Shown one piece after another: positions 1-32,951 of a DNA stretch of 32,951 nucleotides. The DNA comes from Candidatus Zixiibacteriota bacterium (GTDB taxonomy: Bacteria; Zixibacteria; MSB-5A5; RBG-16-43-9): assembly GCA_022865345.1 (NCBI GenBank), contig JALHSU010000181.1:1-32951 (forward strand), given 5' to 3'. The notes beneath the pieces are model-generated. The model was not told the DNA's origin, made no database searches, and saw only the letters and a program-made list of their open reading frames with translations. Position numbers and translations under genes: made by a program. Positions within the stretch are counted from its first letter, which is position 1. The number at the start of each line of letters is the position of its first letter.

Positions 1-22
1 AAAGGCAAATCAGAGAAAAAGA

Positions 23-1300
23 ATGAATCTAACCGAACTTAAGAACCAATTAGTTAACCTCTGGGGTCAGATGAGTCTGTTAAAGAGGGTTACCTTAGGA
101 GTTTTGTGCTTAATTATTTTTTCGGGATTAATTGTTATCTATTCCCGTGCTCATCGGGTCGAATATGTGACTTTATACAACGGGTTAGAGGCGGATGAGG
201 CAGGTGCGATCATCGAAAAATTGAAAAGCAGTAAAGTTCCTTATAAAATCTCTGATGGAGGTAAAGTAATCTTAGTCCCTTCAGATGAGGCGGAGGAGGT
301 TAGATTACAATTAGCCAGAGAGGGTTTACCTAAATCTGGAGTGGGGTATGAAATCTTCGATAAAAAAAGCTGGGGGATGACCGATTTTGTCGAAAAAATC
401 AACTACAAAAGAGCATTAGAAGGAGAGCTTGCCAGGACGATCGGGGAGCTCAAGGAAATAGAATCTGTTAGAGTTCATCTGGTCCTGCCAGAAGAAAAAT
501 TGTTCAAAGAGGACAAGAGAGAACCATCTGCCTCGGTTATGCTCAAACTAAAACCGGGATTTAAGCTTTCCGGCTCTCAGGCCCTGGGAATTGCCAAACT
601 CATAGCCAACAGCATCGAGGGACTCTCCACCGCAAATGTGACCATAATAGATTTCAACGGGGACATATTGTTCTCAGGAGAAACCGAGCAGTCACCAGAG
701 GAGTTTTTATCCTCTCCAATTCAGACCGAAAAAGAAGCAGGAGTAGATTTAAAAAACAAAGCTTCGCCTTTGTCAGGTTATAGTACTAAAACTGAAGAGA
801 CGGAGAATTCTGCTCCAAACCTCCTATATAAATATTTCTGGATTTTGCTTCTGGTTTTAACCCCATTGCTATTCTACATTGCGTTGAGGTGGTTCAAAAG
901 CAGAAAACCAGTCAGCTCTTTCACTAATCTCAGAAAAACACAAGCGGAATTTGAGTCTGGTTTAAGGAAGAATGAATTGGATACTGAATCTGAAGAGATT
1001 AAAGATTCAGACACCGAGACCTATTTCGAATTATTAAAGGATGAAACTCCGCATAACATAGCTGTCATTCTATCCCAGCTTCCCAATGACAAAGCGACGG
1101 ATATCTTGAACTGGCTGCCTGCTGAAAAACGAGGAGAGGTCGCCGTTAGCTTGAGCAGGGTAGAGCAGATATCTCCCGAAGTAAAGAAGAGGGTATGGAC
1201 AGCTTTTGAATCCTTGCTAAAAGGTGAGTCAAAATATACATCTTCATATCTGGAAGAAGACCAGACAGAATCAGGTAAAACTGAAGTCTCAAGACCTTGA
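23..1300 (+). CDS. fliF: Flagellar MS-ring protein FliF, short form with FliG-middle-domain-like C-terminus
   Basis: FliF builds the inner-membrane MS ring around the export gate. The 425-residue product has a first membrane helix at about 21-42, then two ring-building regions (about 48-115 and 120-215) with typical FliF text such as LAREGLPKSGVGYE and VRVHLVLPEEKLF. A second membrane helix lies at about 270-292. Family members are usually 520-570 residues because a large RBM3 collar domain separates RBM2 from the second helix. Here only a linker of roughly 50 residues is present. The cytoplasmic tail (about 332-400, ETPHNIAVILSQLPNDKATD and onward) resembles the FliG middle domain, with ETPHNIA in the place of the EHPQTIA motif. 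The next gene is fliH, so no separate fliG follows. The FliF assignment is secure; the FliG-like reading of the tail is by eye. Confidence 0.93.
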   Translation: MNLTELKNQLVNLWGQMSLLKRVTLGVLCLIIFSGLIVIYSRAHRVEYVTLYNGLEADEAGAIIEKLKSSKVPYKISDGGKVILVPSDEAEEVRLQLAREGLPKSGVGYEIFDKKSWGMTDFVEKINYKRALEGELARTIGELKEIESVRVHLVLPEEKLFKEDKREPSASVMLKLKPGFKLSGSQALGIAKLIANSIEGLSTANVTIIDFNGDILFSGETEQSPEEFLSSPIQTEKEAGVDLKNKASPLSGYSTKTEETENSAPNLLYKYFWILLLVLTPLLFYIALRWFKSRKPVSSFTNLRKTQAEFESGLRKNELDTESEEIKDSDTETYFELLKDETPHNIAVILSQLPNDKATDILNWLPAEKRGEVAVSLSRVEQISPEVKKRVWTAFESLLKGESKYTSSYLEEDQTESGKTEVSRP

Positions 1301-1986
1301 GGTTTTACACTCCAAATATTAATAAGATGTCAGAGATATTAACTAAATATAAACTCTCTTCGGAAAAAGCCAGTCTCAGCAGGGGGAAAGCAAAGAGAAA
1401 CGGCGAAAGTATCCAGAGTGTTGAGGCAAAAGATAAGTCTTTAGCGCTTGATAAAATCATCCAGTCCAGGGTAAATTTCTTGGAGGAGAAGATTCAATTA
1501 GAAAAAGAACAGACTTATAGATCGGGGTTTGAGGACGGTAAAGAGATAATGAGGGAAGAACAGGAGATGGTCATTCAACTTTTCCTCAACCTGATCGAGG
1601 AACTAAAGAAACAGAGAGAGGAGTATCTCAAATCAGTGGAAAAAGATATGGTAAGACTTTCCCTGGAGATTGCGTCCAAAGTAATTCAGCAGAAAATTGA
1701 ACGGGATGAAAAAATCATCCTGAAAAACCTCAAACATGCTTTAAAGCACTTGTTAGATAAAGGAAGAATAATAATCAGGCTAAATCCCGCAGATCTGGAA
1801 ATAGTAAGCAAGCATTCTAAAGAAATTAAATCAGCAGAGGGATTAAAGGAATTGATTTTAGAGGAAGATAGCAAGGTTACCAGAGGGGGCTGCCTGATTT
1901 ATTCAGAATTGGGTCATATCGATGCTCAAATCGAGACCCAATTAGAGATGATCGGTAAAGCACTTTTAGAAGTAACTCAAGCCTGA
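1297..1986 (+). CDS. fliH: Flagellar assembly protein FliH
   Basis: FliH is the stator-like partner of the FliI ATPase and links it to the C-ring and export gate. The 229-residue product has a charged N-terminus, a long helical/coiled-coil middle (about 50-140) and the typical FliH/HrpE C-terminal signature, seen as SKVTRGGCLIYSELGHIDAQ followed by IETQLEMIGKALLE. The open frame starts with TTG overlapping the fliF stop (TTGA), suggesting translational coupling; an ATG at 1327 is an alternative start. fliI follows after about 20 bases, giving the usual fliH-fliI-fliJ order. Confidence 0.9.
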   Translation: MRFYTPNINKMSEILTKYKLSSEKASLSRGKAKRNGESIQSVEAKDKSLALDKIIQSRVNFLEEKIQLEKEQTYRSGFEDGKEIMREEQEMVIQLFLNLIEELKKQREEYLKSVEKDMVRLSLEIASKVIQQKIERDEKIILKNLKHALKHLLDKGRIIIRLNPADLEIVSKHSKEIKSAEGLKELILEEDSKVTRGGCLIYSELGHIDAQIETQLEMIGKALLEVTQA

Positions 1987-2007
1987 GGGTTTTAATCCGG
2001 TCTCAAG

Positions 2008-3312
2008 ATGAATTCTCAAAAATATCTAGAAGCTCTGAAGAAGGTCGACCCTTATAAGGTCAACGGCAAGGTACAGAAAATAGTGGGGATGGTGATCGAA
2101 TCCTCAGGTCCGGCTGCCTCCATCGGAGAGCTATGCTTTATTGATAACCGGGAGAAAAAAAAGATTTTAGCTGAAGTCGTTGGATTCAAGGAGGACCGGG
2201 TTATTCTGATGCCTTTAGGAGAAATGAGAGGCATAACTCCCGGCAGTTTTGTGGTTTCTTCCGGAAAAGACTTCAGCCTAGAAGTTGGTAAGGGATTAGT
2301 CGGCAGAGTCTTGAATGGACTGGGACAGCCAATAGATGGAAAAGGAGAATTGCAAAAATGCGAAGAAAGATCTATTCACTCTGCTCCTCCAGAACCGCTG
2401 AAGCGCAAAAGAATAGTTGCTCCTTTTCATACCGGGATAAAAGCAATTGATACCCTGTTGACCTGTGGGCAGGGGCAGAGAATGGGGATTTTTTCCGGAA
2501 GCGGAGTGGGGAAAAGCGTTCTTTTGGGGATGATTGCTAGAGATTCCTCTGCAGATGTAAACGTAATAGCCCTTATCGGTGAAAGGGGAAGAGAGGTAAG
2601 AGAATTTATCGAAAGGGATTTAAAAGAAGAAGGCCTGAAAAAAACAGTTGTAGTGGCTGCCACCTCGGACCAGCCACCTCTGGTCAGGGTTAAAGCGGCT
2701 TTAGTGGCAACAACTGTAGCGGAATACTTCAGAGACTTAGGTATGAACGTGCTTCTGCTTATGGATTCTCTGACCCGCATTGCCTTAGCTCAAAGGGAAG
2801 TAAGTTTAGCAGTGGGGGAGCCGCCCACTACCCGGGGGTTCACTCCTTCTGTTTTCTCTCTTTTGCCTCAGATTTTAGAAAGAGCGGGTGCTTCTGATTC
2901 TGGAAGTATAACGGGATTTTATACCGTCTTAGTAGAAGGGGACGATTTCAATGAGCCGATCTCAGATTGCTCCAGAGCAACTTTGGATGGTCATATCATA
3001 CTCTCGCGAAAATTAGCCGGGCTGAATCATTACCCGTCAATAGATATTCTGGAATCTGTGAGCCGGGTGATGAAAGACGTTGCATCCAGGGAACAGTTAG
3101 AGCTTTCAGATAGACTCAAAAACCTGCTGGCGGCCTATAAAGAAGCTGAGGACTTGATCAATGTTGGGGCTTACTCATCCGGCTCCAGCCGTAAGATAGA
3201 CTATGCATTATCCAGAATGGAAAAAATTAATGCATTCTTACGGCAGAAGATTGACGAGCACTCGAATTTTGAGACCAGCATGAATCTCCTGAAGGAGATT
3301 TTTAAAGAATGA
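2008..3312 (+). CDS. fliI: Flagellum-specific export ATPase FliI
   Basis: FliI is the F1-beta-like hexameric ATPase that helps unfold and deliver substrates to the export gate. The 434-residue product is normal length and shows no lesions. The Walker A loop is GSGVGKS (about 167-173, within IFSGSGVGKSVLLGMIAR). The Walker B strand is VLLLMDSLTR (about 248-257), followed by the type III ATPase signature GEPPTTRGFTPSVFSLLP. The stop overlaps the fliJ start (ATGA at 3309-3312), a sign of translational coupling. FliI is one of the best-conserved proteins in the window, in contrast to FliF and FlhB. Confidence 0.97.
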   Translation: MNSQKYLEALKKVDPYKVNGKVQKIVGMVIESSGPAASIGELCFIDNREKKKILAEVVGFKEDRVILMPLGEMRGITPGSFVVSSGKDFSLEVGKGLVGRVLNGLGQPIDGKGELQKCEERSIHSAPPEPLKRKRIVAPFHTGIKAIDTLLTCGQGQRMGIFSGSGVGKSVLLGMIARDSSADVNVIALIGERGREVREFIERDLKEEGLKKTVVVAATSDQPPLVRVKAALVATTVAEYFRDLGMNVLLLMDSLTRIALAQREVSLAVGEPPTTRGFTPSVFSLLPQILERAGASDSGSITGFYTVLVEGDDFNEPISDCSRATLDGHIILSRKLAGLNHYPSIDILESVSRVMKDVASREQLELSDRLKNLLAAYKEAEDLINVGAYSSGSSRKIDYALSRMEKINAFLRQKIDEHSNFETSMNLLKEIFKE

Positions 3313-3746
3313 AAAAATTCAATTATAGACTTCGCGGTATAGAAGATTTCAGAAAAGAACGCCTGAAAACTGCCCTGAGAGAGCTAAAAAAGGTCAGGGA
3401 TGCTTTCAAATCAGAAAAGGAGTTTCTGGATATATTAACTGACCAGCGGGAGGATTATCGGGAAAAGCTGAAGGACAAGTCCCATGCATTTCTGGAACTC
3501 AATGAGCTTAACTGGTACAAGGAATACCTGCATCTGTTAGAAGAAAAGATCGAGGAGAAAAAACAAAACTTAAGAAAACTCCGGCAGAATCTAATCCAGC
3601 TAAAAAAACTCACTCAAAAAAGAGAAAAAGAAAAAAAGACTTTAGAAAAAAACAGACAGGCAAAATTCACCCAGTTCTTAAACGAACTAAGAAAAGAAGA
3701 ACAGAAAGAGATGGATGAAGTCAGCAGGGTAATTTCTCATAAATGA
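3309..3746 (+). CDS. fliJ: Flagellar export chaperone-like protein FliJ
   Basis: FliJ is a small antiparallel coiled-coil protein that inserts in the FliI hexamer and contacts FlhA. The 145-residue product is almost entirely Lys/Glu/Arg/Leu-rich helix with the expected N-terminal form (NYRLRGIEDFRKERLKTALR) and no membrane segment. Assignment rests on this composition, on length typical of the family (about 145) and on the four-base overlap with fliI. Downstream, where fliK, flgD and flgE often lie, there is only a 426-base non-coding region. Confidence 0.82.
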   Translation: MKKFNYRLRGIEDFRKERLKTALRELKKVRDAFKSEKEFLDILTDQREDYREKLKDKSHAFLELNELNWYKEYLHLLEEKIEEKKQNLRKLRQNLIQLKKLTQKREKEKKTLEKNRQAKFTQFLNELRKEEQKEMDEVSRVISHK

Positions 3747-3876
3747 TTTGGAGGCTGAGAATGGTTCTCACTGACTTCAGTCAGGTCTTGTATTTACGAC
3801 ACAAGATTTGCTTCAAGGAGAAGGCTCAGGGTTTTATGATTACATATGCAGAGGAATTTTTTACCACAGAACAGGA

Positions 3877-3922
3877 ATTATTTTCGAGAATAATCTTTGA
3901 ATTGAATTTTAATTCAGTTCAA
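3877..3922. promoter_or_regulatory. Two adjacent dyads, possible enhancer sites for a sigma54 activator
   Basis: The first dyad is ATTATT-t-TCGA-g-AATAAT (3877-3894). The second (3897-3922) has arms TTGAATTGAATT and AATTCAGTTCAA, matching at 11 of 13 positions per half. Relative to the predicted start site near 4010, their centres lie at about -125 and -100, the usual range for binding sites of sigma54-dependent activators. No T-run follows, so they do not look like terminators. The function is inferred from position and symmetry only. Confidence 0.4.
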
Positions 3923-3982
3923 AAACGAGCTTAATCATTTGAAAAGCAAAGAGATGACTGGGCAAGAACAATTTTATAAGGG

Positions 3983-3998
3983 TTGGCACGAAAATTGC
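3983..3998 (+). promoter_or_regulatory. Sigma54 promoter for fliM operon
   Basis: The sequence TTGGCACG-aaaa-TTGC matches the -24/-12 consensus TTGGCACG-N4-TTGC at every position. GG and GC have the required spacing. The start site should fall near 4010, leaving a leader of about 160 bases before fliM. No other element in the window matches this consensus so exactly. Confidence 0.85.
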
Positions 3999-4040
3999 GA
4001 AATAACCTTTTTGAAGTAAACCGAAGTTGCAGCACACCAG

Positions 4041-4136
4041 GCTTGAGAAACAAATTCTCCGCATCGTTTCTCGAGCAAGAAATCGGAGAGGGGGAAAATG
4101 GCTGAGAGAATGAAATGGACCTTCATCCTCTCAGCC
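4041..4136 (+). promoter_or_regulatory. Structured 5' leader upstream of fliM
   Basis: Two stem-loops can be drawn. The first pairs GCTTGAGAAAC (4041-4051) with GTTTCTCGAGC (4066-4076): 11 bp with one G-U, and a 14-base loop. In that loop TCTCCG (4056-4061) is complementary to CGGAGA (4084-4089), which forms part of the ribosome-binding site of the small ORF at 4098, so a pseudoknot could mask it. The second pairs GGCTGAGAG (4100-4108) with CTCTCAGCC (4128-4136). A further 5 bp inside it leave the 7-base loop AUGGACC, which exposes GGA as CsrA targets often do. The pairings were drawn by hand; no energy was computed. Confidence 0.45.
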
Positions 4137-4163
4137 TGCATATTTTATGAGCCAAGAAAGTAG
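4098..4163 (+). CDS. Possible 21-residue leader peptide before fliM
   Basis: An ATG at 4098 follows a good ribosome-binding site (GGAGAGGGGG, 4085-4094). It opens 21 codons (MAERMKWTFILSACIFYEPR, then K) ending at TAG 4161-4163. Its stop overlaps the GGA of the fliM ribosome-binding site and lies 10 bases before the fliM start. The second leader stem-loop is entirely inside it. It may be a translated control peptide, or the frame may be chance in a structured leader. Confidence 0.3.
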   Translation: MAERMKWTFILSACIFYEPRK

Positions 4164-4172
4164 GACGAAAAA

Positions 4173-5039
4173 ATGATCGACAATTCCGGATTTAAAGAGA
4201 TGAAGCCTTTTGATTTCAGGCAGATCCGAAAATTACCGCCCAGAATTGAAAAGAAGCTGAATGAGGTCAATTTGCGGTTTGCTCAAAATCTTGTCCTACT
4301 TTTCAAGACCACCATAGGAGAAAGCAAAGAGAAGATTCTGGTTTCTTCACAGAGGGCAGGATTAGAGCCTATTAACGTCGAAAAGAGTGGAGAAAAATTA
4401 GACTTTACCTTTCAGTTAGATTCCCGGCAAGATGGCAGGTTAGCGCTTGATAAAAATTTAGCCAGCCAGTTATTGTGCTTTTATCTGGGTTATCCAGACG
4501 GCGAAAGAGTCTCACCGGCGAAACTGTCCAAAATTGAAGAAAGCGCCTTGTTTCAACTGGTAGAAGGAATTGTTAAGGAATTACAGAATGCCTGGGCAGA
4601 GGGTATTAAAATAGATAATCTGACCTTTTGTTACGGAAAAGAACCGGGACAAGAGAGACTCGTAGTTTCGAGGTTTTCAGTCAAATGCGGGATGAACTCA
4701 GGAGAAATAGAGATAGGCTATCCGTTCTCATTTCTGGATAAAGTCTGCACTGGTGGCTTGAGTTCGAGTATGGAATCTAAACAGAACATCAAGGAATTGA
4801 TAGAGGACTCAGAAGTGGAGCTGACCTGCGTTTTAGGAAATATAGAGACGCATAGCGATGCGTCTCTACGACTGACCTTAAACCAGATTGCAGAGCTTAA
4901 GCCTGGATATATAATTCTTATGGACACGGAAGGAGACTCTGAAGTAACCATTTCAATCCAGGAGAAGAACAGATTCAGGGGCATCCCCGGTATTTATAAT
5001 AGTAGAAAAGGGGTGAAAATCGTCTCAACTTTTTCTTGA
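4173..5039 (+). CDS. fliM: Flagellar motor switch protein FliM, short N-terminus
   Basis: FliM forms the middle of the C-ring, binding FliG, FliN and (usually) CheY-P. The 288-residue product has the FliM core start (MKPFDFRQIRKLPPRIEKKL), the CheC-like middle domain (for example GEIEIGYPF) and a C-terminal SpoA/FliN-like domain (about 206-288). The N-terminal CheY-binding peptide (the EIDALL-type motif) is missing. The loop that normally reads GGxG and contacts FliG reads LGYPDGE. Residues 225-232 are encoded by a perfect palindrome (4844-4867) that appears to be an inserted repeat and lengthens a loop of the SpoA domain by about eight residues. The frame stays open throughout. The ribosome-binding site is AGGA at 4162-4165. 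Confidence 0.9.
   Translation: MIDNSGFKEMKPFDFRQIRKLPPRIEKKLNEVNLRFAQNLVLLFKTTIGESKEKILVSSQRAGLEPINVEKSGEKLDFTFQLDSRQDGRLALDKNLASQLLCFYLGYPDGERVSPAKLSKIEESALFQLVEGIVKELQNAWAEGIKIDNLTFCYGKEPGQERLVVSRFSVKCGMNSGEIEIGYPFSFLDKVCTGGLSSSMESKQNIKELIEDSEVELTCVLGNIETHSDASLRLTLNQIAELKPGYIILMDTEGDSEVTISIQEKNRFRGIPGIYNSRKGVKIVSTFS
4844..4867. repeat. Palindromic repeat embedded in fliM
   Basis: AGAGACGCAT-AGCG-ATGCGTCTCT is a perfect 10-bp inverted repeat with a four-base loop, followed by ACG. Its layout (short perfect arms, four-base loop, GTCTCTAC-like end) matches the intergenic palindromes in this window. It lies within codons 224-232 of fliM and leaves the frame open. Confidence 0.7.
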
Positions 5040-5050
5040 CAGGAGAGAAT

Positions 5051-5440
5051 ATGAAGGAAAATAAAATCTTACAGGGAGAGATTTATTCTTCGGATGATCA
5101 AAAAGGAAAACTCACTGAGGAAGAGGTCTCAGTCAGAAGAGGTGAATTTCCCGAATTGACCTCTGAATTCAGGAACGCAGGAAAGCAGGATATATCTTTT
5201 CTTTCAGAAGTATGTTTGCCGATCAACGTGGAATTGGGGCATTCCAAGATGAAAATCAAAGAGATATTGGAATTGGGGCCTGGCTCTATTGTGCAATTAG
5301 ACAAATTGCCGGGTGAACCGGTTGAGCTTTACGTTGGGGATCAACCTCTGGCAAAAGGTGAAGTAGTAGTAGTGGAGGAGAGATTAGGAGTCCGGATCAC
5401 GGAATTGATTTGTCCTTCTGAAGAAAAGAGAATTAAATAA
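5051..5440 (+). CDS. fliN: Flagellar motor switch protein FliN
   Basis: FliN is the lower C-ring component and docks FliH. The C-terminal 80 residues form a standard SpoA domain (LPINVELGHSKMKIKEILEL, then GPGSIVQLDKLPGEPVELYV), preceded by about 45 poorly conserved acidic residues. The frame opens with TTG at 5036 overlapping the fliM stop, but AGGAGA at 5041-5046 points to ATG 5051. The protein is about 129 residues, normal for FliN. The last 20 codons plus the stop are repeated just downstream (5482-5546). Confidence 0.92.
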   Translation: MKENKILQGEIYSSDDQKGKLTEEEVSVRRGEFPELTSEFRNAGKQDISFLSEVCLPINVELGHSKMKIKEILELGPGSIVQLDKLPGEPVELYVGDQPLAKGEVVVVEERLGVRITELICPSEEKRIK

Positions 5441-5546
5441 AGTCGTTTCGTCGAGTCGGGGGACTCGACGGCCACATAAAAAGATTGGGAGTCCGGATCA
5501 CGGAATTGATCTGTCATTCAGAAGAAGAAAAGAATTAAATAAAGTC
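5381..5546 (+). repeat. Partial duplication of the fliN 3' end
   Basis: Bases 5381-5444 (last codons of fliN, its TAA and AAGTC) recur at 5482-5546 with a few substitutions and small indels (GATTTGTCCTTCTG against GATCTGTCATTCAG). The copies are separated by 37 bases containing a palindrome (5450-5469). The second copy has no upstream reading frame, so it is a decaying fragment. The rest of 5441-5643 holds only short palindromes. Confidence 0.85.
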
Positions 5547-5617
5547 ATTCTGTGCTTGCCATCCCGCCATCGGCGGGACTGACCTGGCAGGTTTTTCGTC
5601 CAAATGGACGACCACAT
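5450..5617. repeat. Palindromes between fliN and fliO
   Basis: Three stem-loops lie in this gap. GTCGAGTC-GGGG-GACTCGAC (5450-5469) is followed by GGCCACATAAAA. TCCCGCC-ATC-GGCGGGA spans 5562-5578. CGTCCA-AA-TGGACG (5597-5610) is followed by ACCACATAAAA. The first and third have different stems but the same downstream CCACATAAAA. No T-run follows, so they are unlikely to be strong terminators. Confidence 0.7.
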
Positions 5618-5643
5618 AAAAGAAAAAGGAATCTTAATTAAAG

Positions 5644-6063
5644 ATGAACAAGCTTTTAGTAGTTCTTACATCAGGTAACTTAGTTGCTGAAACTGAAAAG
5701 ATACCGGATACTGGTACAGGCAGCCTGATAATCAGGCTTTTCCTGTCCTTAGTTTTAATCATCGGTCTTATATATCTATCCCTTTTCCTGTTAAAAAAAA
5801 GCTCGCTCGGCTTGAAAAAGAATCGGGCAGGAGACCTGATTCAAGTTCTGGAAAGATGCTATATCTCTCCCAAGAAAGGGATTTTTATAGTCAAGATAGG
5901 ATCAAAGTTATTAGCCTTAGGGGTAACGGAAAATCAAATAAGTCTTTTATCTGAATTAGATTCCAATCCAGAGTCTAATACAGATTTGAAAGATAAAGTT
6001 GTTTCGGAAAAAGAAATTAGAGCTACTTTTTTACAGAAGATTAAAGGCAAGCTTAATTTGTAA
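5644..6063 (+). CDS. fliO: Flagellar biosynthesis protein FliO
   Basis: FliO is a small bitopic membrane protein that helps FliP assemble in the export gate. The 139-residue product has a periplasmic N-terminus, one membrane helix (about 28-50, LIIRLFLSLVLIIGLIYLSL) and a basic cytoplasmic domain. That domain carries the usual FliO text: LIQVLERCYISPKKGIFIVK and IGSKLLALGVTENQISLL. Its position just before fliP agrees. A weak AAGGA precedes the start. Confidence 0.82.
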   Translation: MNKLLVVLTSGNLVAETEKIPDTGTGSLIIRLFLSLVLIIGLIYLSLFLLKKSSLGLKKNRAGDLIQVLERCYISPKKGIFIVKIGSKLLALGVTENQISLLSELDSNPESNTDLKDKVVSEKEIRATFLQKIKGKLNL

Positions 6064-6126
6064 GATCATGCTCGAAGCCAGGACAAAATTATTCCTGTCT
6101 CTCTCCTTAAAAAGGATAGGGCAGAT

Positions 6127-6320
6127 CGTAGCGCGAGGCTTTCAGCCTCGCAATGCGACCCAGAAAGGTTCGCGCTACGGGGGAAAAACCTGTCAGGTCA
6201 GGGGACCTGACGGTCACATAGAACCTATAGCGTCATTCTGAGGGAATCCAAATGGATGACCGAAGAATCTGTCGAATTTGACCTTGAGGCAGATTCTTCG
6301 TCCTACGGACTCAGAATGAC
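6127..6320. repeat. Cluster of palindromic repeats between fliO and fliP
   Basis: The 270-base gap after fliO is filled by three repeat units. A nested one has outer arms CGTAGCGCGA (6127-6136) and TCGCGCTACG (6170-6179), with GCGAGGCT-TTC-AGCCTCGC inside. The second is GTCAGGTC-AGGG-GACCTGAC (6192-6211) followed by GGTCACATA. The third has outer arms GTCATTCTGAG (6232-6242) and CTCAGAATGAC (6310-6320), with inner arms GAAGAATCTG and CAGATTCTTC. Short open frames across them are by-products of the repeats. Confidence 0.8.
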
Positions 6321-6333
6321 ATGCAGTGAACAT

Positions 6334-7098
6334 ATGGGTCCGATAAACAAAGTAAAATTCAAACTGATTCTGGGAATAGTTGGTTTCCTTGTTCTGCTGA
6401 CGTTTTCTGACGCAGTTGCTCAATCAGTTCCTAAGCTATCTGTGGAATTGGGCAAAGTAAATAATCCTAAAGACCTGTCATACGGTTTACAGCTCCTTTT
6501 GATTATCACGGTTCTGGCTTTAGCCCCTTCGATTCTTATTATGGTGACGTCTTTCACCAGGATTGTAGTGGTTCTGTCGTTTCTAAAACAATCCATAGGG
6601 ACTCCCCAGTTACCGCCTAACCAGCTTATTTTCGCGTTAGCTTTGATTTTAACTTTTTTTGTTATGTCCCCGGTGATATTTAACATTAACCAGAACGCTC
6701 TCCAGCCTTATCTAAAAGGAGAATTAAATCAGAATCAAGCTTATGAGAAGGGAATAAAACCATTAAGAGAGTTTATGTTCAACCAGACCAGGGAGAAGGA
6801 CCTGGCGTTATTTGTGCAACTTTCCAAACTGCCTCAGCCCAAAAATAGAGATGAGATACCGACTTATGTTCTGATACCGGGCTTTGTGATAAGCGAGCTG
6901 AGGATTGCTTTTCAGATCGGGTTCTTGATTTTCATTCCTTTTTTGATTATCGATCTGGTGGTAGCATCAGTCATAACCTCTATGGGAATGGCTATGCTTC
7001 CACCGGCAGTGATTTCTCTGCCTTTTAAGATACTTTTGTTCGTGTTAGTTGATGGCTGGTATCTTTTGGTTCGGTCTTTGGTGACCAGTTTCAGATAA
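6334..7098 (+). CDS. fliP: Flagellar export gate protein FliP
   Basis: FliP forms the pentameric core of the FliP5Q4R1 export gate. From ATG 6334 the product is 254 residues with an N-terminal signal-like helix, a second helix group starting YGLQLLLIITVLALAPSILI, and the FliP signatures SFTRIVVVLSFLKQSIGTPQ and AMLPPAVISLPFKILLFVLV-DGW near the end. The frame stays open back to 6256, but that extension is encoded by a palindromic repeat, so 6334 (or 6316) is preferred. No clear ribosome-binding site is visible at either. No key FliP region appears damaged. Confidence 0.95.
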   Translation: MGPINKVKFKLILGIVGFLVLLTFSDAVAQSVPKLSVELGKVNNPKDLSYGLQLLLIITVLALAPSILIMVTSFTRIVVVLSFLKQSIGTPQLPPNQLIFALALILTFFVMSPVIFNINQNALQPYLKGELNQNQAYEKGIKPLREFMFNQTREKDLALFVQLSKLPQPKNRDEIPTYVLIPGFVISELRIAFQIGFLIFIPFLIIDLVVASVITSMGMAMLPPAVISLPFKILLFVLVDGWYLLVRSLVTSFR

Positions 7099-7149
7099 GT
7101 GTAATATTGGGTTTAAAGCGAGCGTTGAGAAGCTCAAAATTAACAGGAT

Positions 7150-7230
7150 GTCATTCTGAGCGAAGCGAAGAATGACAAGTTGTCTTGGTAGCATTCGCAA
7201 GAGAGTCGTAGTGCGACCCTTCAGGGTCGC
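7150..7230. repeat. Palindromes between fliP and fliQ
   Basis: GTCATTCT (7150-7157) and AGAATGAC (7169-7176) bracket GAGCGAAGCGA; this is the same GTCATTCTGAG family seen at 6232. GCGACCCT-TC-AGGGTCGC (7213-7230) follows. Both lie before fliQ, and an open frame from 7172 through them is not a real N-terminus. Confidence 0.75.
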
Positions 7231-7255
7231 CAGTGAGGGGGAGGGAACAAAAAAA

Positions 7256-7525
7256 ATGAATCTGGATTATATCTTACATTTAGCAAAAGAAGCAATAATA
7301 CTGGCTTTGATCATCTCTGCTCCGGCGCTTCTTTTCAGTCTGGTGGTAGGTTTTTTGATAAGTGTTTTTCAGGCAGCTACCCAGATTCAGGAGCCAGGTC
7401 TGAATTTCGTTCCCAAACTGATTGCCGTGGCAATCTCCCTTCTTCTTTTTCTGCCCTGGATGCTCCAGAGATTGATTTATTTCACCACCAAGCTTTTTGA
7501 GAATATTCCGTTTCTGATCAGGTGA
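7256..7525 (+). CDS. fliQ: Flagellar export gate protein FliQ
   Basis: FliQ is a two-helix gate subunit. From ATG 7256 the product is 89 residues, the normal FliQ size. It has two hydrophobic helices (about 15-38 and 52-75) and typical text such as LVVGFLISVFQAATQIQEPG and FVPKLIAVAISLLLFLPWML. A purine-rich site (GAGGGGGAGGG) precedes it. fliR normally follows directly but is separated here by a reverse-strand gene and repeats. Confidence 0.94.
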   Translation: MNLDYILHLAKEAIILALIISAPALLFSLVVGFLISVFQAATQIQEPGLNFVPKLIAVAISLLLFLPWMLQRLIYFTTKLFENIPFLIR

Positions 7526-7531
7526 TTTGGC

Positions 7532-8146
7532 TTATAGAATTAACGATATTCCGGCAGTGAGGTTACCAAAGGTGAAAGACTCTGTGGTATTTAGGTTTTT
7601 GCTCTTATTGAATATATAGTCGATTGATCCTTCGATCTGCAGAGAGAATCTTTTCCAGACAATATATTGTAGCCCAGCTCCCACATTAAAACCAGGTGAG
7701 ATTTCTCCGGTCTCCTTATCTTTATAGGCCAGGCTTCCGTCTTGCAACCATCTTGTGATGGGATGATGCACCTGAGGAATGTAAAAACCAGCTCCCAATT
7801 TGATGAAAGGTGATGGCCCTTTCGAACCGGAAAGAAATTTGCCAGATACGCCTAAAGAATACCAGTCCCACTTATTTCGATAATCATCCGGGGCTCCTAA
7901 GTAGCGAGGGACTGCATAGTAAATAATTTCATAATATTCCAGATACTTCAGATCCAGTCCAATAGAAACCTGATCACTGACAAAATAATCGATTTGTGAC
8001 CCAAAGAAAGTCACTCGATTTGTGTGCTCTAAGTGCGGATAAGCAGGTCCAGCTTTTAAGGTAAGCATGAATTTGCTCTTGAGTTCTCTACCGTGCACAG
8101 ATGGGATTAACGCGACAAAACAAAGAAAGAATATTACTCTTCTCAT
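7532..8146 (-). CDS. Outer-membrane beta-barrel protein, unknown role
   Basis: The 204-residue product has a signal peptide (MRRVIFFLCFVALIPSVHG, cleavage near 19-20). Alternating aromatic and hydrophobic strands follow, ending in a hydrophobic strand (FTFGNLTAGISLIL) as in small 8-stranded barrels. Glycine-rich turns such as VGAGLQYIVWKRFSLQIEGS and LGAGFYIPQV fit the OmpA-like/OMP_b-brl class. It is the only clear reverse-strand gene, sits between fliQ and fliR and has its own promoter and a strong AAGGAGG site. No flagellar role is evident; it looks like a later insertion. Its specific function is unknown. Confidence 0.75.
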   Translation of the reverse strand: MRRVIFFLCFVALIPSVHGRELKSKFMLTLKAGPAYPHLEHTNRVTFFGSQIDYFVSDQVSIGLDLKYLEYYEIIYYAVPRYLGAPDDYRNKWDWYSLGVSGKFLSGSKGPSPFIKLGAGFYIPQVHHPITRWLQDGSLAYKDKETGEISPGFNVGAGLQYIVWKRFSLQIEGSIDYIFNKSKNLNTTESFTFGNLTAGISLIL

Positions 8147-8177
8147 AACCCCTCCTTGGAAACTTTGGTCTAAGATT

Positions 8178-8205
8178 AATATAGCTCAAAACCTGTTTTA
8201 GTCAA
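8178..8205 (-). promoter_or_regulatory. Sigma70-type promoter for the outer-membrane barrel gene
   Basis: Reading the minus strand, TTGACT (-35) and TATATT (-10) are separated by 16 bases. They lie about 30 bases upstream of the AAGGAGG ribosome-binding site of the barrel gene. Confidence 0.6.
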
Positions 8206-8240
8206 TAAAAATTTCTTTTAACAGCTTGAACTGTACTGTT

Positions 8241-8362
8241 GTCCCGACTTGGGTGCAAGGCGGGACTACCGGATACTTCGCACCAACAAGGAAACAGAGT
8301 CACGGGCGGAGACAAGCTCCGCCCCTACGCGTTTCTATTGCCCGCCTTGTGGGCAAGGCGGG
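8241..8362. repeat. Three palindromes upstream of fliR
   Basis: The 412-base gap between the barrel gene and fliR holds GTCCCG...CGGGAC (8241-8266), GGGCGGAG-ACAAG-CTCCGCCC (8304-8324, followed by CTACGCG) and CCCGCCTTG-TGGG-CAAGGCGGG (8341-8362, followed by TCTACCAG). Open frames crossing them are repeat-encoded. Nothing else is seen here apart from the two promoters listed. Confidence 0.8.
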
Positions 8363-8524
8363 TCTACCAGGTAGCTGCTTTTTTCTTGCACAGGAAAGGT
8401 TATCCTTCAAACAGGAAAGAATTTCCATTGAGGGAGATAAATCTCTATCAGCCTCCGTCTGATTATAAAAGGTAACCATCGGCTGAGCAAAGACTTACCT
8501 CGACTTTTCCATATATCCCTTTCT

Positions 8525-8541
8525 CAGGCATAAGGTTTGCT
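8525..8541 (+). promoter_or_regulatory. Candidate sigma54 promoter for fliR
   Basis: CAGGCATAAGGTTTGCT has GG (8527-8528) and GC (8539-8540) at the exact sigma54 spacing, with TTGCT at -12. The -24 box is weaker than consensus (GGCATA for GGCACG). The predicted start near 8552 leaves only about 7 bases before the fliR ATG, and no ribosome-binding site is visible. The real translation start may therefore be a little downstream. Confidence 0.45.
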
Positions 8542-8558
8542 AAACTGCTCTGTATAAA

Positions 8559-9335
8559 ATGCAGAACTTTGAGCAGACATATAATCTCATAATCAGTAAC
8601 TTCAAGCTTTTCCTGGCAATTGTCTTCCGGGTAGGCGGGCTGATTTTCACTGCTCCTTTTTTCGGACACAGGTCGATCCACTTTTTGCTAAGAATTGGGC
8701 TGATACTTCTGATTTCCCTGATAATCCTGCCTGTCTTCAGCGTCAATGGCACCAATCTACCGAACCAGTTTCCTTCCTTCATCCTGGTTTTGGTCAGAGA
8801 GGTTGTCATCGGAGCATTGATCGGGGTTTTGTTCTATCTACTTTTCTGGGGAATTGAGATGGGTGGGAGTCTACTGGGATTGCAACTGAATCTGGAGACA
8901 GATAATCAGGAAGAGGGGTCATCCCCGGTTGCCAGATTGCAGGTTTTCCTGGGACTTCTAATTTTTTTGGGCCTCAATGGACATCATCTTCTGCTCTCCG
9001 CAATTTTCCAGAGTTTTGAGCTTATTCCGGTTGGAGAGTTGAAATTATCATCTTTAGCCTTAGAGCATGTCTGGCAGTTTTCAGGTTCGGTTTTCCTGAT
9101 AGCCCTTAAGATTTCAGCGCCGGTTATAATCACCCTTTTCATACTTGACCTGCTTTTAGGAATTTTAAGCAGGACGACACCTCAGTCAAATCTCTACTCG
9201 AATTTTATGCCCCTGAGGTTAGGCACAGGACTTTTGATCTTAGCTTTATCTTTTCCGGTCTTCAAAACAATCATAGAAAAATTACTTTTGAATACAAACT
9301 CGGAAGTAACTGAGGTTTTAAAAAATCTTAGATGA
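8559..9335 (+). CDS. fliR: Flagellar export gate protein FliR
   Basis: FliR is the single-copy gate subunit that completes FliP5Q4R1. The 258-residue product has about six hydrophobic helices and the expected N-terminal text (VFRVGGLIFTAPFFGHRSIH) and middle (VREVVIGALIGVLFYLLFWG, GGSLLGLQLNLETDNQEEGS). The length is normal. It lacks an obvious ribosome-binding site at 8559. flhB follows after 128 bases rather than the usual few. Confidence 0.93.
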   Translation: MQNFEQTYNLIISNFKLFLAIVFRVGGLIFTAPFFGHRSIHFLLRIGLILLISLIILPVFSVNGTNLPNQFPSFILVLVREVVIGALIGVLFYLLFWGIEMGGSLLGLQLNLETDNQEEGSSPVARLQVFLGLLIFLGLNGHHLLLSAIFQSFELIPVGELKLSSLALEHVWQFSGSVFLIALKISAPVIITLFILDLLLGILSRTTPQSNLYSNFMPLRLGTGLLILALSFPVFKTIIEKLLLNTNSEVTEVLKNLR

Positions 9336-9356
9336 AAGTGATTTGTCAAAAAAAAA

Positions 9357-9438
9357 TGGAGTGTCCCTCCTCTGGCGTGACTAAAATGAAGTTTTCTTTT
9401 TCTCAACTGATCAGGTAAAGCTAAAGCTTTACACTCCA
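9357..9438. repeat. Inverted repeat between fliR and flhB
   Basis: TGGAGTGT (9357-9364) and ACACTCCA (9431-9438) are perfect inverted ends around 66 bases. Next to the right end is an internal hairpin, GTAAAGC-TAAA-GCTTTAC (9415-9432). The unit looks like a small non-coding repeat. Confidence 0.6.
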
Positions 9439-9463
9439 GCTATTCTTTCCAAAGGCACTAAAA

Positions 9464-10237
9464 ATGTTTAACCAAGATTACCAGGATAAAACTGAACCAG
9501 CCTCTCCCCGCAAAAAGGAGGAGGCTCGAAAAAAAGGTTATGTGCCTCTATCGATAGAGTTAAACTTTTCCTTTGTTCTGTTAAGCTTTTTCCTGGTTTT
9601 AGCTTGTCTTTTCTTCCCTCTGTTATCTGCAGCTAAAGAAGTCTTCAAGTATAACTTTAACAAGATAATCTCGCCGGATTTGAGTCTGCGGAGTTTTGAA
9701 TCGTTCTTTTATAATTGGTCGACCTATTTCTTTAAGATAATCCTTCCGCTGGCTTTATTACCCTTAATACCGGGAATTCTTTCTCATCTATTACAATCGA
9801 ATTTTCTTCTGACTTTTAAAACTCCATTCTCAAGCAGAGGAAGATTCAATTCCATAGGATACCAATCTTCAGGATTGACTTCGAGATTGTCCAGGTTTCT
9901 CTCGAAAACAACTTTATATGAAGGGATAAAATTCAGTCTGAAACTCGGTGCATTAGGTTTTCTTGGGTTTTTGCTGATCAAAAAAGAGCTTCCTAATCTG
10001 TTAACGCTGTCTGACAGAAATGCTGTCGAGCTTCTTACATATTTCTCATCAATTTTATTCAAGCTCGGACTGGGAGTTGTAGGGGTTTACTTAGTTTTCG
10101 GAATGGGGGACTATCTGTTCCAGAGATGGCAATATCAGAAGGAAATGAGAATGACCAGAGAAGAGCTTATAAGAGAACTAAGAGAAGAGGAAGGTTCTCC
10201 TGAGATTAAGGGAGCCTTTAGAGATTTCATAAGATAA
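9464..10237 (+). CDS. flhB: Flagellar export protein FlhB, lacking the autocleaving C-terminal domain
   Basis: FlhB closes the export gate. Its cytoplasmic domain, cleaved at an NPTH motif, switches export from hook to filament substrates. The 257-residue product starts as usual (KTEPASPRKKEEARKKGYVP), has four membrane helices and runs into the cytoplasmic linker (YQKEMRMTREELIRELREEE, GSPEIKG). It then stops at AFRDFIR. Normal FlhB continues for 100 or more residues through NPTH; none is present, and flhA starts 13 bases later, so no frameshifted remnant is possible here. The stop falls close to the natural linker/domain boundary. Either the domain is encoded elsewhere or it has been lost. 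Confidence 0.92.
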   Translation: MFNQDYQDKTEPASPRKKEEARKKGYVPLSIELNFSFVLLSFFLVLACLFFPLLSAAKEVFKYNFNKIISPDLSLRSFESFFYNWSTYFFKIILPLALLPLIPGILSHLLQSNFLLTFKTPFSSRGRFNSIGYQSSGLTSRLSRFLSKTTLYEGIKFSLKLGALGFLGFLLIKKELPNLLTLSDRNAVELLTYFSSILFKLGLGVVGVYLVFGMGDYLFQRWQYQKEMRMTREELIRELREEEGSPEIKGAFRDFIR

Positions 10238-10250
10238 AGAAGATGAGTAA

Positions 10251-12359
10251 ATGACTAATCAACAGAAAAAAAATATAAAAGGTTACTCAGAGTCGATTCT
10301 CCTTGCAGGGATTTTGATCGGGGTCTTTTCACTGGTACTTCCTCTGCCTTCCTTTGTATTGGACCTTCTCATAGCTTTTAACCTGACTTTTTCAATTCTG
10401 CTTTTGCTTCTGGTTCTACAGGTTAAAAGACCACTTGAATTCTCTTCCTTTCCAGGGCTGATCTTAATCTACACTCTCTTTCGACTAAGCCTGGGATTAG
10501 GCTGCACCAGAGCAATCCTGAGCCAGGCTAATGCTGGAAAGATAGTTTCAGCCTTCGGGAACCTGACAATCAGAGGTGATTATGTAGCCGGGCTCCTGGT
10601 TTTGCTGGTCCTCTTCTTAATTCAGTTCTTAGTCATAACAAAAGGTGTAAACCGCACCTCTGAAGTGATTGCCAGGTTCTTTCTGGATTCTCTTCCAGGA
10701 AAACAGATGGCGATTGAAGGGGAATTGAATTCAGGACTGATCAATCAGGATGAAGCCAGAAGAAGAAGGGAAGAAGTGTCAAAAGAGGGAGATTTCTATG
10801 GTTCGATGGAGGGTGCAATCAAATTTGTCAGAGGAGAGGCGATACTTTCCTTCATCCTGATCCTCATAAACCTGATAGCCGGGTTTGCGATTGGGATGTT
10901 GAAGAAAGGGATGGGTTATCAGGACGCTTTTAGAACCTATGCACTTCTTGCGGCCGGCTTAGGTCTGGTCCTTCAGATGCCGGCTTTGCTTACCTCCTCG
11001 ACATCGGGTTTGATAATCACCCGGGCTTCAGCCAGAAAGAGCTTAGCCTCTGATCTTTTAAGCGAGTATGTTCCTCACCCAAAGACTTTGATTCTTGCCG
11101 TAGGTGCCATTTTACTTTTAGGAGCCTTATCGGGTTTTTCCTTAGTTGCTTTTCTTCCTCTGGTGGTAATAGGCGGTTCCCTGGGATATTTTTTATTGAG
11201 AAAAAAAGGAGAAGAGCATCATCCAGAGGAAGAAGAGAAAGGGATATACCCGGAGTCAAAGGCAGAAAAGAACAAAACTCCAGTCGAGCCGATAAGAATA
11301 GACCCTATCAGGATTGAGTTAGGTTACGGGTTGCTCTCGCTTGCACAGAGTTCATCTTCGGACAACCTTTTTCAGACTATTCCAGCCTTAAGAAAGGAAG
11401 TAGCCTCAGAACTGGGTATAAGACTTCCCCAGGTCAGGGTAAGAGATAATCTAAATCTCAAGCCATTTGAATATTCCATAATCCTGAAAGAAATGGAGCT
11501 GGCTCGAAAAGAGCTTTTTACTGATAAGTTTCTGGTTATAAATCCAGGCGACCTCCCTGAAATTGAAGGAGACGATACGATTGAGCCTGCATTTAATCTC
11601 CCGGCTAAATGGATAGATCAGGATAGAAAAAAGGAGGCTGAGGATAAAGGATATAATCTAATAGAACCAAAAGCGGTTCTGACTACTCACCTGTTTGAGC
11701 TTTTTAAAGAAAATGCTTATGAGCTGTTCGGTCTGCAGGAAACCAAAGACCTTTTGGAAGAGCTGAAGATACAGTATCCCGCTTTAGTAGAGGAAATCTA
11801 TCCTGGAAATCTCTCGCTGGTGACCATTCAAAAAGTCTTTCAGGGTCTTTTAAAGGAGAAAGTTCCAGTAAAGGATTTGCTCACCATCTTTGAAGTGTTA
11901 GCAGAAAAGAGTCCACAGATAAAAGAGCCTGTGCTTCTGACTGAAGCGGTTCGGGCAGGACTGAAAAGAACCATTACCCGGCAGTATCTGGATTCTGAAG
12001 AAAAGATAACCGTTTTTACCCTGGACCCGAAATTAGACCAGATTTTCTCTCCTTCAGGCGAGCTTACAGATTTTAAGCTGGACCTTAAGCCTGAGCTTGC
12101 AGGAAGATTAGTAAACGAATGCAGACAAAAAACTGAAGAGCTTAAGAGCAAAGGCCTTAAGCCAGCAGTCTTGCTTTCCTCCAAAGCCAGATATCCCTTC
12201 AGACGATTTATAGGAGAGAGCATTCCGGATTTAGGGGTGCTTTCCTATGAAGAGATTGTTTCCGGGACCAGGGTTTATTCTATAGGTAGCATAAGCCTGG
12301 AAAATGAATTCACGGGGGAAGTGGGGTTGAAGAAGGAATTAAAACCAGAAAGGTTGTGA
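10251..12359 (+). CDS. flhA: Flagellar export gate protein FlhA
   Basis: FlhA is the nonameric export engine. It has about eight N-terminal membrane helices (to about residue 320) and a large cytoplasmic domain that docks chaperone-substrate complexes. The 702-residue product is full length. The FHIPEP signature is LPGKQMAIEGELNSGLINQD, followed by EARRRREEVSKEGDFYGSME and VRGEA. At residues 156, 158 and 196 Glu is found where Asp is usual (AIDADLNAG, VRGDA). The cytoplasmic part has typical text (LNLKPFEYSIILKEMELARK, PAVLLSSKARYPFRRFIGES). flhF and flhG, which commonly follow, are absent. Confidence 0.96.
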   Translation: MTNQQKKNIKGYSESILLAGILIGVFSLVLPLPSFVLDLLIAFNLTFSILLLLLVLQVKRPLEFSSFPGLILIYTLFRLSLGLGCTRAILSQANAGKIVSAFGNLTIRGDYVAGLLVLLVLFLIQFLVITKGVNRTSEVIARFFLDSLPGKQMAIEGELNSGLINQDEARRRREEVSKEGDFYGSMEGAIKFVRGEAILSFILILINLIAGFAIGMLKKGMGYQDAFRTYALLAAGLGLVLQMPALLTSSTSGLIITRASARKSLASDLLSEYVPHPKTLILAVGAILLLGALSGFSLVAFLPLVVIGGSLGYFLLRKKGEEHHPEEEEKGIYPESKAEKNKTPVEPIRIDPIRIELGYGLLSLAQSSSSDNLFQTIPALRKEVASELGIRLPQVRVRDNLNLKPFEYSIILKEMELARKELFTDKFLVINPGDLPEIEGDDTIEPAFNLPAKWIDQDRKKEAEDKGYNLIEPKAVLTTHLFELFKENAYELFGLQETKDLLEELKIQYPALVEEIYPGNLSLVTIQKVFQGLLKEKVPVKDLLTIFEVLAEKSPQIKEPVLLTEAVRAGLKRTITRQYLDSEEKITVFTLDPKLDQIFSPSGELTDFKLDLKPELAGRLVNECRQKTEELKSKGLKPAVLLSSKARYPFRRFIGESIPDLGVLSYEEIVSGTRVYSIGSISLENEFTGEVGLKKELKPERL

Positions 12360-12368
12360 AAAAAACCG

Positions 12369-12449
12369 ATGAAACGGACGATAATAATAATTGATCCTTT
12401 AAATCAGCTCACCTTAAAAGCCATAAAACTGTCAGGGGGTAAAAGATGA
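12369..12449 (+). CDS. 26-residue ORF between flhA and fliA
   Basis: ATG 12369 opens 26 codons (MKRTIIIIDPLNQLTLKAIK, then LSGGKR), and its TGA overlaps the fliA ATG (ATGA at 12446-12449). The overlap suggests translational coupling to fliA. No ribosome-binding site is clear. It sits where flhF and flhG are usually found and could be a worn remnant or a coupling ORF. I do not recognise it. Confidence 0.3.
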   Translation: MKRTIIIIDPLNQLTLKAIKLSGGKR

Positions 12450-13204
12450 CCATGGAAAAGGATTGGGGCGTTTACCTGAAAAGTAAAGACCCGATTAGAA
12501 GAGAGAAGCTTTTAGCCGAATATCTCCCATTAGTCAAAAGCGTAGCCGGGAGGATGGCTCTCGGTTTTCCCAAATCAGTGGAGCTACAGGACCTGGTAAG
12601 CACCGGGGTAATCGGTCTGGTGGAAGCCTTCTCCAATTTCGATCCCTCAAGGGGGGTCAAATTCGAAACCTATGCGGTCCCTCGCATAAGAGGAGCAATC
12701 CTGGATGAATTAAGAGCGCTGGACTGGGTGCCACGATCTACCCGAGCAAAATCCAGGGAGATAGACCGGGCTTTAACCAGGCTGGAGAATAAATTAGGAC
12801 GAATACCCACTGATCGGGAGCTGGCTAAATTTTTGAAGATCCCGGTTGAAGAGATCCATTCGGCTAAAGGGGATCTATCTTGCTCCATCGTCCTCTCCTT
12901 AGATGACCTGGTCTATAAAGAGGAGGACAATCGCCAGATCCCCCGGATAGAAACAGTAGAAGCTGCTGCTCGCGAAAATATCCTGAACGACCTGGAGAAA
13001 AAGGAGCTGAAAGCTTTTCTGGTATCTGCGATTAAGCATCTCTCTGAACAGGAGAGGTTAGTCATAGCCCTTTATTATTACGAGGAGATGACCCTGAAGG
13101 AGATAGGCGAGGTCATGACCATCTCTGAATCCAGAGTCTCCCAGATCCACACTAAGGCAGTTATGAAATTGAGAGGAATGATTCGAGATAAATTTGCCCT
13201 TTAA
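12446..13204 (+). CDS. fliA: Flagellar sigma factor FliA (sigma28)
   Basis: FliA directs RNA polymerase to late flagellar promoters and is held by FlgM until the hook is complete. The 252-residue product has region 2 (LLAEYLPLVKSVAGRMALGF, VELQDLVSTGVIGLVEAFSN, FDPSRGVKFETYAVPRIRGA), region 3 (about 110-145) and a region 4 helix-turn-helix (MTLKEIGEVMTISESRVSQI). Length and motifs are normal. GGGGG at 12434-12438 suits ATG 12446. Promoters matching its consensus occur at 19900 and perhaps 16875. Confidence 0.96.
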   Translation: MTMEKDWGVYLKSKDPIRREKLLAEYLPLVKSVAGRMALGFPKSVELQDLVSTGVIGLVEAFSNFDPSRGVKFETYAVPRIRGAILDELRALDWVPRSTRAKSREIDRALTRLENKLGRIPTDRELAKFLKIPVEEIHSAKGDLSCSIVLSLDDLVYKEEDNRQIPRIETVEAAARENILNDLEKKELKAFLVSAIKHLSEQERLVIALYYYEEMTLKEIGEVMTISESRVSQIHTKAVMKLRGMIRDKFAL

Positions 13205-13207
13205 AAT

Positions 13208-13423
13208 ATGAGCCAAGAGGAAGTTTTCAGAAGCGGCATCTCCCAGATATCGTCTGGAAAAAGAGTCCGCAGAGGTGAAAAATCGATTATAAAGGTGAAA
13301 AAACGCTCCTCGCCCAGACCAAAGATGAATAACGAGTCTCAACTCACCCAGAAGGAAAGAACCGGGGTGAAAGACGGGGATGCAGGGAGAAAAAATCAAG
13401 TTCATATTGATGTAACCATTTAA
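13208..13423 (+). CDS. Small basic hypothetical protein
   Basis: A 71-residue frame starts three bases after the fliA stop. The product is rich in Lys, Arg, Ser and Gln with no membrane segment and is probably disordered. It ends QVHIDVTI. No ribosome-binding site is obvious. Tight spacing and the absence of any competing frame favour a real gene in the fliA transcript, but I recognise no family. Confidence 0.4.
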   Translation: MSQEEVFRSGISQISSGKRVRRGEKSIIKVKKRSSPRPKMNNESQLTQKERTGVKDGDAGRKNQVHIDVTI

Positions 13424-13448
13424 AAGGTCAAAAAAGGCGGGTGAAAAG

Positions 13449-14207
13449 ATGGTTTTAGCTTTGAGTGATAAAAATAACAAGGTGGTTAAAGAGGCGCAGG
13501 TAGAGATCTCCGGACAGAGATTACAGGAGATGGAAAGGCTGGCCTGCCTGGGAGAGATCGTGGGTGGAGTCGCACATGAGATAAATAACCCTTTGCAGAT
13601 CATCCTGGGAAAAGCGCAGATACTCAGGATGAGGACGTCGCAATCCCAGAATTCCTCCAAGTCGACTGAGGATTTAGCTGCAATCGAGAAAGGTGCTCAG
13701 AGAATTGCGGAGCTGATTAACTGTTTGAATGACCTGGCTTGTCAGAAAACTCAAGAAAAAAGTCTTAAAACGGACGTGGACTTAATCTACCTGTTCAACT
13801 CAATCCTCCCCTTAATCAAGGCTTGTCTTAAAGATAAGAAAATCGAATTGAATCTAAACCTGACTGAAAAACTTCCCAAAGTTAAGGGGAATTCCTTAGA
13901 ACTGAAGAAACTGTTTATGTTCTTGATGCTCAACGCCAAGCAAAGGATCAGCCGGGGAGGAAAGTTAGGGGTGAATTTTCAAAAAGAAGGAAGATTTCTT
14001 AAAGTGGTGTTTAATGATCAGTCAGAACAATCGCTTAAGGAGGAACATATCGCATCAGAATTTACTGGCCCCTGGCTAACAGAGGGGAAACAGGACTTCG
14101 GGATTTTGAGCAGCACTCAGATCTTGCAGGAACATAAAGGAGAACTGGAGACAATTAGTAATCCAGGAAAAGGAGATACCCTGGTAGCGAGGCTTCCTCT
14201 TATTTAA
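13449..14207 (+). CDS. Histidine-kinase-like protein with partly degenerate ATPase domain
   Basis: The 252-residue soluble product has a HisKA dimerisation/phosphoacceptor helix with GGVAHEINNPLQIILGKAQ (His43) and a HATPase-like domain (about 115-252). The N-box is recognisable (FLMLNAK). The G1 box, normally DxGxG, reads NDQSEQ, and G2 keeps only one glycine (KQDFGIL). The end (ISNPGKGDTLVARLPL) is typical. There is no sensor domain. It may bind ATP poorly or serve only as a phosphotransfer or scaffold protein. It lies in the apparent fliA operon. NtrB/FlgS-like kinases that activate sigma54 regulators are the nearest functional comparison, by inference only. Confidence 0.75.
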   Translation: MVLALSDKNNKVVKEAQVEISGQRLQEMERLACLGEIVGGVAHEINNPLQIILGKAQILRMRTSQSQNSSKSTEDLAAIEKGAQRIAELINCLNDLACQKTQEKSLKTDVDLIYLFNSILPLIKACLKDKKIELNLNLTEKLPKVKGNSLELKKLFMFLMLNAKQRISRGGKLGVNFQKEGRFLKVVFNDQSEQSLKEEHIASEFTGPWLTEGKQDFGILSSTQILQEHKGELETISNPGKGDTLVARLPLI

Positions 14208-14310
14208 AGCTTTGCAAAAAGAATCAAATAAATATTGGAGCAACATTCACACTAAAGATACTCATGGGGAAATGGATATCCAAAAAATCAGCTTAAAACA
14301 AGGAGAAGCG

Positions 14311-14799
14311 ATGAATGCAGATACGAGCTTGCTAAAAGAAAGAAAACCTGCCAGAGAACAGAAAAAGAGAAAAGCCATCGAATTAGAGTTCGAAGAACCG
14401 GTCAATTTCAAAGTCCTTTTTCCAGAGGAAAAAGAGATGCCAAAAGAAGGATCTGGGAAAATCCTCGAATTCAATGACCAGGGGATACTGCTTCTGACTG
14501 ATAATTTTTTTAATGAAGGCTCCTTCGTCAACCTCTCTATAAAATTCAAAGGGTTAGGACCTCTGGAGGGAATACTGGGGAAAATAAAAAAGGTGGAGGA
14601 ATCTGAAGAACATGACTTTTATGTAGGAGTGGAGCTTTACTCTTCAGAAAAAATCAAAGCCGAAGCTTTAAGCGGACTACTCCCAGAAGAAATGGAAAGC
14701 TTTAATGCCAGGCTCAAAAAAAGCCTGGTAGATTATTTCAGGCATACGCGGAATTCTCAAAAGAAGACATTCAGCTCAAAAGAGAATATCTCTTATTAA
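14311..14799 (+). CDS. PilZ-like domain protein
   Basis: An AGGAGA site at 14301-14306 selects ATG 14311, although the frame is open from TTG 14212. The 162-residue product has a basic N-terminus and a beta-rich PilZ-like core (KILEFNDQGILLLTDNFFNE to VEESEEHDFYVGVEL), then a C-terminal helix. PilZ proteins bind c-di-GMP through RxxxR and D/NxSxxG. Here the second motif is EFNDQG and the first is not evident, so ligand binding is doubtful. Flagellar PilZ proteins such as YcgR act as motor brakes; a flagellar role here is inferred from position. Confidence 0.6.
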   Translation: MNADTSLLKERKPAREQKKRKAIELEFEEPVNFKVLFPEEKEMPKEGSGKILEFNDQGILLLTDNFFNEGSFVNLSIKFKGLGPLEGILGKIKKVEESEEHDFYVGVELYSSEKIKAEALSGLLPEEMESFNARLKKSLVDYFRHTRNSQKKTFSSKENISY

Positions 14800-14804
14800 A
14801 AAAA

Positions 14805-16571
14805 ATGGAAATACAGCTTACCTCAGAGAAAATACAGAGCTTAGACCTTCTGGTCGAGCAGCTCAAGGACATTTTTCTTGAAATTCCAGTGGGAATTTTC
14901 ATATGTGATCAGAAAGGGGAGGTCAAATACGTCAATAAATTTTTCCCCAGAGTCTTGGGGGGTTCTAAGCCTGAAGATTCGATTGGCTTGAATGTCCTGG
15001 AGTTAGAGAATGTCAAAGCTGCAGGGGTGGATGCGAATTTCAAACAGACCTTAGAACAAGGCGAGCCCTTTTCAGTCGAAAGAGTCAAATACAAAAGCAT
15101 CTGGGGAAAAGAGGTTTATCTCTCCATCAGGGCTACACCAATTAAGGAGAAAAGCGGTTCAACCTGCGGGTTAATAGGTTTTCTGGAGGATGAGACTGAT
15201 AAAGTCAAGTTGGAAGAGGGGCTGAAGCAGAAGATCGCCGAGCTCTTCATCATCGACGAGGTGGAAAAAGTCCTGGGAAGTACCCTAAATCTTAACGAGA
15301 TCCTTGAAATCATCTTAATCGCAGTCACTGCCGGACAGGGGCTGGGATTCAACCGGGCTTTTCTTATGCTGATGGATGAAAAAGGAACCTATCTGGAAGG
15401 GAAGATGGCTATCGGACCTTCTAATCGGGAAGAAGCATACCGAATCTGGAATAACCTTTCTCAACAATATCAATCCCTGGAAGATATCCTGAAGTCTTAC
15501 CGTTCTGCATTGCAACAAAAGGATATCGAAGTAAATCAAATCGTTCAGAAGATAAAGGTATCGATAAGGGAAAAAGATAATCCTTTGATCCAGTCAGTTC
15601 TGGATAAGCAGGCTCGCTATCTGGATGAGGCCAACTACTCTCCTTCTTTTACCTCAACCCTTTTTGAAACCATAGGCACCCGTAAGCTGGCATTGGCCCC
15701 CTTGATTTCAGTGGATAAGGTAGAAGGCATAATATTAGCGGATAATTTCGTGACCGGCAAAGAGATAAAAGACGAAGATTTAAAGCTTCTCCAGATCTTC
15801 GCCCACCATGCCGGCAGTGCCATTGAGAGGTCAAGGCTGTACCAGAGATTGGAGCAGAAACTGATGGAATTGGAAGAAGCCAACAGGAAAATAGCGGAGA
15901 ATAGTCAAAGGATGATCAAGATGGAAAGACTGCAGGCGATTGAGGAGGTGACCTTTCAGGTAGCGCACGAGTTAAGAAACCCGATGACCATAATCGGTGG
16001 ATTTGCCCGCTCGATTTTGAAGAAGACTTCCCCTCAGGATGAGAACTACAAGTCTCTGGAAATAATCGCTTCGCAGACCGAGAGGATGGAGGACCTGCTT
16101 ACCAATTTCCTGGATTATGTCTATGTCCCGGAAAATACAGTCGAGGAACTGGACCTGAATCAGAGCCTGGAGCAAAGTCTGGAACTGCTTAAAGGCGAAT
16201 TAAAAGAGAAAAGGATTTATCTGATCAAAAACCTGCATACACAACTCCCTAAGCTTCACCTCAATCCGGAATTGCTGAGTTCTTCCCTGGTGAATATCCT
16301 TCGTTATATGCTCTCCAATTCCAGCTCCTCTGGCTCTCTTTACATCACCACCCAACCTTTTGACGAACAGGTTAGCCTTACTTTCAGCTTGATGCCAGTC
16401 AATTCAATTCTTCTTCCAGAGAAAAGCTCAAGTTTTTCCCTGGCTTCCACTTTGATAAGAAATTTAGGAGGAACCCTGAAATACAAACCCGAAGACAAAG
16501 CCAGACTCTGTCTGGAGATAAATTTTTTCCCAAAAGGAGGTAAAGATGGACAGCATTCTAATAGTCGATGA
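14805..16571 (+). CDS. PAS-GAF histidine-kinase-like protein with degenerate ATPase domain
   Basis: The 588-residue product has a PAS domain (about 20-130, IFLEIPVGIFICDQKGEVKY), a GAF domain (about 145-345), a coiled linker and a HisKA motif (QVAHELRNPMTIIGGFARSI, His388). The last 150 residues have the place and predicted fold of a HATPase domain, but the N-box reads LVNILRYMLSNSS and no DxGxG or GxGLGL box can be found. Catalysis is therefore unlikely. No membrane helix is seen, so it is cytoplasmic. Its 3' end overlaps the response-regulator gene by 26 bases, so the two are probably partners. Confidence 0.8.
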   Translation: MEIQLTSEKIQSLDLLVEQLKDIFLEIPVGIFICDQKGEVKYVNKFFPRVLGGSKPEDSIGLNVLELENVKAAGVDANFKQTLEQGEPFSVERVKYKSIWGKEVYLSIRATPIKEKSGSTCGLIGFLEDETDKVKLEEGLKQKIAELFIIDEVEKVLGSTLNLNEILEIILIAVTAGQGLGFNRAFLMLMDEKGTYLEGKMAIGPSNREEAYRIWNNLSQQYQSLEDILKSYRSALQQKDIEVNQIVQKIKVSIREKDNPLIQSVLDKQARYLDEANYSPSFTSTLFETIGTRKLALAPLISVDKVEGIILADNFVTGKEIKDEDLKLLQIFAHHAGSAIERSRLYQRLEQKLMELEEANRKIAENSQRMIKMERLQAIEEVTFQVAHELRNPMTIIGGFARSILKKTSPQDENYKSLEIIASQTERMEDLLTNFLDYVYVPENTVEELDLNQSLEQSLELLKGELKEKRIYLIKNLHTQLPKLHLNPELLSSSLVNILRYMLSNSSSSGSLYITTQPFDEQVSLTFSLMPVNSILLPEKSSSFSLASTLIRNLGGTLKYKPEDKARLCLEINFFPKGGKDGQHSNSR

Positions 16572-16902
16572 TGAGGAGTACATCCTGGAACTTTATCAGA
16601 AAGAGCTTAGGGATGAGGGGTATGAGGTAAAATTAGCCAGGAATAATACCGAAGCCCTGAAAATGGCGGAGAAGGAGAATATAAATTTAGTGGTTTTAGA
16701 TATAAAGTTATCCGGGGAAGAGGATGGTTTACAGACTTTGACCGAGTTAAAAAAACAGAACAAGGATCTACCGGTGATCTTGAACTCAGGCTATTCCACC
16801 TACAAAAATAATTTTCAGACCTGGCTGGCAGATGCCTATCTGGTCAAATCCTCTAACCTTTCAGAATTAAAAAATAAAATTCATACTCTTTTAAGCCGAT
16901 AA
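16546..16902 (+). CDS. Single-domain response regulator (CheY-like)
   Basis: The 118-residue product is a complete receiver domain: acidic pair Asp8/Asp9 (ILIVDDEE), phosphoacceptor Asp52 (VVLDIKL), Ser81 (LNSGYS) and Lys101 (LVKSS). There is no output domain. AAGGAGG just before ATG 16546 gives it strong independent initiation inside the upstream kinase gene. It could act as a phosphate sink, a CheY-like signal or a partner of the two kinase-like proteins. FliM here lacks the CheY-binding peptide, so classical CheY action is doubtful. Confidence 0.9.
   Translation: MDSILIVDDEEYILELYQKELRDEGYEVKLARNNTEALKMAEKENINLVVLDIKLSGEEDGLQTLTELKKQNKDLPVILNSGYSTYKNNFQTWLADAYLVKSSNLSELKNKIHTLLSR
16875..16902 (+). 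promoter_or_regulatory. Possible sigma28 promoter before the helical gene
   Basis: TAAA (16875-16878) and GCCGATAA (16895-16902) match the sigma28 consensus boxes exactly, but they are separated by 16 bases instead of 15. The element overlaps the end of the response-regulator gene, and the next start codon is at 16939. Confidence 0.4.
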
Positions 16903-16938
16903 TCTGACAGGCCAAATACTTCTTAGGCCGAGGAAAAA

Positions 16939-17373
16939 ATGAACGAAAAAAATAAGGAAAGCTCTCTTTCGTCCGGAAAGGTGAACGGGGATACCTCTTT
17001 TGAAGAAATAGAAGAAGTACTCAAATCGATGGAGAATTTTGTAGAGCAGGTTAAAGGAGTAGCATTAAACCTGGCCTCCGCAACTGCCAAAGCCAGGAAC
17101 TATCTACCCGCCAAGATCAGCGAGGACGTGCTGGATCTGGTGAACCAATCCTCCAAAGCCACCTCAGAGATGTCCAAGCTGATTAAGCTGGTGCGGATGG
17201 AAGTGGGAGGGGTTTATTCTATAAATCAATACGGGGAGATAGAATTCCAGAGGAATAAAGTCATCGAGGAGAAGATAGAAGAATATCTGGAAAGGATCCT
17301 GGCAGAAAGTCAGAGGATTCTTTTGATAATGAAGAGGCTGAAATCGATTTCTATAGACAACAAGTTAGTCTAA
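16939..17373 (+). CDS. Helical hypothetical protein
   Basis: The 144-residue product is predominantly helical, without membrane segments. Amphipathic stretches at about 20-60 and 105-140 could pair as coiled coils. A GAGG site precedes ATG 16939. It follows the response regulator and may have its own sigma28 promoter. I recognise no family. A helical-bundle signalling or motor-associated protein is possible but unsupported. Confidence 0.6.
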   Translation: MNEKNKESSLSSGKVNGDTSFEEIEEVLKSMENFVEQVKGVALNLASATAKARNYLPAKISEDVLDLVNQSSKATSEMSKLIKLVRMEVGGVYSINQYGEIEFQRNKVIEEKIEEYLERILAESQRILLIMKRLKSISIDNKLV

Positions 17374-17544
17374 AAAAGTTCAGGAAGATATTTCTTAAAA
17401 AAGGGGAAGATAGTTCCGAAAAATCTGGTTCAGTTTATCTTTGAACCTATAAATTCTTTAAGCTAGCAATTCAAGAACAAATTAATTGACCGGGGGATAA
17501 GAAGTTAAGCGGAGAAGTCCTTTATCACTTTAAATCCTGAAAAT

Positions 17545-17561
17545 AAGGCATATAAGTTGCT
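17545..17561 (+). promoter_or_regulatory. Candidate sigma54 promoter before the small exported peptide
   Basis: AAGGCATATAAGTTGCT has GG (17547-17548) and GC (17559-17560) at the exact sigma54 spacing and closely resembles the element before fliR at 8525. The start site should be near 17572, about 23 bases before ATG 17595. It would drive the small peptide gene and flgN. The rest of 17374-17594 shows nothing recognisable. Confidence 0.5.
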
Positions 17562-17594
17562 GAAAAAAATTAATGAAATTTACTCAGGAGTCTT

Positions 17595-17735
17595 ATGACA
17601 AGGTCTCAGTTCATTTTAATACTGCTGATAATACTTATGGCTTTGCTTCTCCCTTATGGATTGAAATCAGCAGAGCCGGATCAGGGGAAGTTCAAGCCGG
17701 TATCCGAGCAGGTCTATCAGGTTCCAGAGGGTTAA
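17595..17735 (+). CDS. Small exported or membrane-anchored peptide (46 residues)
   Basis: ATG 17595 is preceded by CAGGAG at a suitable distance. It encodes a basic N-terminus (MTRSQ), a strong hydrophobic helix (FILILLIILMALLLPYG) and about 23 polar residues ending VYQVPEG. This is the shape of a signal peptide with a tiny mature part, or of a single-pass membrane peptide. The position before flgN and behind a sigma54-like promoter suggests a flagellar link. I recognise no family. Confidence 0.55.
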   Translation: MTRSQFILILLIILMALLLPYGLKSAEPDQGKFKPVSEQVYQVPEG

Positions 17736-17793
17736 GCTCTTAGCTGGATTTGCCGACTAAAATAATGCCAGAGTTACTAAAAGGGGAGGTCTG

Positions 17794-18291
17794 TTGGAAC
17801 AGCAAGTTCTAAGCCTGATAAAATTGATCCATAAAGAGGTGGGGTCGCTGGAGAATTTTCTCAACCTGCTGACAGAAGAACAGGAATGTCTGATAAATAA
17901 TCGTTTTGGTCGTCTGGAGGAATCGATTATAAAACAGGAGCAGGCCCTCATCCAAGCCAAGCAATTAGAGAAAGAAAGGATGAAGATAACCTCCTGGCTT
18001 TTTAAGGATTTTAAAATTGACCAGAGAAAAGGTTCCCTTACTAAACTGATCCAGCTTCTGGATAGCTCTCACTCTTCTAAACTGGAAGAACTGCAGAAAA
18101 CCTTAGTGGATTTACACCGCAAAGTGGAAATTCAAAGAGAAAGGAATGAAGAGCTGATAAAAGATTCGATGAGTTATATAGACCGGAGTATCAAATTCTT
18201 AATGGAGCCCTCTCCTGTCTCCTATTTAAGGAACCCCTCGCATAACCAGGGCAAGGTAATGCCCCCTCTGGTTTTAGATAAAGTAGGGTAA
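17794..18291 (+). CDS. flgN: Flagellar export chaperone FlgN
   Basis: FlgN binds the hook-filament junction proteins FlgK and FlgL and hands them to FlhA. The 165-residue product is helical with the FlgN N-terminal pattern (LIKLIHKEVGSLENFLNLLT, EEQECLINNRFGRLEESIIK), fitting family length. It starts with TTG after AAGGGGAGG. flgK and flgL, which usually follow, are absent, so its clients must be encoded elsewhere if the system is complete. Confidence 0.75.
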   Translation: MEQQVLSLIKLIHKEVGSLENFLNLLTEEQECLINNRFGRLEESIIKQEQALIQAKQLEKERMKITSWLFKDFKIDQRKGSLTKLIQLLDSSHSSKLEELQKTLVDLHRKVEIQRERNEELIKDSMSYIDRSIKFLMEPSPVSYLRNPSHNQGKVMPPLVLDKVG

Positions 18292-18312
18292 TAAAATCGG
18301 GGAAAAAGACCT

Positions 18313-18624
18313 ATGGCTGACATATACACAGGGATTGGTGGATTAAAAAGGGTTAATTCCCTTTTAAAAGGTAAGGCGAATTCGTCCCGGATCCCGATTG
18401 AAAAAACCGAGCGGGCATCCGCTTTAAATCAAGTGAGATTGACTCCCGGGTCAGAGAAGATCATTACCTCTGAAATAAAATTGAATAATGGCGTCCATAT
18501 AACTGGAGTAAAGGATAAGAAAATCAACGAGCTGATCTGGCAGAGGCTTACCTGCGAAAAAACCATTCGTCTAAAACAGGAGATCAAAAATTTTTCCTCA
18601 GCCTGGCTTTCTCGCTTAAGCTGA
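18313..18624 (+). CDS. Hypothetical protein between flgN and csrA
   Basis: The 103-residue basic product has no membrane segment. Its N-terminal text (GIGGLKRVNSLLKGK, KTERASALNQVRLTPGSEK) vaguely recalls FlgM N-termini, but the C-terminus (RLTCEKTIRLKQEIKNFSSA) lacks the usual FlgM helix pattern, and a better FlgM candidate lies at 19948. It occupies the place of flgK/flgL in common gene orders but is far too short to be either. I do not recognise it. Confidence 0.5.
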   Translation: MADIYTGIGGLKRVNSLLKGKANSSRIPIEKTERASALNQVRLTPGSEKIITSEIKLNNGVHITGVKDKKINELIWQRLTCEKTIRLKQEIKNFSSAWLSRLS

Positions 18625-18659
18625 AAAAAGGTCTGTAAATTTCAAGAGGAGAAGTAAAG

Positions 18660-18929
18660 ATGCTGATTCTTACCAGAAAATTAGGGGAGAGCATCACCAT
18701 CGGGGATGATGTCAAGATAACGGTCTTGGGAATTCATGGCAGGCAGGTCAGACTGGGGGTGATTGCGCCTCAAAAGGTAGTTGTTCACCGGGAGGAGGTC
18801 TATTTCAAGATACAGGAGGAAAACAAAAAGGCATCCCAGGCAGGGAAGGAAGAAGCTGCCGAATTAGCCAAGACTATCAGGGAAAAGATAAAGGAAAAGC
18901 CTAAGAGAAAACAGGATTATCCGGAGTAA
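18660..18929 (+). CDS. csrA: Carbon storage regulator CsrA
   Basis: CsrA is an RNA-binding dimer that represses translation at GGA-containing sites, classically flagellin mRNA. The 89-residue product has the full core ([40 protein letters not shown]), including Arg44 in VHREEVY, plus a charged tail of about 25 residues beyond the minimal 61-residue form. The AGAGGAG site fits ATG 18660. The nearby fliW encodes its protein antagonist. The fliM leader at 4041-4136 is a possible target. Confidence 0.96.
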
Positions 18930-19023
18930 ACTGTAGTTTTGTTCCAGACATATGCTGCTTTAGGCTAAGATCCCCCTAACTCAGATAGTTAAAAAAAATC
19001 AGTTGATCCGACTTGATAAAAAT

Positions 19024-19197
19024 ATGTTCTTCAAAATCAAAAATAAACTTAACCATCAAACCCAGAAGAAAGCTGGTTTTTCCTCCAAGAAGGAAAAGGA
19101 GCAACTCAGTGCCAGGCTGAACAAACTGCGAAATCAGAGAACCCCTTTTTCCTCTGAGGCGATTGATAGCAGCTTTGTTTACTTCGAGGAGAAATAG
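19024..19197 (+). CDS. Doubtful small basic ORF between csrA and fliW
   Basis: The frame is open from TTG 19003 with an ATG at 19024. It gives about 57 residues rich in Lys, Gln and Ser, ending FVYFEEK. No good ribosome-binding site is seen and no family is recognised. It fills most of the 300-base csrA-fliW gap, which is otherwise featureless. Confidence 0.3.
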   Translation: MFFKIKNKLNHQTQKKAGFSSKKEKEQLSARLNKLRNQRTPFSSEAIDSSFVYFEEK

Positions 19198-19230
19198 CCC
19201 CCACTTTCTCTGATTACAAAAGGGGGGCAA

Positions 19231-19680
19231 ATGGAGATTTTGACTTCGCGTTTTGGCAAAATCTCTTTCTCTTCAAAAGAGGTTTACAATTTCAGCAAAG
19301 GGATTTACGGTTTCCCTCAGGAAAAGAAGTACGTTTTTCTGAAGCTGAAAGAGTTCGATCCATTTTTATGGCTGCAATCTGTGGAGAAACCGGATTTAGC
19401 CATTCTTTTAATTGACCCTCTCATTTTTCTCAGGGATTATAAACCAGAGATACCGAAGAAGGAGCTTGAAGATATAGAGATTCTGGATTTGAAAAAAGTT
19501 AAAATCTACGTTACCGTAACTCCATCTGGCAAACTAGAACAATCTACACTTAACCTTTTAGCTCCTATTATAATCAATCCAGCGAAAAAATTAGGGAGGC
19601 AGGTAGTGCTAAAAAGTAGTGATTATAGAATCCAGCATTCCATCTTTGAGAGCTTTAAAAAAAATTCTAAAAAACTATAA
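19231..19680 (+). CDS. fliW: Flagellar assembly factor FliW
   Basis: FliW binds flagellin or CsrA and so couples flagellin level to CsrA repression. The 149-residue product has the usual text: SRFGKISFSSKEVYNFSKGI, YGFPQEKKYVFL, DLKKVKIYVTVTP, LNLLAPIIINP and the C-terminal KSSDYRIQHSIF. The length is normal. AAAAGGGGGGC precedes ATG 19231. The csrA-fliW neighbourhood is standard. Confidence 0.94.
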   Translation: MEILTSRFGKISFSSKEVYNFSKGIYGFPQEKKYVFLKLKEFDPFLWLQSVEKPDLAILLIDPLIFLRDYKPEIPKKELEDIEILDLKKVKIYVTVTPSGKLEQSTLNLLAPIIINPAKKLGRQVVLKSSDYRIQHSIFESFKKNSKKL

Positions 19681-19789
19681 AGCTTCTCAGAATAGCAAGA
19701 GGTTTAAATTCTAAGGAGTTGGGGTCAAAAAGGGTGGGAGGAGTCCTTCATTTTTTTACGAAACTCAGCATGCTTCGAGTGGTATACTA

Positions 19790-19875
19790 ACGCAGACTAA
19801 AGTCTGCGTCTACCATCTATTCTATAAGCAAAAACAGCTCCTTGTGATATATCAAGGGCGTATAGCAATACGCCC
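19790..19875. repeat. Two palindromes between fliW and the flgM-like gene
   Basis: ACGCAGACT-AA-AGTCTGCGT (19790-19809, followed by CTACCAT) and GGGCGTAT-AGCA-ATACGCCC (19856-19875, followed by CTACCATTCG) share the downstream CTACCAT. The rest of the 267-base gap holds only the sigma28 promoter below. Confidence 0.75.
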
Positions 19876-19899
19876 CTACCATTCGTGGGGAAATTAAAT

Positions 19900-19926
19900 T
19901 TAAGTTTTAAAGATTAAAGACGATAA
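19900..19926 (+). promoter_or_regulatory. Sigma28 promoter of the flgM-like gene
   Basis: TTAAGTTT (19900-19907), 11 bases, then GACGATAA (19919-19926). The consensus is TAAAGTTT-N11-GCCGATAA, so each box has one mismatch and the spacing is exact. The FlgM-like start codon is 21 bases downstream. Confidence 0.75.
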
Positions 19927-19947
19927 TCATAATAGAGGTAAAAGAAG

Positions 19948-20376
19948 ATGAAAATCCAAAAAGTTGGTCTGAATTTCAAGATCGCTTCTAACAGAGTTAA
20001 AGATATCTCAAGCTCAAAAGTTGTTCCACTAGACAAGATTGAATTATCTACCTCCAAGAATGTCAAAGAGTTACAAGCAAAATCTGATATAAATCAGGTC
20101 AATGCTAAAGCCGGATTCAAAGTCAATTCACCCAGGATAAACCTTTTAAATTCCGTTTATTCCAGGCATGAAATTCAGAGCAAAAAGATTGATAACTTAA
20201 AGAAGTCAACTCTACATGAAGTATCACCACCTGGTAAAGATAAAATTATCTCCTCTACTGCTGATGTTCGTCAGGAAAAGATCATAGAGGTAAAAAAGAA
20301 GTTAGCTCAGGGATACTATTCCCGGATTGAGGTTTATTCTAAAGTTGCTGATAAAATCCTGGATATTTTGATTTAG
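19948..20376 (+). CDS. flgM: FlgM-like anti-sigma28 factor
   Basis: FlgM holds FliA inactive until exported through the completed hook-basal body. The 142-residue product is longer than most FlgM (about 90-100) with a Lys/Ser-rich, probably disordered N-terminus. Its C-terminal 35 residues follow the FlgM pattern: VRQEKIIEVKKKLAQGYYSR, then IEVYSKVADKILDIL, matching R-x-EKI-x(2)-(I/V)K-x(2)-(I/L)-x-x-G-x-Y and the final A-x-K-(I/L)L. The sigma28 promoter just upstream is what is expected for flgM. The call is by motif and promoter; no alignment was run. Confidence 0.7.
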   Translation: MKIQKVGLNFKIASNRVKDISSSKVVPLDKIELSTSKNVKELQAKSDINQVNAKAGFKVNSPRINLLNSVYSRHEIQSKKIDNLKKSTLHEVSPPGKDKIISSTADVRQEKIIEVKKKLAQGYYSRIEVYSKVADKILDILI

Positions 20377-20422
20377 CAAGCTCGCCCCCTTTTTATTTAA
20401 GCCCCCTTAGACAATTCAAAAG

Positions 20423-21283
20423 ATGAAAGAATCCTTTTCTGAACAAAAGGAAGTCAAATCAGCTTTTGACAAAACTGAGGGAAACCTGCCTACTCCTAAT
20501 CTGGTTTTCCAGGAAATCATTCATTTGATCACTGACCCTTATAGCTCTATTTACGAGATCGTTTCGCTTATTTCAGAAGATCCGGCATTGTCTTTTAAAA
20601 CTTTAAGGCTGGTCAACCGTTCTGAGAGTCAAAAAGGAGAAAGCCTGACCAGTGTCAAGCAGGCTTTGTCCGTTCTGAGTAGAGAGGAAATCAAAACTCT
20701 GGTCTTATCCACTTACGTGACACCCATTGAACAGGAATACCAGGAGTTTTTATTTCGTCATTCATTAGCCTGTGCCTGTGCTTCCAGAATGATCGGACGC
20801 TATCTTTATCCGCATAAACCTTTGAAGTTAGATATTCTGTTCACCCTGGGTCTTCTACATGATCTGGGTAAGCTGGTTATTTTCTCCTCTTACAATCAAG
20901 AGAATAATCCAGAAGATAACAAGTCGGTTCTGGGAAAAGCCAAAAAAAGCTCAAATACTCCGGTGATAGATCATGCAGAGATAAGTGCTAAATTTATCGC
21001 TAAAAGTCATCTTTCAGGGGTGCTTTATCAAGTAGTTCGATTTCACCATCTGCCCAGGCAAGCTTCATCTCACAAGGAAGCAGTGATGATCATTCATCTG
21101 GCGGATTATTTAGCCAATCTCCTTAATGTCGATCTGGAGCACAGCAGTCTTAGCCCGACAGATGAGGATTGCTGGACAATACTCGGACTGGAAAAAACAA
21201 AAATCCTCGATTACCTTTCTCAACTAAAAAATGAGTTTCAGAAATCTGAAGTCTTTTTAAGGCTTTCTGAAGCACAAAACTGA
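20423..21283 (+). CDS. HDOD domain protein
   Basis: HDOD domains are HD-related signalling modules. The 286-residue product spans nearly the whole fold: LPTPNLVFQEIIHLITDPYS, then ISEDPALSFKTLRLVNRS, then the HD-like GLLHDLGKLVIF and the HH pair of VVRFHHLPR. Both His-Asp pairs are kept, which is not universal in HDOD proteins, so phosphodiesterase activity cannot be excluded. No receiver or GGDEF domain is attached. It follows the FlgM-like gene by 46 bases without a clear ribosome-binding site. In other bacteria such proteins regulate motility or CsrA pathways; here that is inference. Confidence 0.8.
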   Translation: MKESFSEQKEVKSAFDKTEGNLPTPNLVFQEIIHLITDPYSSIYEIVSLISEDPALSFKTLRLVNRSESQKGESLTSVKQALSVLSREEIKTLVLSTYVTPIEQEYQEFLFRHSLACACASRMIGRYLYPHKPLKLDILFTLGLLHDLGKLVIFSSYNQENNPEDNKSVLGKAKKSSNTPVIDHAEISAKFIAKSHLSGVLYQVVRFHHLPRQASSHKEAVMIIHLADYLANLLNVDLEHSSLSPTDEDCWTILGLEKTKILDYLSQLKNEFQKSEVFLRLSEAQN

Positions 21284-21490
21284 GTTAATAAATTCGCTAT
21301 TCTGACTTTTTCTCCCCATACAGTTAAGCGTCGCTTTTTTTCAGGCAATGAAGTCCAAATCCGGTTATAATCTTTTTTCAGATATAAGGCAGGATAAAAC
21401 TATTAGGTTAAATATAAATTCTCACGGGTTAGCGAAAGATTCAAACAGATATCGATTATTCCGATATAAGATAAGTAAGTTTATTTTCAC

Positions 21491-21519
21491 TTGACAGTGG
21501 GTGAGCTTAAATTTATATT
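21491..21519 (+). promoter_or_regulatory. Sigma70 promoter upstream of the tRNA-Val region
   Basis: TTGACA (21491-21496), 17-base spacer, TATATT (21514-21519). The predicted start near 21526 is about 290 bases before the tRNA. It may drive the tRNA, and perhaps read into thrS if the terminator at 21954 is leaky. Of the 530 bases between the HDOD gene and the tRNA, the rest is A/T-rich decayed repeats plus the tRNA remnant. Confidence 0.65.
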
Positions 21520-21667
21520 AGCTTGCCGTGAAATGTTTTGAGTTGTTTTGCTGAATTTCAGAGAAATTAAAGATAAAGGTTGAAGGGATAAAGGGATGAA
21601 GGGTTGAAGAGTTTAAGAGGTCGACACTTTTAAACTCCTAAACTCTAAAACTATAAACTGTATTATC

Positions 21668-21718
21668 GGGCAATTAGCTATAGATGGTTAGAGTGTCCCG
21701 CAAGAATGCGGGAAGGTC
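21668..21718 (+). pseudogene. Remnant copy of the tRNA-Val 5' half
   Basis: GGGCAATTAGCTATAGATGG and then TTAGAGTG match the 5' half of the tRNA at 21813 apart from a few changes and an inserted base. The anticodon arm is replaced by a hairpin (TCCCGCA-AGAA-TGCGGGA, 21696-21713), then AGGTC as in the real variable region. The T arm and 3' acceptor strand are missing. The 40 bases upstream (AAACTGTATTA and neighbours) are also shared, so this is a partial duplication. Confidence 0.75.
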
Positions 21719-21812
21719 AAAGAAGAAGTTCAAAGACTCAAAGGTTCAACAGTTCAAAGGTGGAAAAACAAGATTAAACTCATAAACTTTTAAACTCTTA
21801 AACTGTATTAAA

Positions 21813-21889
21813 GGGCGATTAGCTCAGATGGTTAGAGTGCTTGCTTGACATGCAAGAGGTCACTGGTTCGATTCCAGTATCGCCCACCA
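21813..21889 (+). tRNA. tRNA-Val (anticodon GAC)
   Basis: A complete cloverleaf: acceptor GGGCGAT/ATCGCCC, D arm GCTC...GAGT, anticodon stem CTTGC/GCAAG around loop TTGACAT (anticodon GAC), T arm ACTGG-TTCGATT-CCAGT and encoded CCA at 21887-21889. Confidence 0.96.
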
Positions 21890-21953
21890 GGAAAAACGGT
21901 TAATGGTTCATAGTTCATAGTTCGTAGTAGGGAAAGACGCAAGGGAGTACCTG

Positions 21954-21977
21954 ACCCCTGTTTCGGGGTAATTTTTT
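21954..21977 (+). terminator. Rho-independent terminator after tRNA-Val
   Basis: ACCCC (21954-21958), loop TGTTTC, GGGGT (21965-21969), then AATTTTTT. A short but GC-rich stem with a T-run, lying between the tRNA and thrS. The 102-base gap is too short for a T-box leader, so termination of the tRNA transcript or mild attenuation of thrS is more likely. Confidence 0.55.
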
Positions 21978-21991
21978 ATAAGCTTTTCTGG

Positions 21992-23890
21992 ATGGAGCAA
22001 ATGAAGAAAAATCCTAAATGGGATGATTTTGTGGAATGGTCGGCTCGCGCCGGATGCAAGGAAAAACCGGATAGTTATCTGATAGCCAGGCTGAATGGTG
22101 AGCTGAAGGACTTGTCTGCTGTTATTGGCTCAGAACCGAATTATAGCGTTAAGCTTTTGACCTTTGAGGATCCAGAGGGCAGAACTGCATACTGGCACAG
22201 CACTTCGCATATTATGGCTCAAGCAGTGCAAGAGCTTTTTTCAGGCACCAGATTAGGGATTGGTCCAGCTATAGAGGAAGGGTTTTATTATGATTTCGAT
22301 AAAAAGGAGCCCTTTACCCCTGAGGATTTAGAGAAAATCGAAAAAGGAATGGCTGAGATTATCAAGGAAGACCTTCCCTTTGAAAGAGAAGAACTCTCTA
22401 AATACGAGGCTTCAAATCTTTTTAGAGAAAAAGGTGAAAAATATAAATTAGAGTTGATTGCTGAGTTTGATAGTGAAAAAGTCAGTATCTACAAGCAAGG
22501 CGATTTTGTGGATCTCTGCCGCGGTCCTCACCTTTTCTCAGCCGGAAAAGTGAAGGCTTTTAAGCTGTTGCAAGTTGCCGGTGCTTACTGGAGAGGGAAT
22601 GAAAAAAATCCGATGCTTCAGAGAATCTATGGGATATCATTCCCCAGCCAGAAAGAGTTAGACGATTTCCTCAAAAGACTGGAAGAGGCAAAAAGAAGGG
22701 ATCACAGAAAATTGGGCCGGGAGTTAGACCTTTTTGACATTTACGATGAAGCGGGAGGAGGACTGGTTTTCTGGCATCCTAAAGGTGCCCTGATTCGCAG
22801 ACTGATTGAGGATTTCTGGGTAAAGGAACATTATAAGGCAGGTTATGAGCTTCTGAACACGCCCCATATAGCAAAATTGGACCTCTGGAAAAAAAGCGGT
22901 CATACTGATTTCTACACCGAATATATGTACTCTCCAATGAAGATCGAGGAGGAGGAGTACGAGATCAAGCCGATGAACTGCCCTTTTCACATACTGGTAT
23001 ACAAATCGAAATTAAGGAGCTATAAGGAGCTTCCCATTAAATGGGCAGAGTTGGGCACGGTTTACAGATACGAGCGCTCCGGGGTTCTGCACGGGCTGTT
23101 AAGAGTTAGGGGATTTACCCAGGATGATGCTCACATATTCTGTCAGCTGGAACAACTTGAAGAAGAGATCATTAAACTGCTGGATTTTACCCTGTTTTTC
23201 CTCAGGTCTTTCGGTTTTCAAGAGTATGAGGTGTACTTAGCTACCCGTCCGGAAAAATATATTGGAGATCCTGCTACCTGGGAGAAAGCTACTGAAGCTT
23301 TGAAGCAAGCCCTGATTAAACATAATTTACCTTTTAAGGTGGACGAGGGTGGTGGAGCCTTCTACGGACCAAAGATCGATTTAAAGGTGAAAGACCTTTT
23401 AGGCAGAGCCTGGCAATGCACTACCCTGCAGTTCGATTTCAACCTGCCGGAGAGGTTTGACCTGCACTTTGTAGGAAAAGATGGAGCCTTTCAAAGGCCC
23501 ATAATGATTCACCGGGCACTATTAGGATCGCTGGAGCGTTTTTTCGGACTTCTGATAGAGCACTATGCAGGAGCTTTCCCAGTCTGGCTTTCACCGGTTC
23601 AGATTTCTCTTTTGCCTATAACCGGAGAGCAACACGCCTACGCCCGGGAGGTAAAAAAGATTCTGGAACAGAAAGGATTTAGAGTCAGATCAGATGAGCG
23701 CAACGAAAAGATAAATTTCAAGATCAGGGAATCCGAAGTCGAGAAAATCCCTTATATGCTCATCCTGGGTAAAAAGGAAGAAGGGAAAAAGACTGTTTCG
23801 GTACGCAGGCATGGATCAGGAGATTTAGGGGAGTTCAGCTTAGAAGATATAATTGCAAAGATCGAACAGGAAATTGTCTCTAAACAATAA
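21992..23890 (+). CDS. thrS: Threonine--tRNA ligase
   Basis: ThrRS charges tRNA-Thr and edits Ser-tRNA-Thr. The 632-residue product has an N-terminal TGS-like part (about 1-65), an editing domain with the HxxxH motif ([11 protein letters not shown], about 70), a second editing/linker motif (DLCRGPHL), then a class II catalytic core. Zn ligand Cys330 is in MNCPFHI, motif 2 is [20 protein letters not shown] and motif 3 is around [20 protein letters not shown]. The C-terminal anticodon-binding domain is present ([14 protein letters not shown]). Length and motifs are normal. It leads the conserved thrS-infC-rpmI-rplT-pheS-pheT series. Confidence 0.98.
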
Positions 23891-23913
23891 AAACCGCAAA
23901 GGAGGTGAGAAAT

Positions 23914-24426
23914 ATAGCAGATAAATATATCAGGATTAACGAAAGGATAAGAGTCCCTCAGGTCAGGTTGATCGATACCACCGGCGAACAGATAGGGATT
24001 GTTCCCACCCGAGAAGCATTAAGAATGGCTTTAGAAAAAGGATTTGACCTAGTGGAGATCTCACCCACTGCCAAGCCTCCGGTGTGCAAGATCATGGATT
24101 ATGGAAAATTTAAATATGAGTTAAACAAGAAGGCAAAAAGTGCCAAGAAAAAACAGCATGTCATCCAGATGAAGGAGATGAGGCTGAGACCTAAAATAGA
24201 AGAACACGACTACCAGTTCAAGCTTAAGCACATCCAGGAGTTTTTAGAAAAAGGGAACAAGGTAAAAGTATTTGTGGAGTTTCGCGGCAGGGAGATGGCC
24301 CATCAGGAATTAGGTCATAAGATCATCCAGAGGCTTGAGGAGGACTTGAAAGACCTGGGAATAATCGAGCAGAAAGCCAAGATGGAAGGCAGAAACCTAT
24401 CACTGACTTTCATGCCCAAAGGATAA
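23914..24426 (+). CDS. infC: Translation initiation factor IF-3, probable non-standard AUA start
   Basis: IF-3 binds the 30S subunit and checks the start codon and initiator tRNA. The product of about 171 residues has the N-domain ([20 protein letters not shown]), linker and C-domain ([50 protein letters not shown]). A near-perfect Shine-Dalgarno sequence AAAGGAGGTGA (23898-23908) overlaps the only GTG (23905), which therefore cannot be used. ATA at 23914 lies six bases past the core and is the best start. E. coli infC starts with AUU and is autoregulated through it; the same logic is inferred here. Confidence 0.95.
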
Positions 24427-24448
24427 ACTATAAAAAGAGACATTTAAA

Positions 24449-24643
24449 ATGCCCAAAATCAAATCATCCAGAAGCGCCAGAAAGAGGTTCAAATTTACAG
24501 GCACAGGTAAGATTAAAAGGAACAAAGCCTTCAGGCGCCACATCCTCAGCAGCAAGACCACCAAACGGAAGAGAAAATTAAGAAAGAGGGTCCTGGTCAG
24601 CAAGGGAGATCATCCAAGGATAAAGAAACTTATAACTGCCTGA
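24449..24643 (+). CDS. rpmI: 50S ribosomal protein L35
   Basis: A 64-residue, very basic protein with the L35 signature [20 protein letters not shown] and the [16 protein letters not shown] segment. The length is typical (64-66). It lies between infC and rplT as in most bacteria. Only 22 bases separate it from infC. Confidence 0.97.
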
Positions 24644-24684
24644 TAAGGTAAACTCTCTTGCGAACAGGATAGAAAGGAGGAGAA

Positions 24685-25047
24685 ATGCCCAGAGCTACCC
24701 ACAGGGTCGCCACCAGAAGAAGAAAAAAGAAGATACTTAAAGCAGCCAAGGGTTACTACGGAGGCCGCAGAAAGCTGCTCCGCACTGCAAAGGAGACGGT
24801 TGTCAGAGCAGGGGTCTATGCTTACCGGGACCGGAGAAACAAGAAAAGAGACTTTCGCAAACTCTGGATCACCAGAACAAATGCGGCAGCCAGACTATTC
24901 GGCTTAACCTATGCGGCCTTTATCTCAGGTTTGAAAAAAGCTGGAGTGATGCTTGACCGGAAAATGCTTTCGGAGATAGCAGTTAAAGACCTCAACACTT
25001 TTGAAAGCCTGGTAAAGCTTGCCAAATCAAGTACAGGCGCGGCATAA
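24685..25047 (+). CDS. rplT: 50S ribosomal protein L20
   Basis: L20 is an early 23S rRNA-binding assembly protein and often autoregulates the rpmI-rplT mRNA. The 120-residue product has the L20 text (AAKGYYGGRRKLLRTAKETV, YAYRDRRNKKRDFRKLWITR, RTNAAARLFGLTYAAFISGL). AAAGGAGGAG gives a strong start at 24685. No obvious L20-mimic leader structure was found in the short upstream gap. Confidence 0.98.
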   Translation: MPRATHRVATRRRKKKILKAAKGYYGGRRKLLRTAKETVVRAGVYAYRDRRNKKRDFRKLWITRTNAAARLFGLTYAAFISGLKKAGVMLDRKMLSEIAVKDLNTFESLVKLAKSSTGAA

Positions 25048-25065
25048 ACTCTAAATTAATTTAGG

Positions 25066-26085
25066 ATGACTTTTTCAGAAAGATTAGAGGAGCTCGAAAA
25101 GGCGGTAATCGATAGATTAGAATCAGCCTCAACTCTGAGAGAACTTGAAGAGCTTAAAGCCGAATACCTCAGCCGGAAGGGTAAGTTTTCTTTGCTGCTC
25201 AGGGAATTAAAAGAGCTTTCTGCAGAGGAAAAGCCTAAGGCAGGCGAAAGCGCAAATTCTCTCAAGAAAAAGTTAGATGAGCTTCTGCAGTCAAGACTCC
25301 TGGCACTTAAGGAAAAAGAGCAGAAATCTCCAAAGGAGTTTTTCGATTACACTCTTCCCGGACGCAGAAGCTGGGAAGGGAAACTGCATCCTCTTACCCA
25401 GGTCCTTGACCGGATCATAGAGATATTCTACGGGATGGGTTTTGAGGTGGCAAAAGGTCCGGACATAGAGACCAATTATTATAACTTCGACTCCCTGAAT
25501 TTTCCCCAGGACCATCCAGCCAGGGATATGCAGGACACTTTTTATCTGGCAAACGATTTGATTCTCCGGACTCATACCTCGCCCGTGCAGGTCCGGGTTT
25601 TTGAGAAAAAAAATCCGCCAGTCAAAATCCTTGCTCCAGGAAGAGTTTATAGACACGAGGCAATAAATGCCAGGAGCTACTGCCTTTTTTATCAGGTGGA
25701 AGGTTTCTATGTGGATGAGGGTGTGACCTTTGCTGATCTAAAAGGGGTTCTGGTTGCTTTCGTAAAAGAGTTTTTCGGCAGGGATGTAGAACTCCGGTTC
25801 CGGGCAAGTTTCTTTCCTTTTACTGAGCCTTCGGCTGAAGTGGACATCAGGTGTATTATCTGCAAGGGAAAAGGGTGCAGTGTCTGCAAATATCGAGGCT
25901 GGCTGGAGATTTTGGGAGCAGGGATGATCGATCCGGAAGTTTTCAAAGCAGTGGGTTATGATCCAGAAAAGTATACCGGATATGCCTTTGGGCTGGGAGT
26001 GGATCGAATTGCCATGCTGAAATACCGGATCGATGACATCCGCCTGTTCTATGAGAATGATCTGAGATTTTTAAGACAGTTCTGA
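25066..26085 (+). CDS. pheS: Phenylalanine--tRNA ligase alpha subunit
   Basis: PheS provides the class II catalytic site of the alpha2-beta2 PheRS. The 339-residue product has an N-terminal coiled-coil arm (about 1-90) for tRNA binding, then motif 1 (HPLTQVLDRIIEIFYGMGFE), motif 2 (RTHTSPVQVRVF, GRVYRHEAINARS) and motif 3 (YAFGLGVDRIAMLKYRIDDI). It carries a four-cysteine cluster (CIICKGKGCSVCKYRG), seen in some PheS proteins. The length is normal. pheT follows after 68 bases. Confidence 0.98.
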   Translation: MTFSERLEELEKAVIDRLESASTLRELEELKAEYLSRKGKFSLLLRELKELSAEEKPKAGESANSLKKKLDELLQSRLLALKEKEQKSPKEFFDYTLPGRRSWEGKLHPLTQVLDRIIEIFYGMGFEVAKGPDIETNYYNFDSLNFPQDHPARDMQDTFYLANDLILRTHTSPVQVRVFEKKNPPVKILAPGRVYRHEAINARSYCLFYQVEGFYVDEGVTFADLKGVLVAFVKEFFGRDVELRFRASFFPFTEPSAEVDIRCIICKGKGCSVCKYRGWLEILGAGMIDPEVFKAVGYDPEKYTGYAFGLGVDRIAMLKYRIDDIRLFYENDLRFLRQF

Positions 26086-26153
26086 AACGGATTTTTTTCA
26101 GAGGCTGCTGTTTCATTAAATAATAATTCATATAAAAGCAAGCTTGAAATCAG

Positions 26154-28556
26154 ATGAAAGTAAGTTATAAATGGCTTAAGGAGTTGGTCGATTTCGACTG
26201 GTCAGCCGAGGAGCTGGCGGATAAGCTGACTTTTGCCGGTCTGGAGGTTGAGTCAATCGAGTCCTGGGGCACGAGTCTTGATAAAGTTATTGTGGGGCAA
26301 ATAAAGAAGATTGAAAAACATCCGGATGCAGAAAAGCTTTCCGTCTGTTTAGTCGATACTGGCAGGGAGACCTTCCGGATAATCTGCGGGGCAAAAAACG
26401 TAAAAGCAGGAATGAAAGCCCCTTTGGCTTTGATCGGGGCAAAGCTTCCTGCAGGTTTGCAGATTGAAAAGGCAGTTTTAAAAGGGGTCGAATCATCCGG
26501 GATGCTCTGTTCTGAAAAGGAGCTGGGAATTGGAGAGGAATCAGAAATAATAATGGTTTTAGAGGATGCCCTAAGAATTGGTGATCCTTTGAGCACCGTC
26601 TTAGATTTAGAGGATTTCATCCTGGACATAGATATAACCCCGAATAGACCGGATGCTTTGTCTATGATTGGAATAGCCAGAGATGTATCCGCACTCTCAG
26701 GAGGAAAGCTCAAAAAACCTGAATTTCAACTGAAAGAAGTAGAGGAGTCTGCGTCAAAATGGATCGAGGTTGTAATCGACGATCCCTCAGGTTGTCCGCG
26801 ATATGCTGCCAGGGTAATAAAGGACATAAAAATAGAAAAATCTCCTTTCTGGCTTAGAAGAAGATTGGAATGCTGTGGAATGAGAGCGATCAATAATGTG
26901 GTTGATGCGACCAATTATGTTTTGCTCGAAACCGGGCATCCTCTGCATGCTTTTGATTACAACCTCTTCACCTCACTTCCAGGTAATTCAAAAAAGGTTC
27001 TTGTGCGCAGGGCAAAAGATAAGGAGAAATTCTTCACTCTGGACGGCGTTGAGAGAACTTTGAGTCCTGAGGTTCTTCTCATAACCGATGGAAGCAAGCC
27101 TGTGGCTATTGCCGGAATTATGGGCGGAATGGAGAGCGAAGTCACAGAAAAGACTAAGGATGTTCTTCTGGAAAGCGCCTATTTCGACCCAAGAGTCATT
27201 CGCCGGGGAAGGATTTCCCTGGAGCTTAATACTGAGGCTTCCTACAGGTTCGAGAGAGGGGCGGATACTAATGTCATAATCAAAGCGGCTGACCGGGCAG
27301 CATATCTTATGCAGAATCTTTGCGAAGGAAAGGTCTTAAAAGGGGTCGTGGATAACTATCCGGAACCTATATACCCTGCCAAGATACCTTTTAGACCTGA
27401 AAGATGTTCAAAGGTCCTGGGTATAGGCATAGGCGAAAAGGAAATTGAGAATATCCTCGGTTATCTTGAATTAAAGATCAGCGAGAAAAGTTCTTCGAGC
27501 TTATTAGTAGAGGTTCCGACTTTCAGGCCAGATTTGGCCCGGGAAATAGATTTGATCGAGGAGATTGCCCGGATTTATGGCTTTGATAAGATAGAAAGCG
27601 CTTTCCGGGCTGGAGGGGAGCTTTTCACCGCGATTTCTGAAGAAGAAAAGTTAACACGAAGAATCAAAAACCTGTTATCCGGGAAAGGTTTTTTTGAAGT
27701 CATCTCAAACAACTTGGTAGATCCGGTGAAGATGTCCAGGATTAATCCTTCTAAAGAAGCGGTGAGAGTCCTCAATCCCTTAAATGAGGGACTTTCTGTC
27801 TTGACTACGTCGTTAAGCTTTAACTTACTCTCCATCATCTCCTGGAATCTGAACAGGAAAGAAAAGGACCTTAGGATATTTGAATTAGGGAAAGTCTTCT
27901 GGTCAACTGAGAAAAACCAGCCAGTGGAAAGGTTTAAGTTGGAAATTGCCCTTTGCGGAAGAAAAACCCCGGTTTTCTGGGGTGAGAAAGAAAAGCAGAC
28001 TGACTTTTATGACTTGAAGGGCATTTTGGAAGACCTACTTTATGAGTTGAAGATAGAAGGAATAAACTTTTCTCCAAAAGTGTCGAATCTTTTCACTGAG
28101 GGGATGAGTTTTGAGCTTCAGAGCCAGGAAAGGGTTTTGGGAAGTCTGGGAAAAGTGAATGAAGAGATTTTAAAGCTCTTTGAGATTGAACAGGAGGTAT
28201 TTCTGGCGGAGTTAGATTTTCAAGCACTTTCCGAACTGATTCCTCCAGCAGGGTTTTACACCCCATTGCCCAAATTTCCCAGAGTGGAAAGGGATATCTC
28301 CATGCTGGTGGATGAAGATAAGTTATGCGCAGACCTGGAAAAGGCGATAATAGATATTGGGGGAAAGATGGTGGAGAAAGTCCACCTTTTTGACCTTTAT
28401 AGAGGTGCTCAGGTGCCAAAAGGTAAAAAGAGTTTAGCTTTTGCCATCTGGTATTGCTCAGAGGAAAAAACCCTTACGGATGAGGAAGTCGAAAAGGTGC
28501 ACAAAAGAATAATAGAGGGGCTTAAAACAGGTTTCGGAGCCGAGCTCAGGGAGTAA
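26154..28556 (+). CDS. pheT: Phenylalanine--tRNA ligase beta subunit
   Basis: PheT edits mischarged Tyr-tRNA-Phe and holds tRNA. The 800-residue product has an N-terminal start YKWLKELVDFDW, an OB-fold tRNA-binding domain (IVGQIKKIEKHPDAEKLSVC), the B3/B4 editing region (GMRAINNVVDATNYVLLETG, HPLHAFDY), B5 (about 400-475), the catalytic-like domain and a C-terminal FDX-ACB domain (FPRVERDISMLVDEDKLCAD). The length is standard. It is not followed by a terminator, so the next two small genes may be cotranscribed. Confidence 0.97.
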   Translation: MKVSYKWLKELVDFDWSAEELADKLTFAGLEVESIESWGTSLDKVIVGQIKKIEKHPDAEKLSVCLVDTGRETFRIICGAKNVKAGMKAPLALIGAKLPAGLQIEKAVLKGVESSGMLCSEKELGIGEESEIIMVLEDALRIGDPLSTVLDLEDFILDIDITPNRPDALSMIGIARDVSALSGGKLKKPEFQLKEVEESASKWIEVVIDDPSGCPRYAARVIKDIKIEKSPFWLRRRLECCGMRAINNVVDATNYVLLETGHPLHAFDYNLFTSLPGNSKKVLVRRAKDKEKFFTLDGVERTLSPEVLLITDGSKPVAIAGIMGGMESEVTEKTKDVLLESAYFDPRVIRRGRISLELNTEASYRFERGADTNVIIKAADRAAYLMQNLCEGKVLKGVVDNYPEPIYPAKIPFRPERCSKVLGIGIGEKEIENILGYLELKISEKSSSSLLVEVPTFRPDLAREIDLIEEIARIYGFDKIESAFRAGGELFTAISEEEKLTRRIKNLLSGKGFFEVISNNLVDPVKMSRINPSKEAVRVLNPLNEGLSVLTTSLSFNLLSIISWNLNRKEKDLRIFELGKVFWSTEKNQPVERFKLEIALCGRKTPVFWGEKEKQTDFYDLKGILEDLLYELKIEGINFSPKVSNLFTEGMSFELQSQERVLGSLGKVNEEILKLFEIEQEVFLAELDFQALSELIPPAGFYTPLPKFPRVERDISMLVDEDKLCADLEKAIIDIGGKMVEKVHLFDLYRGAQVPKGKKSLAFAIWYCSEEKTLTDEEVEKVHKRIIEGLKTGFGAELRE

Positions 28557-28571
28557 AAAAGGAGGTTTTCT

Positions 28572-28847
28572 ATGCAATGGGAGAGCTTTGAAAAGTTAGA
28601 ACAGAAGATAAAGCAGGTTCTGGAACAAGTCGATAAATTAAAAGAGGAGAATGATCAAGTAACCAATTCCTACAACATCCTGTCATCCAGGTTCTTTGAG
28701 GTTGAGGAAAAGAATAGGAGCCTGGTTAAGGAAAATATCCAGCTAAAAGCTCAAATAAAAGAGAGGGAAGAGAGTATAAAGAGTAAGGAGGAGAAAGTTA
28801 AAAGAAAGATAGACAATCTCTTAGCTCGAATAGAAGGCATTAAATAA
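28572..28847 (+). CDS. Coiled-coil protein, ZapB-like
   Basis: The 91-residue product is one continuous Lys/Glu/Leu-rich coiled coil (about 5-85) without a membrane segment. AAAAAGGAGG is a strong ribosome-binding site. It lies between pheT and zapA. Size, composition and location are like ZapB, the ZapA partner at the division ring, but such coiled coils diverge too fast to confirm by eye. Confidence 0.65.
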   Translation: MQWESFEKLEQKIKQVLEQVDKLKEENDQVTNSYNILSSRFFEVEEKNRSLVKENIQLKAQIKEREESIKSKEEKVKRKIDNLLARIEGIK

Positions 28848-28856
28848 ATTTTTTAC

Positions 28857-28885
28857 TTGACAAGTTTAAATTAATACTTTATAAT
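28857..28885 (+). promoter_or_regulatory. Consensus sigma70 promoter for zapA
   Basis: TTGACA (28857-28862), 17-base spacer, TATAAT (28880-28885): both boxes match the consensus perfectly. zapA starts at 28951 after a leader of about 60 bases with no strong ribosome-binding site. Confidence 0.85.
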
Positions 28886-28950
28886 TTTTAGGTACAAACT
28901 TAATATAAATCAAGTTAAGTGGAAAAAGAAGGTATTTAAAATAATTCAAG

Positions 28951-29262
28951 ATGTCGCAAGAACTTCAAGAGGATAAGAAACAAACCATTAAAGTGAATAT
29001 TTACGGTCAGGAATATCCTATTAGGTCAGATGCAGATGCAGCTTATGTTCAGCAGATAGCTGAATATGTCGACCGGAAGATGAAGGAGGTAGCAGAAAAA
29101 GTTCCTGCCCGAATCCATAGTCAGCTTGCGGTCTTAACCGCTTTGCATATTGCAGATGAGTTTTTTAAGGAACGGGAAGACAAGGAGAAGAAACTGTCAG
29201 AGGTTGAGGAAAAGACCCAGTCTCTGATCGAGTGGTTAGACGCTAAGCTGATACAAGAATAG
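28951..29262 (+). CDS. zapA: Cell division protein ZapA
   Basis: ZapA bundles FtsZ filaments. The 103-residue product has the ZapA N-domain (KVNIYGQEYPIRSDADAAYV, QQIAEYVDRKMKEVAE) and a C-terminal coiled coil for tetramerisation (about 60-100). The length is typical. It has its own consensus promoter and is followed by a strong terminator. Confidence 0.9.
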   Translation: MSQELQEDKKQTIKVNIYGQEYPIRSDADAAYVQQIAEYVDRKMKEVAEKVPARIHSQLAVLTALHIADEFFKEREDKEKKLSEVEEKTQSLIEWLDAKLIQE

Positions 29263-29278
29263 TTTTTAAACCAGATTT

Positions 29279-29343
29279 AAACCCACTTAACTTGAGACTT
29301 TTTCCCCTACGGGGGAGGAGGTTTTCAGTGAAGTGGGTTTTTT
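29279..29343 (+). terminator. Two-tier terminator after zapA
   Basis: The outer stem AAACCCACTT (29279-29288) pairs with AAGTGGGTTT (29331-29340), followed by a T-run to 29343. Inside, CTTTTTCCCC (29298-29307) pairs with GGGGAGGAGG (29312-29321, with G-U pairs) around a UACG tetraloop. The position after zapA recalls 6S RNA in some bacteria, but at about 65 bases it is far too short for that. Confidence 0.7.
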
Positions 29344-29362
29344 GCTATAGAAGGAGGAAAAG

Positions 29363-30922
29363 ATGAGTATGACGCTGATTGTTGCTGGAGTTGCGGTTGC
29401 GGTTCTGATGTTCTTTGCAGGTTGGTTTATCAGCCGGCGGATTGGAGAGGCAAAGCTGGCTAAAGCCGAAGATCTGGCAAAGAAGATCGTTCAGGAGGCG
29501 GAAAAAGAAGCTGAATTCAAGAAGAAAGAAGCGATCTTAGAGGCAAAAGATGAATGGTACAAGACCAAGGTCAATTTCGAGAGAGAACTTGCTAACAAGA
29601 GGATGGAATACCAGAAGGTCGAGAAAAGGCTTCAGGAAAGGGAAATCAATCTCGACCGTAAGGTAGACATACTTAATAAAAAAGACCGGGACATACAGAA
29701 TAAGGAAAAAATCCTTTTTGCCAGGGAGAAGGCGATAAAAACCAGAGATGAGGAGTTAAACCGGTTAATTTCTGATCAGAACCGGCAACTGGAGAGGATT
29801 GCCCAGATGACCTCTGAGGAAGCCAAAAAGATATTGATGGCGAACTTAGAGAATCAAGCCCGGCAGGAAGCAGCCCAGCTTATAAAGGAAATCAAAGAGA
29901 AAGCTGAAGAGACTGCGGAAAAAGAGGCGAAAAACATCATCATCTCAGCCATTCAGAGATGTGCGGCTGACCATACTGTGGAGTCCACAGTCTCAGTGGT
30001 AAGTCTTCCGAATGAGGAGATGAAGGGCAGGATTATCGGTAGAGAGGGAAGAAACATCAGGTCTTTTGAGACCGCAACCGGAATAGATGTCATAGTAGAC
30101 GATACTCCTGAGGCGGTCATACTCTCCGGTTTTGACCCGATCCGCAGAGAGATCGCCAGGATGGCACTGGAGAAACTCATCTTAGACGGCAGAATTCATC
30201 CGGCCCGGATTGAGGAGATCGTAACCAAAGCCCAGAAAGAGATGGATGTAATCATCAAAGAGACCGGTGAGCAAGCCTGTTTTGACGTGGGGATTCACGG
30301 AGTCCACCCAGAGATTATCAAACTATTAGGAAAGCTTCAGTACAGAACCAGCTATGGCCAGAATGTGCTCCAGCATTCAAGGGAAGTGGCATTTATAGCC
30401 GGGTTGATGGCGGCTGAGCTGGATTTGGATGCGAATTTAGCCAAAAGGGCTGGGCTTTTGCATGACATCGGCAAAGCAGTGGACAAGGAGACAGAAGGAA
30501 CTCATTCCCAGATAGGTTATAATATCGCCCAGAAATATGGTGAGCATCCTTTTGTTTTAAATGCCATACTTTCGCATCATGAGGACGTGCCGATGGAATC
30601 ACCCTATTCGATTTTAGTTCAATCTGCAGATGCCATTTCAGGAGCTCGTCCAGGTGCTCGTCGTGAAACCTTAGAGGGGTATATAAAGAGACTGGAGAAG
30701 TTAGAGGAATTAGCTGACTCCTTTAAGGGTGTTGCCAAAGCTTACGCCATTCAGGCTGGCAGAGAGGTAAGGATAATCGTGGAGCATGAGCAGATAGACG
30801 ATAATTCAGCCGCCAATTTAGCTCAGGAGATTGCCAAGAAAATCGAAGCGGAGATGGAATATCCCGGACAGGTGAAGGTTACGGTAATTAGGGAAACGAG
30901 GGCGGTCGAGTATGCGAAATAA
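29363..30922 (+). CDS. rny: Ribonuclease Y
   Basis: RNase Y is a membrane-anchored endoribonuclease that starts mRNA decay. The 519-residue product has an N-terminal membrane helix (about 4-24), a long coiled coil (about 30-200), a KH domain ([20 protein letters not shown], about 221) and an HD domain ([20 protein letters not shown], His367). The length is standard (about 520). AGAAGGAGG fits ATG 29363. rny followed by ymdB is a common order. Confidence 0.97.
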
Positions 30923-30964
30923 AGATTATGACGGATGACGAATAACTAAAAAAGTTCCTGCTCC

Positions 30965-31483
30965 GGGCGGATGTTATCATCCGCCCGTGTCCGCTGGATG
31001 ATAACATCCAGCGGGAGCACAGAACCGCGTAGGGGTGGAGCTTGTCTCCACCCTTTTTAATTTGTTGCCGTCGGGTCCCCTGACCCGACGTAAAAACAGA
31101 GCAAACTCCAACCTGCCAGGTCAGGGGACCTGGCAGGCACCGTGATTTCGGATGACGAATGATTCTCCGTAGGGGAGGGGCTTGTCCCCTCCCGTTTTTA
31201 TTCTTGTTGAGCTTTGCGAAATCCCGCTCTGCGGGAGCTCCACCCTTTTTTCGTAGGGGCAGACCCCTCCTTCGACCTTGCTCAAGATGGTGAGCTTGTC
31301 GACCCATGTGTCTGCCCTTTCTATTTGGGATTACCTTATCACCCTCAAATAAGTTTGAGGGTGCCACCCGGTCGTCGACAGCATGTCGTCATTGCGAGGA
31401 GTCCATTTGGACAACGAAGCAATCTCCTAAGGTCACGGATTGCTTCGTTCCCCCGCCTCTGGCGGGGTCACTCGCAATGACAT
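30965..31483. repeat. Array of intergenic palindromes after rny
   Basis: The 755-base gap after rny holds no credible gene. Units from left to right: GGGCGGATG-TTAT-CATCCGCCC (30965); CCGCTGGATG-ATAA-CATCCAGCGG (30991); GGGTGGAG-CTTGT-CTCCACCC (31033); GTCGGGTC-CCCT-GACCCGAC (31070); CCTGCCAGGTC-AGGG-GACCTGGCAGG (31112); GGGAGGGG-CTTGT-CCCCTCCC (31173); outer arms GGGGCAGAC and GTCTGCCC (about 31257-31317); ACCCTCAAA-TAAG-TTTGAGGGT (31341); and a long inverted repeat with ends GTCATTGCGAG and CTCGCAATGAC (about 31387-31481). A partial copy of the last lies at about 31603-31645. Confidence 0.85.
31033..31058 (+). terminator. Terminator-like palindrome after rny
   Basis: GGGTGGAG-CTTGT-CTCCACCC is followed directly by TTTTT, so this repeat unit could end the rny transcript. 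The similar unit at 31173 is followed by GTTTTT. Confidence 0.5.
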
Positions 31484-31509
31484 TTTTCTAATTAATCTCA
31501 ATTTTTTTC

Positions 31510-31537
31510 TTGCTTAATTTCTGATTTTGCTTAAAAT
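31510..31537 (+). promoter_or_regulatory. Possible sigma70 promoter for the phosphodiesterase gene
   Basis: TTGCTT (31510-31515), 16-base spacer, TAAAAT (31532-31537), about 140 bases before the start codon at 31678. Matches are moderate. Confidence 0.35.
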
Positions 31538-31677
31538 GATGAGAAGAATTTTTTATCACCGGGCGGAGGAGGAAATAATTACTTCAGCGGACTGTCAAAC
31601 GGATTGCTTCGCTCTCCCGCCTCGGCGGAATCGCTCGCAAAGACGTCTAAATCGCTACATTTGAACAAGGAGTCATT

Positions 31678-32487
31678 TTGAAAGTACTTTTAATAGGTGA
31701 TTTGATGGGGAAACCAGGCAGGTGGGCTGTCTCGCAGATGTTGCCTGATTTGAAAAAAATAAACCAGATAGATTTCGTGATAGCTAACGTGGAAAATGCC
31801 GCAGGCGGGTTCGGTCTGACCAAGGAGATCGCCTCCAAGGTTTACAGCTATGGGGTAAACGTCCTTACCTCCGGGAACCATATCTGGGACCGCAAGGAGA
31901 TCTATGAATACCTGAATAAGGAACCGAATATCTTACGCCCGGCTAATTATCCAGCAAGAGACCCGGGAAAAGGGTCAGTAGTCTATCAGATGAAAGACGG
32001 GACCAAGATCGGGGTTTTGAATATCCAGGGAAGGGTTTATATGAAGGAAATCGACTGTCCTTTCCGCATTGCTGATCAGGAGATCGAGAAACTCAAACCA
32101 GAAACCAACCTGATAATAGTCGACGTGCACGCTGAAGCCACCTCTGAGAAGATGGCTCTGGGCTGGTATCTTGACGGAAGGGTATCCGCAGTTATCGGCA
32201 CTCATACTCACGTGCAGACTGTGGATGAGACTATCCTGCCAGGAGGGACTGCATTTATAACAGACGTCGGTATGACTGGTGGACATAACTCGGTCATAGG
32301 GATTATAAAAGAAGATGCGGTTACCCGGTTTCTGACCCAGATTCCGAACCGGTTCAGGATCGCGAAGGACGATATCAAATTCTGTGCGGTCTCAGTGGAG
32401 ATCGATCAGAACACTGGAAAAGCTTTAAAAATCGAAAGAATAAGAATCGATATGCCACCTATAAATGATGAGATGGAGGGAGATTAA
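31678..32487 (+). CDS. ymdB: YmdB-family metallophosphoesterase
   Basis: This is the TIGR00282/YmdB class of phosphodiesterases; the Bacillus member acts on 2',3'-cyclic nucleotides and influences motility and biofilm decisions. The 269-residue product has the metal-binding motifs LLIGDLMGKPGR (Asp), FVIANVENAAGGFGLT (Asn/Glu), LTSGNHIWDRKEI (Asn-His), IIVDVHAEATSEK (His) and VIGTHTHVQT (HxH). The length is typical (about 265). It starts with TTG after AAGGAG (31667-31672). Confidence 0.93.
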   Translation: MKVLLIGDLMGKPGRWAVSQMLPDLKKINQIDFVIANVENAAGGFGLTKEIASKVYSYGVNVLTSGNHIWDRKEIYEYLNKEPNILRPANYPARDPGKGSVVYQMKDGTKIGVLNIQGRVYMKEIDCPFRIADQEIEKLKPETNLIIVDVHAEATSEKMALGWYLDGRVSAVIGTHTHVQTVDETILPGGTAFITDVGMTGGHNSVIGIIKEDAVTRFLTQIPNRFRIAKDDIKFCAVSVEIDQNTGKALKIERIRIDMPPINDEMEGD

Positions 32488-32489
32488 AA

Positions 32490-32951
32490 ATGTCCAATTA
32501 TGTCCAGAATGGATCCAATCGGAGATCCATAGGATCTGCTGAATTAATTGATGGTAAAAAGATTTCCGAGCAGATTAGAGCAGAGGTCAAAGTCTCTGTC
32601 GACGACCTCAAAAACAAAGGGATAGTTCCCGGCTTGGCTGCGGTTCTGGTGGGAGATAATCCAGCATCTCAAATCTACGTTCGGAGCAAGGCAAAAGCCT
32701 GCGACGAGGCTGGGATTTATTCTGAGGTTTTGAAATATCCCAAGGAGATGAAAGAGTCTGAGCTTTTGGAGCTGATTGACGAGCTGAATCATAAAGAACA
32801 AATCAGCGGGATCTTAGTTCAGCTTCCTCTGCCCGAGCAGATTTCCGAGGAGAAGATCATCAAGGCGATTTCACCGGAAAAAGACGTGGACGGGTTTCAT
32901 CCTTATAATCTGGGGCTGATGTTAGCTGGCAAGCCGACTTTTTTGCCCTGC
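32490..32951 (+). CDS. folD: Bifunctional methylene-THF dehydrogenase/cyclohydrolase FolD (3' truncated by window end)
   Basis: FolD interconverts 5,10-methylene-THF and 10-formyl-THF. The visible 154 residues open with a non-conserved stretch of about 17 residues. The FolD N-domain follows: ELIDGKKISEQIRAEVK, PGLAAVLVGDNPASQIYVRS, KAKACDEAGI, GILVQLPLPEQISEEKII and AISPEKDVDGFHPYNLGLML. The catalytic Lys in YVRSKAKAC and the signature Asp in PEKDVDGFHP are present. GGAGGGAGA precedes ATG 32490. The frame is open to the last base. Confidence 0.96.
   Translation, partial: MSNYVQNGSNRRSIGSAELIDGKKISEQIRAEVKVSVDDLKNKGIVPGLAAVLVGDNPASQIYVRSKAKACDEAGIYSEVLKYPKEMKESELLELIDELNHKEQISGILVQLPLPEQISEEKIIKAISPEKDVDGFHPYNLGLMLAGKPTFLPC

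Follow-up and report, generated by a model that had tools for sequence, protein, structure and literature searches.

A FliF-FliG fusion heads a flagellar export cluster

We analysed a 32,951-nucleotide stretch of Candidatus Zixiibacteriota DNA (the window), which opens with a single uninterrupted reading frame encoding a 425-aa protein (Table 1). This protein carries TM1, RBM1 and RBM2, a linker, TM2 and a tail resembling the FliG middle domain (FliG_M), a layout that the original prediction had proposed and that the domain matches bear out. The FliG_M model scored 56.1 bits on the tail against a cut-off of 25, and FliG_N matched the same residues only as a weaker homologous repeat (E 3.9e-6). 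Pfam gave no match to RBM3 (PF08345) or FliG_C (PF01706) in the fusion, whereas the identical scan of a flagellated relative (locus L045) found PF08345 in FliF and the N, M and C domains in FliG; the predicted absence of RBM3 thus holds. The fusion is of the FliF type, as TIGR00206 gave 223.7 bits against a cut-off of 129.75, and it falls below the cut-off of the SctJ model TIGR02544 (58.8 against 161.95 bits). NF004606, which we take to be the chlamydial FliF protein model, matched only the tail, and its 36 bits against a cut-off of 297 leave the fusion outside that family.

In agreement with the domain matches, a sequence search of the PDB aligned residues 14–225 with FliF structures and residues of about 336–405 with FliG structures. 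An AlphaFold model from a two-sequence alignment had low overall confidence (mean pLDDT 56); it contained five helices at residues 331–399 (pLDDT about 70–81), a long helix at each of the two TM positions, elements of RBM type and disorder at 221–267. Foldseek matched RBM2 of solved MS rings (RBM2inner, chains of 6sd2, 7cgo and 8wkq) with a TMt of about 0.9 over the RBM2 domain. We also considered the tail as an ordinary FliF C-terminus and rejected this, since the FliF proteins of flagellated relatives end differently (IAKVIKTLMAE type) and the tail aligns with FliG_M. Full-length FliG can be aligned to it from 'IKDSD..' on, and the tail is therefore FliG, as first proposed. The joint lies near residue 326, the N-M boundary in an alignment to the FliG of relatives, and the canonical EHPQ of FliG reads ETPH in the tail. 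The linker is indeed short, but it may be more than a linker: residues ~230–252 can be aligned to the opening segment of the RBM3 region in a flagellated relative, and look like a vestige of it.

The genes that follow encode most of a type III export apparatus. FliI and FliP pass flagellar equivalog cut-offs; for FlhA and FliR the flagellar models outscore the injectisome models, yet remain below their cut-offs. By these scores the FliPQR/FlhA/FlhB gate and the FliHI ATPase are of flagellar type. The downstream half of the cluster is also present in the third genome of the genus. No hook or flgKL pseudogenes were recognised in the gaps; 3747–4172 and 17374–17793 are free of long conserved frames, and csrA occupies the gap ahead of fliW. 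A tRNA was the sole match in an Rfam search.

Table 1. Features of the window, with positions counted from its first nucleotide
Feature	Position	Strand	Basis or remark
FliF-FliG_M fusion, 425 aa	23..1300	+	TM1, RBM1-RBM2, linker, TM2, FliG middle domain
RBM1-RBM2	155..673	+	PF01514, residues 45-217, E 1.1e-65
Linker in place of RBM3	674..820	+	Predicted disordered
TM2	821..898	+	Predicted helix, residues 267-292
FliG middle domain	1025..1225	+	Residues 335-401, PF14841 E 4.5e-15
fliH	1330..1986	+	PF02108 E 2e-27; ORF listed from 1297 TTG, ATG at 1330
fliI, export ATPase	2008..3312	+	TIGR03497 FliI_clade2 above cut-off
fliJ	3309..3746	+	PF02050 E 1e-13
fliJ-fliM gap	3747..4172	.	No gene found; 3973-4146 conserved
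Reduced fliM, 288 aa	4173..5039	+	SpoA domain kept
fliN (SpoA)	5036..5440	+	PF01052 E 9.8e-25
fliO	5644..6063	+	PF04347
fliP	6256..7098	+	TIGR01103 above cut-off
fliQ	7256..7525	+	ORF listed from 7172; ATG at 7256 agrees with relative
Outer-membrane beta-barrel-like gene	7532..8146	-	Between fliQ and fliR
fliR	8559..9335	+	TIGR01400 E 2e-44, below equivalog cut-off
Truncated flhB, 257 aa	9464..10237	+	Ends before NPTH autocleavage domain
flhA	10251..12359	+	TIGR01398 E 5e-208, above hrcV
fliA (sigma-28)	12446..13204	+	Conserved throughout order
144-aa protein	16939..17373	+	Weak MCP-signal similarity
46-aa ORF	about 17595..17735	+	Upstream of flgN; hydrophobic leader at start
flgN-like chaperone gene	17794..18291	+	PF05130 E 3e-17
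csrA	18660..18929	+	Named from sequence
57-aa ORF	about 19024..19197	+	Between csrA and fliW
fliW	19231..19680	+	NF009793 above cut-off
Sigma-28-type promoter upstream of flgM	19900..19926	+	Identical in three genomes of genus
flgM-like anti-sigma-28 factor, 142 aa	19948..20376	+	PF04316 E 6.8e-5, just under curated cut-off

Losses and selection in the cluster

No match to FliG_C (PF01706), the rod/hook family Flg_bb_rod (PF00460), FliE (PF02049) or flagellin (Flagellin_N, PF00669) was found in the genome, which is 96.6% complete, and all four families were found in four control genomes. The original prediction had the FliG C-domain missing, and it is indeed missing from the entire genome. Neither a secretin nor a needle was recognised among the scanned genes of the window. 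FlhB ends at residue 257, just ahead of the NPTH segment, in both species with the fusion, and the genome has no second match to PF01312 (Bac_export_2). FliM lacks both the N-terminal CheY-binding EIDALL peptide and the GGxG motif for FliG contact, which its relatives have. Because this motif and the EHPQ motif of FliG are both altered, a contact between FliG_M and FliM is putative. Judged from predicted domains, the loss of FliG_C, of the CheY peptide and GGxG of FliM, and of the FlhB cleavage domain is a coordinated truncation of parts used only in rotation or switching. Taken as a whole, the cluster is what is left of a flagellum once everything but the export apparatus has been removed, and FlhB and FliM are truncated in addition.

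We estimated dN/dS by the Nei-Gojobori method against G003 or G002, two other genomes of the genus, so that each value is a two- or three-genome estimate. FliQ (0.016, ~0.02), FliI (0.05), FliP (0.06), FliR (0.07), FlhA (0.10–0.15), FliN (0.12) and FlhB (0.21) all gave low values, and for the export-gate and ATPase genes the range was 0.02–0.21 at a dS of about 0.2–0.5. The fusion gave 0.15, with 0.08 for its RBM1-2 segment and 0.16 for its FliG_M segment, the latter at a high dS (1.25). The compared reading frames are intact in two or three species. FliH, FliI, FliJ, FliM, FliN, FliO, FliP, FliQ, FliR, FlhA and the membrane part of FlhB thus appear to be mostly under purifying selection. However FliM, at 0.44, lies outside the 0.02–0.21 range of the other cluster genes, and this part of the C-ring may already be decaying.

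Distribution and history of the fusion

The window begins at a contig end, so RBM3 and fliG could in principle have dropped out of the contig through an assembly or binning error. However, the same architecture recurs at 86% identity in another Zixiibacteriota MAG from this genus (JAUYBY010000044, locus L034; coordinates as G003 locus L005), in which the fusion frame lies in the middle of a contig. This independent copy rules out the assembly error that the original prediction had allowed for, and answers its question of whether relatives share the architecture. Furthermore, the neighbouring upstream contig, which shares the first 39 codons of the fusion, carries a TPR protein, an NtrC-type regulator and a kinase and no flg or other flagellar genes, and the FliG_C family is nowhere in the genome. 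We consider an artefact refuted, with a negligible chance of being the explanation. Across the phylum, the search gave a match in 104 of 133 genomes. Outside the two fusion genomes, and setting a few fragments aside, FliF is encoded by frames of about 510–545 aa, mostly ~520 aa, and many genomes also gave a match to a FliG frame of its own, about 340 aa long.

In a FliF tree sampled without any chlamydial sequence, RBM1-2 of both fusions groups with a flagellated family of the same phylum (f15; support 0.90), which points to vertical descent as far as the sample shows. Since the fusion stands beside flagellated Zixiibacteriota in this tree, its origin looks independent of Chlamydiaceae. Within the order, FlhA occurs in 3/3 genomes of the genus and in 0/8 of the others. 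Leaving aside the sister genus described below, export genes are not recognisable in these other members, which have retained FliA, CsrA and FliW and, in most cases, FlgN.

The sister genus (G001) has scars of the export cluster at positions 4287–5843 of locus L140, where the cluster runs on the minus strand. What survives there between the NtrC regulator and fliA is the fliJ-fliM spacer, the outer-membrane protein gene and two gene fragments, one from the 3' end of fliQ and one from the 5' end of fliR; everything else has been deleted, and the export system is thus dispensable. The spacer (3973–4146 in the window) is 76% identical in DNA although the neighbouring genes are lost in G001. Because it matches the hook-less fliJ-fliM gap of the window, the hook genes were probably lost before the two genera split. 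This noncoding spacer contains an inverted repeat seen by eye, as well as TGGCACGAAAATTGCG, a sigma-54 promoter-like sequence with one mismatch (about 0.5 expected by chance), and is possibly a small RNA or a promoter.

A sigma-28 regulon in non-flagellated bacteria

We searched for sigma-28 boxes as TAAAGTTT-N11-GCCGATAA with up to two mismatches, using the reversed pattern as the control. The three genomes of the genus (G000, G002 and G003) had 12, 16 and 12 boxes, compared to 1, 0 and 0 for the control. A first pattern, TAAAN14-16GCCGATA, had done hardly better than its control (11 versus 7) and was dropped. A number of boxes stand ahead of the same gene in two of the genomes or in all three, and the genes behind these shared boxes encode FlgM, an Ig-like lipoprotein, a type IV pilin-like protein, a Ser/Thr kinase, a signal peptidase and an 84-aa membrane protein. 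A sigma-28 regulon is thus conserved in these three genomes of bacteria without flagella.

All 11 genomes of the order have FliA, which is 71–82% identical in members without the export gate. The boxes outnumber the reversed control in several export-less members and in others they do not, and one gate-less member has a FlgM-like piece. Within the order, sigma-28 therefore seems to act apart from the exporter, and fliA and flgM become weaker pointers to an exporter. We had considered FliA, FlgM, FlgN and FliW as evidence for the exporter and discarded them: exporter-less relatives keep FliA, CsrA and FliW, mostly FlgN and, once, the FlgM-like piece, so the persistence of FlgN and the regulators does not speak for export.

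A proposed inner-membrane exporter and its rivals

We lean towards the view that the cluster encodes a flagellar type III export apparatus without motor, rod, hook or filament, which works without rotating as a protein exporter of the inner membrane. In solved flagella the RBM1-RBM2 core of FliF encircles the FliPQR gate. Here FliF is pared to this core, and a ring of RBM2 would surround FliPQR. As the FliF C-terminus is covalently FliG_M, a peptide link replaces the joint between the FliF tail and FliG_N. The ring of TM2-linked FliG_M tails might then hold FliM/FliN pods and the FliHIJ ATPase beneath FlhA, much like the sorting platform of an injectisome, and FlhA-FlhB-FliPQR would pump proteins into the periplasm, the expected destination given that no rod or hook was found to carry them further. 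Since FlhB lacks its cleavage domain, a hook-to-filament switch would not be available, and thus a single class of substrates is expected. The broader idea, that a non-chlamydial bacterium independently made a working one-class exporter with an injectisome-like minimal ring from its own flagellum by simple deletions and one fusion, is more tentative, and we hold it as a possibility somewhat short of an even bet.

The main rival is that the genes are remnants of a flagellum in late decay, heading for complete loss and without present function. The cluster is entirely gone in most of the order, the sister genus shows stepwise scars (fliQ 3' end, fliR 5' end and fliJ-fliM spacer), and FliM has the high dN/dS noted above. 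However, the compared frames are intact in two or three species, the gate and ATPase genes are constrained (0.02–0.21), and the truncations of FlhB and FliF are clean and common to both species rather than random breaks. On balance we consider late decay unlikely, although it is the most credible of the alternatives. The gate could also have been retained to secrete FlgM, in which case it would act as a regulatory valve for sigma-28 and its regulon and not as a true secretion system. The presence of flgM and fliA, the identical box before flgM in three genomes, the excess of boxes over the reversed control and their recurrence before the same genes would fit such a valve, but gate-less members of the order keep FliA, several with boxes above the control and one with the FlgM-like piece, so that FliA seems able to act there without export and the valve is improbable. 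Least probable of the biological alternatives, and in our view very doubtful, is a recruitment of the proteins to another machine, for example to type IV pilus control as reported for Lysobacter (PMC7277350). In two genomes a sigma-28 box does lie in front of a type IV pilin-like gene, yet a very similar box, seen as the box alone, occurs in the gate-less sister genus, which ties any pilus link to FliA and not to the exporter, and nothing here connects the export genes with pili.

Comparison with known systems

The original prediction knew of no described natural form of such a fusion, and here it was mistaken: Chlamydiaceae FliF (~330 aa) lacks the SpoIIIAG-like domain (RBM3) and is fused to FliG_M (Bergeron 2016, PMC4768692). 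In C. pneumoniae the extreme C-terminus of FliF binds the cytosolic domain of FlhA (Stone 2010, PMC2830194). As in our genus, this is a two-TM FliF without RBM3, with a cytosolic tail homologous to FliG_M, in a non-flagellated host, working with FlhA and FliI. In contrast to our fusion, in which RBM1-RBM2 is complete, the chlamydial protein also lacks part of the SctJ-like region, and whereas Chlamydiaceae have few flagellar genes beside a full injectisome, here the export gate, FliHIJ, FliM and FliN are kept. The fusions in Chlamydia and here suggest a favoured route to keep a sorting platform after rotation ends.

Injectisome SctJ likewise consists of RBM1-RBM2 only, and by Foldseek the fusion structurally resembles EscJ and PrgK. 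Unlike SctJ, it has a FliG_M tail and scores higher with the FliF model than with the SctJ model. The original wording, an SctJ ring joined to a C-ring adaptor, is thus a fair description of the architecture.

Export without a flagellum has precedents. The non-flagellated Lysobacter enzymogenes OH11, which like our genus keeps its flagellar export apparatus, exports foreign flagellin through its flagellar T3SS in an FlhB-dependent manner, and its flagellar export proteins are reported to take part in type IV pilus control (PMC7277350). The Myxo-type NF-T3SS, formerly called a relic, is conserved (Abby and Rocha 2012, PMC3459982). It shares with our cluster an export apparatus, an ATPase and a small inner ring, and the lack of FliE, FliG and rod (and, for the Myxo-type, of MotAB, secretin and needle). 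However, it is part of the injectisome lineage and has retained an inner rod protein, whereas the cluster here has flagellar scores, fli gene order, FliO and FliA. Non-flagellated Legionella keeps FliA and FlgM, and L. oakridgensis has lost the rest of the flagellar regulon including the export apparatus (PMC5655016). In both Legionella and our genus the sigma-28/FlgM pair has outlived the flagellum; only in L. oakridgensis is the export apparatus missing.

The fusion with RBM3 loss (Chlamydiaceae), export without a flagellum (Lysobacter) and an appendage-less T3SS (Myxococcales) were thus known. Compared to this literature, the new elements are a complete RBM1-RBM2 joined to FliG_M and accompanied, in a phylum other than that of Chlamydia, by a flagellar export gate that is nearly complete; the truncation of FlhB; and a reduction series side by side. 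The step from flagellum to secretion system has so far been argued mainly from deep trees. Here a single phylum shows flagellated cousins, a genus with stripped exporter genes under selection, a scarred sister genus and relatives without any of the genes. If the exporter reading is true, this would be a present-day example of that step. The cluster also offers a minimal natural set for sorting the parts of FliF, FliG, FliM and FlhB into those for export and those for rotation or switching.

Other genes of the cluster region

The beta-barrel-like gene between fliQ and fliR is about 35% identical to its sister-genus copy and is thus fast evolving. The frames of the two short ORFs of 46 and 57 aa are about 92% and about 94% identical, respectively, each in two relatives. 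The 144-aa protein has a dN/dS of 0.03 and is kept in each of the eight loci inspected across the order, where it adjoins kinase, PilZ-position and receiver genes.
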